The position numbers were made by a program, and so were the translations under genes. From Kineococcus sp. NBC_00420 (GTDB taxonomy: Bacteria; Actinomycetota; Actinomycetes; Actinomycetales; Kineococcaceae): a stretch of 64,000 nt of DNA. Each line of letters begins with the position of its first letter. Position 1 is the stretch's first letter. The stretch is from NCBI RefSeq assembly GCF_036021035.1, contig NZ_CP107930.1, forward strand, positions 4,984,006 to 5,048,005, read 5' to 3'. Under the pieces are notes generated by a model. The model was given only the letters and a program-made list of their open reading frames with translations. It did no database searches and was not told where the DNA came from. Of this stretch, positions 1 through 64,000 are shown piece after piece.

Positions 1-1
1 C

Positions 2-403
2 GCCGCGGTGTTCGGGGTGGTCCTCACCCAGGCGGTCTCGACCCTGCTCATCAGCTACGTCGTCATCCTGCCCGCGATGATGTGGTTGCGGCACAAGCAC
101 GACGTCCCGCGTCCCTACCAGGTCCCCGGCGGCCTCAGGGGCTACACCGTCCTGCTGACGATCATGTACGCCTTCGTCCTCCTCGGCTCCGTCGCGGCGA
201 TCGTCCCGGGCGTCCTGGAGGGCTGGCTGGGGCTCGACTACGACTTCCTCGACGAGTGGGGGGTCAGCCGGGGCAGCTTTGAGGTGTTCACCGTGGGCAC
301 CCTCGTCGTCGTGATCGCCGCGGCGCTCGTGGGCCGGGCCGTCGGCGGCGCCCGCGACGAACTCGCCGTGCCCCTTGCGGAACCGGAAGCGTCCCGACGC
401 TAG
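2..403 (+). CDS. APC-family amino acid permease, C-terminal part (partial)
   Basis: The gene enters from the left edge, so only about 133 C-terminal residues are visible. They hold two or three hydrophobic membrane segments and the pattern RHKHDVPRPYQVPGG just after a helix. This kind of charged loop, with a PY/PGG motif, is typical of the last loops of amino acid/polyamine/organocation (APC) permeases. The tail is charged and ends in a short acidic and arginine-rich stretch in the cytoplasm. Substrate cannot be told from this fragment. It converges on the TetR gene with a 12-base gap. Confidence 0.65.
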   Translation, partial: AAVFGVVLTQAVSTLLISYVVILPAMMWLRHKHDVPRPYQVPGGLRGYTVLLTIMYAFVLLGSVAAIVPGVLEGWLGLDYDFLDEWGVSRGSFEVFTVGTLVVVIAAALVGRAVGGARDELAVPLAEPEASRR

Positions 404-415
404 GGGCCGGGCGCC

Positions 416-991
416 TCAGTCGGGGTGGTCGGGGCTCAGCGGCCACCACGGCGGCACGAGCAGGGCGAAGTCGTCGAGGAACGCCTCCGGGTCGCGGGGG
501 GCCTCGCCCGCGAGCCACACCGAGACCGCACCGACCGTGCCGTCGGCCACGAAGCGGGCCACGAGCTCCGGGTCGGCGACGGGGGAGCGGACCGCCCCGC
601 GCTCGACGAGGAGACGGATGGAGGCACGGAAGTGCTCGCTCAACAGCGAGCGCAACGAGGCGTCCGCGGCGCTCGCGAGGCTGCGCAGGTAGACGTCGCG
701 GTGGCTCTCGAGGTGGTGCAGCACCGCGAGCGTGGTGTCGCGGACGGCGACGTCCCACGCGCGCTCGTGCGCCCCGCCCAGGAAGCGTTCGCGGGCCTCG
801 TCCAGCTCCCCGCGCAGCACCGCGCGGAGCAGGCCGGAAGGGGAGTCGCTGTGCTCGTAGAACGTGGACCGGTGCACCCCCGCGGCGCGGGCGATCTCCG
901 CGACGGACAGGGTCTCCGGGTTCTTGACCGCGGCCAGTTCGAGCACCGCGGCCGAGAGTCGCTCGAAACTGCGCCGAGCTCGAGCGTCCAC
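416..991 (-). CDS. TetR/AcrR-family transcriptional regulator
   Basis: A 191-residue protein with the usual TetR layout. The N-terminal helix-turn-helix reads SVAEIARAAGVHRSTFYEHSD (about residues 29-49), and the C-terminal helical ligand domain is divergent. The ligand and targets cannot be predicted. The GTG start at 991 lies six bases after a TAGGGT -10 box, so the mRNA is probably leaderless and the annotated start is likely right. The neighbours are a permease fragment and a YnfA-like gene, and nothing links them functionally. Confidence 0.85.
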   Translation of the reverse strand: MDARARRSFERLSAAVLELAAVKNPETLSVAEIARAAGVHRSTFYEHSDSPSGLLRAVLRGELDEARERFLGGAHERAWDVAVRDTTLAVLHHLESHRDVYLRSLASAADASLRSLLSEHFRASIRLLVERGAVRSPVADPELVARFVADGTVGAVSVWLAGEAPRDPEAFLDDFALLVPPWWPLSPDHPD

Positions 992-997
992 CGTCCG

Positions 998-1003
998 ACC
1001 CTA
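998..1003 (-). promoter_or_regulatory. -10 box (TAGGGT) of the TetR gene
   Basis: TAGGGT on the minus strand ends six bases before the GTG at 991. This spacing would place the transcription start on the start codon (leaderless). No clear -35 box is visible. Confidence 0.5.
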
Positions 1004-1043
1004 CCGTTCGACGTGCGCGACGGGTGTCGGCGTCCGGGCGCCG

Positions 1044-1379
1044 CTACGACGGGCGGGGGGCGTACACGATCAGGCCCACGCCGACGAGGCAGACCAGTGC
1101 CCCGGCGACGTCGAAGCGGTCCGGGCGGTACCCGTCGACGAGCGCGCCCCAGAGCAGCGAGCCGGCCACGAACACCCCGCCGTAGGCGGCGAGGACGCGT
1201 CCGAACTGCGCGTTCGGCTGCAACGTCGCGGCGAACCCGTAGAGACCGAGGGCGATGACCCCCGCGCCGATCCAGGCGATCCCGCGGTGCTCGCGCACGC
1301 CCTGCCAGACCAGCCACGCCCCGCCGATCTCCAGCAGGGCGGCGAGCACGAACAGGGAGATCGAGCGCAGGGCGTCCAC
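1044..1379 (-). CDS. YnfA/UPF0060-family small membrane protein
   Basis: 111 residues, almost all hydrophobic, with four predicted membrane helices. It carries the UPF0060 (YnfA) features [13 protein letters not shown] near the N terminus and [19 protein letters not shown] in the third helix. Family members resemble small multidrug resistance proteins, but their function is poorly established. GTG start at 1379 is preceded by TAGGTT seven bases upstream, which suggests a leaderless transcript. A strong hairpin (1405-1436) separates it from the dehydrogenase gene upstream on the same strand. Confidence 0.85.
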
Positions 1380-1386
1380 GGGGCGG

Positions 1387-1392
1387 AACCTA
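1387..1392 (-). promoter_or_regulatory. -10 box (TAGGTT) of the YnfA-like gene
   Basis: TAGGTT on the minus strand, seven bases before the GTG start at 1379, consistent with leaderless transcription. Confidence 0.45.
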
Positions 1393-1404
1393 CCCGCGAA
1401 CGCA

Positions 1405-1436
1405 CGACGGGACCGCTCCGGTGAGCGGTCCCGTCG
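1405..1436 (-). terminator. Hairpin terminator after the glycerol dehydrogenase-like gene
   Basis: A perfect 14-bp inverted repeat (arms 1405-1418 and 1423-1436) with a 4-base loop, 16 bases past the stop of the gene at 1452-2603. There is no U-tract, as is common for terminator hairpins in high-GC actinobacteria. Confidence 0.75.
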
Positions 1437-1451
1437 CGCTGCCGGGGATTC

Positions 1452-2603
1452 TCAGTGCCCGGCGACGTACTTCACCGGCGCGGGCAGGCCGGCCTCGGCG
1501 CGGACCCGCGTCGCGAAACCCTCGATCGAACGCAGGGCCGAGACGACGTCGGCGGGACGCACCGCGAACGGCATCGAGTGGATGGTCTCGCTCGGGACCG
1601 TCGCGGCCTGCGCGACCGCGGTGAGGGTGTCGACGTCGTCGACGCCGAGCCCGATCTCGGTGAGCGTGTTCGGCAGACCGACCCGGGTCGTGAACTCGAC
1701 GAAGTCACGGATCTCGGACGTGGGCGCACCCTCGAGGACGAGCTGGGCCAGCGACCCGATGTTGACCTTCTGCCCGTGCGCGAGGCCGTGCGCCTGCGGG
1801 GCGGCGGTCAGGCCGTTGTGGATGGCGTGCGCCGCGGCGAGACCGCCGGACTCGAAGCCGAGGCCCGAGAGCAGCGTGTTGGCCTCGATGACCTTCTCCA
1901 CGGCCGGGGTGACGAGGTGGTCGCGCACGGCGTCGAGGGCGGGGAGGGCGTTCTCCCACAGGATGTCCCACGACAACCGGGCGAGCGCGGTGCCGGCCTG
2001 GGTGGGCAGTCCGCCGGCCATCGTCGCCGACCCGGACTTCGCGGTCGCGCGGGCCTCGAGCCACGTCGCGAGCGCGTCGCCCACGCCGGCGGCGAGCAGC
2101 TTCACGGGGGCGTTGGCGACGACCTGGGAGTCGATGAGGACGAGGTCGGGGTTGCGCGGGAAGAAGCGGTACTCCAGGAAGGCGCCCTCGTCGGTGTAGA
2201 CGACGGCCAGCGCCGAGGTGGGGGCGTCGGTCGAGGCGACGGTGGGCACGCTGGCCCAGCGGATCCCGGCGAGGTGGCCGGCGGACTTCACGGCGTCGAT
2301 GGTGGAACCGCCGCCGAGGCCGACGAGGACGTCCGCCCCGGTGTCCGCCACGACCTGGACGAGGCGGTCGATGGTCCCGACCGTGGCGAGGCCGGAGAAC
2401 ACGTCGCGGTGCACGGGCAGCCCGGCGCTGCGCAGCGACGCCTCGACGTCGTGTCCGACGAAGCCCCAGACGACGTCGTCGGCGACGAGGACCGGGTTCT
2501 CGCCGACGGCGGCGAGGTACTCGCCGACCTTGGTGAGGGCTCCCGGGCCCTGGACGTAGCGACCGGGGCTCATGACGGTGCGGATGGTGGTCTCGGCAGG
2601 CAT
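1452..2603 (-). CDS. gldA: Glycerol dehydrogenase-like iron-containing alcohol dehydrogenase
   Basis: 383 residues, the usual size for GldA. It has the NAD-binding GLGGGSTIDAVKSAG loop (about residues 95-109). Metal-ligand candidates are the Asp in VGDALATW and the His residues in AAHAIHNGL and APQAHGLAHGQKVN, matching the Asp/His/His site of glycerol dehydrogenases. The likely reaction is NAD-dependent oxidation of glycerol to dihydroxyacetone, though related enzymes act on sn-glycerol-1-phosphate or other polyols. ATG start with a GGAG ribosome site six bases upstream. It is transcribed alone, away from the ABC operon, and ends at a strong hairpin. Confidence 0.8.
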   Translation of the reverse strand: MPAETTIRTVMSPGRYVQGPGALTKVGEYLAAVGENPVLVADDVVWGFVGHDVEASLRSAGLPVHRDVFSGLATVGTIDRLVQVVADTGADVLVGLGGGSTIDAVKSAGHLAGIRWASVPTVASTDAPTSALAVVYTDEGAFLEYRFFPRNPDLVLIDSQVVANAPVKLLAAGVGDALATWLEARATAKSGSATMAGGLPTQAGTALARLSWDILWENALPALDAVRDHLVTPAVEKVIEANTLLSGLGFESGGLAAAHAIHNGLTAAPQAHGLAHGQKVNIGSLAQLVLEGAPTSEIRDFVEFTTRVGLPNTLTEIGLGVDDVDTLTAVAQAATVPSETIHSMPFAVRPADVVSALRSIEGFATRVRAEAGLPAPVKYVAGH

Positions 2604-2718
2604 GCCGACTCCTTCGACGATCGTCCTTCGTGGATGTTTCGTTCGTGAAGGAGCCTAGACCTCCTCCAAGCTTCAACCATCCGGGGGGTTCGCCGTCGGG
2701 CGCGGCCCGGCTCGTGAG

Positions 2719-2724
2719 TAGGGT
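2719..2724 (+). promoter_or_regulatory. -10 box (TAGGGT) of the ABC/RutA-like operon
   Basis: TAGGGT ends six bases before the ATG at 2731, so the first gene of the operon is probably read from a leaderless mRNA. No convincing -35 box is visible. Confidence 0.5.
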
Positions 2725-2730
2725 CACCCC

Positions 2731-3609
2731 ATGTTCTGCGAGCAGCCGTCCGAGGCCTCCGCCACGGCAGAGCTGCCGCCCTTCGTGGAGGTCCAGGACG
2801 CCTGCAAGACGTACCCGACCCGCGAGGGTGTCGTCCACGCCCTCGACCACGTCGCCCTGCAGGTGCCGCGGGGACGCTTCGTCAGCGTCATCGGCCCCTC
2901 CGGCTGCGGGAAGTCGACGCTGCTGCGGATGATCGCCGGCCTCGAGCAGCCCGACGGCGGGTCGGTCCGGATCTGCGGGCGCAGCGCCGCCGAGGCGGGG
3001 GCGGACAAGATGATCGGTTTCGTCCCGCAGGTCCCCGCGCTGCTGCCGTGGCTCGACGTCCTCGGCAACGTCCAGGTCCTGGACAAGGTGAACCGCGCGG
3101 GCACGGCACGCCGTCGCCGCAGCACGCCCAGCACTCCCGGTGCGCCCGGACTGGCCTCCGACCCGGTGGCCCTGCTCACCCGCCTCGGCCTCGGTGACGT
3201 CCTGCACCGCAAACCCCGCGCGCTCTCGGGGGGCATGCAGCAGCGGACGGCCATCGCCCGCGCCTTCGCCCTCCAGCCCGACGTCCTGCTCATGGACGAA
3301 CCGTTCTCGGCCCTCGACGAGTTCACCCGCGAGGCCGCCCAGCTGCAACTGCTCGACGTGTGGCAGGAACTGCGGACGACGGTCGTCTTCGTCACCCACT
3401 CCATCGCCGAAGCCGTCCTGCTCTCCGACACCGTCGTCGTGATGGCCGCCCGGCCGGGGCGCATCGCGGGCGTCGTCGAGATCGGGCTGGACCGGCCCCG
3501 CCACCACGGGTTGCTGGACTCCGCGGGCATGCACGAGCACGAGCACCGGATCCGCCAGGTCCTCGAGACCGCGTGGAACCCCCTCGACCCCTCGCAGGAC
3601 GTCGCGTGA
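2731..3609 (+). CDS. NitT/TauT-family ABC transporter, ATP-binding protein
   Basis: 292 residues with a complete nucleotide-binding domain: Walker A GPSGCGKST (55-63), Q-loop at Q100, signature ALSGGMQQR (164-172), Walker B VLLMDEP (185-191) and the switch THS. The MDEPFSALDEFTR segment is characteristic of the SsuB/TauB/NrtD type. A low-complexity insert rich in Arg, Ser and Thr lies at about 121-143, between the Q-loop and the signature, and is unusual. It overlaps the permease gene by four bases (GTGA) and leads an operon with the permease, a lipoprotein, a RutA-like and a RutB-like enzyme. It should energise import of the substrate those enzymes degrade. Confidence 0.93.
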   Translation: MFCEQPSEASATAELPPFVEVQDACKTYPTREGVVHALDHVALQVPRGRFVSVIGPSGCGKSTLLRMIAGLEQPDGGSVRICGRSAAEAGADKMIGFVPQVPALLPWLDVLGNVQVLDKVNRAGTARRRRSTPSTPGAPGLASDPVALLTRLGLGDVLHRKPRALSGGMQQRTAIARAFALQPDVLLMDEPFSALDEFTREAAQLQLLDVWQELRTTVVFVTHSIAEAVLLSDTVVVMAARPGRIAGVVEIGLDRPRHHGLLDSAGMHEHEHRIRQVLETAWNPLDPSQDVA

Positions 3610-4367
3610 GGATCCTGCACCCCCGGTTCTGGCTCCCGACGGTGCTGGCGCTGGTCGTCGTCGCGCTGCTCTGGAGCTGGGTCGCGCAGGACAACCCCTA
3701 CGTCCTGCCGACGTTGTCGAGCGTGGGTCAGCAGTTCCGCGAGGACCCGAACCTCTACCTGAGCAACGCGGGAACGACGTTGCAGGAGGCCCTGGTCGGC
3801 CTGGTGTTCGGCACCGTCGGGGCGGTCGTGCTCGCCGTGCTGGTGGCCGAGTCGCGGATCCTCTGGCGGGCGTCGATGCCGTTGGCGGTGATCCTCAGCG
3901 TCACCCCCGTCGTCGCGATCGCCCCGGCGCTCGTCGTCGCGTTCGGGTTCGGCATGACCCCCAAGTACATCGTGACCGGTCTCATCACGTTCTTCCCCGT
4001 CCTGATGAACACCGTCACGGGGTTGCGCTCGGTCGACCGGCACGTGCTCCAGGTCTTCCGGACGGTGAACGCGTCCCGCCTCGACGTCCTGGTCCGGTTG
4101 CGCTTCCCCAGCGCGTTGCCGTACCTGTTCTCCGCCCTGCGGGTGGTGTTCCCGCTCTCGCTGGTGGGGGCCATCGTCGCGGAGTTCTCCGCCGCGGGGG
4201 CGAAGTCCGGGTTGGGCACGCTCATCAGCGTCGCGAGTTCGAACTCGCAGCTGGACCGGGTGTTCGCCGCCATCGCCTGTCTCGCCGCGATGGGTTCGCT
4301 GTTGTTGCTGCTCGTCACCACCGTCGAACGTCGTGCCCTGGCCTGGCACGAGTCGCAGTCCCGCTGA
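3606..4367 (+). CDS. NitT/TauT-family ABC transporter, permease
   Basis: 253 residues with about six membrane helices and the inner-membrane component signature around the segment TVNASRLDVLVRLRFPSALPY, which is the EAA-type loop that contacts the ATPase. The GTG start at 3606 overlaps the stop of the ATPase gene; the open frame runs further upstream, but only inside the ATPase gene. Family members (SsuC, TauC, ThiX) import sulfonates, nitrate, or pyrimidine precursors of thiamine. The enzymes downstream favour a pyrimidine-like substrate. Confidence 0.9.
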   Translation: MRILHPRFWLPTVLALVVVALLWSWVAQDNPYVLPTLSSVGQQFREDPNLYLSNAGTTLQEALVGLVFGTVGAVVLAVLVAESRILWRASMPLAVILSVTPVVAIAPALVVAFGFGMTPKYIVTGLITFFPVLMNTVTGLRSVDRHVLQVFRTVNASRLDVLVRLRFPSALPYLFSALRVVFPLSLVGAIVAEFSAAGAKSGLGTLISVASSNSQLDRVFAAIACLAAMGSLLLLLVTTVERRALAWHESQSR

Positions 4368-4387
4368 GAACACCGAGGAGACCCCCT

Positions 4388-5485
4388 GTGAGCCGTCCCC
4401 GCACCCCGCTCGCCGTCGGCGCGATCGCCGCCCTGCTGCTCGCCGGCTGCGGAGGTTCCGACGACGGCGCCGTCGACGGTGTCTCCACCCCCTCGGCGAC
4501 CAAGGGTTCCGCGGTCTCGGCGGAACGGTGCAAGGAGAACGAGGCCGCGGGGAAGATCACCTACATCACGGGTTTCCAGTACCAGGCCTCGGCCGGCATC
4601 CTCGATCCCATCGCGGCGAAGGCGCTGGGCTACTTCGACGCCCTCTGCCTCGACGTCGAGATCCAGCCGGGCACCGGTGAGACCGCGCAGAACGCCCAGC
4701 TCGTCGCGGCCGGCACGGCGCAGATCTCCTCCATCGCCGGCAACGGCGACGTCCTGGTGAACGTCGCCAACGGCGTCGACGTGCAGGCCGTGGCGATGTT
4801 CGGCCACGTCCCGGTGGCGACGCTCATGACCGAACCCGACATCACCGACCTCAAGCAGCTCGAGGGCACGACGCTGGGACAGAAGGGCGCGTTGCCGGTC
4901 ACCATCGAGGCCATGCTGCGCGCCGCGGGCGTCGACGTCTCGAAGATCACCCAGGTCGAGGTCGGCTACGACCCGACGGTGCTGGTCCGCGGACAGGTCC
5001 AGTCGCTGACCGGTTACAAGTCCAACGAACCGCTGACCCTGCAGGCCAAGGGGGAGAAGGTGAAGCTCTGGAACCCCGAGGACTACGGGGTTCCCGGCTC
5101 CATCGCGACGACCATCGTCAACCCGGCGTTCCTGAAGGACCACCGCAGCGCCGTCGAGGACTTCCTGCGGGCCCAGCTCAAGGCCTACGCCTACTGCGAG
5201 GACGACGCCGGCGAGTGCGTCGCCGACGCCGCGGAACTCTCCCAGGCCGGTTACGACACCGACCACAACGTCCAGGTGTGGCAGACGGAGTCCAAGCTCG
5301 TCGACGACTCGTTGCCGCAGGGCCAGGTGCTTGGTCAGATCGACGACACCGCCGTCCGGACCGAGGGGGACTTCCTCGTGCGGATGGGTCAGATCCCCGC
5401 GGTGCCGGACCTGAGCACCCTCGTCGTGCCCGACCTCGTGACCTCGCTCTACGCCGACGGTCAGCTCGTCTGGCCCGCACCGTGA
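4388..5485 (+). CDS. ABC transporter substrate-binding lipoprotein
   Basis: 365 residues, starting at GTG 4388 with a short signal peptide and a lipobox LAGC whose Cys is residue 21, so the mature protein is lipid-anchored on the outer face of the membrane. The rest resembles the NMT1/ThiY and SsuA solute-binding fold: YITGFQYQASAGILDPIAAKALGYF near the N terminus, followed by a conserved TGETAQNAQLVAAGTAQ region. It contains extra Cys residues (YCEDDAGECVAD) that could form a disulfide. Its stop overlaps the start of the RutA-like gene, which ties substrate capture directly to the oxygenase. Confidence 0.9.
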   Translation: MSRPRTPLAVGAIAALLLAGCGGSDDGAVDGVSTPSATKGSAVSAERCKENEAAGKITYITGFQYQASAGILDPIAAKALGYFDALCLDVEIQPGTGETAQNAQLVAAGTAQISSIAGNGDVLVNVANGVDVQAVAMFGHVPVATLMTEPDITDLKQLEGTTLGQKGALPVTIEAMLRAAGVDVSKITQVEVGYDPTVLVRGQVQSLTGYKSNEPLTLQAKGEKVKLWNPEDYGVPGSIATTIVNPAFLKDHRSAVEDFLRAQLKAYAYCEDDAGECVADAAELSQAGYDTDHNVQVWQTESKLVDDSLPQGQVLGQIDDTAVRTEGDFLVRMGQIPAVPDLSTLVVPDLVTSLYADGQLVWPAP

Positions 5486-6546
5486 ACGCCCCCACGACGG
5501 CGCCGACGGAGTTCGGCATCTTCCTGCCCATCGGCAACGGGGGCTGGATCATGTCCGACACGGCGCCGCACCCGCAGGCGACCTACGAGCACAACCGCGA
5601 GGCCGCGCTGGCGGCGGAACGCATCGGCCTCGACTTCGTGATGTCGATGGCGAAGTGGCGAGGTTACGGCGGTCGGACCGACCACTGGGGCGAGACCCTG
5701 GAGTCGATGACGATGATGTCGGCGCTGGCCGAGGCCACGCACCGGGTGAAGGTCTGGGCGACCGTCCACACCAACCTGTTCCACCCCGCGCTGGTGGCGA
5801 AGATGTTCGCCACCCTCGACCAGGTCTCCGGCGGGCGCTGCGGCATGAACGTCGTCGTGGGCGCCTACGAGCACGAGTTCTCCCAGATGGGGCAGTGGCG
5901 CGCGGACTTCAGCCACGACGACCGCTACCGCTACACCGAGGAGTGGATCGACCTCGTCGAACGGTTGTGGACGGAGGACTCCGTCACCGCCCGCGGGGAG
6001 TTCTTCACCCTCGACGACTGCCAGTCCCGCCCCCACCCCGCCCAGCGGCCGACGCTCATCGCGGCCGGCCGTTCGGCGGCCGGGATGCGGTTCCAGGCGG
6101 CCCACTGCGACGGGTCCTTCCTCACCGCCGAGGACCTGCCGGGCTTGCGGGCGGCCAGCCGCGACGTCAAGGCGATGGCCGCGCTGCGGGGTCGCTCGAT
6201 CAAGACCTACGCCATGCTCACCGTCGTGCTGGCCGAGACCGACGCGGCCGCGCAGGCGCGGTTCCGCGAGTACGGGCGCGGGTACGACGCCGAGGCCATC
6301 ACGAACATGAAGCTGTCCTGGGGTCTGCCGCTGGAACGTGCGATGTCCATGACGGCCGGGGACGAGGCGCACGAGGCGTTCCAGACCGCCGTCGTCGTGG
6401 GTGGTCCGGACTCCGTCGTGCGCCAGATCCAGGAGGTGGTGGGGGAGACCGGCCTCGACGGCATGATGCTCATCTTCCCCGACTACCTGCCGGACCTGGC
6501 CGCGTTCGGCGAGCAGGTGCTGCCCGCGTTGCGGGCAGGGGCGTGA
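5482..6546 (+). CDS. RutA-like LLM-class flavin-dependent monooxygenase
   Basis: 354 residues of the luciferase-like (LLM) flavin monooxygenase fold. The N-terminal FGIFLPIGNGGWIMS, then AKWRGYGGRTDHWGETLES and LDQVSGGRCGMNVVVGAYEHEFSQMG, closely follow the pattern of RutA, which uses FMNH2 and O2 to open the uracil ring. The C-terminal half diverges, so the true substrate could be another pyrimidine or a related N-heterocycle. The GTG start at 5482 overlaps the lipoprotein stop (GTGA), and the stop overlaps the next gene likewise, so all five genes look translationally coupled. No flavin reductase (RutF) gene is in the window. Confidence 0.85.
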   Translation: MNAPTTAPTEFGIFLPIGNGGWIMSDTAPHPQATYEHNREAALAAERIGLDFVMSMAKWRGYGGRTDHWGETLESMTMMSALAEATHRVKVWATVHTNLFHPALVAKMFATLDQVSGGRCGMNVVVGAYEHEFSQMGQWRADFSHDDRYRYTEEWIDLVERLWTEDSVTARGEFFTLDDCQSRPHPAQRPTLIAAGRSAAGMRFQAAHCDGSFLTAEDLPGLRAASRDVKAMAALRGRSIKTYAMLTVVLAETDAAAQARFREYGRGYDAEAITNMKLSWGLPLERAMSMTAGDEAHEAFQTAVVVGGPDSVVRQIQEVVGETGLDGMMLIFPDYLPDLAAFGEQVLPALRAGA

Positions 6547-7178
6547 GCGACCCGCGGCTGGAACTCCTGCGCGACCTCCCAGGGGCGCTGCTGGTCGTCG
6601 ACGTACAGCGCTCCTTCGCCGATCCGGAGGTCCTGGCCCACCTGTCCGAGACCGCCCGCGCCGACGTCGCCGCCGCGGTGCTGGGGGTCCGGGCCGCGAT
6701 CGACCTGGCCCGGGCCGGGGGGACGGCCGTCGTCTGGCTGCGGCTGCGGGTCCCGCCGGACAACCCGTGGCCGGCGTCGAACTGGTTCCGCGGTCGGGCC
6801 CCGGACGACCCGTGGCCGACCGAGTGGGAACCCTGCGTCGAGGGCACCGCCGGCATCGAGTGGTACGCCGTGGAACCCCTCGACGAAGAACTCGTCCTCG
6901 ACAAGCGGACCTACGACGGTTTCGCCGGGACCGGGTTGGCGGAGACGTTGCACGGGTGGGGGACCGGGTGGGTCGCGGTCACCGGGCTCACCGGCGACTG
7001 CTGCGTCCTGGAGACGGCCGGGTCCGCCTTCACCCACGGTTTCCGGACCCTCGTGGTGGCCGACGCCACCGCCTCCCACGACCGGGCCACCCACGACGCG
7101 GCCCTGCGGGTGCTGGCCGAGCACAGCGCGGTGGTCGTGGACCTCGCCGAGATCGAGGACCTGCTGCTCACGCCCTGA
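6543..7178 (+). CDS. Isochorismatase-family cysteine hydrolase, RutB-like
   Basis: 211 residues with the isochorismatase-like hydrolase fold. The N-terminal ALLVVDVQRSFADP holds the catalytic Asp. The catalytic Cys lies in VTGLTGDCCVLETAGSAF, and the base Lys in LVLDKRTYDGFAGTGL. RutB of this family hydrolyses ureidoacrylate or its peroxy form made by RutA. Placement directly after a RutA-like gene, with a four-base overlap, supports the same two-step ring opening. It converges on the anti-sigma gene and overlaps it by 11 bases. Confidence 0.85.
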   Translation: MSDPRLELLRDLPGALLVVDVQRSFADPEVLAHLSETARADVAAAVLGVRAAIDLARAGGTAVVWLRLRVPPDNPWPASNWFRGRAPDDPWPTEWEPCVEGTAGIEWYAVEPLDEELVLDKRTYDGFAGTGLAETLHGWGTGWVAVTGLTGDCCVLETAGSAFTHGFRTLVVADATASHDRATHDAALRVLAEHSAVVVDLAEIEDLLLTP

Positions 7179-7962
7179 CGGTCAACGTCCCCCGCAGGAC
7201 GCTGTCGGAGGAGTGACCGGGGTTCCCGTCGAGGGGTTCCCGGGAGACGTCGACGACGTCGAAACGGCCGAGGTCCAGGTCGGCGGGCAGCGTCACCGAC
7301 ATGGCCATGCCCGCCCCGGCGCCCGGGTCCGGGCTGAGGAAGCCCAACGGCACCAGGCCCCCGTCGGCGTCGAGCAGCCACGCCTCGAGGAAACCGTCGG
7401 GCACCGCCGCCACCCCGGAGATCCGCAGTTCCAGACGTCGGCTCCCGCCGGCCTCGGTGACGTCGGCGCTGCCGCTGCCGGACCCGGCCAGCGGTTCCAG
7501 CGCGGCGGTGGACACGACGGCCTGCGCGGGCGCCGCGGTCGTGGGTTCCGCCGGGCCGGAGAGCGCCCTCGTCCCCAGCGCACCGACGCCCAGGCCGACG
7601 AGGGCGGCCGCGGCCACCGGCACCCACCGCGGCCGGCGGAGCGGACGCGGGGTGTCCGCCCGGCGCAGGGGGACGACGACCGGTGCGCTCGCCGTGGGGG
7701 CACCGGAGCCGGCGGGGTCGATGCCGAGCTCGCGGGCGACGTCCTCCCAGGTCCCGGCCGGGACCGGGACGGGGGTCACCGACTCCTGCGACCGGGCCGA
7801 GCCGACCACGCGGCTGATCTCGGCGACCTCGGTGCGACAGGTGGCGCAGGCCTCGAGGTGGGCGTGCACCTCCGGTGCGACCTCCTCCCCCAGGGCGAGC
7901 AGCACGACGACGTCCTCGGTGAGGTGTTCCGCCGCCGTCGGGGGCGTCTCATCGATCGGCAC
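7168..7962 (-). CDS. Anti-sigma factor with zinc-binding N terminus and RskA-type C-terminal domain
   Basis: 264 residues. The N terminus has an HLEACATC (HX3CX2C, residues 35-42) zinc-binding anti-sigma motif. One membrane helix lies at about 113-130, and the extracytoplasmic part carries the RskA signature of an LRISGVAAVP...EAWLLDADGGLVPLG strand pair. It should hold the neighbouring ECF sigma factor at the membrane until proteolysis releases it. The start overlaps the end of the sigma gene by 14 bases, as usual for such pairs. Confidence 0.9.
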   Translation of the reverse strand: MPIDETPPTAAEHLTEDVVVLLALGEEVAPEVHAHLEACATCRTEVAEISRVVGSARSQESVTPVPVPAGTWEDVARELGIDPAGSGAPTASAPVVVPLRRADTPRPLRRPRWVPVAAAALVGLGVGALGTRALSGPAEPTTAAPAQAVVSTAALEPLAGSGSGSADVTEAGGSRRLELRISGVAAVPDGFLEAWLLDADGGLVPLGFLSPDPGAGAGMAMSVTLPADLDLGRFDVVDVSREPLDGNPGHSSDSVLRGTLTVRA

Positions 7963-8551
7963 TGTCGTCCTCCAGGCGCGATCGCAACCGGCGCAGGGAC
8001 CGCCGGAGGTGGCTCTTCACGGTACCCACCGGCAGGCCCGTGCGTTCGGCGATCTGGACCTGGGTGAGGTCCTCGAAGAACGCGAGCCGGACGACGGTGC
8101 GCTGCGGTTCCCCGAGGCCGTCGACCTCCGCGAGCAGGACGAGGCGGTCGGTGGCCACGTCCTGCGGTGCGGCCTCCAGCACGACGGTGCTGTCGCCGCC
8201 GCGCAGCAGCTCCGGGTCGGTGACGACCTCGGGACGGTAGCGGGTCGCCAGCGCGTCGGCGATGCGGTGCCGGGCGATACCCACGAGCCACGCCGGGAAC
8301 GAGGCCGCGGAGGGGTCGAAGCGTTCCCGCGACCGCCACGCCGACACGAACACGTTCTGCACGACGTCCTGCGCGTCGGCCTCGTCGAGACGACGCCGCG
8401 CGAGCCCGTTGACGAGCGGGGCCCACCGCTCGAACGCCTCGCGCAGCCCGCGTTCGTCTCCCGCAGCGACGGCCCGGCCGACCGCGGCGTCGTCCCACGA
8501 CGCAGGGTCGGTCCAGTCCGCCGCCGGCGACGGGCTCGGCCGGGGGCTCAC
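7949..8551 (-). CDS. ECF RNA polymerase sigma factor (SigK/RskA-type pair)
   Basis: About 200 residues with region 2 (LDEADAQDVVQNVFVSAWRSRERFD, DAQDVVQ being the core contact) and region 4 (LTQVQIAERTGLPVGTVKSHL) helix-turn-helix. The start is uncertain: GTG codons at 8551, 8557 and 8560 are all in frame, and an open frame continues further upstream over the sortase region without support. 8551 is chosen because the Pro/Ser-rich tail that follows is a plausible N terminus. Partner is the RskA-like protein immediately downstream. Likely targets include the exported proteins encoded upstream, by analogy to SigK regulons. Confidence 0.85.
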   Translation of the reverse strand: MSPRPSPSPAADWTDPASWDDAAVGRAVAAGDERGLREAFERWAPLVNGLARRRLDEADAQDVVQNVFVSAWRSRERFDPSAASFPAWLVGIARHRIADALATRYRPEVVTDPELLRGGDSTVVLEAAPQDVATDRLVLLAEVDGLGEPQRTVVRLAFFEDLTQVQIAERTGLPVGTVKSHLRRSLRRLRSRLEDDSADR

Positions 8552-8601
8552 GGGCACCACCGTAGGGGCCCCGACGGGCTGCGCCAGTCCACCGGTCCGG
8601 C

Positions 8602-9288
8602 TCAGAGGGCGGTCACGACGACGTTCTCGGCGTAGGACCGGGTGGAGCGGTCGAAGTCGCCCCCGCAGGTGATCAGCTCCAGGCGGGGGTCGCCGGTCCG
8701 GGCGAACACCTCCTCCGCGGGCAGGTCGGCCTTGAGGTAGGAGTGGCGCGAGGCGACCCGGAACTCCGCGACCCCGCCGTCGGAGCTGGTGACCCGGACC
8801 GTCGTCCCGGCCTCCAGCGACGCCAGGTCGATGAGGGCCCCCGGCCCGTCCGCGTGGGTGTCGACGTGCCCGGCCAGCACGGTCGCCCCGGCCTCCCCGG
8901 GGACGGATCCCCAGCGGTACCAGCCGACCTGCTGCGGGTCCTCGGGGACGGCCAGCGCCCCGTCGGCGTCGACCCCGACGGGGACCACGGGTGCGTCCAC
9001 CCCGAGGTCGGGGATCTCCAGGCGCACCGGGACGGGCGTCGGGGCCGGAGCCGAGGGGGCGGCGTCCCGGCGGCCGACCGCGGCCGGCCCGGTCGGCACC
9101 GGGCTCGTGACCGGCGTCGGGACCGGGACGGGGCTCGCCGCGGGGACGGCCGGCAACGGCGCACCGAACCCCGCGGCCGGACGGGAGGACCACCACCCCG
9201 CGACGAGGAAGACCCCCGCGACGGCCAGGACGACCGCGACGAGCGCGGCGCCCCGGGCCAGCCGTGCGTCAGCGCGTGGCGTGCGCAC
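8602..9288 (-). CDS. Class F sortase
   Basis: About 228 residues. One N-terminal membrane helix (ALVAVVLAVAGVFLVAGWW) is followed by a Pro/Thr/Ser-rich spacer and a sortase domain. Catalytic residues are visible as His in LAGHVDTH, Cys in LELITCGG and Arg in DRSTRSYAENV. Class F enzymes of actinobacteria are membrane-anchored transpeptidases or housekeeping sortases. GTG at 9288 was chosen because it overlaps the end of the DUF4397 gene by only 20 bases; a longer open frame to 9381 would overlap it much more. The likely substrate is that neighbour, whose C terminus looks like a sorting signal. Confidence 0.85.
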   Translation of the reverse strand: MRTPRADARLARGAALVAVVLAVAGVFLVAGWWSSRPAAGFGAPLPAVPAASPVPVPTPVTSPVPTGPAAVGRRDAAPSAPAPTPVPVRLEIPDLGVDAPVVPVGVDADGALAVPEDPQQVGWYRWGSVPGEAGATVLAGHVDTHADGPGALIDLASLEAGTTVRVTSSDGGVAEFRVASRHSYLKADLPAEEVFARTGDPRLELITCGGDFDRSTRSYAENVVVTAL

Positions 9289-10114
9289 GCCGCGAGACGA
9301 CGGTCGCCGCACCCGCACCGACCAGCGCCAGCGCACCGGCGCCGACCACCCAGCCGGACCACCCGTTCTCGGCGAGACCACCGGAACCGGAGGGGACCCC
9401 GGACGGCGCGCCGGCCCCGCCGGTCACCTGCTGGGTCGCGAGAGCCAGGTTGGCGTCCGCGGCGGAACCCCAGGCGTAGACGATGGTCTGCGTCCCTTCG
9501 GGCAGGGTCAGGTCCGCCGGGCCGATGGCGACCTGGTCGGTTCCCGCCAGGACGACGTCCGCGCTCACCGTTCCCGCGGGCACGGTGACGCTGGCCTCGT
9601 TCGGGTTGGTGAGACCGGTGAGCACCGGTGTCCCGCCGGCCCGGACGTCGACCGCGGGGGCCGCCGCGACGTGGCGGACGGTGAGTTCGGACTCCCCGGC
9701 CGCAAGGTCCGCGGGCGCGTTGACGAACGGCGTCAGCGCGGGCGTTCCGGCGGCGTCGAGGTGGGCGACCACGGTGACGTTCGCCCCGGCGGGGACCTGG
9801 ACGCCCTTCGCCGAGATCGCGGGCTGCGTCGCGGCCGGGTCGGCGCCGGCGGGGTAGACCGCGAGGTCGTAGCTGCCGGAAGGCAACTGCTGCGGGTCGG
9901 TCAGGGTTCCAGGGGTGAAACCGGGGACGAGTTCCTTGCCGTTGGCGTACACGTCGACGGTGAGGCCGGGAACCGCGTGCAGGATCGAGACGGTCGCGGT
10001 GTCGCTCGTCGCGGCCGCCGACGCCGTGCCCGCGGTGGCCAGCGCGGCCACCGGGACGGACAGCGCGATGAGCGGGGCGGCGACGAGGGCGGCGGTGCTG
10101 CGTGCAGTGCGCAT
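9269..10114 (-). CDS. DUF4397 exported surface protein with sortase-like C-terminal signal
   Basis: 281 residues. It has a clear Sec signal peptide (MRTARSTAALVAAPLIALS... ending near ASA), then two DUF4397 repeats, recognisable by VSILHAVPGLTVDVYANGKE and VRHVAAAPAVDVRAGG. The C terminus has LAENG (247-251), a hydrophobic helix and the tail RRAHATR: the order of a sortase signal (motif, helix, positive tail). ATG at 10114 has a strong GGAGGAG ribosome site. Just before the sortase gene on the same strand. Function of DUF4397 is not established; a cell-wall surface role is inferred. Confidence 0.85.
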   Translation of the reverse strand: MRTARSTAALVAAPLIALSVPVAALATAGTASAAATSDTATVSILHAVPGLTVDVYANGKELVPGFTPGTLTDPQQLPSGSYDLAVYPAGADPAATQPAISAKGVQVPAGANVTVVAHLDAAGTPALTPFVNAPADLAAGESELTVRHVAAAPAVDVRAGGTPVLTGLTNPNEASVTVPAGTVSADVVLAGTDQVAIGPADLTLPEGTQTIVYAWGSAADANLALATQQVTGGAGAPSGVPSGSGGLAENGWSGWVVGAGALALVGAGAATVVSRRAHATR

Positions 10115-10243
10115 CGTTTCTCCTCCAGGAGGGGCGGCGGGCCGCTCGGTGCGGCCCGTCACCCCCTCTTCCCGCCGGGGGAGGAGAACGGATGCAGTTC
10201 TCCCGAAGTTTCTCGGAGGTTCCCGGAGTTCCCCGCTCCCGGG

Positions 10244-10858
10244 TCAGACCAGCGGTGCGGCGAAGTAGTACGAGGTGTTCGGCCAGGACTTGTCGGTCCC
10301 GGTCACCGTGCCGTCGAACGCGTGACGTGCGGAGGACAGGTAGGTGACCTGGTAGCGGTAGAACCCCGGCGCGCTGCCGGCGGCGCAGTCGAGGTCGGCC
10401 AGGTCGCCCGCCCGGTCGCGCAGGACGTTCTTGAAGACGACGGGTGCCGAGACCATGGCCGCCGCCGGTTCCGCGACGGCGTCGACGTAGTAGCCGCTGT
10501 TGTTCCAGGGCGCGCCGTCCAGGGAGCCCATGCGGACCCACCCGGCGCGGACCGTGGTGCCGGCGACCACGGCGCCGTCGGTGAAGCAGCCCAGCGTGAG
10601 CTCGCCCTCCATCGTGGACTCGACGTAGCTGCGGTCGCTCGAGGGACCGAGGGCGCTGCGGACCGAGAGGTCGGTGCCGGAGACGACGAGGTGGCTCTCG
10701 ACCTGTCCCGCCCGCAGGGCCACGTGGGCGGTCCGGGTCGGGCGCTCGGTGGCGTCGGCGCTGGTCGCGGCCCCCACCGCGGCCAGACCGGTGCCGAGGG
10801 CGAGGGCGGCCGCTGCGCCGACGGCGAAGCGGGCAGCAGGACGTGCGGAAGTGATCAT
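10244..10858 (-). CDS. Exported protein of unknown function
   Basis: 204 residues from ATG 10858, which has a GGGGGAA site upstream; an open frame extends to 11017 but contains no signal. Residues 1 to about 34 form a typical signal peptide ending at ADA. The mature part is rich in beta-strand-like Val/Thr/Tyr stretches and has two Cys residues (LGCF, LDCAAG) that could form one disulfide. I recognise no family. It heads the gene group containing DUF4397, sortase, sigma and anti-sigma genes and may be another product of that regulon. Confidence 0.65.
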   Translation of the reverse strand: MITSARPAARFAVGAAAALALGTGLAAVGAATSADATERPTRTAHVALRAGQVESHLVVSGTDLSVRSALGPSSDRSYVESTMEGELTLGCFTDGAVVAGTTVRAGWVRMGSLDGAPWNNSGYYVDAVAEPAAAMVSAPVVFKNVLRDRAGDLADLDCAAGSAPGFYRYQVTYLSSARHAFDGTVTGTDKSWPNTSYYFAAPLV

Positions 10859-11018
10859 GGTGTTCCCCCAGGTGAAGTGACCGTCGCTCCCCGTGACGGC
10901 CACGAGCAGCGTCGCGCGATCCGGGAGTCGCGCGCCAGCGGAACCGCCCGTTCGCTCCGCCGGATGTTCGACGGAGGGTGACGGTTGCTCCGATCGGGTG
11001 CGGTCGGGGTGGGCCACC

Positions 11019-11024
11019 TAGACT
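11019..11024 (+). promoter_or_regulatory. -10 box (TAGACT) of hrpA
   Basis: TAGACT ends nine bases before the ATG at 11034. Any 5' leader would be only a few bases long. Confidence 0.45.
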
Positions 11025-11033
11025 CGGGGAGTC

Positions 11034-14000
11034 ATGTCCCGGTCCTCCCAGCGGCGTTCACGACCCGCGTCCCGCAACCCCGTCCGTTCCCGTCCCGGCT
11101 CGGCGCCGGGGGCGCTGCCCGACGACCCCCGCGCCACGGCGCTGGCCGAGCGGCTGCGTGCGGTCTCGCTGCGCGACGAGGACCGCCTCCGTCGTCGACT
11201 CGCCGGTCTCGCCCGGCGCCCCGTGGACCTCGAGCAGGAGCTCCCGGGCCTCGAGGAGCAGACCGCGACGGCCGAGCGCCGGGTGGCAGCCCGGGTGGCG
11301 AGCGTTCCCGCCCTGCACTACCCGGAGCAGCTGCCCGTCAGCCAGGAGAAGGACCGCATCGCGGACGCGCTGCGCGAGCACCAGGTCATCGTCGTGGCGG
11401 GGGAGACCGGATCGGGCAAGACGACCCAGCTGCCGAAGATCTGCCTCGAGATCGGCCGCGGTGTGCGCGGACGCATCGGGCACACCCAACCGCGACGCAT
11501 CGCGGCCCGGGCCGTCGCCGAACGCGTGGCGGAGGAACTCGGCACCGAGCTGGGCGCCAGCGTGGGCTACGCCGTCCGCTTCACCGACACCGTCGGCGAG
11601 GACAGCCTCGTCAAGGTGATGACCGACGGCATCCTGCTCGCCGAGATCCAGCGCGATCCCGAACTGCTGCAGTACGACACGCTCATCATCGACGAGGCCC
11701 ACGAACGCAGCCTCACCATCGACTTCCTGCTCGGCTACCTGGCGCGGCTGCTGCCGCGCCGGCCCGAGCTGAAACTCGTCATCACCTCCGCGACCATCGA
11801 CCCGGAACGGTTCTCCCAGCACTTCGGTGGCGCCCCGATCCTCGAGGTGTCCGGGCGGACCTACCCCGTCGAGATGCGCTACCGGCCGCTGCTGGCGAGC
11901 GAACTGGCGGACGAGCTCGCCGGCGGCTCGGGTGAGGACGACGAGGGGGACTCCCTCGACGAACGCGACGAGGTCGTGGGCGACGACCGCGACCAGACCG
12001 AGGGGATCCTCGACGCCGTCCGTGAACTGGCGGCCGAGGGACCCGGTGACGTCCTCGTGTTCCTGCCCGGCGAACGGGAGATCCGCGACACCGCGGACGC
12101 CCTGTCCGACCTGGTGCAGGAACGGGAGTTCCGCGGGACCGAGATCCTGCCGCTCTTCGCCCGGCTCTCGGCCGAGGAGCAGCACCGGGTGTTCCGGCCC
12201 CACGGCAACCGCCGGATCGTGCTGGCCACCAACGTGGCCGAGACCTCGCTCACGGTCCCCGGCATCCGCTACGTGGTGGACGCCGGGACGGCGCGCATCT
12301 CCCGCTACAGCCACCGCACCAAGGTGCAGCGGTTGCCGATCGAGCGGATCTCGCAGGCCTCGGCCAACCAACGCGCCGGCCGTTGCGGTCGTGTCGCGGA
12401 CGGCATCTGCATCCGGCTCTACTCCCAGAACGACTTCGAGTCGCGTCCGGAGTTCACCGACCCCGAGATCCTGCGGACCAACCTGGCGGCCGTCATCCTG
12501 CAGATGACGTCCCTCGGTCTCGGGGACATCGGGGCGTTCCCCTTCGTCGAGCCCCCGGAACCGCGGGCCATCACCGACGGCCTCGCCCTGCTGTCCGAGC
12601 TGGGCGCGCTGGAGACCGCGCGGGCGGGTGACCGCGGGCCGCGGCTGACCCGCACGGGCCGGGACCTGGCCAAGCTGCCCATCGACCCGCGGCTGGGCCG
12701 GATGGTCCTGGAGGCCCAGCGCAACGGCTGCCTGCAGGACGTCCTCGTGGTCGTGGCGGCGCTCTCGGTGCAGGACCCGAGGGAGCGCCCCCTGGAGAAG
12801 CGCGAACAGGCCGCGCAGCTGCACGCCCGGTTCCGTCACGAGCAGTCCGACTTCCTCACGTACCTGAACCTGTGGTCCTACCTGCAGCACCTGCAGCGCG
12901 ACCTGTCGTCCTCGGCGTTCCGCCGCCGGGTGAAGGCCGAGATGCTGCACTTCCTGCGCATCCGGGAGTGGCAGGACACCTACTCCCAGCTGCGCCGCGT
13001 GGCCCGGGACCTGAAGTTCTCCGTCGAGACGCGGGAACCCGCCGAACTCGACGACGACCAGCTGTTCCCCGACCCCGGCTACGACGCCGACGCGGTGCAC
13101 CGCTCACTGCTGGCCGGGTTGCTGGGCAACATCGGCTCCAAGGACGTGCGCGAGGACACCTCGAGCGCCGGCAAGGGCCGTCGCGACTCCCGGCCCGCGC
13201 GCCAGCAGGTCGAGTACAACGGTGCCCGCGGGGCGAAGTTCGCGGTCTCGCCCGGTTCCTCGCTGGGCCGACGCAGCCCGGACTGGGTCGTCGCGGGGGA
13301 ACTCGTCGAGACGTCGCGGCTCTGGGCCCGCGTCGTCGCCTCGATCGACCCGCGCTGGATCGAACCACTGGCGGAGCACGTGGTGCGCCGCGTCTACTCC
13401 GAACCGCGGTGGTCGCGCAGCCGGGCGGCCGTCGTCGCGACCGAACGCGTCACGCTCTACGGCGTCCCCATCGTGGTGGGCCGCAAGGTCGCCTACGGCG
13501 GGATCGACGCGGAACTCTCGCGCGACCTCTTCATCCGCGCCGCCCTGGTGGAGGGCGACTTCGAGACCCGTCACGAGTTCTTCCGGCGCAACCGGGAACT
13601 GCTCGACGAGGCCGAGGAACTGGAGCACCGCGCGCGGCGGCGCGACATCGTCGTCGACGACGAGGTCTTGTTCGAGTTCTACGACGCGCGGATCCCGGCC
13701 GACGTCGTGTCGGGCCGGCACTTCGACGCGTGGTGGAAGGAGGCTCGTCGGGCGGACCCCGACCTGCTGACCTTCGACCCGGCGATGCTGGTGCGGGTGG
13801 AGGACACCGTCAGCGAGGAGCAGTTCCCGCGCGTGTGGCGCCAGGGCGACCTTGAACTCGCCCTCGACTACGTCTTCGACCCCGGTTCGGCCGCCGACGG
13901 GTTGACCGTCGACGTCCCCGTCGAGGTCGTCAACCGCTTCGACGACCGGGACCTGCTGTGGCAGGTCCCGGGTTTCCGGCACGACCTGATCACGGCGATG

Positions 14001-15185
14001 ATCCGGGCGCTGCCCAAGGAACTGCGCAAGAACCTCGCCCCGGCTCCCGACAAGGCGGCCCGCTTCCTGGAGAACGTCCGCCCGCACGTCGACCGGTTCT
14101 GGCCCGCCTTCGAGGCCGAGATGCCGCGGTTGGGCGACGGCACCGAGATCTACGCCGAGGACGTGGACTGGACCAAGGTGCCCGGGTACCTGCGACCGAC
14201 GTTCCGCGTGCGGGCGGGCGACGGGTCGACCATGGCGGTGGGCAAGGACTTCGCCCGCCTGCGCGCCTCGTTGGAGACCGAGGTCGTGGAGACCCTCACG
14301 GCCGCCGCGGACGACGTCCAGCGCACCGGGGCGACGTCGTGGGCGGACCTGCCCGACGAGGTCCCGCTGACCCACACCAGCGTCGTGCGCGGGAGCGACG
14401 TGACCTCGTTCCCGGCGCTCGTCGACGAGGGGGAGTCTGTCGGGCTGCGGACGTTCCCGAACTCCGTGCAGGCCGCCGTCGCCCACCACGAGGGGGTCCT
14501 GCGGTTGCTGACGCTCGCCCTGCCCTCCCCGGTGCGCACCGTGCAGAACTCCCTCGGCAACGACGCGAAGCTCCTGCTGGCCCGCGCTCCGCACGCCGAC
14601 GCGAACGCGGTCGTGGCCGACTGCGCCCAGGCCGCCGCGGCGCAGCTGCTCGACGAGGCGGACGGCGGATCGGTCCGCACCGCAGCCGGTTTCGAGGAGC
14701 TGCGGGTCCGGGTGGCGGGGCGCTTCGTGGACCTGACCGTGAGCGCCGTGGAGCGCAGCCTGCGCGTCCTGCGCACCGCGGCCGCGGTGGAGAAGAACAT
14801 CTCCCGCACCAGCAGCCTCGTCCTCGTGCCCTCGCTGGCCGACGTCCGAGAGCAGTTCACCGGACTCGTCCACGCGGGTTTCGTCACCGACACCGGGGTG
14901 GACCGGTTGCCGGACCTGCTGCGCTACCTGCAGGGGATCGACCGCCGGCTGGCGACGATGCCGGAGAACCCCCAGCGCGACCGGGTGCGGATGGCGGAGT
15001 TCGCCCGGGTCCGCGAGGAGTACCTGAAGCGGGTGCGACGTGCGGGGTCCCCGGTGCCGCCGGACCTGGCGCGGATCCGCTGGACGCTGGAGGAACTGCG
15101 CCTGCAGAAGTTCGCCCCGGGTGTCCCGACGGCCCACCCGGTCAGCGACGAGCGGGTGCTGAAGGCCCTCGCCGACCTCCCCTGA
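11034..15185 (+). CDS. hrpA: ATP-dependent RNA helicase HrpA (DEAH box)
   Basis: 1383 residues, slightly longer than the roughly 1300 of E. coli HrpA. Motif I GETGSGKT is at 123-130 and the DEAH box at 220-223. Motif III SAT lies in VITSATIDPERF, and motif VI in QRAGRCGRV. The helicase core is followed by the HA2/OB region and the long DUF3418 C-terminal domain found only in HrpA. An Arg-rich N-terminal tail may bind RNA. HrpA frees stalled ribosomes and remodels mRNA in E. coli. It is a single-gene unit ending at a palindrome. Confidence 0.95.
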   Translation: MSRSSQRRSRPASRNPVRSRPGSAPGALPDDPRATALAERLRAVSLRDEDRLRRRLAGLARRPVDLEQELPGLEEQTATAERRVAARVASVPALHYPEQLPVSQEKDRIADALREHQVIVVAGETGSGKTTQLPKICLEIGRGVRGRIGHTQPRRIAARAVAERVAEELGTELGASVGYAVRFTDTVGEDSLVKVMTDGILLAEIQRDPELLQYDTLIIDEAHERSLTIDFLLGYLARLLPRRPELKLVITSATIDPERFSQHFGGAPILEVSGRTYPVEMRYRPLLASELADELAGGSGEDDEGDSLDERDEVVGDDRDQTEGILDAVRELAAEGPGDVLVFLPGEREIRDTADALSDLVQEREFRGTEILPLFARLSAEEQHRVFRPHGNRRIVLATNVAETSLTVPGIRYVVDAGTARISRYSHRTKVQRLPIERISQASANQRAGRCGRVADGICIRLYSQNDFESRPEFTDPEILRTNLAAVILQMTSLGLGDIGAFPFVEPPEPRAITDGLALLSELGALETARAGDRGPRLTRTGRDLAKLPIDPRLGRMVLEAQRNGCLQDVLVVVAALSVQDPRERPLEKREQAAQLHARFRHEQSDFLTYLNLWSYLQHLQRDLSSSAFRRRVKAEMLHFLRIREWQDTYSQLRRVARDLKFSVETREPAELDDDQLFPDPGYDADAVHRSLLAGLLGNIGSKDVREDTSSAGKGRRDSRPARQQVEYNGARGAKFAVSPGSSLGRRSPDWVVAGELVETSRLWARVVASIDPRWIEPLAEHVVRRVYSEPRWSRSRAAVVATERVTLYGVPIVVGRKVAYGGIDAELSRDLFIRAALVEGDFETRHEFFRRNRELLDEAEELEHRARRRDIVVDDEVLFEFYDARIPADVVSGRHFDAWWKEARRADPDLLTFDPAMLVRVEDTVSEEQFPRVWRQGDLELALDYVFDPGSAADGLTVDVPVEVVNRFDDRDLLWQVPGFRHDLITAMIRALPKELRKNLAPAPDKAARFLENVRPHVDRFWPAFEAEMPRLGDGTEIYAEDVDWTKVPGYLRPTFRVRAGDGSTMAVGKDFARLRASLETEVVETLTAAADDVQRTGATSWADLPDEVPLTHTSVVRGSDVTSFPALVDEGESVGLRTFPNSVQAAVAHHEGVLRLLTLALPSPVRTVQNSLGNDAKLLLARAPHADANAVVADCAQAAAAQLLDEADGGSVRTAAGFEELRVRVAGRFVDLTVSAVERSLRVLRTAAAVEKNISRTSSLVLVPSLADVREQFTGLVHAGFVTDTGVDRLPDLLRYLQGIDRRLATMPENPQRDRVRMAEFARVREEYLKRVRRAGSPVPPDLARIRWTLEELRLQKFAPGVPTAHPVSDERVLKALADLP

Positions 15186-15188
15186 CCG

Positions 15189-15248
15189 ACTCCTGGGGAA
15201 CTTTCCACCCTTCCCGGGCCCGGAAAGGGTGGAAAGTCCCCCAGAAGT
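15189..15248. repeat. Palindromic repeat, copy 1 (between convergent hrpA and SDR genes)
   Basis: A near-perfect inverted repeat of about 22 bp per arm (ACTCCTGGGG... against ...CCCCCAGAAGT), starting three bases after the hrpA stop. The same stem sequence recurs at 38723-38788, including the arm ACTTCTGGGGGACTT. It may end transcription from hrpA, but the shared stem sequence points to a dispersed repeat family. Confidence 0.8.
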
Positions 15249-15265
15249 GGGTGGGGTGGGGTGGG

Positions 15266-16021
15266 TCAGTGGGCGGCGTAGCCACCGTCGACGAGGTGGT
15301 AGGAACCGGTCACGAAGCTCGCGGCGTCGCTGGCCAGGAAGGCGGTCAGGGCCGCGACCTCCTCGGGGGTGCCGAGGCGGCCCGTGGCGTGCTGGGCGGC
15401 GAGTCCCGCCTTCGCCTCGGCGGAGAGGTTCGCGTCGATCAGCGGGGTCTGGATGAAACCCGGACCGACGGCGTTGACGCGGACACCCTGCCCGGAGTAC
15501 TCCAGCGCGGCGTTCTTGGTCAGGCCGATGACGGCGTGCTTGGTGGTGACGTAGGCGCTGGAGCCCTGGATGCCGACGCTGCCGAGCACGGAGGCCATGT
15601 TGACGATCGAGCCACCGCCCGCGGCGAGCATGGCGGGGATCTGCGCCTTGAGGGCGTAGAACACCGCGTTGAGGTTGACGTTCATCACCTTGTGCCAGGA
15701 GTCGAGGGAGTACTCCGCGACCGGCGCGGCCTCGCCGCCGATGCCGGCGTTGTTGACGGCGACCTTCAGGGGGGCGAGTTCGCCGGCGGCGGCGACCATC
15801 GCCACGTTGGTGTCGAAGTCGGCGACGTTGCCGACGAAGGCCCGGGCGGTCCCGCCGGCCTCGGCGATCTCGGCGACGACCCCGTCGGCCGACGCCTCGA
15901 CGAGGTCGGCGACGAGGACGGAGGCGCCGTTCCTCGCCAGTTCCAGCGCGACGGCGCGACCGATGCCGGAACCCCCGCCGGTGACGATGGCGGAACGGTT
16001 GCTCAGGTCGTAGGTGGCCAT
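15266..16021 (-). CDS. SDR-family NAD(P)-dependent oxidoreductase
   Basis: 251 residues, classical short-chain dehydrogenase. It has the cofactor loop TGGGSGIG (15-22), NNAG (about 90-93), catalytic Ser in NMASVLGSVG and the YVTTK (YxxxK) pair. An Asp after the second strand (VADLVEAS) suggests NAD preference. ATG at 16021 follows GAGGAG; upstream extension of the frame has no such site. Substrate unknown; related proteins are called 3-oxoacyl-ACP reductase or glucose dehydrogenase without proof. Confidence 0.88.
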   Translation of the reverse strand: MATYDLSNRSAIVTGGGSGIGRAVALELARNGASVLVADLVEASADGVVAEIAEAGGTARAFVGNVADFDTNVAMVAAAGELAPLKVAVNNAGIGGEAAPVAEYSLDSWHKVMNVNLNAVFYALKAQIPAMLAAGGGSIVNMASVLGSVGIQGSSAYVTTKHAVIGLTKNAALEYSGQGVRVNAVGPGFIQTPLIDANLSAEAKAGLAAQHATGRLGTPEEVAALTAFLASDAASFVTGSYHLVDGGYAAH

Positions 16022-16242
16022 GCTCGATCTCCTCAGATCACCTTGTGCTACATGTGTCGGACAACGTGACGACAGTACGCCCGGCGAACGACCCGGGCCA
16101 GGCCCGGGGTCACCGTGGGGCCGAACGGGCGCGACCTCGCTCACGCGGGTGCCCGTCCGGCTCGTGACGGAGGGGAGGGGCCCGGCCACGTAGGCTGCCC
16201 TCCCGGTGCGCGTGCGCGTACGGGACGACAGCGCGGGACGGG

Positions 16243-16836
16243 GTGGCAGAGGTGGCGACGGCGAGCGAGCAGGTCGTCAGCACGCGCGTCCTCACCGTCC
16301 CCAACGCGCTCAGCTTCCTGCGACTGCTCCTGGTCCCCGTCTTCGGTGTCCTCATCACCAACGGTCAGGACGGCTGGGCGCTGCTCGTGCTCGCGGTCAG
16401 CGGGGCCAGCGACTACCTCGACGGGAACCTGGCCCGACGCTGGAACCAGGTCACCCGCCTCGGGCAGGTCCTGGACCCCTTCGCCGACCGGCTCTACATC
16501 CTCACCACGTTGTTCGGACTGGCCTACCGCGGCCTGATCCCGTGGTGGCTGGTCGTCGTGCTCGTCGCCCGCGACGTCACGATGATCGTGACCCTGCCGT
16601 TCCTGGCGAAGCTCGGTCACAGCGCCCTGCCCGTCCACTTCCTCGGCAAGGCCGGCACGTTCTGCCTGCTCTACGCCTTCCCGCTCCTCCTCCTCGGCGA
16701 GGTCTCGCCGACGCTGTCGACGTACGCCGGCGCGCTCGGCTGGGCCTTCGCGCTGTGGGGCACCGGGTTGTACTGGTGGTCGGGGATCCTCTACGTCTCC
16801 CAGGTCGTCGGGTTGTGGCGCGCGCAACGCCGGTGA
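16243..16836 (+). CDS. CDP-alcohol phosphatidyltransferase (PgsA2-like)
   Basis: 197 residues, several membrane helices, with the complete family motif DG-X2-AR-X8-G-X3-D-X3-D (DGNLARRWNQVTRLGQVLDPFAD). Such enzymes move a phosphatidyl group from CDP-diacylglycerol to an alcohol, giving phosphatidylglycerophosphate or cardiolipin. The position ahead of DUF881/SBP/DUF881 and gcvH is the same as pgsA2 in Mycobacterium. GTG at 16243 is taken as start; GTG at 16252 is also possible. The stop overlaps the next start by four bases. Confidence 0.88.
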   Translation: MAEVATASEQVVSTRVLTVPNALSFLRLLLVPVFGVLITNGQDGWALLVLAVSGASDYLDGNLARRWNQVTRLGQVLDPFADRLYILTTLFGLAYRGLIPWWLVVVLVARDVTMIVTLPFLAKLGHSALPVHFLGKAGTFCLLYAFPLLLLGEVSPTLSTYAGALGWAFALWGTGLYWWSGILYVSQVVGLWRAQRR

Positions 16837-17687
16837 GTCCCCGCAGCGCCCGGCCGCAGGTGCCGCGCGACCCCGCGGCCAGCACGGCGCTGCTCACCGA
16901 GGTCATGACCCGCCCCCTGGACCCCGGCTACGCCGCGGCCGCCCGACGTCGCGCGGAGACGGGGGAGGAGCGCAGTCGCTCGGGGCGAGGCCTGACCTGG
17001 CTCGCGCTGCTGGTGATCGGTGGGCTGCTGGCCGTCGCCGGGGTGCGCGCCGCCGCGGCCGAACCCGCGGCCGACCGCGGCCGGCAGGCGCTCCTGCAGC
17101 GGATCGACGACAGCACCGGGCGTTCCGACCGGCTCACCGCGCAGGTCGCCCGCGCCCAGACCGACAACGCCGCGCTCGCCGCGCGGCTGGGCGGGGCACC
17201 CGCCGCCTCCGCCGACGCCCAGGCCGGCGGACTCGCCGTGGCCGCCGCCGCGACCGCCGTCACCGGCCCGGGGCTGCAGGTCGTGCTCGACGACGCGCGC
17301 GGCGACGACTCCGGCTCCACCACGACCTCGGGACGGGTCGTGGACCGCGACGTCCAGATCGTCGTCAACGGGTTGTGGCAGAACGGCGCCGAGGCCGTCG
17401 CGATCAACGGGCAGCGACTGAGTTCGCTGTCCTCGATCCGCGCGGCGGGGGAGGCCGTCCTCGTCGACTACCGCCCGTTGACCCCGCCGTACACGATCTC
17501 CGCCATCGGCGACCCCACGGCCCTGCAGACCGGCCTGGCGACGTCCGTCGCGGGTCGCTACCTGCAGGTGCTGCGCGACAACTACGGCATCTCCGCCGGC
17601 GTCGACACCCGCTCCGGCGACGACCCGATGACGTTGCCCGCCGCCCCCCGCCTCGACCTGCGCCTGGCCCACCCCTCCGTGCCGTGA
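16833..17687 (+). CDS. DUF881 membrane-anchored protein (first copy)
   Basis: 284 residues. A basic cytoplasmic N-terminal tail is followed by one membrane helix (LTWLALLVIGGLLAVAGV), then an extracytoplasmic region with a coiled coil and the DUF881 core: GPGLQVVLDDARG, VNGLWQNGAEAVAINGQRL and PYTISAIGDPTAL. DUF881 resembles the fold of some division and envelope proteins, but its role is unknown. It pairs with a second DUF881 gene around a small basic protein gene, an arrangement conserved in many actinobacteria. Confidence 0.85.
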   Translation: MSPRSARPQVPRDPAASTALLTEVMTRPLDPGYAAAARRRAETGEERSRSGRGLTWLALLVIGGLLAVAGVRAAAAEPAADRGRQALLQRIDDSTGRSDRLTAQVARAQTDNAALAARLGGAPAASADAQAGGLAVAAAATAVTGPGLQVVLDDARGDDSGSTTTSGRVVDRDVQIVVNGLWQNGAEAVAINGQRLSSLSSIRAAGEAVLVDYRPLTPPYTISAIGDPTALQTGLATSVAGRYLQVLRDNYGISAGVDTRSGDDPMTLPAAPRLDLRLAHPSVP

Positions 17688-17743
17688 CCTCGCCGGGACC
17701 CCGGACCGGGCGCGCGGCGGCTCGGGGAAGGCGGTGGGGGAGG

Positions 17744-17749
17744 TAGCGT
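17744..17749 (+). promoter_or_regulatory. -10 box (TAGCGT) of the small basic protein gene
   Basis: TAGCGT ends eight bases before the GTG at 17758, which would give a leaderless or nearly leaderless mRNA. Confidence 0.4.
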
Positions 17750-17757
17750 TCCGCGAC

Positions 17758-18090
17758 GTGATCGCAGCCGTCGGACTCGTCGTCGGGATCGTCGTGGGTG
17801 TGCTCCTGCACCCCGAGGTCCCGGTGTCCCTGCAGCCCTACCTGCCGATCGCCGTGGTCGCCGCGCTCGACGCGGTGTTCGGCGGTCTGCGGGCGGTGCT
17901 CGACGGGATCTTCGACGACAAGGTGTTCGTCGTCTCCTTCCTGTCCAACGCCGTCGTCGCGGCCCTCATCGTCTACCTCGGCGACCAGCTCGGCGTCGGC
18001 TCGCAGCTGTCCACGGGGGTCGTCGTCGTGCTCGGGGTGCGCATCTTCTCCAACGCCGCCGCCATCCGCCGGCACCTGCTGAACGCGTGA
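17758..18090 (+). CDS. Small basic protein (SBP, DUF1290)
   Basis: 110 residues with three membrane helices and the family pattern LHPEVPVSLQPYLPIAVVAALDAVFGG...FDDKVFVVSFLSN. SBP proteins are found beside DUF881 genes and ftsQ-like loci in Gram-positive bacteria; the biochemical role is unknown. The GTG at 17758 gives the normal N terminus for the family (VIAAVGLVVGIVVG); the frame opens 24 bases earlier. The stop overlaps the second DUF881 gene. Confidence 0.88.
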   Translation: MIAAVGLVVGIVVGVLLHPEVPVSLQPYLPIAVVAALDAVFGGLRAVLDGIFDDKVFVVSFLSNAVVAALIVYLGDQLGVGSQLSTGVVVVLGVRIFSNAAAIRRHLLNA

Positions 18091-18854
18091 GCGAGCCCGC
18101 GGCCCCGCGCCGCTCGCCGTGGCGACGGTTGTGGCGCGCGGGCCGGCCCCGCGCCACGCGCGCCCAGGTCCTGGCCGGGATCCTCTGCGCCGCGCTCGGC
18201 TTCGGATTCGTGGTGCAGGTGCGTCAGACGAGCACCTCGGGTCTGAGCGACCTGCGCGAGACCGACCTGGTCCGGATCCTGGACGACACCACCGAGCGGG
18301 GGGACCGCCTGCAGGAGGAGCTCGACAGCCTCCAGGCGACCCGGCGTCAGCTCACCGAGGGGTCCGACTCCGCCCAGGCCGCCGCCCAGGCCGCCGAGCA
18401 GCGGGCCCAGGAGTACGGGCTGCTGGCCGGGACGCTGCCCGCGCACGGGCCCGGGATCGTCGCCACCATCACCGACCCCGACGCCGCCGTGCGCTCGACG
18501 AACCTCATCCAGTTCGTCCAGGAGCTGCGCGACGCCGGCGCCGAGGCGATCCAGATCGGCAGCACCCGCGTGGTGGCCGAGACCGCCTTCACCGACACCA
18601 CCGGAGCCGTCCTGGTCGACGGGGCGACCGAGCGCGCGCCCTACGTCGTGAGCGTGATCGGCGACCCCGCCACCCTCTCCACCGCCCTCGACATCCCGGG
18701 CGGGGTGCGCGAGACGTTGCGCTCCGCCGGGGCGGACCTCGAGGTCCGCAACGCCGCCGGTGCCGACGGGGTGCAGGTGGACGCCTTGCACGCCGTCTCC
18801 GCGCCTCAGTACGCTCGCCCGGCGTCACCGGAACCCTCCGCCAGCACCGGCTGA
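18087..18854 (+). CDS. DUF881 membrane-anchored protein (second copy)
   Basis: 255 residues: Arg-rich cytoplasmic tail, one membrane helix (QVLAGILCAALGFGFVVQV), a coiled coil (LQEELDSLQATRRQLTEG) and a DUF881 core with GPGIVATITDPDAAV, FVQELRDAGAEAIQIGSTR and PYVVSVIGDPATL. Divergent from the first copy but with the same order of parts, so the two may form a heteromer across the SBP protein. GTG start overlaps the SBP stop (GTGA). Confidence 0.87.
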   Translation: MSEPAAPRRSPWRRLWRAGRPRATRAQVLAGILCAALGFGFVVQVRQTSTSGLSDLRETDLVRILDDTTERGDRLQEELDSLQATRRQLTEGSDSAQAAAQAAEQRAQEYGLLAGTLPAHGPGIVATITDPDAAVRSTNLIQFVQELRDAGAEAIQIGSTRVVAETAFTDTTGAVLVDGATERAPYVVSVIGDPATLSTALDIPGGVRETLRSAGADLEVRNAAGADGVQVDALHAVSAPQYARPASPEPSASTG

Positions 18855-18895
18855 GTCCCCGTCCGGCCGTCCCCACCAGAGGAGTCAGTTCCAGC

Positions 18896-19279
18896 ATGTC
18901 GAACGTCCCCGCCGACCTCCGCTACACCAGCGAGCACGAATGGGTGCGCGTCGAGGCGGACGGCACCGTCCGGGTCGGCATCACCGACCACGCCCAGGAC
19001 GCCCTCGGGGACGTCGTGTACGTCTCGCTGCCCGCCGAGGGCGAGACCGTCGCCGCCGGTGGCGCCTGCGGTGAGGTCGAGTCGACCAAGAGCGTCAGCG
19101 AGATCACCGCGCCCGTGTCCGGCACCGTCTCGGGGCACAACCCGGGGCTGGAGACGCGTCCCGACCTGGTGAACACCGACCCCTACGGCGACGGCTGGAT
19201 GTTCACCATCACCCCGAGCGACGTGGCGCAGGTCGAGGGCCTCCTCGACGCGGAGGCCTACACCGCCCACGCGGGCTGA
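18896..19279 (+). CDS. gcvH: Glycine cleavage system H protein
   Basis: 127 residues, the full length of GcvH. The lipoylated Lys is K65 in GEVESTKSVSEI. GcvH shuttles the aminomethyl group from the P protein to the T protein. ATG at 18896 has an AGAGGAG ribosome site about ten bases upstream. gcvP is 5 kb downstream behind a glycine riboswitch; gcvT is not in the window. A hairpin follows the stop. Confidence 0.96.
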   Translation: MSNVPADLRYTSEHEWVRVEADGTVRVGITDHAQDALGDVVYVSLPAEGETVAAGGACGEVESTKSVSEITAPVSGTVSGHNPGLETRPDLVNTDPYGDGWMFTITPSDVAQVEGLLDAEAYTAHAG

Positions 19280-19297
19280 GCGCTCCGCCACCCGTGT

Positions 19298-19325
19298 CGA
19301 CCCGGTGACCTGACCTGCCGGGTCG
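19298..19325 (+). terminator. Hairpin after gcvH, overlapping the garA promoter
   Basis: An 8-bp inverted repeat (CGACCCGG/CCGGGTCG) with a 12-base loop made of two TGACC units. The loop contains the likely -35 box of garA, so termination and initiation signals overlap. Confidence 0.5.
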
Positions 19326-19338
19326 GCACGGCTAGGGT
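19310..19338 (+). promoter_or_regulatory. Promoter of the garA-like gene
   Basis: CTGACC (19310-19315), a 17-base spacer and TAGGGT (19333-19338). An 11-base palindrome TGGAAGTTCCA (19344-19354) lies at the expected start site, and the roughly 85-base leader can fold (GCAGG/CCTGC at 19372-19387 inside CGTGAC/GTCACG at 19357-19401). Confidence 0.55.
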
Positions 19339-19429
19339 GATCCTGGAAGTTCCAAGCGTGACCGCCCGCGTGCAGGGAGTTGCCTGCCCCCGGGAGTCAC
19401 GTGTTCTGCCAGCGTGAGAGGTGGTGTCG

Positions 19430-20005
19430 ATGTCTGCGTCGGGCACGTCGTCGGACGACGGGTTGGCTGCGTCGGACGACGGGTTGGCTGCATCGTCGAC
19501 CGATGGGTCGGATGCGTCCTCGGAGGGCGGGACGACCCCTGCGTCGACCCCCCGGGGTGGCGCGGCCGAGCGGCCGGTGGACTCCACCATGTCCTTCGCC
19601 GGTCTGGTCGTCCCCGAGGTCCACGAGTCCGCGGAACGCGGTCTCACCAGTGACGACCAGGAGGCCATCGACGCCCTGCCGGCCGGATCGGCCCTGCTCG
19701 TCGTGCGGCGCGGTCCCAACGCGGGGTCCCGGTTCCTCCTGGACGCCGAGCGGACCTCCGCGGGCCGCCACCAGACCAGCGACATCTTCCTCGACGACGT
19801 GACGGTCTCGCGCAAGCACGCGGAGTTCCTCCGCGCGCCCGACCCGTCGACGGGTCCGGGGTTCCGGGTGCGCGACGTCGGCAGTCTCAACGGCACCTAC
19901 GTCAACCGCGAGCGCATCGACGACGTGGTCCTCGCCGCCGGCGACGAGGTGCAGATCGGCAAGTACCGGATGGACTTCCACCCCAGCCCGCGAGGGGAGC
20001 AGTGA
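19430..20005 (+). CDS. garA: FHA-domain protein, GarA/OdhI-like
   Basis: 191 residues. A low-complexity Ser/Asp/Gly N terminus contains a short tandem repeat (SDDGLAA twice). The segment DSTMSFAGLVVPE follows at about residue 50. The C-terminal half is an FHA domain with AGRHQTSDIFLDDVTVSRKHAEF and VGSLNGTYVN, the phospho-threonine binding residues. GarA/OdhI inhibits 2-oxoglutarate dehydrogenase and stimulates glutamate synthesis when unphosphorylated. Order gcvH-garA-MerR matches Mycobacterium. ATG at 19430 is preferred over GTG at 19421 because of a GAGAGG site. The N-terminal kinase site is not the usual double Thr. Confidence 0.88.
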   Translation: MSASGTSSDDGLAASDDGLAASSTDGSDASSEGGTTPASTPRGGAAERPVDSTMSFAGLVVPEVHESAERGLTSDDQEAIDALPAGSALLVVRRGPNAGSRFLLDAERTSAGRHQTSDIFLDDVTVSRKHAEFLRAPDPSTGPGFRVRDVGSLNGTYVNRERIDDVVLAAGDEVQIGKYRMDFHPSPRGEQ

Positions 20006-20760
20006 GCGCTGCCGGGGCGCGGTCCCTGGACCCGAGTCTGCCCAGGATGACGATCGGCGAGGTCCTCGCGATCCTCACGCCGGACTTCTCTGACGTCAGC
20101 ATCTCCAAGATCCGCTTCCTCGAGGAGCAGGGCCTCGTCGAACCGGGCCGGACCCCCGCGGGGTACCGCAAGTTCTCCTCCGACGACGTCGACCGGTTGC
20201 GGTACGTGCTCTCCGCCCAACGCGACCACTACCTGCCGCTGAAGGTCATCCGGGAGAACCTCGAGGCCATGGACCGCGGCCTCGAGCCGCCGGAACAGCC
20301 CGGGGCGGCACCGCGCGTCCCCGAGGTCGTCGCGGCGGGCAGTGTCCCGGGGGCCGACCGGTTCGACGGCCACGCCGCCAACCTCCGGCTGACCCGGCTG
20401 GAGATCCTGCGCGAGTCCGGCGTCGACGCCGAGCTCCTCGACGCGCTCGAGGGGTTCGGCGTGCTCTCGCCCGCTCCCGGGGGCCCGTGGTACGACGGTG
20501 AGGCCCTGGAGGTGCTGCGCGCCGCGGCCTCGCTGGCGGCGCACGGCATCGAGGCCCGGCACCTGCGGATGTTCCGCACCGCCGCCGACCGTGAGATCGC
20601 CCTCGCGGAACAGGTCGCCGCGCCGCTGCAGCGCCTCGGGCAGCGAGGCGGTGGGGAGTCCGTCGACCGCGCCGACCAGGTCGTGCGGGAGATCGCGGCG
20701 GCCTGCCTGCGGCTGCACACCGCGCTCGTCGCCGGCGCGCTCGGCCGCGGCGCGCGCTGA
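20002..20760 (+). CDS. MerR-family regulator, FtsR-like (Rv1828 type)
   Basis: 252 residues. N-terminal winged helix: MTIGEVLAILTPDFSDVSISKIRFLEEQGLVEPGRTPAGYRKFS, typical of MerR proteins but with an extended wing. The C-terminal part is helical without metal-binding Cys, as in Rv1828/FtsR, which controls ftsZ in Corynebacterium. The GTG start overlaps the garA stop by four bases. Next come a bifunctional nuclease and a second MerR gene, the same order as Rv1827-Rv1830. Confidence 0.85.
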   Translation: MSAAGARSLDPSLPRMTIGEVLAILTPDFSDVSISKIRFLEEQGLVEPGRTPAGYRKFSSDDVDRLRYVLSAQRDHYLPLKVIRENLEAMDRGLEPPEQPGAAPRVPEVVAAGSVPGADRFDGHAANLRLTRLEILRESGVDAELLDALEGFGVLSPAPGGPWYDGEALEVLRAAASLAAHGIEARHLRMFRTAADREIALAEQVAAPLQRLGQRGGGESVDRADQVVREIAAACLRLHTALVAGALGRGAR

Positions 20761-20773
20761 GCCGACGCCGGGG

Positions 20774-20779
20774 TACGGT
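20774..20779 (+). promoter_or_regulatory. -10 box (TACGGT) of the bifunctional nuclease gene
   Basis: TACGGT ends six bases before the GTG at 20786, suggesting leaderless transcription independent of the upstream MerR gene. Confidence 0.45.
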
Positions 20780-20785
20780 GATCGG

Positions 20786-21265
20786 GTGCGCGCGCTCGAT
20801 GTCATCGGCGTCAGAGTCGAGATGCCTTCCAACAACCCGATCGTGCTGCTGCGCGAACGGGACGGCGACCGGTACCTGCCCATCTGGATCGGGGCCCCCG
20901 AGGCGAGTGCCATCGCCTTCGCCCAGCAGGGTGTGGTCCCGCCCCGTCCGCTGACCCACGACCTGCTCAAGGACGTCATCGAGGCCGTCGGCCGACGTCT
21001 GGAAGAGGTCCGGATCGTGGCGGTCAAGGACAACGTCTACTTCGCGGAACTCGTCTTCGACGGTGGCCTCACGGTCAGCTCGCGGACGTCTGACGCGATC
21101 GCCCTCGCCCTGCGCGTGGGCTGCCCCATCGTGAGCGCCGACCAGGTGCTCGACTCCGGGGGCGTCCCGGTGCCGGACGAGGACGAGGACGAGGTGGAGA
21201 AGTTCCGCGAGTTCCTCGACCACATCTCGCCCGAGGACTTCGAAGCCGATTCGGGCGGGGCCTGA
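20786..21265 (+). CDS. Bifunctional nuclease domain protein (DUF151)
   Basis: 159 residues. The DUF151 pattern is clear: IGVRVEMPSNNPIVLLRE, LPIWIGAPEASAIAF and SDAIALALRVGCPI. Some family members have DNase/RNase activity; the role in actinobacteria is not settled. The acidic stretch DEDEDEVEKFREFLDHISPEDF near the C terminus is also common in the family. GTG at 20786 is supported by the -10 box and by the conserved N terminus. Confidence 0.88.
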   Translation: MRALDVIGVRVEMPSNNPIVLLRERDGDRYLPIWIGAPEASAIAFAQQGVVPPRPLTHDLLKDVIEAVGRRLEEVRIVAVKDNVYFAELVFDGGLTVSSRTSDAIALALRVGCPIVSADQVLDSGGVPVPDEDEDEVEKFREFLDHISPEDFEADSGGA

Positions 21266-21322
21266 ATCCGGGTTCTCCCGGGTCACGGAAAGGTCACGGT
21301 CTGCGGCGCGCCGCGCGCCTCG

Positions 21323-21351
21323 TTGACGCTCCGGGGGTGCTCTTCTACGGT
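21323..21351 (+). promoter_or_regulatory. Promoter of the second MerR gene
   Basis: TTGACG (21323-21328), 17-base spacer, TACGGT (21346-21351). The ATG at 21356 sits where transcription should start, so the mRNA is likely leaderless. Confidence 0.6.
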
Positions 21352-21355
21352 CAGT

Positions 21356-22009
21356 ATGCAGAACGCTTCCGGTCGGTCCTCGACGGGTGGCGATGACGAG
21401 GAGGCCGGCGTGAGCAGTGGCGATGCAGTCGCAGGGTCGTCGCGGAAGTCGACCCCACCAGTTCGTGCGCAGGGTCTGCTGTTCGCCGAGGACCTCCCTG
21501 ACCTGGACGAAGAGGTCGGCTACCGCGGTCAGACGGCCTGCAAGGCCGCCGGCATCACCTACCGCCAGCTCGACTACTGGGCCCGCACCGGCCTGGTCGA
21601 ACCGGGTGTGCGCGGTGCCTCAGGCTCCGGCTCGCAGCGTCTCTACGGGTTCCGCGACATCCTGGTCCTGAAGGTCGTCAAGCGACTGCTGGACACCGGC
21701 GTCTCGCTGCACCAGATCCGTTCGGCGGTCACCCACCTGCGTGAGCGTGGCGTCGACGACCTCGCCCAGATCACCCTCATGTCCGACGGCGCCAGCGTCT
21801 ACGAGTGCACCTCGGCCGATGAAGTGATAGATCTCGTCCAAGGCGGTCAAGGCGTCTTCGGCATCGCCGTGGGCCGCGTCTGGCGCGAGGTCGAGGGGGA
21901 GCTGGCCTCGCTGCCGAGCGAACGTCCCGCCGACCGCGAGCCCGGTCAGAGCGCCATGGTGCTGGCCGACGAGCTGTCCAAGCGTCGCGCCGCCCGCGAA
22001 GCCGGTTAG
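21356..22009 (+). CDS. MerR-family regulator (Rv1830 type)
   Basis: 217 residues. After a disordered 55-residue N terminus there is a MerR helix-turn-helix (GYRGQTACKAAGITYRQLDYW, then ARTGLVEPGVRG...GSQRLYGFRDILVLKVVKRL). The C-terminal half is helical with no metal ligands. Related proteins lie between DUF151 and gcvP in mycobacteria. ATG at 21356 is supported by the promoter; GTG at 21410 is also possible. It ends one base before a large palindrome. Confidence 0.87.
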   Translation: MQNASGRSSTGGDDEEAGVSSGDAVAGSSRKSTPPVRAQGLLFAEDLPDLDEEVGYRGQTACKAAGITYRQLDYWARTGLVEPGVRGASGSGSQRLYGFRDILVLKVVKRLLDTGVSLHQIRSAVTHLRERGVDDLAQITLMSDGASVYECTSADEVIDLVQGGQGVFGIAVGRVWREVEGELASLPSERPADREPGQSAMVLADELSKRRAAREAG

Positions 22010-22089
22010 CCCCACCCCACGCACGACGAGAGCCGCGATCCCACTGGGTTTCCCAGCGAGGTCGCGGCTCTCGTCGTGCGTGGGTGGGG
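22010..22089. terminator. Bidirectional terminator, 28-bp palindrome
   Basis: Arms of about 28 bp (CCCCACCCCACGCACGACGA... and its complement) are complementary except for one extra C, and the loop itself contains a CTGGG/CCCAG hairpin. It fills the whole space between the converging stops of the MerR and SUKH-like genes. Confidence 0.85.
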
Positions 22090-22090
22090 A

Positions 22091-22756
22091 CTAGTCGAGG
22101 AGCTCGGCGCGGGGGAGGGCCTGCAGGGCGAAGGGGTCGGTCACCCAGTCGTGGGCGTCGGGCAGCCAGTGCACCGCGGCGAGCAGGGAGTCGGCCCAGG
22201 TGCTCAGCAGCTCGTCGAGACCGACGCGCCAGGAGTGCTGGTAGCCCTCGCCGTCCTCGGCCAGCACGATCTGCTCGACGACGGAGCGGCTGGAGCCCAG
22301 GCGCACGGCGATGAGTTCCTCGTCGCGGGCGAAGAGGGGCAGCAGGGCCGGCGGGGCGGTGAGGCCGGGACCCTGGCCGCTCGCGCGACGCACGGCCTCT
22401 TCCAGGGTCAGGGGAACCCAGCCACCGGGCCCCACCGTCGGAGCGCTCGTGCGGAAGGTGGTGCGGACGGGATCGACACCGTCGACCGCGCGCCACCAGG
22501 CCCGGGCACCGCGGGGGATCAGCAGGCCCATCTGGCGTTCCACCGCGTCGAGGTGCGCCTCGCCGACCCCGGGGCGCAGGTGGCTGGCGATGTCCGCACC
22601 GCAACGCGTCCACTGGGCGCGCAACCGCGTGACGATGCCGGTGATCCGGTCGGCCTCCGGGTCCGGAGCGGGCACGTGCGGCGCTGCGGTCGCAACCGCC
22701 GCTCCGCGGACGGCGCGGACCACGCGGAGACGGTCGAGGGGTGTGTTGGGCGTCAC
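22091..22756 (-). CDS. SMI1/KNR4 (SUKH)-like protein
   Basis: 221 residues. The middle part has the SUKH-type pattern PGVGEAHLDAVERQMGLLIPRGARAWWRAVDGVD, then VPLTLEEAV and LPLFARDEELIAV. SUKH proteins are often immunity proteins, but chromosomal versions with housekeeping roles exist and no toxin gene is next to it. GTG start at 22756 has a strong AGGAGG. It and the ParA gene break the otherwise conserved MerR-gcvP neighbourhood. Confidence 0.6.
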   Translation of the reverse strand: MTPNTPLDRLRVVRAVRGAAVATAAPHVPAPDPEADRITGIVTRLRAQWTRCGADIASHLRPGVGEAHLDAVERQMGLLIPRGARAWWRAVDGVDPVRTTFRTSAPTVGPGGWVPLTLEEAVRRASGQGPGLTAPPALLPLFARDEELIAVRLGSSRSVVEQIVLAEDGEGYQHSWRVGLDELLSTWADSLLAAVHWLPDAHDWVTDPFALQALPRAELLD

Positions 22757-22897
22757 GGAACCTCCTAGGGCCCGCGAAGAGCGCGGGGAAGAACGGGCGG
22801 CACCAGCGGGGACGAACCCGGGTAGACCGACTTGCTAGAAACTAGGCGTTCATCGGCGTTCCCGCACCTCGGACGCGGTACGACCCCGCCCGGTTCC

Positions 22898-23659
22898 CTA
22901 CGTCGTGCGGAGGATCCGGTCCAGCACCACGTCGAACTGCTCCGCGACGGTCTTCGCCGCCTTGGCCCGCAACGAGTGCAGCGGAACCCCCGCTCCCTGC
23001 GACTGCGGCACGGCCACCCGGTCCGGCAGCGGTTCCAGCACCAGGTCGCCGAACATGGCCTGCAGTTCCTCGTAGCGGAAGCGCTGTTCCCCCGAGCGCT
23101 GGGTGTAGCGGTTGACCAGGACCCCGACGACCTCCGGGGAGCTGCGCAGGGCACGGACCTCCCGGATCGTGCGGTCGACCGCCGCCACGGAGAAGCGGCT
23201 GGCGTCGGAGACCACGAGCACGGCGTCCGCCGCGCGCCACGCCGAACGCGTCAGCCCGTTGAGCGAGGGCGGGGTGTCCAGCAGGGCGAGGTCGTGGTCG
23301 TCGAGCTTGCCCAGGGCCCGGCGCAGCGACTTCAGCGTCTCCTCGTCGGCCCCGGGGGTGTCCAGACCCGCGGAGGCCGCGGAACCGGTGAGGACGTCGA
23401 GCAGTCCCGGGTGGTCGTCGACCCACCCGCTGGGCGCGACGGCGTCCTCGGCGACACGACGTCTCGGGGTCCGCAGCACGGCGGCGACGTCGTGGTCGCG
23501 GTGGGCGCTGACGTCGAGGCCGGACGTGGCGTCCGCCTGCGGGTCGAGGTCGACGACGAGGGTGCTGGTCCCGCGGTGGAGGGCGGCCGAGGCCAGCCCG
23601 AGGACGACGGACGTCTTGCCGACCCCACCCTTGGCACTGCAGACGGCGAGGGTGATCAC
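22898..23659 (-). CDS. ParA-family ATPase, orphan
   Basis: About 253 residues with the deviant Walker A SAKGGVGKTS near the N terminus, switch VVDLDPQADAT and DTPPSLN. No ParB gene or parS-like cluster is nearby, so chromosome segregation is unlikely; other ParA-like proteins position chemotaxis, secretion or polysaccharide machinery. The start is taken as GTG 23659 because TAGGTT lies seven bases upstream; a TTG at 23668 would add three residues but falls inside that box. It diverges from the glycine riboswitch. Confidence 0.85.
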   Translation of the reverse strand: MITLAVCSAKGGVGKTSVVLGLASAALHRGTSTLVVDLDPQADATSGLDVSAHRDHDVAAVLRTPRRRVAEDAVAPSGWVDDHPGLLDVLTGSAASAGLDTPGADEETLKSLRRALGKLDDHDLALLDTPPSLNGLTRSAWRAADAVLVVSDASRFSVAAVDRTIREVRALRSSPEVVGVLVNRYTQRSGEQRFRYEELQAMFGDLVLEPLPDRVAVPQSQGAGVPLHSLRAKAAKTVAEQFDVVLDRILRTT

Positions 23660-23666
23660 GACGGTC

Positions 23667-23672
23667 AACCTA
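23667..23672 (-). promoter_or_regulatory. -10 box (TAGGTT) of the ParA gene
   Basis: TAGGTT on the minus strand, seven bases before the GTG at 23659. It decides the start codon in favour of GTG. Confidence 0.45.
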
Positions 23673-23700
23673 TCTTCCCGGGATCCGGGATCCCGTCCCG

Positions 23701-23706
23701 TACGAT
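23701..23706 (+). promoter_or_regulatory. -10 box (TACGAT) before the glycine riboswitch
   Basis: TACGAT sits about 17 bases before the aptamer. The segment just upstream holds GGGATCCGGGATCC repeats and no clear -35 box. Confidence 0.4.
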
Positions 23707-23722
23707 GGCGGCAGGCCGTTCA

Positions 23723-23868
23723 GCTCGTGTGGGAGAGACCCTGGTCGGGGAAGAGTCCGACCGCGGCGCCGAAGGGGCAACATCCCCGGAACCTCTCAGG
23801 CGGAAGGACCACGCGAGATCAGGCCGCTCTGAAGCACGTCCGCGCCCGCGCGGGTGGGTGACAGACGG
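23723..23868 (+). promoter_or_regulatory. Glycine riboswitch (single aptamer with ghost-aptamer stem) upstream of gcvP
   Basis: The core glycine aptamer is recognisable: GGGAGAGACC (23731-23740), GGCGCCGAAGGGGCAA (23765-23780), AACCTCTCAGGC (23790-23801) and GGAAGGACC, closed by a CTCG/CGAG stem. The second aptamer expected in tandem riboswitches is missing. In its place are CCGCTCTG (23824-23831) and CAGACGG (23862-23868), which pair with one bulged C and look like the P1 stem of a ghost aptamer. Downstream, GGAGGT (23870-23875) can pair with ACCTCC just before the gcvP ribosome site, a possible translational switch. Glycine should turn gcvP on. Confidence 0.88.
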
Positions 23869-23904
23869 GGAGGTACCTGCCCTCAGCGACCTCCGGAGCG
23901 TCCC

Positions 23905-26778
<2,874 letters not shown>

Positions 26779-26803
26779 GGTCTCAAGCCCGCGGGGTCGG
26801 GGC

Positions 26804-26926
26804 GGGCGGACCGCGCGGGACAGGTGCGCCGGATACTCCGTTCGCGCGATCGGGTGCACCTCGTTGGTCTGGGTGCACCGGCGCTCACTTCGGACATCCG
26901 GCGCACCTGTCCCGCCCGGACCGCCC
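26804..26926 (+). repeat. Structured repeat element, left copy (31-bp stem, conserved loop)
   Basis: Arms 26804-26834 and 26896-26926 pair over 31 bp with two mismatches. The 61-base loop begins ACTCCGTTCGCGCGA, then CGGGTGCACC, and ends GCGCTCACTTCGGAC. Two GGTGCACC palindromes in the loop can pair with each other. The loop sequence recurs in reverse orientation at 27489-27604, while the stem sequence does not. It lies between gcvP and vanZ. Confidence 0.85.
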
Positions 26927-26968
26927 TCCGTGCACCAGGAGCGGCTCGACCAGAGGTAGGGGAGCGGT

Positions 26969-27481
26969 GTGGGCTGGTTGCCGACGTTGCTGGTCGAGCA
27001 CTCCGCGCTGGTGCCGCTCGGGGTGCTCGTCGTCGTGGTGGGGTCCGGCGCGCTGGGCTGGGTGGGCCGGAAGAGCCCACGCGTGCTGGGTTGGCTGGTC
27101 GGCCTCACGTTGCTGGGGGTCCTGGCGGTCACCCTGGCCCCCGACGACCGGGGGCGGGTGCGCGAGGTCACGTGCGAGGTGGGGGTCGACTTCCCGTCGT
27201 GGGGGAGCAGCGAACTGTTGGCCAACGTCGCCCTGTTCGTGCCGGTGACGGTGTTCGCCGTGGTGCGGTTCCGCCGCCCGGTCCTCGTGGCTCTCGGCGG
27301 CATCCTGCTGTCCGCGGTCATCGAGGGCACCCAGGCGCTCGCCGTCGTCCTCGGCCGCTCCTGCACCACCAGCGACTGGGCCATGAACACCGCCGGCACG
27401 GTGCTGGGCGTCGGAGTCGGGGCAGCCCTCCTCGTGCTGGACCGCACCCGTGCGGGTCGTGCAGGAGCCGCACCCAGGTGA
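26969..27481 (+). CDS. VanZ-family membrane protein
   Basis: 170 residues, four or five membrane helices, with the VanZ pattern: LLANVALFVPVTVFAV, SAVIEGTQAL and SDWAMNTAGTVLG. VanZ proteins give low-level teicoplanin resistance in enterococci, but the family function is unclear. GTG at 26969 follows a GGGGAG site. The gene is enclosed by two inverted copies of a structured repeat (26804-26926 and 27489-27604), so it may be a cassette gained separately from its neighbours. Confidence 0.8.
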   Translation: MGWLPTLLVEHSALVPLGVLVVVVGSGALGWVGRKSPRVLGWLVGLTLLGVLAVTLAPDDRGRVREVTCEVGVDFPSWGSSELLANVALFVPVTVFAVVRFRRPVLVALGGILLSAVIEGTQALAVVLGRSCTTSDWAMNTAGTVLGVGVGAALLVLDRTRAGRAGAAPR

Positions 27482-27488
27482 CGCCGAA

Positions 27489-27604
27489 GGGTCGCCAGGG
27501 GGTACTCCCGCTGGATGTCCGAAGTGAGCGCTGATGCAGCCGTCCGACCTGGTGCACCCGCTCGCGCGAACGGAGTATCCGGCGGGAGCACCCCCTGACG
27601 ACCC
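27489..27604 (-). repeat. Structured repeat element, right copy (28-bp stem, conserved loop, inverted)
   Basis: Arms 27489-27516 and 27577-27604 pair over 28 bp; three positions differ from perfect complement, all of the G-U/A-C type. Read on the minus strand, the 60-base loop begins ACTCCGTTCGCGCGA, N, CGGGTGCACC and ends GCGCTCACTTCGGAC, as in the left copy. Outside the four innermost pairs the stems of the two copies are unrelated. It begins eight bases after the vanZ stop. Confidence 0.85.
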
Positions 27605-27652
27605 GGACGAGGACCTGCCCCCGGGTCCCAGCCCAGCACCACGGAGGGTTGG

Positions 27653-27658
27653 TAGGGT
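27653..27658 (+). promoter_or_regulatory. -10 box (TAGGGT) of the NfeD/SPFH operon
   Basis: TAGGGT 22 bases before the ATG at 27681, with a CGAGGGGG ribosome site between them. Confidence 0.45.
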
Positions 27659-27680
27659 CCCCGGCGAGGGGGTGATCACG

Positions 27681-28154
27681 ATGGAGTTCCTGGACGCGCT
27701 GCTGGACCGCAGCTGGTTGCTGTGGGTCGCGGCGGCCCTGGTCCTGGGGATCCTCGAGATCACCGCCATCGACCTGGTCTTCGCGATGCTCGCGGGCGGG
27801 GCGGTGGCGGGGGCGATCGCCGACGCGGTGGGGCTGTCGTTCGTCCCGCAGGTCCTCATCGCGGCCGTCGTGGCCGGGTTGCTGCTGGCGACGATCCGGC
27901 CCGTCCTGCTGCGCCGCCTGCGGATGCCGCCCACCGGGACGACCGGCTCGGCCGCCCTCGTCGGGCGCTCGGCGATCGTCCTCGAACCGGTCACCCTCCG
28001 CGGGGGCCTGGTGAAACTCGTCGGGGAGACGTGGTCGGCTCGGTCGACCGGTCCGACGTTCGCCGCGGGTGACGACGTCGTCGTCACCGCGATCGACGGG
28101 GCCACCGCGGTCGTGGGGCCGCTCGCACCACTCAGTACCACCGAGGAGAACTGA
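27681..28154 (+). CDS. NfeD-like membrane protein
   Basis: 157 residues: two or three membrane helices (LLWVAAALVLGILEITAI, DLVFAMLAGGAVAGAIADAV, VLIAAVVAGLLLATI) and a C-terminal OB-fold-like domain (TGSAALVGRSAIVLEP...GDDVVVTAIDGATAVV). Short NfeD proteins act with SPFH proteins at membrane microdomains. ATG at 27681 is preferred to GTG 27672 by spacing from the ribosome site. The stop overlaps the SPFH start (TGATG), so the two are coupled. Confidence 0.85.
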   Translation: MEFLDALLDRSWLLWVAAALVLGILEITAIDLVFAMLAGGAVAGAIADAVGLSFVPQVLIAAVVAGLLLATIRPVLLRRLRMPPTGTTGSAALVGRSAIVLEPVTLRGGLVKLVGETWSARSTGPTFAAGDDVVVTAIDGATAVVGPLAPLSTTEEN

Positions 28155-29224
28155 TGGACAACGTCGTCACCCTTGTCGTGCTCGTGCTCGTCGTCGTGTT
28201 CGTGGTGACGGTGATCGCCCGCACGATCCGGATCGTCCCGCAGGCCACGGCCGTCATCGTCGAACGGCTCGGCCGGTACTCGCGGACGCTGGAGGCGGGG
28301 CTGAACATCCTGGTTCCCTTCATCGACAAGGTGCGGGCCAACGTCGACCTGCGTGAGCAGGTCGTCTCGTTCCCGCCGCAGCCGGTCATCACCTCCGACA
28401 ACCTCGTCGTGAGCATCGACACCGTCATCTACTACCAGCCGACCGACCCGAAGTCCGCGACGTACGAGATCGCGAACTACATCCAGGGCATCGAGCAGCT
28501 CACCGTCACCACGCTGCGCAACGTCATCGGGTCCCTCGACCTCGAGCAGACCCTGACGAGTCGCGACCAGATCAACGGTCAGCTGCGCGGGGTCCTCGAC
28601 GAGGCGACGGGTCGGTGGGGGATCCGCGTGAACCGCGTGGAGCTCAAGGCGATCGACCCGCCCGCCAGCGTGCAGGACTCGATGGAGAAGCAGATGCGCG
28701 CCGAACGGGACAAGCGCGCCGCGATCCTCACGGCCGAGGGTTTCAAGCAGTCGCAGATCCTGACGGCCGAGGGTGAGAAGCAGTCCTCGATCCTGCGGGC
28801 CGAGGGTTCCGCCCAGGCCGCGATCCTCGAGTCGCAGGGGCAGGCGAAGGCGATTACCCAGGTGTTCGACGCCATCCACCGCGGCGACCCGGACCCGAAG
28901 CTGCTGGCCTACCAGTACCTGCAGATGCTCCCGAAGATCGCCGACGGCAGCTCGAACAAGCTGTGGATCGTGCCGAGCGAGCTGAACGACGCCCTCAAGG
29001 GTTTCGGGAACATGTTCACCGCCCACGGCGGTGACTCCTCGGGTTCCGACGGGTCCACCGGGTCCCGGGCGCCCCGCCCCGCCGCCCCGGAGCCGGCGAC
29101 GGGTTTCGACGAGGTCGTCCTCGAGGACCCCGCGCAGGCGTTGAAGCGGGCCCGCGAGGAGGCCGCCGGGGCGGCCCGTGACGCCGAGGGCGTCACCCGG
29201 GAGACGCACCTCCCGGGGAACTGA
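28154..29224 (+). CDS. SPFH/band 7 (stomatin-like) protein
   Basis: 356 residues. An N-terminal membrane helix is followed by the SPFH domain (TIRIVPQATAVIVERLGRYSR, NILVPFIDKVRANVDLREQV), a helical region with Ala/Glu repeats (AEGFKQSQILTAEGEKQ) that oligomerises in this family, and a disordered Pro/Ser-rich tail. Paired with NfeD it resembles the bacterial stomatin/YbbK operons thought to organise membrane quality control. Confidence 0.92.
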   Translation: MDNVVTLVVLVLVVVFVVTVIARTIRIVPQATAVIVERLGRYSRTLEAGLNILVPFIDKVRANVDLREQVVSFPPQPVITSDNLVVSIDTVIYYQPTDPKSATYEIANYIQGIEQLTVTTLRNVIGSLDLEQTLTSRDQINGQLRGVLDEATGRWGIRVNRVELKAIDPPASVQDSMEKQMRAERDKRAAILTAEGFKQSQILTAEGEKQSSILRAEGSAQAAILESQGQAKAITQVFDAIHRGDPDPKLLAYQYLQMLPKIADGSSNKLWIVPSELNDALKGFGNMFTAHGGDSSGSDGSTGSRAPRPAAPEPATGFDEVVLEDPAQALKRAREEAAGAARDAEGVTRETHLPGN

Positions 29225-29280
29225 CGGGTCCCGCCCCGCTTCGGCGTGCCGGGCGGGCGTCGCTCTCCCAGAGTGGACGA

Positions 29281-30795
29281 GTGGACGTCGCCGCGCAGGA
29301 ACTGCCCGACCGCTCGCCGGACACCCGGCGGTGGTTGTTCGCCGATCAGCTCGGCCCGCACTTCCTCGACGCCCCGGGGCAATCGGTGCTACTCGTCGAG
29401 TCCACCGAGGTGTTCCGGCGTGCCCGCTACCACCGGCGCAAGGCGCACCTGATCCTCTCCGCGTTGCGGCACCGCGCCGCGGAACTCGGCGACCAGGCGG
29501 TGTTCGTCCGGTCGGGGACCTACCGCGACGGACTCGCGGCGTCGGGGGAGCCGGTGAGCGTCTGCGACCCCACGTCCTACCGTTCCCGCCGCTTCGTCCG
29601 GCGGGTGCCCGACCTCGAGGTGCTCGCCTCCCGGGGTTTCGTGGTCTCCGAGCGGCAGTTCGCCGGGTGGGCCGACCGGCGGGGCGGGAAGCGGCTCCTC
29701 ATGGAGGACTTCTACCGCGACGTCCGTCGCCAGCACGGGTTGTTGATGGACGGCGCCGAACCGGTCGGCGGTTCGTGGAACTACGACCACGACAACCGCG
29801 AGGCGCCGCCGAAGCAGGCGATGCTCGACGTCCGCGAACCCTGGTGGCCCACGGAGGACACGATCGACGAGGAGGTGCGCGCCGACCTGGACCGGATGGT
29901 GCGCGACGACGGCGTCGAGTTCAGCGGCAACGACGGGCCGCGCCGGTTCGCGGTGACCCGCCGGGAGGCGCTGAGCGCGCTCCGCCGGTTCCTGTCCGAG
30001 CGGCTGGAGCAGTTCGGCGTCTACGAGGACGCCATGCTCGCGGCCGACCCGTGGATGGCGCACTCGATGCTCTCCGTCCCGTTGAACCTCGGCCTCCTCG
30101 ACCCGGTCGAGGTGGCCCGCCGGGCGGAGGAGCACGGCCGGGAGCACCAGGTCCGGCTGGCCTCGGTGGAGGGTTTCGTGCGTCAGGTCGTGGGCTGGCG
30201 CTCCTACACCTGGCACCTGTACTGGCACCTGGGGGAGGACTACAAGGGCCGCAACGCGATGGGGGCGACGTCACCGCTCCCGGACTGGTTCGCCGACCTC
30301 GACGCCGACGCGGTGGAGGCGAACTGCCTGCACCACGTCCTGGCCGGCGTCCGCGACGAGGGCTGGGCCCACCACATCCCGCGGCTCATGGTGCTGGGCA
30401 ACTGGGGTCTGCAGCGCGGCTACCGGCCGGCGGAACTCGCCGACTGGTTCTGGCGGAACTTCGTCGACGGCTACGACTGGGTCATGACGACGAACGTCGT
30501 CGGGATGTCCCAGCACGCCGACCACGGTGTCCTCGCCACCAAGCCGTACGCCTCGGGCGGCGCGTACATCGACCGGATGAGCGACTTCTGCGGGGGTTGT
30601 CGCTACGATCCCAAGGTCCGGGTGGGCGAGGACGCCTGCCCGTTCACCGCGGGGTACTGGAACTTCCTGGCCGGCCACCGGGAGGAACTGGGAGGCAACC
30701 GGCGCATGTCCCGGGCACTGGGGGGCCTGGACCGGTTGCGGGACCTCGACGGTGTGCTCCACCAGGAGGCCGAGAGAGGTAGTGGTCCACCGTGA
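29281..30795 (+). CDS. Fe-S bacterial cryptochrome/photolyase (PhrB-like)
   Basis: 504 residues, the length of the FeS-BCP class. The N-terminal Rossmann-type antenna domain (RRWLFADQLGPHF) is followed by the FAD-binding helical domain (FVRQVVGWRSYTWHLYWH). Four Cys at 349, 437, 440 and 453 (FCGGC, DACPF) match the spacing of the [4Fe-4S] ligands of Agrobacterium PhrB, which repairs (6-4) photoproducts. That class binds dimethyl-ribityllumazine as antenna. GTG start at 29281 has only a weak ribosome site. Overlaps the next gene by four bases. Confidence 0.92.
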   Translation: MDVAAQELPDRSPDTRRWLFADQLGPHFLDAPGQSVLLVESTEVFRRARYHRRKAHLILSALRHRAAELGDQAVFVRSGTYRDGLAASGEPVSVCDPTSYRSRRFVRRVPDLEVLASRGFVVSERQFAGWADRRGGKRLLMEDFYRDVRRQHGLLMDGAEPVGGSWNYDHDNREAPPKQAMLDVREPWWPTEDTIDEEVRADLDRMVRDDGVEFSGNDGPRRFAVTRREALSALRRFLSERLEQFGVYEDAMLAADPWMAHSMLSVPLNLGLLDPVEVARRAEEHGREHQVRLASVEGFVRQVVGWRSYTWHLYWHLGEDYKGRNAMGATSPLPDWFADLDADAVEANCLHHVLAGVRDEGWAHHIPRLMVLGNWGLQRGYRPAELADWFWRNFVDGYDWVMTTNVVGMSQHADHGVLATKPYASGGAYIDRMSDFCGGCRYDPKVRVGEDACPFTAGYWNFLAGHREELGGNRRMSRALGGLDRLRDLDGVLHQEAERGSGPP

Positions 30796-31199
30796 CCGAC
30801 GTCCAGCGAGCGACGGAACTGCTGGGGAAGTCCTCCTACGTGCTCCTCACCACGTCCCGTCGTGACGGGCGCCTCGTGCCGACGCCGGTGTGGGCGGCGC
30901 CGTACGGCGACGGTCGCCTCGTCCTGGTCACCCAGGACACCACGGGGAAGGTCAAGCGCCTGCGCCGGGAACCTCAGGTGCTCCTCGCTCCCTGCAGCAA
31001 CCGCGGGAAACCCTACGGTCGTCCGGTGCGCGGCACGGCGGAGCTGCTCGGGCCGGAGGAACTGCCCGAGGTGGAGAGGGTCCTCGCGGCCAAGTACGGC
31101 CTCCAGTTCCAGCTGTTCACCCGGGTCGAAGGGTTCATGCAGCGCCGCGGACGCATGCAGGGCGAACGGGTGGGGGTCGTCCTCACCGTCACCGACTGA
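30792..31199 (+). CDS. PPOX-class F420-dependent oxidoreductase
   Basis: 135 residues of the split beta-barrel FMN/F420 family: SSYVLLTTSRRDGRLVPTPVW, VTQDTTGKVKRLRRE and PVRGTAELLG match the TIGR03666-type F420 group. Such proteins reduce their substrates with F420H2; the substrate is unknown. Overlap with the photolyase stop (GTGA) suggests both are made together, although no direct partnership is known. Confidence 0.85.
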   Translation: MTDVQRATELLGKSSYVLLTTSRRDGRLVPTPVWAAPYGDGRLVLVTQDTTGKVKRLRREPQVLLAPCSNRGKPYGRPVRGTAELLGPEELPEVERVLAAKYGLQFQLFTRVEGFMQRRGRMQGERVGVVLTVTD

Positions 31200-31232
31200 T
31201 GCCCGGCGCCGCGGTCCTTGCCCGACCACCGC

Positions 31233-31949
31233 TCAGGCGCGGAGGTCGAGTTCGAAGCAGACGTCGTCACCGAGGAGGTGGCGACGGGCGGGTGGGCGCA
31301 GGCAGTCGGTGAGGGGTTCGACGTCGGGCAACGAGATCCCCCGCCGGCCGCCGCGGCCGACGACGAGCGGGGCGACCGTGAGGTAGAGCCGGTCGACCAG
31401 CCCGGCCGCGACCCAGTCGCTGACCGTGGCTCCGCCGCCCTCGACGAGGATCCGGCGCAACCCCCGCTCCCGCAGGGTCTTCAGGACGGTCCGGGGCGAA
31501 CGGGCCGGCTCGCCGACCAGGTGGACCGTGGCGGGGTCCCGCAGGACCCCGCGGTCGAGCAGCGTTCCGCGCGGGTCGAGGACGACCCGCACCGGGTTCG
31601 GCCCCTCGACGGCCCGCACGGTCAGCTGCGGGTCGTCGGTGTGGACGGTGCCGGGCCCGACGACGACGGCGTCGACCAGGGCGCGCAACCGGTGCAGGTG
31701 TTCGCGGTCGGCCTCGCCGGTGACGAAGTGCGAGTCGCCCGAGGCGGTCGCGATGCAGCCGTCAAGGCTCTGCCCGAGCTGGGCGACGACCCCGGTGCGC
31801 CCCGCGAGCAGCAGCGGTGCGTAGCGGTCGACGAGGTCGCCGCCGGAGCGTTCCTGCAGTCCCGCCCCGACGAGGACCGGGTCGTCCTCGCGCGCCAGGC
31901 GCAGCAGGGTGTCCCAGTCGCCGAGGCGGACTGGTGCGTCGATGCTCAC
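31233..31949 (-). CDS. RibD C-terminal-like pyrimidine reductase family protein
   Basis: 238 residues consisting of the RibD reductase domain alone: VVAQLGQSLDGCIATASGDS, DAVVVGPGTVHTDDPQLTVR, and LVEGGGATVSDWVAAGLVD, with the NADPH-binding EGGG. No deaminase domain. In riboflavin synthesis this domain reduces the ribosylamino-pyrimidine; stand-alone forms are common in actinobacteria and their exact role is uncertain. It follows ribA by four bases on the same strand, supporting a flavin role. Confidence 0.87.
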   Translation of the reverse strand: MSIDAPVRLGDWDTLLRLAREDDPVLVGAGLQERSGGDLVDRYAPLLLAGRTGVVAQLGQSLDGCIATASGDSHFVTGEADREHLHRLRALVDAVVVGPGTVHTDDPQLTVRAVEGPNPVRVVLDPRGTLLDRGVLRDPATVHLVGEPARSPRTVLKTLRERGLRRILVEGGGATVSDWVAAGLVDRLYLTVAPLVVGRGGRRGISLPDVEPLTDCLRPPARRHLLGDDVCFELDLRA

Positions 31950-31953
31950 CGGG

Positions 31954-32604
31954 TCAGCTCACACCGGGGAGGCGGTGGCCCATCCGGTCGCGCTTGGTCC
32001 GCAGGTACCGGACGTTGTCGAGGGTCTGGGCGACGGGCAGGTCCCGACGGCGCAGCACGGGGACACCGTGGGTCTCCAGCGCCGCGACCTTCACCGGGTT
32101 GTGGGTCATCAGCTCCACGTCGTGGACGCCGAGGTCGCGCAGGACCGCGACGGCCCCGGCGTAGTCGCGGGAGTCGACGGGCAGACCGAGGTCGAGGTTG
32201 GCCTCGACCGTGTCGCGACCCTGCTCCTGCAACGCGTAGGCCGCGATCTTCTCGGCGAGCCCGATGCCGCGCCCCTCCTGACCGCGCAGGTAGAGCACGA
32301 CCCCCCGACCCTCCGCGGTGACGGCCTCCAGTGCGGCGTGCAGCTGCGGACCGCAGTCGCAGCGCAGTGAGCCGAGCACGTCGCCCGTCAGGCACTCCGA
32401 GTGCACCCGAACGAGGACGTCGCGCCCGTCGCCGATGTCGCCGGCGACGAGCGCGAGGTGCTCGATCCCGTCGGCCTGGCGGTAGGCGACGGCACGGAAG
32501 GTGCCGAAGGTCGTGGGCAGTCGTGCTTCGGAGATCCGCGTCACCGGTAGGGCACGGTTGTCCTCCGCCAGCAGCTCGTGGCTCGACTCCTGGGTGTGCG
32601 TCAC
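31954..32604 (-). CDS. ribA: GTP cyclohydrolase II
   Basis: 216 residues, a stand-alone RibA without the RibB domain. It has [21 protein letters not shown] with the three zinc Cys, and the catalytic [12 protein letters not shown]. The enzyme makes the first pyrimidine intermediate of riboflavin from GTP. It sits in a minus-strand group after sseA and the SufE-like gene and before the RibD-like reductase. The other rib genes are not in the window. Confidence 0.95.
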
Positions 32605-32620
32605 GTCCTCGTCCCTCTCC

Positions 32621-33097
32621 TCAGGCGACGGTGGCGACGCGCACCTGGCGCTTCACCCGCGCCAGCATCCCCGTCATCCCCCGCATCCGCAGCGGGCTGA
32701 CGGCTCGGTCGAGCCCCAGCCGGGAACACACGTCACCCGGCAGGTCGAGCACCACCGCCGCGGGCAGGCCGTCCAGACCTTCCTGCAGCACCCCCGCGAA
32801 ACCGCGCGTGGTCGGCGCCTCGGGTGGCGCCGAGACGTGCAGGTGCACGGCGTCGTCCTCGTCGACCTCGACGGTGATGAAGACGGGTGACTGGCACTCG
32901 TCCACCCGCTCCATCTTCTCGAGGTGCCCCTCGAACTGCGGGGGCAGCGGCTTCAGGCCCTGGCTGAACTCGAGCAGCAGTTGCAGCCGCTCGCGATCGG
33001 GCAGCGCCTGGAAGTCCTCGACGATCTCGGCCATCGGGGCCGGCAACCCCGCGGTCGGGTCATCGCTGAGGTCATCTCCCGACGCATCGGCGGTCAC
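32621..33097 (-). CDS. SufE-family sulfur-acceptor protein
   Basis: 158 residues. The SufE pattern is [21 protein letters not shown], then [11 protein letters not shown] with the active Cys, and [14 protein letters not shown]. SufE proteins take persulfide sulfur from a cysteine desulfurase. Here its partner looks like the rhodanese directly upstream, a pair common in actinobacteria. GTG at 33097 overlaps the sseA stop by four bases; the frame is open upstream but only inside sseA. Confidence 0.9.
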
Positions 33098-34002
33098 TGG
33101 GCCGAACCCTTGTCGGACCCCTTGGCGATCGGGACGCGGACGGCGTTGCCCCACTCCGTCCAGGACCCGTCGTAGTTGCGGACCTGACCGAAACCGAGCA
33201 GCTGGGAGAGCACGAACCAGGTGTGGCTGGAGCGTTCCCCGATGCGGCAGTAGGCGATCACGTCGTCCTCGGGGGAGAGGCCCTTCTCGTCCTGGTAGAT
33301 CGCGGCGAGTTCCTCGCGGGAGCGGAAGGTGCCGTCCTCGGCGGCGGCGCGAGCCCACGGGACGCTGTCGGCGCCGGGGATGTGGCCGCCGCGGACGGTG
33401 CCCTCCTCGGGGTAGTCCGGCATGTGCGTGCGTTCGCCCGTGTACTCCTGCGGGGACCGCACGTCGACCAGCTTGCCGCCGCTGCCGGTGCGGATGTGCG
33501 CGAGCACGTCCTCCTTGAAGGCGCGGATCGAGGTGTCCTCGCGTTCGACGACGGGGTAGTCCGCCGCGGGACGCGCGGGGGCCTCGGTCGTCATCTCCCG
33601 GCCCTCGGCGACCCACTTCGCCCGGCCGCCGTCGAGCAGGCGGACGTCGGGGTGGCCGAAGAGGGTGAAGACCCACAGCGCGTACGCGGCCCACCAGTTG
33701 TTCTTGTCGCCGTAGATCACGACGGTGTCCTCACGGCGGACGCCCTTGGCCGACATCAGCGCGGCGAAGCCGGCGCCGTCGACGTAGTCGCGGGTCACGG
33801 AGTCGTTGAGCTCGGTGTGCCAGTCGACCTTCACCGATCCGGGCACGTGCCCGGTGTCCCAGAGCAGGACGTCCTCGTCGCTCTCGACGACGACGAGGCC
33901 CGGTTCACCGAGGTGCTGCGCCAGCCAACCCGTCGTCACGAGCTTCTCGGGGTGGGCGTAGGCGGCGAGCTTCTCGTCGGTGTCCAGGGGCAGCGTGGTC
34001 AC
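33094..34002 (-). CDS. sseA: Thiosulfate/3-mercaptopyruvate sulfurtransferase (rhodanese)
   Basis: 302 residues with two rhodanese domains. The second carries the active-site loop [11 protein letters not shown], the CRIGERS type found in actinobacterial SseA. The first domain is inactive and shows the usual [17 protein letters not shown] signature. GTG at 34002 follows GGAGGAACC; an ATG further upstream (34128) would run into the zapE promoter. It leads a minus-strand operon with sufE-like, ribA and the RibD-like gene. Confidence 0.93.
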
Positions 34003-34128
34003 GGTGGTTCCTCCAGCGGTCGTCGTCCTTGCAGCAACGTCCCGGCGCGGTCCGTCGTTCCCAGCCGTGGTCGTTCCCGCTGGCCGCGATCCTGCCAGAC
34101 CCCACCGACGCCCCCACCGACCGCTCAC

Positions 34129-34134
34129 TACTGT
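34129..34134 (+). promoter_or_regulatory. -10 box (TACTGT) of zapE
   Basis: TACTGT ends eight bases before the GTG at 34143. It supports that start and a nearly leaderless mRNA. Confidence 0.4.
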
Positions 34135-34142
34135 GGAGCACT

Positions 34143-35198
34143 GTGACCGGCTCTCAGATGCGTCTGGACTCCCTGGCAGACCGCAACCCGCGGGTACCCC
34201 CGCAGCAGCTGGTCGCGGAGCTGGTGCCGCCGCCGCGCTTCGCCGACGTCCGCTTCGCCAGCTACGTCCCCGCCCCCGAGCACCCCAGCCAGGCCGAGGC
34301 CGTCGCCGGGATGAGCGCGTTCGGGGAGCGCGTCCTCGCGGGCGGCGCGCCGGCGAAGGGTCTGGCGGGCCTCTTCAAGCGCAAGGCCGCGCCGAGCGGT
34401 GCGCCGGGGATGTACCTCGACGGTGGCTTCGGGGTCGGCAAGACCCACCTGCTCTCCTCGCTGTACCACCAGGTCGTCACCGAGGGTGGCCGCACCGCCG
34501 CCTACGGCACCTTCGTCGAGTACACCAACCTCGTCGGTGCACTGGGCTTCCTGCCCGCCGTCGAGGCGCTGGCGCCGAACGCCCTGGTCTGCATCGACGA
34601 GTTCGAGCTCGACGACCCGGGTGACACCGTCCTGATGTCGCGGTTGATGCGCGAACTCGTCGACCGCGGGGTGAAGCTGGCGGCGACGTCGAACACGCTG
34701 CCGGGGGCCCTGGGCGAGGGGCGCTTCGCCGCGCAGGACTTCCAGCGCGAGATCCAGGCCCTGGCCGGGCAGTTCGACGTGCAGCGCGTCGACGGCGAGG
34801 ACTACCGCCACCGCGGCTTGCAGCCCGCGCCCGCGCCGCTGTCCGACGAGGAGGTCGAACGCGCCGCCGCCGCCCGTCCGGGCGCGACGTTCGACGACTT
34901 CACGACCGTGCTGAACCACCTGGCCCAGGTCCACCCCAGCCGCTACGGCGCGATGGTCGGCCAGACCACGGCGGTCTGCCTGCGCGGGGTCAGCACCGTC
35001 ACCGACCAGATGGTGGGTCTGCGCCTCGTCGTCCTCGCCGACCGGCTCTACGACCGGGACATCCCCGTCGTCGCGTCCGGAGTTCCCTTCGACGCCGTGT
35101 TCACCGACGAGCTGATCAACGGCGGGTACCGCAAGAAGTACCTGCGCGCGGTGTCGCGGTTGTCAGCCCTCGCGCGTGAGGGTGCGGCGCCGGCCTGA
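34143..35198 (+). CDS. zapE: Cell division protein ZapE (AFG1-like ATPase)
   Basis: 351 residues, the size of ZapE. Walker [17 protein letters not shown], Walker [14 protein letters not shown] and the AFG1 motif [16 protein letters not shown]. In E. coli it binds FtsZ during division under stress; eukaryotic AFG1 assists mitochondrial proteolysis. GTG at 34143 gives the normal N terminus; an open frame extends to 34029 but crosses the promoter. Converges on the Ni/Co transporter gene and overlaps it by 36 bases. Confidence 0.92.
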
Positions 35199-36245
35199 GC
35201 GGCGCCACCACACCAGCGCGACCGCCCACACGAGCAGGAACAGCCCCGCGACGGCGTACCCGACGTACTCCGTGTCGAGGCCGGAGATCCACGTCGCGGC
35301 GCCGCCGAGACCGAGTTCGTCGTGCAGGACCGACACCAGCTGGATCGTGCCGATGGTCAGCGCGACGACCACCGAGGCCCCCGTCACGACGCCGTTGTAG
35401 GTCAGGCGCCGCAACGGGTTCGCCAGGGCCCAGTCGTAGGCGAGGTTCATGAAGGCGCCGTCGAGGGTGTCGAACAGGCTCATGCCCGCGGCGAACAGGA
35501 CCGGGAGCACGAGGACCGCGTACCAGGGCAGGGTCACGGCCGCCGTCCCGGCGAGCACGAGCAGCGCGACCTCCGTCGCCGTGTCGAAACCCAGACCCAT
35601 GAGCAACCCGGCCGGGTAGATCTGGCGGGGGGAGCGGATCCTCGCGGTGAAACCCCGCAGCAACCGGGCCACCGCACCGTCGAGGGCGAGTCGCTGGTGC
35701 AGGGCCGCGTCGTCGAGTTCCCCGCGACGGCGCATCCGGGCCGTGCGCAGGATCCCGACCAGCGCGGCGAGGTTCACCAGCCCGATGACCCAGAGGAAGA
35801 TCCCCGCGGCGCTCGTGCCGAACACCCCGAGGGCGTCGTGCGCCGCGCTGCCCTCGGTGACGAGACCGGAGGCGAACCTCGCGCCCGTCGCCACGACGAC
35901 GGCCATCGCGAACACAACGCTGGAGTGGCCCAGGGAGAACCAGAAACCCACCGACAGCGGACGCTGGCCGTCCCCCGTGAGCTTGCGCGTGGTTCCGTCG
36001 ATGACGGCGATGTGGTCGGCGTCGAAGGCGTGCCGCACCCCGAACACGTAGGCCGTCAGTCCCAGCCCCCAGCCGAAGACCTGCTCGCCCACGGAGAACT
36101 CGTGGGGTACGACGAGGAGACCCAGGACACCCCACCCGAGCACGTGCAACCCCGCGACGACGGCCAGCAGACGCAGCAGGCGTCGGGTGTCGAGGCCGCT
36201 CCAGGAGCGGCCGGCGGCGCGGGACGGCTCGGACAGGACGGACAC
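35163..36245 (-). CDS. NiCoT-family nickel/cobalt transporter
   Basis: 360 residues, seven or eight membrane helices. The signature HAFDADHIAVIDGTTRK (HX4DH) is intact, as is LGFDTATEVALLVLAG in helix five; both bind Ni2+ or Co2+. GTG at 36245 follows a GAGGAG site. The start of transcription is overlapped by a TTGCAA-N5-TGGCAA box (36257-36283 region), like those bound by the nickel regulator Nur, which favours nickel over cobalt. No urease or hydrogenase genes lie nearby. Confidence 0.92.
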   Translation of the reverse strand: MSVLSEPSRAAGRSWSGLDTRRLLRLLAVVAGLHVLGWGVLGLLVVPHEFSVGEQVFGWGLGLTAYVFGVRHAFDADHIAVIDGTTRKLTGDGQRPLSVGFWFSLGHSSVVFAMAVVVATGARFASGLVTEGSAAHDALGVFGTSAAGIFLWVIGLVNLAALVGILRTARMRRRGELDDAALHQRLALDGAVARLLRGFTARIRSPRQIYPAGLLMGLGFDTATEVALLVLAGTAAVTLPWYAVLVLPVLFAAGMSLFDTLDGAFMNLAYDWALANPLRRLTYNGVVTGASVVVALTIGTIQLVSVLHDELGLGGAATWISGLDTEYVGYAVAGLFLLVWAVALVWWRRSGRRRTLTREG

Positions 36246-36256
36246 GCTCACTCCTC

Positions 36257-36283
36257 GCTTGTTGCAAGTCACTGGCAACAAGC
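36257..36283 (-). promoter_or_regulatory. Nur-like operator upstream of the Ni/Co transporter
   Basis: A 9-bp perfect inverted repeat, GCTTGTTGC-N9-GCAACAAGC. Inside it, TTGCAA-GTCAC-TGGCAA matches the known Nur box (tTGCaa-N5-ttGCAA) at 11 of 12 positions. It lies 12-38 bases before the GTG, where a repressor would block transcription or its start. Confidence 0.6.
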
Positions 36284-36298
36284 AGGGAGCCTAACGGG

Positions 36299-36946
36299 TC
36301 AGTCCCACTCGGTGGGCAGGGACGGGTCCAGGTGGTGGGCCATCATCCGTTCCAGCTCCCAGCGGTTGATGCGCCGCTGCGACAGCTCCGGCAACTCGTC
36401 CAGGCCGAACCAGCCGACGTCCAGGGTCTCGAGCTCGCTCGCCGCGACGCGGTCCCCGGAGACGGTGCAGAGGAAGTACAGGTGGAAGACGCTCACCGGC
36501 ATCGGCGGCTGCTTGCCGCGGGCGTCCCGTTCCCAGACGCCCACGACCTTGACCACCTCGACGGGGTAGCCCGTCTCCTCCAGCACCTCGCGGACCGCCG
36601 CCTGAGCCGGGCGGTCACCCGGGTCCGCCCACCCTCCCGGCATCGACCAGAGCCCGTCGCTGCGCTCGCGCAGCAGCAGGAACCGGCCCTGGTCGTCGAT
36701 GACCCCCGCCCGGACGTCGACCTTGGGCGTCGCGTAGCCCGCGTCGGTGTCCAGGAGCGCCCGCAGGACGTCGCGGGGCGAGGTGGAGACCGCGGCCAGC
36801 AGATCCGCCGCGAGCTCGGTCAGCTCCCGGTAGCGGGCCGCGTCGTAGTCCTTGGCGGGGTCGCCGAGCGCGAAGGTCAACCCGTCCTGGGCCAGGGCCG
36901 CGATGCGGACGGCGGCCGTGCGGACCAGGTCGGCGGGTTCGCTCAC
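36299..36946 (-). CDS. NUDIX hydrolase with N-terminal helical domain
   Basis: 215 residues. The NUDIX box lies at GWADPGDRPAQAAVREVLEETGYPVEVV (GX5EX7REVXEEXGX shape with the key REVLEETG). The N-terminal 60 residues are helical, as in the NUDIX_4-type pyrophosphatases. Substrate unknown. GTG at 36946 is six bases from TAGCGT, which lies in the last codons of treZ, so it may be transcribed separately from the trehalose operon. Confidence 0.85.
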   Translation of the reverse strand: MSEPADLVRTAAVRIAALAQDGLTFALGDPAKDYDAARYRELTELAADLLAAVSTSPRDVLRALLDTDAGYATPKVDVRAGVIDDQGRFLLLRERSDGLWSMPGGWADPGDRPAQAAVREVLEETGYPVEVVKVVGVWERDARGKQPPMPVSVFHLYFLCTVSGDRVAASELETLDVGWFGLDELPELSQRRINRWELERMMAHHLDPSLPTEWD

Positions 36947-36950
36947 GCGA

Positions 36951-38690
36951 TCACGCTACCCGCAGCACCACCACCGACTCCGCGGACGTGCGCACCCCTT
37001 CGCCGAGCAGCTCGGCGGCCGGGCCGTCGCTGAACTGGGCGACGACCTCGAGGGGGCTGCCCTCGACCTCGACGTCGGCGCCTTCCCCGAGGGTGACGAC
37101 GACCCGGTACCGGCCTCGGTGCAGGACCAGGGCGTTGCCCGCGACGTCCACCCGGACCTCGCGCAGGTCCGCGGCCGCGAAGTCCGGCACGGCGCGACGC
37201 AGGCCGGTCAGCGTCCGGTACCAGGCCAGCATCCGCGCGTGCGGCTCGGCGTCGACCTCGTCCCAGCGCAGGACCGAGGCCTCCTTGGTGGCCGGATCCT
37301 GGGGGTCGGGGACGTCCTCGGCGTCCCACCCGTGCTGGCCGAACTCCGAGCGGCGGCCGGTGCTGACGGCCTTGCCGAGGTCGGGATCGGGGAAGGAGGT
37401 GAAGAACTGCCACTTCGTCGAGGCGTTCCACTCCTCACCCATGAACACCATCGGCGTGAAGGGGCCCAGCAGGTACAGCGCCGCCCCGGCGGCCTGCGCG
37501 GTGGGGGAGAGCAGGTGCCCGATCCGGTCGCCGACGGCGCGGTTGCCGACCTGGTCGTGGGTCTGCAGGTAACCCAGGAACGCCGTCCCCGGAACCGCCG
37601 CGCGGTCGACCTTCTTCCCCCACTGCTCCCCGCGGAAGGTGGAGAACCGCTCGGCGTGGAAGAACGCCTCCTCGAACGTCGTCTTCACGACCTCGGCGTC
37701 GCCGAAGTCGGCGTAGTAGCCCTGACGTTCCCCGGTGAGCCAGGCGTGCAGGGCGTGGTGCACGTCGTCGTCCCACTGCGCGGTCATCCCCCGGCCACCC
37801 TGCGTCGTGGGGGAGACCATGAACGCGTCGTTGAGGTCGGACTCCGCGACCAGGGACAGCGGTCGGCCGAGCTGGCGGGCGAGTTCCGCGACCTCGTCCG
37901 ACAGCTGCGCCAGGACGTGGCGGGGGGAGTCGTCGACGAGGGCGTGCACGGCGTCCAGGCGCAGGGCGTCGACGTGGAAGTCGCGGAACCAGCGCAGCGC
38001 GTTGTCGACGATCCAGCGACGGACCTCGACCGAGCCCTCGTCGTCGAGGTTCACGGCCGCACCCCAGGGGGTGTCGTGCTTCTCGGTGAAGTAGGGCCCG
38101 AACTCCGCCAGGTAGTTCCCGCTGGGCCCGAGGTGGTTGTAGACGCAGTCGAGCGCGACGGCCAGACCCTTCGCGTGGCAGGCGTCGACGAACGCGGCGA
38201 AACCCTCCGGACCGCCGTACTCGTGCTGCACCGCGTAGGGGGCGACGCCGTCGTAACCCCAGTTCCACGGCCCGTCCCACGCCGACACCGGCAGGACCTC
38301 CACGACGTCCACGCCGAGGTCGACGAGGTGGTCCAGCTTCTGCGCCGCCGCCGCGAACGTCCCCTCGGGGGTGAAGGTCCCGATGTGCAGTTCGTAGAAC
38401 ACCGCCCCGTGGGCGTCCCGGCCGGCCCAGTTCTGGTCGGTCCAGGTGAAGAGCGACGGGTCCACCACGGCGCTCGCGGCGTTCACCCCGTCCGGCAGCC
38501 AACCGCTGCGCGGGTCCGGGCGCGGGTCACCCCCGTCGAGGGAGAACGCGTAGCGGGTGCCGTCCGCGCCCTCGGCCTCGACGCTCCACCACCCCGGACG
38601 GGGGGAGTCGCTGCGCCGCATCGGCACCCGTCCCGCGTCGAGGACGAGCTCCACCTCTTGCGCCGCCGGCGCCCACAGTTCGAACCGCAT
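36951..38690 (-). CDS. treZ: Maltooligosyltrehalose trehalohydrolase
   Basis: 579 residues of the GH13 family. An N-terminal CBM48-like domain (MRFELWAPAAQEVELVL) precedes the barrel with VDALRLDAVHALVDDSP (nucleophile Asp) and LVAESDLND (acid Glu), and TYLTHDQ-like LQTHDQVGNR. TreZ releases trehalose from the end of maltooligosyl-trehalose made by TreY. Third gene of glgX-treY-treZ, separated from treY by a palindrome. Confidence 0.95.
   Translation of the reverse strand: MRFELWAPAAQEVELVLDAGRVPMRRSDSPRPGWWSVEAEGADGTRYAFSLDGGDPRPDPRSGWLPDGVNAASAVVDPSLFTWTDQNWAGRDAHGAVFYELHIGTFTPEGTFAAAAQKLDHLVDLGVDVVEVLPVSAWDGPWNWGYDGVAPYAVQHEYGGPEGFAAFVDACHAKGLAVALDCVYNHLGPSGNYLAEFGPYFTEKHDTPWGAAVNLDDEGSVEVRRWIVDNALRWFRDFHVDALRLDAVHALVDDSPRHVLAQLSDEVAELARQLGRPLSLVAESDLNDAFMVSPTTQGGRGMTAQWDDDVHHALHAWLTGERQGYYADFGDAEVVKTTFEEAFFHAERFSTFRGEQWGKKVDRAAVPGTAFLGYLQTHDQVGNRAVGDRIGHLLSPTAQAAGAALYLLGPFTPMVFMGEEWNASTKWQFFTSFPDPDLGKAVSTGRRSEFGQHGWDAEDVPDPQDPATKEASVLRWDEVDAEPHARMLAWYRTLTGLRRAVPDFAAADLREVRVDVAGNALVLHRGRYRVVVTLGEGADVEVEGSPLEVVAQFSDGPAAELLGEGVRTSAESVVVLRVA
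36953..36958 (-). promoter_or_regulatory. -10 box (TAGCGT) of the NUDIX gene
   Basis: TAGCGT on the minus strand, six bases from the GTG at 36946, lying within the 3' end of treZ. Confidence 0.4.
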
Positions 38691-38722
38691 GGTGCACAGC
38701 TTGTCGGAGCCCGCGCCCCCTT

Positions 38723-38788
38723 GCGACTTCTGGGGGACTTCCCACCCTTCCGCGGCCTCGGAAGGGTGGGAAGTCCCCCAGAAGTTGC
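38723..38788. repeat. Palindromic repeat, copy 2 (between treY and treZ)
   Basis: Arms of 29 bp (GCGACTTCTGGGGGACTT... and its complement) with one mismatch and an 8-base loop. It overlaps the last base of the treY stop codon and lies about 33 bases before treZ. The stem shares ACTTCTGGGGGACTT with the copy at 15189-15248. In this place it would affect treZ expression relative to treY. Confidence 0.8.
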
Positions 38789-41225
38789 TAGGCGCGGACG
38801 AGCAGCGCCACCGGGAGGTCGGTGAGGACGTCGGCGATGCGGGCGGCCCCGCCGGGGACCTCGGCGCCGGTGAAGACGTTGCGCCACAGGCCCTCGGGGA
38901 GGGTCAGGGTGTGCTCGCCCCAACCGCCGAGACGTTCCAGCGACACCGGGAGGCGGGTCGCCACCGCGACGACGGCCGGGTTCTCCGCCGGGCCGCGGGA
39001 GAACGCGACGGCGTTGCCGTTGGTCGTGGGGACGGGGGAGTAGGCGCCCGCGAAGACCTCGGGGTGGTCCCGGCGCACCCGCAGGGTCCGCGAGACCACG
39101 AGGAGCTTCTCGTCGTCCAGGTCGGTCGGCCCCGAGCCCGCGTCCAGCGCCGTCAGGCGGCGGGCGCGGTCGGCGAAGTCGACCGGGCGGCGGTTGTCGG
39201 GGTCGACCAGGGACAGGTCGACGAGTTCGGTGCCCTGGTAGACGTCGGGGACACCCGGCATCGTCAGCTGCACGAACTTCTGCCCCAGCAGCGCGACCCG
39301 CGCCGCGGGGCCCGTGAGCTCGACGAACTCGGCAACGGCGGCCAGGACGTCGGCGTCGCCGAGGACCCCCGTCGCGAACCGTTCCACCGCAGCCTCGTAG
39401 GCCTCGTCCGGCGCGGTCCACGTGGTGTGGTCCTTGGCCTCGCGGGTCGCCTTCTGGAGGTAGCCGAGGAGGCGTTCCGCCGCGATCGGACCCGAGGAGC
39501 CCCAGGTGCCGACGAGCGTCTGCCAGATCAGCAGTTCCGTCCGGGCGTCCAGTTCCGCGGCCCGGTGGGTGGTGGCCAGTTCTCGCCACGCGGTGACGGC
39601 GGCCGCCCACTCGGTGGTGAACTCCGACAACGTCGACAGGCGGGCGCGGACGTCCTCGCTGCGCTTGGTGTCGTGGGTGGAGAGCGTCGTCATCGTGGCC
39701 GGCCAGTCGCGCGCCAGCGCCGAGGCGAAGGAGTGGAACTCCTCCGGGGAGGTCCCGAACCTCGTGGGTTCACCGCCGACCTCGTTGAGCGAGCTCAGCC
39801 GGAACCACCGGTAGAACGCGGTGTCCTCGATGCCCTTGGCCATCACCGGGCCGCACGTCTGCTGGAACCGGACGATGAACTCCGCCGCGCGCGCGTCGTC
39901 GGTCGCGACCCGACCCAGCGCCAGGTCCACGACGACCGCGAGGGTGTCGTGGCGCTCGGCGGGCAGGCGGGCTCCGGCGACCTCGGCGGCGTGCTCGAGG
40001 ACCTCGACGGCCACCTCCGGTGCCGCCTCGCCCGGGACCACGTAGGCGCGGTACTGCTCGATGGAGACGAGCAGCTCGAGCACGCTCTCGTGCAACCCGC
40101 GACGGGTGTGGTCGCGCAGGTCGACGTGGTCGTGGCAGATGCCGGCGAGGAGCTCCACCAGGCGGTGGACCTCGGCGTAGAGGCCGAACTCGGCGACCTC
40201 GCGCTTCGCCTCGTCGACGATGGTGGAGAACGGCCGGTTCTCACCGGTCACCGCGGCGTACTGCGCGGACAGCGGTTCGGCCCCGGCGGAGTCCAGGAAG
40301 AGCCCACCGATGCGCTGCAACGCGTCGTAGCCGGTGGTCCCGGCGCACTCCCAGTCCTCGGGCAGGGTCTCGTCACCCTCGAGGATCTTCTCGACGACGA
40401 CCCAGGCGCTCGAGTCCCCCTCGCGCGTGACCTCGGCCAGGCGGCGCAGGTAGCCGCGCGGGTCCGCGAGACCGTCCGGGTGGTCGATCCGCAACCCCTG
40501 CAGGTCCCCCGCGCGCAGCAGTTCCAGCAGCAGGGCGTGCGAGGCGTCGAAGACGGCCGGGTCCTCGACCCGGATCGCGGCGAGGGTGTCGACGTCGAAG
40601 AAGCGGCGGTAGTTCAGCTCCTCGTCGGCCACCCGCCAGTGCGCCAGCCGGTACCACTGGCGGTCCACCAGCTCGGCCAGCGGCAGGTCCTCGGTGCCGG
40701 GACGCACCGGGAACACGTGGTCGTAGTAGCGCAGGACGAGCTCGTCGCCGGAGTCGTCCAGGGCCAGCTCGCCCGCGGCGAGGACCTGCCCGATCCGCTG
40801 ACCGAGGACGGCCATGAGGATCGCCCGGTCCGGCACCGACCAGTCGACGTCGAACCAGGAGGCGAAGGGCGAGTCCGGCCCCTCCTTGAGGACCGACCAC
40901 AGCTGCGCGTTGTCGGAGGCGGGAGTGGGCACGGCCATGTGGTTGGGGACGACGTCGGCCACCGCGGCGAGACCGGCGGAACGCAGCGCGGCCACCAGCC
41001 GGTCGAAGCCCTCCCGACCCCCGGCCTCGGGGTTCAGGTGGGAGTGGTCGACGACGTCGTAGCCGTGCTCGGAGCCCTTAGCGGGCGCCAGCACCGGCGA
41101 GAGGTAGGCGTGCGAGACGCCGAGGGTCGCCAGGTACTCCGCCTGCGCGGCGGCGTCGTCGAAGGTGAAGGCCGGCTGCACCTGCAGCCGGTAGGTGCTC
41201 CCGGGCACCACGGTCGGACGGTAGG

Positions 41226-41229
<4 letters not shown>
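38788..41229 (-). CDS. treY: Malto-oligosyltrehalose synthase
   Basis: 813 residues, GH13. Conserved features include STYRLQVQPAFTFDDA at the N terminus, SHAYLSPVLAPAKGSEHGYDV, LRIDHPDGLADP and GIEDTAFYRWFRL. It converts the reducing end of a maltodextrin into a trehalose unit for TreZ. The GTG at 41229 overlaps the glgX stop by four bases; the frame is open for 350 bases more, all inside glgX. The TreYZ route makes trehalose from glycogen for osmotic and drying stress. Confidence 0.95.
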
Positions 41230-43367
<2,138 letters not shown>

Positions 43368-43566
43368 CGCGGGGTTCCCTCCGGAAGGGATTCGAAGTGG
43401 GCGTGACCGGCCCATCATGGCGGGTCGGGGACCGTGCCACCTCCCGGGGCGCCTCCCGCGGCCGGGCTCCCGGCCCGGTTACGGTGTCCGGACGCCTGCG
43501 GACCCGCCGTGTCCGGCGAGCGAGGCGGACCACCGTCTGGACCACCTGCGGGACCCCGAGGAGACG

Positions 43567-44514
43567 ATGCACCAGCAGCCTGTCCTGACCCTGTCGTGGC
43601 CGGGGAGGGCGTGGCGCGACGTCCGGGCCCTGGCCACCGCGACCGTCGGGGCCTGCATGCGCTTCCGGGTCACCGGTCTGGCGGCGGAGGGCGGGTTCTT
43701 CGCCCTGCTCTCGTTGCCGCCGCTGGTCTTCGGCATCGTCGCCAGCCTGGGCTACCTCGGGCGCTGGCTGGGAGCCGACGACGTCGCCGCCGTGCGCGAG
43801 CAGCTCGCCCGGATCACCGAGGCCGTCTTCACGTCCCAGGCCATCGCCGACGTGATCCTGCCGACCTTCGACTCCGTCACCACGCAGGGCCGGGCCGACC
43901 TCACGGTGCTCGCGTTCCTGGTCAGCGTGTGGTCGGGCTCGCGCGCCCTCAACGTCTACGTCGACACCATCGCGATCACGTACGGGCTCGGCGGGCACCG
44001 CGGCATCGTCCGGACCCGGATCCTGTCGCTGTCCACCTACCTGGTGGCGCTGCTCGTGGGGGTCGTCGTCGTGCCGCTGGTGCTCGTGGGCCCGCGCCTG
44101 CTGCAGGAGTGGCTGCCCGCGAACGTGCGGGTGCTGTCGCACCTGTACTGGCCGGTCGTCCTGGTGCTCTCGGTCTTCTGCCTCACGACGCTCTACCACC
44201 TCTCGACGCCCGTGCGGTCGCGCTGGTGGCGCGACCTGCCCGGGGCGCTGCTGGCGCTGCTGGGGTGGTTCCTCGTCTCGTGGGTGCTGCGCCGCTCGCT
44301 GGCGCTCTCGATCGCGGGCCCCTCGACGTCGATCTACGGGCCGCTCGCGGCGCCCGTCGTGGTGCTGATCTGGTTCTACTTCCTGGCCATCTCGGTGCTC
44401 ATCGGCGCGGCCCTGAACTCGGCCGTGGACCGGGTGTGGCCGGACCCGACGAAGACCGCGGCCCGCGAGGCCGCCCGGAGCCAGGCGGCCGAGCGGCGTC
44501 GCTGGGTCCCCTGA
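43567..44514 (+). CDS. YihY/BrkB-family inner membrane protein
   Basis: 315 residues with six membrane helices and the YihY pattern: ALATATVGACMRFRVTGLAAEGGFFALLSLPP at the N terminus, GSRALNVYVDTIAITYG in the middle and YGPLAAPVVVLIWFYFLAISVLIGAALNS at the end. The family was once misnamed ribonuclease BN; real function unknown. ATG at 43567 follows a CGAGGAG site. Its tail is basic and cytoplasmic. Confidence 0.87.
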   Translation: MHQQPVLTLSWPGRAWRDVRALATATVGACMRFRVTGLAAEGGFFALLSLPPLVFGIVASLGYLGRWLGADDVAAVREQLARITEAVFTSQAIADVILPTFDSVTTQGRADLTVLAFLVSVWSGSRALNVYVDTIAITYGLGGHRGIVRTRILSLSTYLVALLVGVVVVPLVLVGPRLLQEWLPANVRVLSHLYWPVVLVLSVFCLTTLYHLSTPVRSRWWRDLPGALLALLGWFLVSWVLRRSLALSIAGPSTSIYGPLAAPVVVLIWFYFLAISVLIGAALNSAVDRVWPDPTKTAAREAARSQAAERRRWVP

Positions 44515-44527
44515 TCCCCGGCAGGGG

Positions 44528-45457
44528 TCAGCGCGTGACCCGCACCCGGGCGTAGCGGTAGCCGACCATGCGCTGGAAGTGGCGCAGGCCGTTGGACAGC
44601 TGCGGCGGCGGGGTCGAGTCCACGAGGTGGCGCACCCCGCGCTCGGCCAGGGCCGAGACCAGGGCCGGCATCAGCAGGTAGCGGGCGTCGCTGTGCGCGG
44701 GGGAGGCGCCCAGGGTGCGGAAGTAGCGCAACAGGGCCCACTCGCCGTCGACCGGGGTAACCGACAGCATGATCGCCTCACCGTCGGCGTCGGTCGCCAC
44801 CAGCCAGAGGTCGTGCAGCAGCAGGTCGGAGTTGTCGGGGGTGTCCACCCGGTACTGGGCGTCGGCGTGCGCCTGCTCGGCCGCGTTGGCGCGCTCCAGC
44901 AGGGCCGCGCGCTCCGCCGGGTCCTCGACGAAGCGGAACGCCACGCCCTTCTTCTGCGCCGCCCGCACCTTGCGGCGCAGCGTCTGACGGGTCGCGCCCA
45001 GCACGTAGTCACCACCGTCGGCGGGCACGTCGAGGACGGCGACCCCGGTCGAGGCGACCGTCAGCCCACCGAGGTGGCGGGCCAGCAGCGTGGAGCGGAG
45101 GATCTCACCGGCCGGTCCGTCCCCCAGCGCCGCGGGGGCGACGGGCAGGCGCAGGACGGCCGCGACGGCGCCGAGGGTGGCCGAGGGGTGGTGCAGGGCG
45201 TAGCGGAGCGCGTGCCGGCCGCCCTCGGTGGCGCCGCTCTCGCGGTCGTCGACGTAGGCGGTGAGGAACGCGGCGAGGGAGGCCTCGGTGGTGCGTTCGC
45301 GCAGTTCGCGCGGAACCTCGGTGCGGACCTTGCGACCCGCCTCGAGCGCTCTGGCGGCGCCGCCGGCGAGACGGGCCCGCAGCGCGGTGGGGGTGTCGGG
45401 GGCGGTGCGCGTCGTTGCGCTGGTGGAGAGGAAACGGACCAGGTCGAGCGCGCGCAC
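44528..45457 (-). CDS. GNAT-like acetyltransferase domain protein, hypothetical
   Basis: 309 residues. The segment ATRQTLRRKVRAAQKKGVAFRFVEDPAERAALLERANAAEQ resembles the linking region of GNAT/FemAB-like acyltransferases, and ADGEAIMLSVTPVDGEWALLRYFRTLG is a beta-strand pair typical of that fold. No catalytic motif is clear. GTG at 45457. It lies beside a glycosyltransferase gene on the same strand, so a role in surface polymer decoration is possible but unproven. Confidence 0.55.
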   Translation of the reverse strand: MRALDLVRFLSTSATTRTAPDTPTALRARLAGGAARALEAGRKVRTEVPRELRERTTEASLAAFLTAYVDDRESGATEGGRHALRYALHHPSATLGAVAAVLRLPVAPAALGDGPAGEILRSTLLARHLGGLTVASTGVAVLDVPADGGDYVLGATRQTLRRKVRAAQKKGVAFRFVEDPAERAALLERANAAEQAHADAQYRVDTPDNSDLLLHDLWLVATDADGEAIMLSVTPVDGEWALLRYFRTLGASPAHSDARYLLMPALVSALAERGVRHLVDSTPPPQLSNGLRHFQRMVGYRYARVRVTR

Positions 45458-45527
45458 GGTGAGGAGCTCCTAGGGCTTCGAGGGATGCGGTGGTTTCGAT
45501 GGGTCGGTCGGGCGGACGGGCGGTGGG

Positions 45528-46763
45528 TCAGGTGGTGCTGCCGAGGGACGGACCCTGGTGCGTCCTCAGCAACGTGTCCCCGGTCGCGACGGGCAGCGGG
45601 GCGAACACGGGCAGCGGTGCTCCGCTGATCCGGGACAGCAGCGCGAGGTGCTCGCGGGCGAGGCGACGCGGTTCGAACCGTCGGGCGAAGGCCGGTCCGG
45701 CCGCCGCGGCGTTCCGCAACCGCCGCTGGTCGCCCAGGTGAGCGGCGATCGCCTCGGTGAGGGCCTCGACGGACTCCGGCGCGACGAGGTCACCGTAGCG
45801 ACCGTCGTCCAGCAGCAACCGCGAGCCCTCGCAGCAGTCGGTGGCGACGACGGGGACGGCCAGGGCCAGCGACTCCAGCAGCGTCAACGGCATCGCCTCC
45901 GTGCGGGAGGAGGAGACGAAGAGGTCGGCCTGGGCCAGCAGGGCCGCCGGGTTCTCCACGAACCCGGGCAGGCTGACGTGGTCCGCGCCCAGATCGGCGG
46001 CGAGCTGCTCGAGGGCGGCCCGGTCAGGGCCCTCCCCGGCGATCACGAGGTCGTGGTCGAACCCGCGGTCGCGGACGCCGACCGAGGCGCGCAGCAGCAG
46101 GTCGAAGCCCTTGTGCGAGGTGAGCCGGCCGATCGCCAGCAGGCGCGGTCGCCGGGGCACCGGGTCGGGGGCGCCGCGGTCGGTCACGGCCCGTTCCTGC
46201 ACCTCGTCCACGTCGACGCCGTTCACGACGACGTGCGCGCGCTCCGCGGGGAGGCCGTTGGCCAGCAGACCCGGGACCAGGCCGGGGGAGACGGCGATCA
46301 CCGCGTCCGCGTGGCGGTGCACCCACCGCGTGGCGGACTGCAGCTTGGCGGGGACCCAGGCGGCGATCGCCTGGTCGAGGTCGCCCTGGGCCAGGACCAC
46401 GAAGGGCTTGCCGAGGGTGCGGGCGACCAGGGACGCCGCGAGCAGGCCGTGGCCGATCTCCGAGCCGGAGACCACGACGTCGTAGCCGCGGGCGGTGCGC
46501 AGCAGGGCGAGGAGCCCGGTGGGCAGCCGGCGGGCGGCCGGGAGGGCGTGGTGGGCGCCGTAGCGCAGCGCGACGCCGTCGCTGGGGAGCGCCACGGCCT
46601 CCTCACCGTCGACCTCCTCTAGGGCGAAGACGCCCGTCCGGACCCCGTCGGCGCTGAAGCGGGCCGCCAGGGCGTTGACGACGCGGAGGCCGCCGTTCTC
46701 CCGGAGGTGGCCCTGGACGAACAGCACGCGCAGCGCCGGGCGGCCGGAGTGTGCGGAGGACAT
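45528..46763 (-). CDS. GT4-type glycosyltransferase
   Basis: 411 residues, GT-B fold. N-terminal domain RVLFVQGHLRENGGLRVVNALAARF; donor-binding domain has LLAIGRLTSHKGFDLLLRA and the EX7E-like region SSRTEAMPLTLLESLALAVPVVATD. Likely transfers a sugar from a nucleotide donor in polysaccharide synthesis; donor and acceptor unknown. ATG at 46763 is favoured over GTG 46772 because the TACGGT box at 46771-46776 ends seven bases before it. Confidence 0.85.
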   Translation of the reverse strand: MSSAHSGRPALRVLFVQGHLRENGGLRVVNALAARFSADGVRTGVFALEEVDGEEAVALPSDGVALRYGAHHALPAARRLPTGLLALLRTARGYDVVVSGSEIGHGLLAASLVARTLGKPFVVLAQGDLDQAIAAWVPAKLQSATRWVHRHADAVIAVSPGLVPGLLANGLPAERAHVVVNGVDVDEVQERAVTDRGAPDPVPRRPRLLAIGRLTSHKGFDLLLRASVGVRDRGFDHDLVIAGEGPDRAALEQLAADLGADHVSLPGFVENPAALLAQADLFVSSSRTEAMPLTLLESLALAVPVVATDCCEGSRLLLDDGRYGDLVAPESVEALTEAIAAHLGDQRRLRNAAAAGPAFARRFEPRRLAREHLALLSRISGAPLPVFAPLPVATGDTLLRTHQGPSLGSTT

Positions 46764-46770
46764 GGCCGTC

Positions 46771-46799
46771 ACCGTACGTACTCCGCGGCTCCGTGACAG
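46771..46799 (-). promoter_or_regulatory. Promoter of the glycosyltransferase gene
   Basis: CTGTCA (46794-46799), 17-base spacer and TACGGT (46771-46776) on the minus strand; transcription would start close to the ATG at 46763. Confidence 0.5.
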
Positions 46800-46803
46800 G
46801 CGT

Positions 46804-46820
46804 GTTACGAATTCGTTAAC
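46804..46820. promoter_or_regulatory. AT-rich palindrome upstream of the glycosyltransferase promoter
   Basis: GTTACGAATTCGTTAAC holds a perfect 10-bp palindrome ACGAATTCGT, unusually AT-rich for this chromosome. It lies just upstream of the -35 box and could be an operator. Confidence 0.35.
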
Positions 46821-46936
46821 CCGTTGGCAGGCAAGGCGTTGGTCCGCCTGGGTGACCTTTCGTGACTCTCTGCGGTTTCAGCGGCGAGACCGTGTACCGG
46901 AACCCCGGGAGGCGTCGCGAGCGCGGCCGGAACGAC

Positions 46937-46974
46937 GAAGAGGATCGGGTCCGTTTCCGGACCCGACCCTCTTC
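46937..46974 (-). terminator. Terminator of the tRNA operon
   Basis: A 17-bp stem (arms 46937-46953 and 46958-46974) with one G-U type mismatch and a 4-base loop TTTC. It lies just past the CCA end of tRNA-Val on the minus strand. Confidence 0.85.
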
Positions 46975-46980
46975 ACGTGC

Positions 46981-47055
46981 TGGTGGGCGATACTGGGATC
47001 GAACCAGTGACCTCTTCCGTGTCAGGGAAGCGCGCTACCGCTGCGCCAATCGCCC
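46981..47055 (-). tRNA. tRNA-Val (GAC)
   Basis: The full cloverleaf is visible on the minus strand. The acceptor stem GGGCGAT pairs with ATCGCCC. The anticodon arm is CTTCC-CTGACAC-GGAAG, with anticodon GAC. The T-loop is TTCGATC, the discriminator A, and the 3' CCA is encoded. Last tRNA of a three-gene operon. Confidence 0.95.
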
Positions 47056-47090
47056 TCGGTACCCACGGTCGGGAGCTACCCGACTGCGAG

Positions 47091-47164
47091 TGGAGGTGGA
47101 GACGGGATTCGAACCCGTGTGGACGGCTTTGCAGGCCGCTGCCTAACCTCTCGGCCACTCCACC
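47091..47164 (-). tRNA. tRNA-Cys (GCA)
   Basis: Acceptor stem GGTGGAG pairs with CTCCACC; anticodon arm CGGCC-TGCAAAG-type loop with anticodon GCA; T-loop TTCGAAT. CCA is encoded after the discriminator. Confidence 0.93.
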
Positions 47165-47198
47165 GTAGAGGCTCACGGCCCCGTTGTGCCGACTTCCG

Positions 47199-47271
47199 AG
47201 CGGACGACGAGACTCGAACTCGCGACCCTCACCTTGGCAAGGTGATGCGCTACCAACTGCGCTACGTCCGC
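47199..47271 (-). tRNA. tRNA-Gly (GCC)
   Basis: Acceptor stem GCGGACG pairs with CGTCCGC; anticodon loop TTGCCAA with anticodon GCC; T-loop TTCGAGT. Unlike the other two tRNAs of this operon, the 3' CCA is not encoded (CGG follows the discriminator). Confidence 0.93.
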
Positions 47272-47320
47272 ATGCCCTGGTTTCCCTGCCGTTCCCGGCC
47301 GGTTCCCCGTGGCGTTGAAA

Positions 47321-47349
47321 ACATTAGCCGACGTCGGCCACAAGGCCAA
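47321..47349 (-). promoter_or_regulatory. Promoter of the tRNA-Gly-Cys-Val operon
   Basis: TTGGCC (47344-47349), 17-base spacer and TAATGT (47321-47326) on the minus strand, about 50 bases before tRNA-Gly. It is the closest match to the housekeeping consensus in the window. Confidence 0.65.
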
Positions 47350-47465
47350 ATCCCCTCCCGGCTCACGCGGCCGCGGGGAACGGAAGAGCTGCGACACGGG
47401 AGAACCCGCCGCGGCGACAGTGCCGGGGCGGGTCCGCTCGCGTTCGTGCGTCGTCTGCCGGTGCG

Positions 47466-47894
47466 TCAGGACACCAGGCGAGCGATGAGCTCGTCCAGGT
47501 CCAGGTGGCGGGTCTCGCGGCCCGGGGGGACGAGGGCGTCGGCACGGCGCAGGAAGCGCCGGACGTCGGCCTCGTCGGCTTCGAGTTCCGCATTGCCGTC
47601 CGGGGACGACAGGCGGAGCAGGACCCGGGGGCGGCCGTCGAGGGTGTCGGAACAGGGCCGCACCTGCACGTCGCCGGTGCCGGCGGGTGCGGTCAGTCCT
47701 TCCCTCAACAGGTCCCGTGCGAAGACCCACTCCACGTCCGTGTCGCCACCGCGGAAGACCGCGTGGATGGCGTAGGGGTCGTCAGCTCCGTAGTGGAGGC
47801 TGGCGGGGACGGGGAGTCCCGGACCACTGGTGGTCCGGAGTCGCAGCGACACGTCGACGTCGACCTCGGTCTTGCGGTGCGGCAATGCAGGCAC
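47466..47894 (-). CDS. ssgB: SsgA/SsgB-like sporulation and cell-division protein (SALP)
   Basis: 142 residues, the usual size. The family pattern is strong: LPVPASLHYGADDPYAIHAVF, then VEWVFARDLLREGLTAPAGTGDV and FLRRADALVPPGRETRHLDLDELI. SsgB proteins recruit FtsZ to septum sites in sporulating streptomycetes; single SALPs of other actinobacteria are SsgB-like. GTG at 47894 has a GGAGG site six bases upstream. A sigma-H-type promoter lies about 60 bases before it. Confidence 0.88.
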   Translation of the reverse strand: MPALPHRKTEVDVDVSLRLRTTSGPGLPVPASLHYGADDPYAIHAVFRGGDTDVEWVFARDLLREGLTAPAGTGDVQVRPCSDTLDGRPRVLLRLSSPDGNAELEADEADVRRFLRRADALVPPGRETRHLDLDELIARLVS

Positions 47895-48207
47895 GTCGAC
47901 CTCCGTGTGTGCTCATGGCCGCTGACGGGCTCCAGCGACCGTGTCCATGAGTTTCCCACCAACTGCGCGCTTGAAACACCCGAACGACGCAAGTGGGACG
48001 TCGGCGTGTCGCCGGAGGTTCCCCCACCGTTCGGCCCCGGCGGGTTCGCGGGCCTACGAGAGGGTGTCTCCGCAGGTCAACCGCCGTCCGGCGGGCCGCT
48101 GTGACGGTTCTCACCACGGGTCGACGCGAAACCTCCACCTCCGGCGGGAGCGTCGCGTCCCGTCCGTGCGTTGGAGGGGTGGGTAGGTCGTGGACGGAGG
48201 GTGAGCG
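47895..48207. other. Intergenic region between divergent ssgB-like and PGPGW genes
   Basis: 313 bases without a gene. It contains the ssgB-like ribosome site and promoter (47951-47977), and on the right a TAGGTC (about 48183) and a GGAGGG ribosome site for the gene at 48208. Several short GC-rich inverted repeats (CCGGCGGG types) are present; I see no RNA gene. Confidence 0.5.
47951..47977 (-). promoter_or_regulatory. Candidate sigma-H/B-type promoter of the ssgB-like gene
   Basis: On the minus strand GTTTC (47973-47977), 15 bases, then GGGAAAC (47951-47957). This is the GTTT-N14-16-GGGTAA shape of SigB/SigF/SigH promoters, unlike the TANNNT boxes elsewhere in the window. Confidence 0.5.
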
Positions 48208-48807
48208 GTGCGGACGGTGCACGAACACGGACCTGGGGACCAGGACGGCGCGGTGGACGGGCAGGTGGACGAGCGAGTGGACGGGCAGGTGGAGCACTGG
48301 GCGCGCGCCGAGGGGGCGTCGCTGCCGTCGCCGCCGACCGCGCCGCACCCCGTGGTGACCGGGGTGGACGCCCCGGTCAGCGCCCACCAGCACCGGCTGC
48401 GGCGGACCCGGGCCGCCCTGCACGCCCAGCGCGAGCGGATCCGCGCCGACACCCGCAAGAACCGGGTCTACCGCGCCGTCGTCGGGGCCGTCGGCGCGTT
48501 CGTCGTCCTGCTCGGCCTCGTGCTGGTGCCGCTGCCCGGTCCCGGCTGGCTCGTGGTGTTCCTCGGGCTCGCCGTCCTCGGCACGGAGTTCTCCTCCGCC
48601 CAACGGCTCAAGCACTTCGGGGAACGCCAGCTCCACCGCTGGGCCCGGTGGCTCGCGCGCCACTCCCTGGCGACCCGCGCGGCGCTGGGGACGGGAACCG
48701 CCGCCGTCGTCGCGGCCCTGCTCTGGGGCTACCTCGCCTGGCAGGGGCTGCCGGCGTGGACGCCCGAGGTCGTCACCGCCCAGCTGCAGTGGGTCCCGGG
48801 TCTCTGA
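48208..48807 (+). CDS. PGPGW-motif membrane protein (TIGR02611-like)
   Basis: 199 residues. A low-complexity acidic N terminus with DGQVDE repeats, then two membrane helices around the conserved PLPGPGWLVVFLGLAVLGTEF, and a third at the C terminus (LGTGTAAVVAALLWGYLAW). The PGPGW family has no known function. GTG at 48208 follows GGAGGG, but the first 60 residues are compositionally odd and a later start (GTG at 48355 or 48364) is possible. Confidence 0.75.
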   Translation: MRTVHEHGPGDQDGAVDGQVDERVDGQVEHWARAEGASLPSPPTAPHPVVTGVDAPVSAHQHRLRRTRAALHAQRERIRADTRKNRVYRAVVGAVGAFVVLLGLVLVPLPGPGWLVVFLGLAVLGTEFSSAQRLKHFGERQLHRWARWLARHSLATRAALGTGTAAVVAALLWGYLAWQGLPAWTPEVVTAQLQWVPGL

Positions 48808-48877
48808 CCGCGGCGGTCGAGAGCACGGCCCGAGTCACGGTATGGTTCTCGGGCCGGACGCGCTCAGCGCGACGTTC

Positions 48878-48949
48878 GGGCGATTAGCTCAGTGGTAGAG
48901 CACTTCGTTCACACCGAAGGGGTCACTGGTTCGAACCCAGTATCGCCCA
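48878..48949 (+). tRNA. tRNA-Val (CAC)
   Basis: Acceptor stem GGGCGAT pairs with ATCGCCC; anticodon arm CTTCG-TTCACAC-CGAAG, anticodon CAC; T-loop TTCGAAC. The 3' CCA is not encoded (CCCA follows). A TATGGT box lies 32 bases upstream. Confidence 0.95.
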
Positions 48950-48966
48950 CCCAGCATCATCAGGAC

Positions 48967-49521
48967 ATGACCCTCGTCGGCGTCCTGTGCGAGATCCACC
49001 TCTTCCCGGTGAAGTCCGTCCCGGGATCCTCCCTCACCGCGGCCGAACTCGGCCCCGACGGCCTCCTGGGTGACCGCGGCCACGCGGTCGTCGACGAGGC
49101 GGGTCGCGTCCTCGCCGCCAAGCGGAACCCCGCGCTGCGCGGGCTCGCCCTCGCCGGGGACCCCCTCGAACCCCGCCTGCGCACTCCCGACGGGACGGCG
49201 CTCGCGGACTTCCTGGCCGTGCCCGGGGCACGACTCGCGCCCGTCGACGGCGGAGCGCGGCAGGTGGCTCCCGTGCACCTCGTCAGCCTCGGCCAGCGAC
49301 GGGAGCCGGACGCCGGGGACTCCTCGCGGGCCAACCTCGTCGTGGAGTTCGGCGCCGACGAACCCCCGGCCGCGGACCTGCAGGGGTGGACCTGCTCGAT
49401 CGGCGCGGCGGTGTTGCGGCTGGGGGGAGCGCCCCGGCACTGCGCGGGGCTGTTCGCCCAGGTCGCGACGGGCGGGGTGCTGCGGGTGGGGGACGAGGTC
49501 CGCGTGAACCCCCCTGGGTAG
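48967..49521 (+). CDS. MOSC-domain protein
   Basis: 184 residues. It has the N-terminal beta-barrel (EIHLFPVKSVPGSSLTAAELG) and MOSC core (DAGDSSRANLVVEFGADEPPAADLQGW) of molybdenum-cofactor sulfurase C-terminal proteins, but the usual catalytic Cys of this family is replaced by the region LRLGGAPRHCAGLF with one Cys. Such proteins carry sulfur for metal-sulfur clusters. ATG at 48967 is only 17 bases after tRNA-Val, so it may be co-transcribed with it. Confidence 0.82.
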   Translation: MTLVGVLCEIHLFPVKSVPGSSLTAAELGPDGLLGDRGHAVVDEAGRVLAAKRNPALRGLALAGDPLEPRLRTPDGTALADFLAVPGARLAPVDGGARQVAPVHLVSLGQRREPDAGDSSRANLVVEFGADEPPAADLQGWTCSIGAAVLRLGGAPRHCAGLFAQVATGGVLRVGDEVRVNPPG

Positions 49522-49524
49522 AGT
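49519..49524 (+). promoter_or_regulatory. -10 box (TAGAGT) of thrS
   Basis: TAGAGT overlaps the MOSC stop codon and lies 48 bases before the GTG at 49573. Confidence 0.4.
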
Positions 49525-49572
49525 CGAACGGTCCGTCCCAGCACCAGCAGCCCAGACCAGCGGAGGCCCCAC

Positions 49573-51555
49573 GTGTCGGCCCAGTTCAGCATCACCCGAT
49601 CCGGGGAGACCCAGCAGGTGGCCGCCGGCACCACGGCAGGGGAGCTGTTCGCCGACGACCGCGCCGTCGTCGTCGCGAAGGTCAACGGCGAACTGCGCGA
49701 CCTCTCCCACGTCCTCGCCGAGGGCGACGACGTCGAGGGTGTCCTCATCTCCTCCGACGAGGGCCTCGCCGTGCTGCGTCACTCGACCGCGCACGTCATG
49801 GCCCAGGCCGTGCAGCAGCACTTCCCCGAGGCCAAGCTCGGCATCGGCCCCCCGATCCGCGACGGCTTCTACTTCGACTTCGACGTCGAGCGCCCCTTCA
49901 CCCCCGAGGACCTCAAGGTCATCGAGAAGACGATGCAGCGCATCGTCAAGGAGGGGCAGCGCTTCGCCCGTCGCGACGTCTCCGACGACGAGGCCCGCGC
50001 CGAGATGGCCGACGAGCCGTACAAGCTGGAGCTCATCGGCCTCAAGAGCACCGCCCCCGGTGGTGTCGCGGACGCGGCCGAGGGCGCCTCGGCCGAGGTC
50101 GGCGAGGGCGGACTGACCATCTACGACAACCTCAAGCGCGACGACTCCGTGGCCTTCAAGGACCTCTGCCGCGGTCCGCACCTGCCGACCACGCGTCTCG
50201 TCGGCATCGGGTTCAGCCTGACCCGCTCGGCCGCGGCCTACTGGCGCGGGAGCGAGAAGAACCCGCAGCTGCAGCGCATCTACGGCACCGCGTGGCCGTC
50301 CAAGGACGAGCTGAAGGCCTACCAGGAACGCGTCGCGGAGGCCGAACGTCGCGACCACCGTCGCCTCGGGGCGGAACTCGACCTGTTCTCCTTCCCCGAC
50401 GAGATCGGGTCCGGCCTGGTCGTCTTCCACCCCAAGGGCGGGGTGATCAAGCGGGAGATGGAGGACTACGTCCGTCGCCGCCACATCGAGGAGGGGTTCT
50501 CCTACGTCGGGACCCCGCACATCTCCAAGGGTGGTCTGTTCGAGACCTCCGGGCACCTGCCGTACTACGAGGACACGATGTTCCCCGGCATGGAGCTGGA
50601 GAACTCGAAGTACTACCTCAAGGCCATGAACTGCCCCATGCACAACCTGATCTTCCGTTCGCGCGGTCGGTCCTACCGGGAACTGCCGTTGCGGTTCTTC
50701 GAGTTCGGGTCCGTCTACCGCTACGAGAAGAGCGGCGTCGTGCACGGCCTCACCCGCGTCCGCGGGCTGACCCAGGACGACTCGCACTCCTACGTCACCC
50801 AGGAGCAGGCGCCGGGAGAGATCAAGCACCTCCTCGACTTCGTCCTCGGCCTCCTCAAGGACTTCGGTCTCGACGACTACTACCTCGAACTCTCCACCCG
50901 CGGGGACTCGGCGAAGTTCATCGGCTCCGACGAGGAGTGGGAGAAGGCCACCGCGGTCCTCGAGACCGCGGCGAAGGAGACCGGGCTGGAACTCGTCGCC
51001 GACCCCGGCGGGGCCGCGTTCTACGGGCCGAAGATCTCCGTGCAGGCCAAGGACGCCATCGGCCGCACCTGGCAGATGTCGACCATCCAGTACGACTTCA
51101 ACCAGCCCGCCCGCTTCGAGCTGGAGTACACCGCCGCCGACGGCACCAAGCAGCAGCCGGTGATGATCCACTCGGCCAAGTTCGGTTCGCTGGAACGCTT
51201 CTTCGGCGTCCTCGTCGAGCACTACGCCGGGGCGTTCCCCCCGTGGCTGGCCCCCGTGCAGGTCGTGGGGATCCCCGTCGCCGACGCGCACGTCCCGCAC
51301 CTGCAGGAGGTCGCGCAGAAGCTGCGCGCCGCCGGGATCCGGGTCGAGGTGGACGACGCCGACGACCGGATGCCGAAGAAGATCCGCACCTGGACCAAGC
51401 AGAAGATCCCGTTCCTGCTCATCGCCGGGGCCGAGGACGTCGAGAACGGTGCGGTGTCGTTCCGCTTCCGTGACGGCAGCCAGGAGAACGGCGTCCCGGT
51501 CGACGACGCGGTCGCGCGGATCGCCGCCGCCGTGCGTGACCGGGTGCAGGTGTGA
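49573..51555 (+). CDS. thrS: Threonyl-tRNA synthetase
   Basis: 660 residues with all parts: TGS domain at the N terminus ([21 protein letters not shown]), tRNA-editing domain ([16 protein letters not shown] and the later C), class II core with [12 protein letters not shown] and [16 protein letters not shown], and anticodon-binding domain ([18 protein letters not shown]). GTG start at 49573 with GGAGG seven bases upstream. No T-box leader is visible. It heads the conserved thrS-HIT-pgsA-acyltransferase-pimA order. Confidence 0.97.
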
Positions 51556-51556
51556 C

Positions 51557-52129
51557 GTGAGCGGTGACCCGACCGACGACGAGGCGGTGGGGGTCGAACC
51601 GGCCGAACGGTTCGCGGGGGAACCCGACGGGTTCGCCCGGTTGTGGACCCCCCACCGCCTCGCCTACATCCAGGGCGAGAAGAAACCGGCCGACGGGGAA
51701 CCGGGCAGCTGCCCGTTCTGCCGGGCGCCGGGCCTCGCCGACGACGAGGGGCTCATCGTGCACCGCGGCGAGCACGTCTTCGCGGTGCTCAACCTGTTCC
51801 CGTACAACCCCGGGCACCTCATGGTGTGCCCCTACCGGCACGTGTCGGCCTACGTCGACCTCTACGCCGACGAGCTGGCCGAGTTCACCGCCTTCACCCG
51901 GGCGGCGATCCACACGCTGACGGCGGCCTCGAACCCGTCGGGTTTCAACGTCGGGATGAACCAGGGCGCGGTCGCCGGGGCCGGGATCGCCGCGCACCTG
52001 CACCAGCACGTCGTCCCGCGCTGGGAGGGCGACGCCAACTTCCTGCCCGTCGTCGGGCGGACGAAGGCGATGCCGGAACTGCTGGAGGACACCCGGTCGC
52101 GGCTCGCCCAGGCCTGGACCCGCGGGTGA
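51557..52129 (+). CDS. HIT-family protein (AP4A phosphorylase-like)
   Basis: 190 residues. The HIT motif is HLHQHVVPRW, and CPFC near residue 52 is a zinc-type pair seen in Rv2613c-like AP4A phosphorylases. It follows thrS by one base, as in Mycobacterium, where the synthetase side product AP4A would be cleaved to ADP. GTG at 51557 is preferred because the frame upstream lies in thrS. Confidence 0.88.
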   Translation: MSGDPTDDEAVGVEPAERFAGEPDGFARLWTPHRLAYIQGEKKPADGEPGSCPFCRAPGLADDEGLIVHRGEHVFAVLNLFPYNPGHLMVCPYRHVSAYVDLYADELAEFTAFTRAAIHTLTAASNPSGFNVGMNQGAVAGAGIAAHLHQHVVPRWEGDANFLPVVGRTKAMPELLEDTRSRLAQAWTRG

Positions 52130-52494
52130 GGCCCGTGCTCGTCTTCGACGGGGACTGCGGGATCTGCACCCGCCTGGCGGGGTTCGTCCCGGCGTTGCGG
52201 GCCGACGTGGACGTCGCGGCCTGGCAGACCCTCGACCTCCCCTCCCTCGGGTTGACCCCCGAGGCCTGCGACCGGGCGTTGCAGTTCGTCGACGCGCGAC
52301 GGCGGATCTCCTCGGCCCAGGACGCGGTCGCGGTGCTGTTGCGGCACAGCGCCTTCCCGCTGCCGGTGGCCGGTCGCCTGCTGCAGCTCCCGGGGTTGAA
52401 CGCCCTGGCCGGGTTCGGCTACCGCTGGGTCGCCCGGAACCGTCAGCGCCTGCCCGGCGGGACCCCCGCCTGCGCCCTGCCCGCCCAGCGCTGA
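52126..52494 (+). CDS. DCC-family thiol-disulfide oxidoreductase-like protein
   Basis: 122 residues. The family motif is VFDGDCGICTR (DxDCxxC, about residues 8-14), followed by WQTLDLPSLGLTPEACDRALQFVD. DCC proteins are often beside HTTM membrane proteins, as here, and may supply a redox step. GTG at 52126 overlaps the HIT stop; GTG at 52135 is also possible. It overlaps the opposite HTTM gene by 52 bases at its 3' end. Confidence 0.82.
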   Translation: MRPVLVFDGDCGICTRLAGFVPALRADVDVAAWQTLDLPSLGLTPEACDRALQFVDARRRISSAQDAVAVLLRHSAFPLPVAGRLLQLPGLNALAGFGYRWVARNRQRLPGGTPACALPAQR

Positions 52495-53303
52495 CGCAGC
52501 CCCCGCACCGACACCCGTTCCAACGGCACGAACGCCAGCAGGCAGACCACCGTGGGCAGGAAGTGGATGCCGAGGGTCAGGTAGGTGCCCAGGTGGAAGA
52601 ACCCCCAGAACAGGATGGCCGCGGCGAGCGCGCGACCCCGCAGCCACAGCATCACCGGGGAGCAGAACTCCGCGACGATGACGATCCACTGGATCCCGAC
52701 GACGAAGAACGGGATCCGCTGCAACGCGTCGGTGAGCCCGTTGCCCCGGCGGGAGAACGCCCACGTCGTCACCGCCCCGTTCGCCCAGTCCCAGCCCCCG
52801 AAACGCACCTTGGCCAGCGAGGCGAGGAAGTACGTGCAGACCGTCGCGACCTGGATGCAGCGCACCGCCCAGCCGGCGGACTCGCTCGGCCCACCGCGGG
52901 CCCCCGCACGACCCACGCTCGGCAGGACCAGCAACGCCACCAGCAGGGCGACGTGGTCGTGGTCGATCTTGGAGTAGCTGAAGCCGTTGCCCAGCCAGTA
53001 CAGGTAGGCGATCGCGCAGACCGCCCCGGCCACCCGGGGCAGACGTCCGCTCGCCGCCACCAGTGCGGTGACGGTCAGCACCCACAGGTCGAGGTGGGTG
53101 ACCACGTGCGTCGGCGCCGGTACGTGCAGCGCACGGAAGAGCAGGATCGGGCGGTACAGCTGCGCCGGCACGTCCCCGTGCGACAGCGGCCACGTCGTGA
53201 TCCGCCACGCGTCCCAGACGACGAAGAGGTACAGCAGGACCCGGAGCGCGGCGATCCGCCGCAACGGGACCGCGGGGAACCACCACGTGCGCCACGCGCT
53301 CAC
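52443..53303 (-). CDS. HTTM-domain membrane protein
   Basis: 286 residues, five or six membrane helices, with the HTTM (horizontally transferred transmembrane) features: PLRRIAALRVLLYLFVVWDA, YLYWLGNGFSYSKIDHDHVAL and CTYFLASLAKVRFGGWDW. The family includes vitamin-K-dependent gamma-carboxylase-like proteins; the function here is unknown. GTG at 53303 overlaps the stop of the next minus-strand gene by four bases. Together with the DCC gene it forms a small inserted cassette. Confidence 0.82.
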   Translation of the reverse strand: MSAWRTWWFPAVPLRRIAALRVLLYLFVVWDAWRITTWPLSHGDVPAQLYRPILLFRALHVPAPTHVVTHLDLWVLTVTALVAASGRLPRVAGAVCAIAYLYWLGNGFSYSKIDHDHVALLVALLVLPSVGRAGARGGPSESAGWAVRCIQVATVCTYFLASLAKVRFGGWDWANGAVTTWAFSRRGNGLTDALQRIPFFVVGIQWIVIVAEFCSPVMLWLRGRALAAAILFWGFFHLGTYLTLGIHFLPTVVCLLAFVPLERVSVRGLRQRWAGRAQAGVPPGRR

Positions 53304-53770
53304 GAGCAGCACCCCAGCGGGTGCCGCGGATCGGGGACGTCCCAGCTGGAGAGGACCTCGGTGCTCTTCCCCACCACCGTCCCGTCGTGCAGCGCGCTGA
53401 CGTCCTGGACCAGGATCACCTCCGCGTAGCGCGGCGCATCGGGGTGGCGCGTGGCGTAGGCCGCCGCGATCGCCTCCAGCAACGCCGGGTCGTCGACGAA
53501 GCGGCGCAACTGGCCCTCGACCTCCGCCCGGCGCAGCCCGACACCGCCGGGGGAGAGCGGCACGTCGACCTGCTCGCCGTCGACGGTCACGGCCTCCACC
53601 CGCGTCGAGCGGATCTCGCCGTTCAGGTCCACCCCGAAGGCGTACTGCGACATCGGGGCGAACGGCCAGCGGTCGTCGTCGAAGCGCAGGGTGCCCAGGA
53701 CCAGCGCGACCAGGAACGCCAGGGCGAGCGCGGTGCGCCACCACCGGGCGGGACGGGACAGGTGGTGCAC
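53300..53770 (-). CDS. Single-helix membrane protein, partner of the HTTM protein
   Basis: 156 residues. One N-terminal helix (TALALAFLVALVLGTL), then FDDDRWPFAPMSQYAFGVDLNGEIRS and a mixed extracytoplasmic domain ending in a Cys pair (GCCS). The DDRWPFAPMSQY segment recurs, from memory, in proteins beside HTTM/DCC genes. The start is uncertain; GTG 53770 gives a helix directly after a short basic tail. Confidence 0.65.
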   Translation of the reverse strand: MHHLSRPARWWRTALALAFLVALVLGTLRFDDDRWPFAPMSQYAFGVDLNGEIRSTRVEAVTVDGEQVDVPLSPGGVGLRRAEVEGQLRRFVDDPALLEAIAAAYATRHPDAPRYAEVILVQDVSALHDGTVVGKSTEVLSSWDVPDPRHPLGCCS

Positions 53771-53870
53771 GACCCGAACCCTAGTGATCGCGCCACCCGG
53801 CGCGGGCGACCGGAGCGTGGGCGCGCCGACGCTACCCTGGAGCCCCCCGACCCCGACGGACGACGAGACG

Positions 53871-54488
53871 ATGCTCAACAGGTACGCGCGTGCGGTGGTC
53901 ACGAAGGTCTTCACCCCGTTGGCGCGGCTGCTGCTGCGGCTGGGGGTGACCCCGGACATGGTGACGGTCTTCGGCACGGTCTGCACCGTGCTCAGCGCTC
54001 TCGTCCTCTACCCCACGGGGCACCTGTTCTGGGCCTCGCTGGCCGTGACGGTCTTCGTCCTCTTCGACACCATCGACGGGATCATGGCCCGCATCCTCGG
54101 CCGGTCCGGCAAGTGGGGCGCCTACCTGGACTCCAGCCTCGACCGCTTCGCCGACAGCGCCGTCTTCGGTGGGCTGGTCGTCTGGTTCGCCCGCGGCGGG
54201 AACGACGAGCTCACCGCCGGGCTCGCCCTGGCCTGCCTCGTGTTCGGCAGCATCGTGTCCTACGTCAAGGCCCGCGCCGAGGGCCTCGGCTACACGGCCA
54301 ACGTCGGCATCGCCGAACGCGGCGAACGACTCGTCGCCGTCCTCGTCGGCGCCGGGTTCGTCGGCCTCGGTGTCCCGCTGCCCTTCCTGCAGGTCGTCCT
54401 CGGCCTGCTCGCCCTCGCCAGCGTCGTCACCATCGTGCAGCGCATGTCGACGGTCCGCCGGCAGGCGCTGGCCGACCACCCCGCATGA
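53871..54488 (+). CDS. pgsA: Phosphatidylinositol phosphate synthase
   Basis: 205 residues, six membrane helices, with the CDP-alcohol phosphotransferase motif DGIMARILGRSGKWGAYLDSSLD fully intact. Position between HIT and the PIM acyltransferase matches the mycobacterial PI synthase (PgsA1), which makes phosphatidyl-inositol-phosphate from CDP-DAG and inositol phosphate. ATG at 53871; TACCCT at 53834 may be its -10 box. Its stop overlaps the acyltransferase start. Confidence 0.92.
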   Translation: MLNRYARAVVTKVFTPLARLLLRLGVTPDMVTVFGTVCTVLSALVLYPTGHLFWASLAVTVFVLFDTIDGIMARILGRSGKWGAYLDSSLDRFADSAVFGGLVVWFARGGNDELTAGLALACLVFGSIVSYVKARAEGLGYTANVGIAERGERLVAVLVGAGFVGLGVPLPFLQVVLGLLALASVVTIVQRMSTVRRQALADHPA

Positions 54489-55429
54489 CCCCCCGCACCT
54501 CCCTGCGCCGCACCCGCGACCGGTGCGTGACCACGGCCTTCCGGCTCGGCTGGCGCCTGGCCCGCAGCGTCCCCGAACCCCTCGCCGTCGCCGCCTGCAC
54601 CCGGGTCGCCGACCGCGTCACCGCCCGCGGTGGGAAGGGCGTGGAGCAGTTGCGCCGCAACCTCTCCCGGGCCCGCCCCGAGGCGACGCCGGCCGAGCTC
54701 GACGCCCTCGTCCGCGACGGTCTCCGCAGCTACACCCGCTACTGGCTCGACGCGTTCGCGCTGCCCGGGTGGAGTCGGGAGCGCATCGTCGACACCGTCC
54801 GGATGGACGGGGGGGAAGCGCTCCGGGCCGAACTCACCGCCGGTCGGGGCGCCGTCGCCTTCCTCGGTCACCTCGGCAACTGGGACCACGCCGCCGCCTG
54901 GTCGGCCCACGACCTGCACCACGTCGTCACCGTCGCCGAACGGTTGCGGCCCGAGGAGGTCTACGAGGAGTTCCTCGCCTTCCGCCGCGGCCTCGGGATG
55001 GAGGTCCTGCCGCTGGGGGACCCGGCGACGTTCCCGACGCTGGTCCGCCGGCTGCGGGCCGGTGCCCTCGTCCCGCTGCTCGCCGACCGCGACCTGTCCG
55101 CCACCGGCGTCGAGGTCGACTTCCTCGGCGACCGCGTCCGGATGGCTCCGGGACCCGCGGCGCTCGCCGTCCTCACCGGCGCCGGACTGTTCCCGATGAC
55201 CCTGCACCACGAGGTCGGAGCGCAGGGCCGGGTGCTGGTGGTCGTGACCCACCCACGGGTGGAGGTCCCGCAGCGCCGGGCGGGGGAGTCCGTCCGGGGC
55301 CACCGCGACCGGGCCATCGCCGCGATGACCCAGACCTGCGCCGACGTGCTCGCCGCGGCCGTCCGGGCCCACCCCGACGAGTGGCACGTGCTGCAACCGG
55401 TGTTCCCCGCCGACCTGCGGAGCGGGTGA
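54485..55429 (+). CDS. Phosphatidylinositol mannoside acyltransferase (LpxL/HtrB type)
   Basis: 314 residues. The HX4D catalytic motif is FLGHLGNWDHAAAW, followed by PLLADRDLSATGVEVDFLG, which is the donor-site element of this acyltransferase family. In Mycobacterium the gene in this place (Rv2611c) acylates the mannose of PIM. ATG at 54485 overlaps the pgsA stop (ATGA). Confidence 0.9.
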   Translation: MTPRTSLRRTRDRCVTTAFRLGWRLARSVPEPLAVAACTRVADRVTARGGKGVEQLRRNLSRARPEATPAELDALVRDGLRSYTRYWLDAFALPGWSRERIVDTVRMDGGEALRAELTAGRGAVAFLGHLGNWDHAAAWSAHDLHHVVTVAERLRPEEVYEEFLAFRRGLGMEVLPLGDPATFPTLVRRLRAGALVPLLADRDLSATGVEVDFLGDRVRMAPGPAALAVLTGAGLFPMTLHHEVGAQGRVLVVVTHPRVEVPQRRAGESVRGHRDRAIAAMTQTCADVLAAAVRAHPDEWHVLQPVFPADLRSG

Positions 55430-55432
55430 ACG

Positions 55433-56533
55433 GTGCGGATCGGGATCGTCTGCCCCTACTCCTTCGACGTGCCCGGTGGGGTGCAGTTCCACGTCCGGGA
55501 CCTCGCCGAGCACCTCATCGGCCTCGGCCACCACGTCCGCGTGCTGGCGCCCGCCGACGACGAGTCGACCCTGCCGAGCTTCGCCGACCCGGGCGGCAAC
55601 GTCGTCGCCGTGCCCTACAACGGGTCCGTCGCGCGACTCTCCTTCGGGCCGGTGACCGCGGCCCGGGTGCGCCGCTGGATCGCCGAGGGGGACTTCGACG
55701 TCCTGCACGTGCACGAACCGCTCTCACCCAGCACCTCGCTGCTCGCCCTGTGGGCGGCGAGCGGACCGCTGGTCGCCACGTTCCACACCGCGAACCTGCG
55801 CTCGCGGGCGATGCAGGCCGCGTTCCCGCTGCTGCGGCCCAGCCTGGAGAAGATCTCGGCCCGCATCGCGGTCAGCGAGGACGCCCGGCGGACCGTCGTC
55901 GAGCACGTGGGCGGCGACGCCGTCGTCATCCCCAACGGGGTCTTCACCGACGTCTTCGCCCGCGCCGAGAGGCGTCCGGAGTGGACCGGGACCCCCGAAG
56001 CTCCCGTGATCGCCTTCGTCGGCCGGCTCGACGAACCGCGCAAGGGGTTGCCGCTGCTGTGCCGGATCGTGCCGCTGGTGCGGGCGGTCGTGCCCGGGGC
56101 GCGCTTCCTCGTGGCCGGACGCGGTGACGTCGAGGCCGCCCGGGCGCTGCTGGACGACCCGTCCTCGGTGGAGTTCCTCGGCGCGGTGGACGACCCGGCG
56201 AAGGCGTCGCTGCTGGCCAGCGCCGACGTCTACCTCGCCCCGCACACCGGCGGGGAGAGCTTCGGCATCGTCCTGGTCGAGGCGATGGCGGCGGGGGCGC
56301 CCGTCGTCGCGGCCGACCTCGGCGCGTTCCGGCGGGTGCTGGGCGACGGCGAGTTCGGGCGGGTCTTCACCCTCGGCGACGCGGCCTCGGCGGCGGAGGC
56401 GGTGCTCGACCTGCTGGCCCACCCCGCACAACGCCTCGCCCTCGGGGCCGCCGGTCAGCGGGCCGCCGCGCGCTACGACTGGTCCGTCGTCGCCGCCCAG
56501 GTGCTCACCGTCTACGAGACGGTGGTCGCGTGA
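55433..56533 (+). CDS. pimA: Phosphatidylinositol alpha-mannosyltransferase
   Basis: 366 residues, GT-B fold. RIGIVCPYSFDVPGGVQFHVRDL at the N terminus and HTGGESFGIVLVEAMAAGAPVVA near the C terminus (EX7E motif) are typical of PimA. It puts the first mannose from GDP-mannose on phosphatidylinositol. GTG at 55433, three bases after the acyltransferase. Order matches the PIM operon of Mycobacterium. Confidence 0.94.
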   Translation: MRIGIVCPYSFDVPGGVQFHVRDLAEHLIGLGHHVRVLAPADDESTLPSFADPGGNVVAVPYNGSVARLSFGPVTAARVRRWIAEGDFDVLHVHEPLSPSTSLLALWAASGPLVATFHTANLRSRAMQAAFPLLRPSLEKISARIAVSEDARRTVVEHVGGDAVVIPNGVFTDVFARAERRPEWTGTPEAPVIAFVGRLDEPRKGLPLLCRIVPLVRAVVPGARFLVAGRGDVEAARALLDDPSSVEFLGAVDDPAKASLLASADVYLAPHTGGESFGIVLVEAMAAGAPVVAADLGAFRRVLGDGEFGRVFTLGDAASAAEAVLDLLAHPAQRLALGAAGQRAAARYDWSVVAAQVLTVYETVVA

Positions 56534-57063
56534 CCCCGGTGGTCTCGACGCTGGTCGTCCTGCTGCTGCTGACCGTCCTCGCCTGGTACCTCTCGGCCAC
56601 GGCGCAGCGCGTCGACCGGCTGCACCGTCGGGTCGAGACCAGCCGCGCCGCCCTCGACGCCGAACTGACCCGGCGCGCCTCGGCCGCCCTGGAGTACGCC
56701 ACCTCCGGTGAGCTGGACCCCGCCTCGTCGCTGGTGCTGGCCGACGCCGCGACCGCGAGCCTGGACGCCCCCCGCACCCCGGCGGCGCTGCGCGACGCCA
56801 GCGACGCCGACGACGCCCACCGCTGGCGGGTCGAGAGCGACCTGACCCGGGCGATGGAGGTCGCCCTTCCCGACGAGGACGGTCCCGGTCTCGCCCGGGT
56901 CGCCGACGCGGAGCACCGGGTGGAACTGGCCCGGCGCTTCCACAACGACGCCGTCGTCCAGACCCGGCGGCTGCGGGGCAAGCGGGTCGTGCGCTGGGCC
57001 CGGCTGGCGGGGTACGCGCGCCTGCCCGAGACGGCGGACTTCCTCGACGGTTCCGACTCGTAG
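56530..57063 (+). CDS. LemA-like single-helix membrane protein
   Basis: 177 residues. An N-terminal helix (VSTLVVLLLLTVLAWYL) is followed by RVDRLHRRVETSRAALDAELTRRASAALEYA, which has the LemA-type alternation around a short helix pair, and a second helical region (RRFHNDAVVQTRRLRGKR). Function unknown; this place in the operon is occupied by similar small membrane proteins in other actinobacteria. GTG start overlaps the pimA stop. Confidence 0.7.
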   Translation: MTPVVSTLVVLLLLTVLAWYLSATAQRVDRLHRRVETSRAALDAELTRRASAALEYATSGELDPASSLVLADAATASLDAPRTPAALRDASDADDAHRWRVESDLTRAMEVALPDEDGPGLARVADAEHRVELARRFHNDAVVQTRRLRGKRVVRWARLAGYARLPETADFLDGSDS

Positions 57064-57066
57064 GAT
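57061..57066 (+). promoter_or_regulatory. -10 box (TAGGAT) of pdxS
   Basis: TAGGAT overlaps the stop codon of the LemA-like gene and lies 45 bases before pdxS. Confidence 0.4.
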
Positions 57067-57111
57067 GACGAACGCCTGAACTCTCTCCTTCTGAATCGCG
57101 AGGCGACGACC

Positions 57112-58026
57112 GTGAGCACCGACAGCACCGAGCAGACGAGCGCACCGGCGGTCGGCACCAGCCGCGTCAAGCGCGGCATGGCCGAGATGCTCAAGGGCGG
57201 CGTGATCATGGACGTCGTGACCGCCGACCAGGCCCGCATCGCCGCCGACGCCGGAGCGGTGGCCGTCATGGCCCTCGAGCGCGTCCCCGCCGACATCCGC
57301 GCCCAGGGCGGCGTCTCGCGGATGTCCGACCCCGACATGATCGACTCGATCCTCGCCGCGGTCTCCATCCCGGTCATGGCCAAGGCCCGCATCGGCCACT
57401 TCGTCGAGGCCCGGGTGCTGCAGTCCCTGGGCGTGGACTACATCGACGAGTCCGAGGTCCTCACCCCCGCCGACTACACCCACCACATCGACAAGCACTC
57501 CTTCACCGTCCCCTTCGTCTGCGGGGCGACGAACCTCGGCGAGGCGCTGCGCCGCATCACCGAGGGCGCGGCGATGATCCGCTCCAAGGGCGAGGCCGGC
57601 ACCGGTGACGTCTCCAACGCGGTCATGCACATGCGCACCATCCGCGCCGAGCTCAACCGCCTCCGCTCGATGGAGGAGGACGAGCTGTACGTCGCCGCCA
57701 AGGAGATGTCCGCGCCGTTCGACCTCGTCCGCGAGGTCGCCGAGAAGGGCAAGCTGCCCACCGTCCTCTTCACCGCGGGCGGCATCGCCACCCCGGCCGA
57801 CGCGGCGATGATGATGCAGATGGGGGCCGACGGCGTCTTCGTCGGCTCCGGGATCTTCAAGTCCGGCAACCCCGCCCAGCGCGCGGAGGCCATCGTCAAG
57901 GCCACGACCTTCCACGACGACCCCGACGTCATCGCCAAGGTCTCGCGCGGTCTGGGCGAGGCGATGGTCGGGCTCAACGTCGAGGAGATCCCCGAACCGC
58001 ACCGGCTGGCCCAGCGCGGCTGGTGA
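57112..58026 (+). CDS. pdxS: Pyridoxal 5'-phosphate synthase subunit PdxS
   Basis: 304 residues with a complete TIM barrel: [16 protein letters not shown] with the active Lys of the family, [22 protein letters not shown] and the catalytic Lys in [30 protein letters not shown] region. It makes PLP from ribose 5-phosphate, glyceraldehyde 3-phosphate and ammonia from PdxT. GTG at 57112 follows GAGG. PdxT is two genes downstream. Confidence 0.96.
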
Positions 58027-58036
58027 CCCGCCCCGC

Positions 58037-58561
58037 GTGAGCACCGACCCCCTCGGCCCGGAGTGGGCCCACGGTCCCGACGGGCTCCGCACCCGCAGCG
58101 CGTCCCGCGTCGTCGTCCTCGACGACGCGGGACGCGTGCTGATGCTGCGCGGGTGCGACCCGGCGACCCCGGGCAGCGACTGGTGGTTCACCGTCGGCGG
58201 CGGTCGGGCGCCCGGGGAGGACGCCCGCGTCGCGGCGTGCCGGGAGCTGCGCGAGGAGACGGGACTCGACGTCGACCCCGCCGAGCTCGTCGGGCCGGTG
58301 TGGGTGCGCAGCGCGGAGTTCCCCTTCCTCGGCGCGCGGTGCCGGCAGGCGGAGGAGTTCTTCGTCCTGCGCGTGGGGGAGGGCTTCACCCTCGACGCGG
58401 CCGGCTGGACGGACCTGGAACGGGAGTCGGTCAGCGAGTGGCGCTGGTGGGCACCGGCGGACCTGGCCGCCGCGGGGACGACGTACTACCCGGGCGACCT
58501 CGTGCGTCTCGTCGCGCAACTCCCGCTGGCCTGGACGGGCGACCCGCTGCCCATCGTCTGA
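58037..58561 (+). CDS. NUDIX hydrolase
   Basis: 174 residues. The NUDIX box is GGGRAPGEDARVAACRELREETGLDV (REXXEE in RELREETG). It lies between pdxS and pdxT, the same place as in other actinobacteria; a link to PLP metabolism is possible but not shown. GTG at 58037. Confidence 0.88.
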   Translation: MSTDPLGPEWAHGPDGLRTRSASRVVVLDDAGRVLMLRGCDPATPGSDWWFTVGGGRAPGEDARVAACRELREETGLDVDPAELVGPVWVRSAEFPFLGARCRQAEEFFVLRVGEGFTLDAAGWTDLERESVSEWRWWAPADLAAAGTTYYPGDLVRLVAQLPLAWTGDPLPIV

Positions 58562-58668
58562 GGTCAGCGCTCCCGCACGGCGGTGAGGCGGTGGGTGACG
58601 TGGGTGCGGGTCCTGCCCGCCACCCTGACCGCCACCCTGGCCGCGTACGAGGCGGCCGGGGCGCGGCC

Positions 58669-58674
58669 TAGTCT
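58669..58674 (+). promoter_or_regulatory. -10 box (TAGTCT) of pdxT
   Basis: TAGTCT ends six bases before the GTG at 58681, giving a leaderless mRNA if used. Confidence 0.45.
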
Positions 58675-58680
58675 TCGCGC

Positions 58681-59334
58681 GTGAGCGTTGGAGGAACCGG
58701 ATCGGGAGGGCCTGACGTCGTCATCGGCGTCCTCGCCCTGCAGGGCGACGTCGGGGAACACGTCCGCGCGCTGGAGTCCGGGGGAGCGCGGGTGGTCACC
58801 GTCCGCCGCCTGGCCGAGCTGGAGAGCGTCGACGGTCTCGTCCTTCCCGGGGGCGAGTCGACGACGATCGACCGGTTGCTGCGGGTCTTCGAGCTCCGCG
58901 ACGCCCTGCGGGCCCGGATCGCCGACGGGTTGCCCGTCTACGGCTCGTGCGCGGGGATGATCCTGCTGGCCGACCGGATCCTGGACGGGGGGAAGGGTCA
59001 GGAGACCCTCGGCGGGATCAACATCACCGTGCGGCGCAACGCCTTCGGACGCCAGGTCGACTCCTGGGAGGAACTCCTCCCGCTCGAGGAGGTCACCCGC
59101 GGGGGACCGGCGGTCGAGGGGATCTTCATCCGGGCGCCGTGGGTCGAGGAGGCCGGTCCGGAGGTCAGCGTGCTCGCCCGACTGAGCGCGGGGCCCGCCG
59201 CGGGTAGGATCGTCGCCGTGCGACAGGGTCGTCTGCTCGCCACGTCGTTCCACCCGGAGATCACCGGGGACGACCGGGTGCACCGCTACTTCGTGGAGAT
59301 GGTCCGCGACAGCGTGGCGGCGACGACGGCCTGA
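58681..59334 (+). CDS. pdxT: Pyridoxal 5'-phosphate synthase glutaminase subunit PdxT
   Basis: 217 residues, class I glutaminase. The nucleophile Cys is in [12 protein letters not shown], the His/Glu pair in [11 protein letters not shown], and [13 protein letters not shown] is the family signature. It feeds ammonia to PdxS. The N-terminal 15 residues are Gly-rich and a start at the GTG nearer the core is not excluded, but the -10 box supports 58681. Confidence 0.95.
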
Positions 59335-59382
59335 GCGCACACACGTTTTTCGAGCAGGTAGAGCAACGGCGGAGGGAAGCAG

Positions 59383-60144
59383 ATGTCCGGCCACTCCAAG
59401 TGGGCGACGACCAAGCACAAGAAGGCCGTCGTCGACGCCAAGCGCGCCAAGAGCTTCGCCCGACTGATCAAGAACATCGAGGTCGCGGCGCGCACGGGCG
59501 GCGGCGACGTCTCGGGCAACCCGACGCTCTTCGACGCGATCCAGAAGGCGAAGAAGACCTCCGTGCCCGCCGACAACATCGACCGCGCCGTCAAGCGCGG
59601 CTCCGGTGCCGAGGCCGGCGGCGCGGACTGGCAGACGATCATGTACGAGGGCTACGGCCCCAACGGCGTCGCGCTCCTCATCGAGTGCCTCACCGACAAC
59701 AAGAACCGCGCGGCGATGGAGGTCCGCACGGCGATGACCCGCAACGGCGGCTCGCTCGCCGACCCGGGGTCGGTGGCCTACATGTTCACCCGCAAGGGTG
59801 TCGTCGTCATCGGCAAGGAGGGCACCGACCTCACCGAGGACGGCGTCCTCGAGGCCGTGCTCGAGGCCGGGGCCGAGGAGGTCACCGACCAGGGCGACAC
59901 CTTCGAGGTCGTCAGCGAGGCGACCGACCTCGGCGCCGTGCGCGACGCGCTGAAGGCCGCGGGGATCGAGTACGACTCCGCCGACGCCAGCTTCGTGCCC
60001 AGCGTCGAGGTGCCGCTGGACGCCGAGGGCGCGACGAAGGTCTTCCGCCTCATCGACGTCCTCGACGACTGCGACGACGTGCAGAACGTCTACGCGAACT
60101 ACGACGTGTCCGACGACGTGATGGCGGCCCTCGAGGACGCCTGA
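59383..60144 (+). CDS. yebC: YebC/TACO1-family protein
   Basis: 253 residues: the N terminus [21 protein letters not shown] and [36 protein letters not shown] are highly conserved. YebC-like proteins act as transcriptional regulators or help ribosomes through proline-rich stretches. ATG at 59383 with a GGAGGG site. It lies ahead of ruvC as in most actinobacteria, and a hairpin follows the stop. Confidence 0.95.
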
Positions 60145-60174
60145 CCCACCGCCCCGACGCCCGAGCGCGGCTCC

Positions 60175-60211
60175 CGGCCCCCACGACCGCTCCGTGCGAT
60201 CGTGGGGGCCG
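60175..60211 (+). terminator. Hairpin between yebC and ruvC, overlapping the ruvC start
   Basis: A perfect 12-bp inverted repeat (CGGCCCCCACGA/TCGTGGGGGCCG) with a 13-base loop. Its 3' arm includes a possible ruvC start (GTG 60202) and ends on the first base of the preferred one (GTG 60211), so it may both end yebC mRNA and mask ruvC translation. Confidence 0.65.
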
Positions 60212-60843
60212 TGCGCGTTCTAGCGGTCGACCCCGGGCTGACCCGGTGCGGCGTCGGGGTGATCGACGCGGTCCGCGCCGGACGTCGCGCCGAGCTCGTC
60301 GGCGTCGGCGTCATCCGGACCCCCGCCACCGATCCCGTGGCCTCCCGGCTGCTCGCGATCAGCGACGGCCTCGACGAGTGGCTCGACACCCACCGCCCCG
60401 ACGTCGTCGCCGTCGAACGCGTCTTCGCCCAGGCCAACGTCCGTTCCGTCATGGGGACCGCGCAGGCCGCCGGTCTGGTCCTCGTCGCCGCCGCGCGCCG
60501 GGGACTGCCCGTGGCGATGCACACGCCGAGCGAGGTGAAGGCCGCGGTGACCGGGTCGGGGCGGGCCGAGAAGGAGCAGGTCACCGTCATGGTCACCCGC
60601 ATCCTCGGTCTTGACGCCCCGCCCCGGCCCGCCGACGCCGCCGACGCCCTCGCGCTGGCGTTGTGCCACCTCTGGCGGGGCGGGGCGACCTCCCGGCTGG
60701 AGGCCGCCGCGCACACCGCCCTCGTCACGGGCCGGCGCAACGCCTACGCGGAGGCGGAGGCTCAGGCGCGCTCGGCCGCGAGCCGACCCCGCAGGAAGGC
60801 CGTCGTGCGCTCCCAGGCCAGCTCGGCCGACTCGGGCCGGTAG
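60211..60843 (+). CDS. ruvC: Crossover junction endodeoxyribonuclease RuvC
   Basis: 210 residues. Catalytic acidic residues lie in [19 protein letters not shown] and [10 protein letters not shown]. RuvC cuts Holliday junctions held by RuvAB. GTG at 60211 gives the normal start [12 protein letters not shown] at 60202 would add three residues. The C terminus is longer and more basic than in many RuvC proteins and overlaps the opposite hydrolase gene by 82 bases. RuvA and RuvB follow that gene. Confidence 0.95.
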
Positions 60844-61478
60844 CTCGGGCGTTCGTCGTTGTAGAACGCGTGCGGGGCCGGGTAGACCTCCATCGTCACC
60901 TCGACCCCCGCCTGCTCGCGGATGCGGGCCTCGGTGGCGCGCACACCCTCCAGCGGGACGGAGGTGTCCTCGGCGCCGTAGTGGCCCAGCACCGGCGCCC
61001 GCAGGCCGGAGTAGTCGGTGTCCGGGCCGGGGAGCCCGTACCAGGGCACCGCCGCGCCGATCCGGTCGCCCTGCTGCGCAGCCAGGGTCAGCACGAAGCC
61101 CCCGCCCATGCAGAAGCCGACGACCCCGGCGCGTTGCGAGGTGGTCTCGGGCAGGTCGAGCAGGTACGTGACGGCCCCGGCCAGGTCGCGGGCCGCGTCC
61201 TGCGCGGGCAGGTCGGTGAGCAGCTGCGCCGCCTCGGCGGAGTCGTGGGTCGTGCGCCCGCCGTAGAGGTCCGGGGCCAGCGCCACGAAGCCCTCGCGGG
61301 CGAGGCGGTCGACGATGCCGGCGATGTGGTCGGTGAGGCCCCACCACTCCTGGACGACGATGACGCCCGGGCCGCTACCGGACTCGGGGACGCGGAGGTA
61401 GCCGTGGGCGTGGCCGGACTCGGTGGCGCTGTCGAAGGTGACGTTCTGGCGGGGGTTCGCGGTCTTCTCGTGGGTCAC
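60762..61478 (-). CDS. Dienelactone hydrolase-family protein
   Basis: 238 residues, alpha/beta hydrolase. Cys nucleophile in [10 protein letters not shown], Asp in GAEDTSVP and His in [13 protein letters not shown], as in dienelactone hydrolases. Substrate unknown. GTG at 61478. It is inserted on the minus strand between ruvC and ruvA, which are adjacent in most genomes, and overlaps the end of ruvC by 82 bases. Confidence 0.88.
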
Positions 61479-61540
61479 GGCAGCACTCTGCCCCCAGGGT
61501 CCGCGCGGCGCGCCTGAGGGGTCGTGTCGCAGGAGCCGTC

Positions 61541-61546
61541 TAGCCT
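61541..61546 (+). promoter_or_regulatory. -10 box (TAGCCT) upstream of ruvA
   Basis: TAGCCT 41 bases before the GTG at 61587. It gives ruvAB their own promoter, as needed since the opposite gene separates them from ruvC. Confidence 0.35.
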
Positions 61547-61586
61547 CTCGTACAAGTGTTCGTCGGGTGTCTCGGAGGTCGTGCTG

Positions 61587-62177
61587 GTGATCGCGTCGGT
61601 GCGTGGGCAGGTGCTCGCGGTGCGGCTGGACTCCGCGGTCGTGGAGGTGGGTGGCGTGGGGATGTTCGTCCTGGCCGCGCCCGCCACGCTGGCCGGTCTG
61701 CGCGTGGGTCAGGAGGCGTTGCTGCACACCACGTTGGTGGTGCGCGAGGACTCCCTGACGCTGTTCGGCTTCGCCGACGCCGACGAGAAGGAGGTCTTCG
61801 AGGTCGTGCAGACCGCCTCCGGGGTCGGTCCGAAGATGGCGCTGGCCATGCTGGCGGTGCACCGCCCCGACGGGATCCGCGCGGCCGTCGCCTCCGAGGA
61901 CCACGCGGCCCTCGTCCGGGTGCCGGGCATCGGCAAGAAGACCGCCCAGCGCATCTGCCTGGAACTGGGGGACCGCCTCGGACCGCCCTCGGGGTCGATC
62001 GCGCCGGCGGCCTCGCCCTCGGGCGGGGACGCGCGCAAGGACCGGGTGGTCGAGGCCCTGGTCGGGCTGGGTTACCCGCTCAAGCAGGCCGGTGACGTCG
62101 TGGAGGTCGTGCTCGACGACGACCTCGACGTGCCGGGCGTCCTGCGGGCGGCGCTGCGCCACCTGTCGGGTCGCTGA
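61587..62177 (+). CDS. ruvA: Holliday junction DNA helicase subunit RuvA
   Basis: 196 residues, standard length. OB-fold N terminus ([25 protein letters not shown]), HhH motifs ([31 protein letters not shown]) and a C-terminal domain that contacts RuvB. GTG at 61587 has GGAGG eight bases upstream; the frame opens earlier at 61524. TGATG overlap with ruvB. Confidence 0.95.
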
Positions 62178-63247
62178 TGGAGGACCGGCTGGTGACGACG
62201 GGGGCCGACGAGCACGAGCGCGCCGCCGAGTCCGCGCTGCGCCCCCACGGTCTCGACGAGTTCGTCGGGCAGAAGGTCGTGCGGGAGCAGCTCGCGCTCG
62301 TCCTCGACGCCGCCAAGGCGCGCGGGATGCCCAGCGACCACGTCCTCTTCTCCGGTCCGCCCGGGCTGGGCAAGACGACGCTGGCGATGATCGTGGCCTC
62401 CGAGATGGGCGCCCCGTTGCGCCAGTCCAGCGGTCCGGCCATCCAGCACGCGGGGGACCTCGCGGCGGTGCTGAGCTCGCTCGACGAGGGTGAGGTGCTG
62501 TTCCTCGACGAGATCCACCGGATGGCCCGCCCGGCCGAGGAGATGCTCTACATCGCCATGGAGGACTACCGCGTCGACGTCATCGTCGGCAAGGGCGCGG
62601 GGGCCACGGCGATCCCGCTGGAGCTGCCGAAGTTCACCCTGGTCGGGGCGACGACCCGGGCCGGCCTGCTCCCGGCGCCGCTGCGCGACCGGTTCGGCTT
62701 CACCGGCTACCTCGACTTCTACACGCCCGCGGAGCTCGTGCAGGTGTTGCGCCGCAGCGCTTCCCTGCTCGGGGTGCAGCTCACCGCGGAGGGGGCCGCC
62801 GAGATCGGCGGCCGCTCGCGGGGGACGCCCCGCATCGCCAACCGGTTGCTGCGCCGGGTCCGCGACTGGGCGCAGGTGCGGGGGTCGGGGATCGTCGACC
62901 GGCACGCGGCCCGGGCGGCGCTGGAGGTCTACGAGGTCGACGAGCGCGGCCTGGACCGCCTTGACCGCGCCGTGCTCGACGCGTTGTGCCGGCGCTTCGG
63001 CGGCGGGCCGGTGGGTCTCTCGACCCTGGCCGTCGTCGTGGGGGAGGAGGCCGAGACCGTCGAGACGGTCGCCGAGCCCTTCCTGGTGCGCGAGGGGCTG
63101 CTGGGACGGACCCCGCGGGGTCGGATCGCCCTGCCCGACACCTGGGCCCACCTGGGACTCACCCCGCCCCGCAACGCGCCCGTGGGGACGGCCTGGGCGT
63201 TCGCTCCCGAGGGCGACGAGACCGACGAGGACCCCTCGCAACCCTGA
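62177..63247 (+). CDS. ruvB: Holliday junction DNA helicase RuvB
   Basis: 356 residues. Walker [13 protein letters not shown], Walker [10 protein letters not shown], sensor 1 [18 protein letters not shown] and the winged helix end. It is the AAA+ motor that migrates Holliday junctions with RuvA. The C-terminal tail ([10 protein letters not shown]) is acidic. Confidence 0.97.
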
Positions 63248-63280
63248 GCGTCGCTGGGCTGGGCCGGACGGGTGAGCCTC

Positions 63281-63286
63281 TAGACT
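63281..63286 (+). promoter_or_regulatory. -10 box (TAGACT) upstream of yajC
   Basis: TAGACT lies about 135 bases before yajC, leaving a long leader rich in short inverted repeats. Confidence 0.4.
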
Positions 63287-63421
63287 CCACGGGCGAGTCG
63301 GTCCCGGGTGGGTCCCTGCGGAACCTCACAGGGCCTCACCGCGTTGGCCCGGCCGTGCCGGCACCGGGTCGGCGCAAGCACCGGTGAGTCGTCGATCCCA
63401 CCGGTGCGGAGAGGTTTTGTC

Positions 63422-63784
63422 GTGGGTGGTGGCAGCAGCCAGCTGATCTTCCTGCTGATCATGGTCGCCCTGTTGGTGTTCATGTTCAGCCGGACGCGCA
63501 AGCAGCAGAAGGCTCAACAGCAGATGCAGACCGGGGTCGCGCCCGGGGCCAGGGTCATGACGACCTCGGGCATGTTCGGGACCGTCGTGGAGATCGAGGG
63601 TGACGAGGTCGTCCTCGAGATCGCCCCCGGCCTGCAGACCCGGTGGACCCGCCGGGCCGTCGCCCGCGTGGTGGCGCCGACCGAGGTGGCTCCCCTCGAG
63701 GAGAGCGTGGACCCGGGCGACGGTGCTCTCAGCCTGCAGAAGCGCGACGACGACACCGCGGGCGGTGCCCCGCGCGCACAGTGA
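63422..63784 (+). CDS. yajC: Preprotein translocase subunit YajC
   Basis: 120 residues with one N-terminal helix (QLIFLLIMVALLVFMFSRTRKQQKA) and the YajC core VAPGARVMTTSGMFGTVVEIEGDEVVLEIAPG. It works with SecDF at the translocon; secD follows. GTG at 63422 with GGAGAG upstream is chosen over an earlier open frame start. Confidence 0.92.
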   Translation: MGGGSSQLIFLLIMVALLVFMFSRTRKQQKAQQQMQTGVAPGARVMTTSGMFGTVVEIEGDEVVLEIAPGLQTRWTRRAVARVVAPTEVAPLEESVDPGDGALSLQKRDDDTAGGAPRAQ

Positions 63785-63832
63785 CTACTGATAAGACAGC
63801 AGTCGTCCACTAGCAGTGACAAGCTTGCGCTG

Positions 63833-63857
63833 ACCGGGTGAACATCCGTCACCCGGT
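63833..63857 (+). terminator. Hairpin between yajC and secD
   Basis: A perfect 9-bp inverted repeat (ACCGGGTGA/TCACCCGGT) with a 7-base loop. It may weaken read-through or act in the secD leader. Confidence 0.45.
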
Positions 63858-63879
63858 GAGCGCCGTCCCGAGGTATTGA

Positions 63880-64000
63880 GTGTCCAACGACAGGCCGACG
63901 TCCACCAGCGGGTCCCCGAACCGGCCGCCCCGCGTGCGCCGCGGTGCGCCCATCCGCCGACCCCACCCGGGCCGCACCCTCGCGGTGCTGGTCCTCGTCG
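63880..64000 (+). CDS. secD: Protein translocase subunit SecD (partial, N-terminal)
   Basis: Only the first 40 codons fall in the window. GTG at 63880 follows a GAGGT site; the peptide VSNDRPTSTSGSPNRPPRVR is a polar cytoplasmic tail and the helix begins at TLAVLVLV. Position after yajC identifies it as secD. Confidence 0.75.
   Translation, partial: MSNDRPTSTSGSPNRPPRVRRGAPIRRPHPGRTLAVLVLV

Follow-up and report, generated by a model that had tools for sequence, protein, structure and literature searches.

The window analysed here comprises 64 kb of Kineococcus sp. NBC_00420 (G000:C1:4984006-5048005, from a single-contig genome of 5.43 Mb) and contains, on its minus strand, a gene encoding a nicT-like Ni/Co importer of the NiCoT family (PF03824; positions 35163..36245). 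The transporter scores well above the cut-off of the Pfam NicO model (PF03824; E 1.7e-73, 247.9 bits against 27.7) and reaches 441.8 bits with the NCBIfam NicT model (NF052500), under that model's cut-off of 450; a sequence search of the PDB gave no relative. Because a GAGGAG sits five nucleotides upstream of the GTG at 36245, this codon is the likelier start of nicT, over the in-frame alternative GTG at 36251. Upstream on the same strand lies a NUDIX hydrolase gene (36299..36946), which is not thought to be part of the nicT unit, and on the other side of nicT is a gene that we take, from the open reading frames of the window, to encode an AFG1/ZapE-like ATPase. Elsewhere in the window, a glycine riboswitch aptamer is found on the plus strand (23720-23821).

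The gap between the NUDIX gene and nicT measures 47–53 nt, depending on the start chosen, and holds a 27-bp inverted repeat, GCTTGTTGCAAGTCACTGGCAACAAGC (36257..36283, with no strand assigned), our operator candidate. The repeat begins 15 nt beyond the end of the NUDIX gene, pairs at 12 of 13 arm positions, has its core (TGTTGC-N9-GCAACA) at 36260-36280, and extends in a looser form to 36251-36289 (arms of 19 nt, complementarity 84%). Seven nucleotides ahead of the TGTTGC stands a putative −10 hexamer, TAGGCT (36288..36293, minus strand), at which a sigma-70 scan that also requires a −35 element found no promoter. The Nur box of Streptomyces has the consensus tTGCaa-N5-ttGCAA, as given in the available part of PMC3919588. 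The repeat carries exact TTGC and GCAA half-sites at a spacing of N9, and matches TTGCAA-N5-TTGCAA at 11 of 12 positions (TTGCAA-N5-TGGCAA, 36262-36278). The initial annotation had described just such a repeat before the nicT-like gene, with the same degree of likeness to a Nur box, and we confirm that observation.

How rare the repeat appears depends on what is counted. With up to two mismatches allowed, TTGCAA-N5-TTGCAA matches only at 36262-36278 in the 64-kb window (shuffled windows gave a mean of 0.08, with at least one match in 8 of 100), and across the 5.43-Mb genome TTGCNA-N5-TNGCAA has this one exact place and four others with one mismatch. Dyads of 27 bp and equal quality, by comparison, number two in the window and occur at least once in 19 of 60 dinucleotide shuffles, and we therefore dropped the dyad by itself as proof. 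Since the dyad alone is not rare, the case beyond chance rests on its conservation across the genus.

We compared 12 genomes: that of the window, 10 congeners, and one from another genus of the same family (G011). Within the genus, 10 of 11 genomes have a nicT gene and G009 gave no match; G006 has an additional, more distant copy (L101, 73% identical) that carries no dyad. TGTYGC-N9-GCRACA precedes nicT in all 10 nicT-bearing genomes of the genus, the window's own included, and at each orthologous copy has a TANNNT hexamer on one side and the start codon on the other. The hexamer stands 7 nt (seven promoters) or 4 nt (three promoters) before the TGTYGC and the dyad 14–37 nt from the start codon; a steady distance to the hexamer combined with a variable distance to the start fits a promoter operator. 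The same motif occurs before a second kind of importer gene, fecCD, in two congeners. The resulting 12 sites vary in their spacer and do not keep the AA/TT found on the inner side of the Streptomyces half-sites; the motif of the genus is TGTYGC-N9-GCRACA, with arms extended outward and inner bases free.

This motif is not enriched overall, the 12 genomes holding 24 sites against 41 for the reversed control, and 12 of the 24 stand at nicT (10) or fecCD (2). The strict form, TGTTGC-N9-GCAACA, occurs nine times in the same genomes, eight times at nicT and once at fecCD. We take the other 12 sites to be chance occurrences; of the seven that we inspected, three fall within a plausible coding frame. 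A 27-bp matrix trained on 10 sites, excluding that of the window and the one most closely related to it, scored the window site at 31.0 and the next place in the 64 kb at 10.6; five mononucleotide shuffles yielded at most 13.9.

A conserved dyad might also work as RNA, either as a hairpin at the 5' end of the nicT mRNA or as a terminator of the NUDIX gene. The predicted hairpin folds at −20.5 kcal/mol (z −2.36; 3 of 200 shuffles equally stable) and one site (L093) has matching changes in both arms, but at two of the 12 sites (L099 and L156) a C stands against an A in the core, breaking the RNA pair while both half-sites still fit. The loop, moreover, is not conserved, no terminator-like site with a T-run was found, and in G009, where the dyad stands before fecCD, the upstream gene is oppositely oriented and its transcript cannot end at the dyad. 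We consider such a role very improbable, and favor the reading of the dyad as a DNA operator.

The two sites away from nicT precede a FecCD-type ABC importer (G004:C5:392939 and G009:C43:211183). In G009, the genome of the genus that has no nicT match, its one site lies ahead of permease, binding-protein and ATPase genes, as identified by Pfam on the G009 proteins (L174, about 5184-8297); in G004 (L170) a permease gene is followed by a binding-protein gene, within which the extracted stretch ends. A TANNNT hexamer precedes the TGTYGC by 7 nt in G004 and is absent at the expected place in G009, so that 11 of the 12 sites (the 10 at nicT and that of G004) have the hexamer directly ahead of the dyad. 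The binding protein is close to PDB entry 5CR9 (3e-102), an entry whose name refers to an iron-hydroxamate component; for the three FecCD proteins NCBIfam offers at best, below cut-off, names for putative F420-0 transport; we know of no experimental test behind either name. A plasmid search for the binding protein gave no match. We regard the FecCD-type system as a candidate nickel or nickel-chelate importer, which would provide a substrate guess for a group whose closest database entries carry the two names given above. The G009 locus also holds a SAM-IV riboswitch (L174:4945-5054, minus strand), whose orientation is opposite to that of the FecCD operon and which lies before a methionine importer pair that is presumably MetQ/MetN-like.

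We then placed the nicT genes among their relatives; a scan of named genomes supplied homologues of NicT, of which the best 80 of 567 were used (51–59% identical in the best segment). A cobalamin riboswitch lies upstream, on the strand of the gene, in 39 of these 80 and is lacking in 41; opposite-strand matches (a further one in L010, and that in L075) were left out of the count. The core TTGC-N9-GCAA, scored at 7 or more of 8 bases within 300 nt upstream, was present in 19 of the 41 genes without a riboswitch and in none of the 39 with one, so that within the best 80 of 567 the two never occur together. The corresponding figures were 8/41 and 1/39 for a reversed core, 4/41 and 2/39 for a swapped core, and 2/41 and 0/39 for the true core inside the gene. 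Because the control patterns are also few in the riboswitch group, the 0/39 by itself means little; the excess (19/41 against 8/41 and 4/41) lies in the riboswitch-less group. We read these counts as indicating that two kinds of control may split the NicT family, one through B12 (cobalt) and the other through a Nur-type box (nickel). As for the Nur-type label that the initial annotation gave to the repeat of the window, its TTGC-N9-GCAA core is thus shared with 19 of 41 riboswitch-less NicT genes in this set, and the inner AA/TT part of the likeness is not kept in the genus.

In a NicT tree built from the same best 80 of 567 by a quick method, the 19 genes with a box all fall in one clade of 36 rows (100*) that contains no riboswitch rows. 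The nicT of the genus lies outside this clade, on a long branch whose exact neighbours are weakly supported (44), which argues against simple inheritance of box and gene together from a Streptomyces-like source and points to a separate acquisition of one or the other. Of the 43 homologues nearest to the nicT of the genus (L010-L052, within the best 80 of 567), 34 are under riboswitch control. None of the 12 nicT loci or two fecCD loci of our genome set has a cobalamin riboswitch.

A Nur homologue, on which the first reading of the repeat depends, is present. The genome has four places of the Fur family, of which three are other Fur paralogues and one is a Nur-like gene (L003; G000:C1:1766413-1766829; orthologues L118-L128). 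Searched against the PDB, its product matches S. coelicolor Nur (3EYY) first, at 5.2e-27, followed by PerR at 5.6e-10. The gene is flanked downstream by a YgfZ-like gene with a GCV_T domain and upstream by a heme-binding barrel gene; S. coelicolor nur, too, is located together with ygfZ according to the available portion of PMC4531530. The Nur-like protein was matched (E ≤1.7e-35) in 11 of the 12 genomes. In the twelfth, G008, the match ends in the same ygfZ-like neighbour and the contig (C266, 25819 bases) ends one base further on, about 100 nt short of the nur-like gene; as the contig ends beside the gene's place, we dropped G008 as a counter-example. In a tree, 3EYY groups with the 11 Nur-like proteins with support that is not strong (86/60).

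In 3EYY numbering, we take the three-histidine Ni site of Nur to be H70, H72 and H126, and its four-histidine M site to be H33, H86, H88 and H90. Residues H33, H81, E84, H85, H88, H90, E101 and H126 are present in all 11 Nur-like proteins. The Ni site so defined is incomplete, with H126 in 11/11, H70 in 0/11 (R in 10, S in one) and H72 in 1/11 (L128; Q, R or A in the others). The M site retains H33, H88 and H90 in 11/11 and H86 in 0/11, where it is replaced by G or A; H81, E84 and H85 adjoin this position in all 11. One Nonomuraea homologue (n = 1) keeps both H70 and H72, and its residue 86 is not His. By their residues, these Nur-like proteins are not plain Nur, raising the question of what lets a sensor of the Nur lineage function when two nickel-site histidines are missing. 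The accessible part of PMC7055735 describes two metal sites in Nur, the M site with four histidines and the Ni site with three, and cautions that crystallisation may have produced the Ni site as an artefact; if so, the loss of H70 and H72 weighs less.

This altered metal site, together with the three further Fur paralogues of the genome and the unconserved inner AA/TT of the motif, leads one to consider a repressor other than the Nur-like protein (one of those paralogues or a dimer of the TetR/GntR type) whose operator resembles the Nur core partly by accident. The outer TG/CA of the genus motif, likewise, is missing from the Nur consensus in the portion of PMC3919588 available to us. The TTGC half-site and its N9 spacing, however, are those of the Nur consensus and of the 19 actinobacterial NicT genes noted above (among the best 80 of 567), and among PDB entries our candidate is far closer to Nur than to any other. 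The recognised neighbours of nicT (the NUDIX gene and the presumed AFG1/ZapE-like ATPase) include no regulator. A different repressor is in our judgement unlikely, and the Nur-lineage protein is the regulator that we prefer.

Additional boxes in the same genome, which the initial annotation had envisaged, were not seen at the places searched. With the 27-bp matrix, nothing exceeded the shuffle level (maximum 13.9) at the two Fe/Mn-SOD places, at the nur-like gene or at the other three Fur genes, and the best score in the 15-kb urease region was 11.1. A search for SodN gave no match, and since it gave none in any control genome either, it does not establish that SodN is absent. We also tried to define a wider regulon with TTGC-N9-GCAA, and abandoned this pattern as too loose (19 places in the genome, against 69 for the reversed control).

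The metal, which had been guessed from the box, is not readable from the box alone, because two histidines taken to belong to the nickel site are missing from the Nur-like protein; nickel is favored mainly because genes for B12 synthesis are absent and urease is present. CobN was matched in none of the 12 genomes and CbiC likewise in none, while the same searches gave matches in 5 and 7, respectively, of 14 control genomes, so that de novo B12 synthesis looks absent. Cobalt serves mainly as a component of vitamin B12 (in the part of PMC2667541 available). Urease is found in 10 of the 12 genomes, including that of the window and G009, and gave no match in G002 and G003, both of which have nicT and the dyad. 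The nearest homologues of nicT, mostly riboswitch-controlled (34/43 among the best 80 of 567), its position outside the Nur-box clade, and the altered metal site of the regulator would all suit a real unit that responds to cobalt (or to both metals) and a transporter that feeds cobalt metabolism. Against this stand the missing CobN and CbiC (12/12 genomes, with positive controls), the lack of a cobalamin riboswitch at the 12 nicT and two fecCD loci, and urease in 10 of 12 genomes; we find such a cobalt unit improbable, and nickel a good deal likelier than cobalt as the metal of the nicT unit.

Taken at the level of sequence, the dyad probably serves as operator for a repressor that depends on metal; the likeliest candidate is the Nur-lineage Fur protein, through which nickel would shut off nicT. 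We infer that the Nur-like protein binds the dyad, that its metal is nickel and that the effect is repression. When nickel is sufficient, a metal-loaded Nur-like dimer would occupy TGTTGC-N9-GCAACA; bound directly behind the putative −10 hexamer, it should cover the transcription start and keep nicT off, and when nickel is scarce it would release the dyad. In congeners the same repressor may also, or instead, govern the FecCD-type ABC importer. More tentatively, and as a possibility that we would not yet back, this could be a re-tuned Nur lineage that no longer has the nickel site of His70/His72, relies instead on a new, invariant cluster of His33, His81, Glu84, His85, His88 and His90, recognizes an outward-extended box, controls a regulon of importers only, and includes a FecCD system that imports nickel or a nickel chelate in place of NicT.

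Nur, the Nur box and the control of nickel uptake by Nur are already known. We found no report of NiCoT genes with a Nur box, or of Nur in Kineococcus, in a search outside of which most subscription journals lie. The system of the genus shares with S. coelicolor Nur the TTGC-N9-GCAA core (PMC3919588), a Fur-family gene that, in the genome of the window, stands beside a ygfZ-like gene (PMC4531530) and, by prediction, a nickel-type importer as target with its box at the promoter (PMC3919588, PMC7055735), each as described in the accessible parts of those papers. It differs from S. coelicolor Nur (sodF, nikABCDE) in a box lengthened at the outer ends of its arms (TGTYGC/GCRACA) and variable at the inner aa/tt, in its predicted targets (NiCoT and FecCD-type importers), in a protein without His70 and, in 10 of 11 cases, without His72, and in that no box was seen at the two Fe/Mn-SOD places of the genome of the window. 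Riboswitch-controlled actinobacterial NiCoT genes encode a homologous transporter (51–59% identity in the best segment, best 80 of 567), whereas the loci of the genus have no riboswitch. The NikR box differs from the Nur box. NikR is similarly a metal-loaded repressor of an importer but belongs to a separate protein family, as stated in the available part of PMC7055735.

The sequence of this NiCoT importer did not reveal its metal; the importer is now linked to nickel-type control, and the presence of a cobalamin riboswitch or of a Nur-type box may serve as a simple test for guessing the metal of an actinobacterial NicT. Predicted Ni- and Co-specific NiCoTs are scattered over the family tree and preference often tracks genomic location, according to the part of PMC2667541 available; regulatory context would be a clue of the same kind.

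The genome from another genus of the family (G011) has a nicT relative (L100, 55% identical) without the dyad of the genus. A Streptomyces-like Nur box matching 7 of 8 core bases (CTGC-N9-GCAA), CTGCGACTAAGTTGCAA, lies 173 nt upstream of that nicT match, in a 660-nt scan where chance could produce it. In the NicT tree, this transporter falls within the Nur-box clade.
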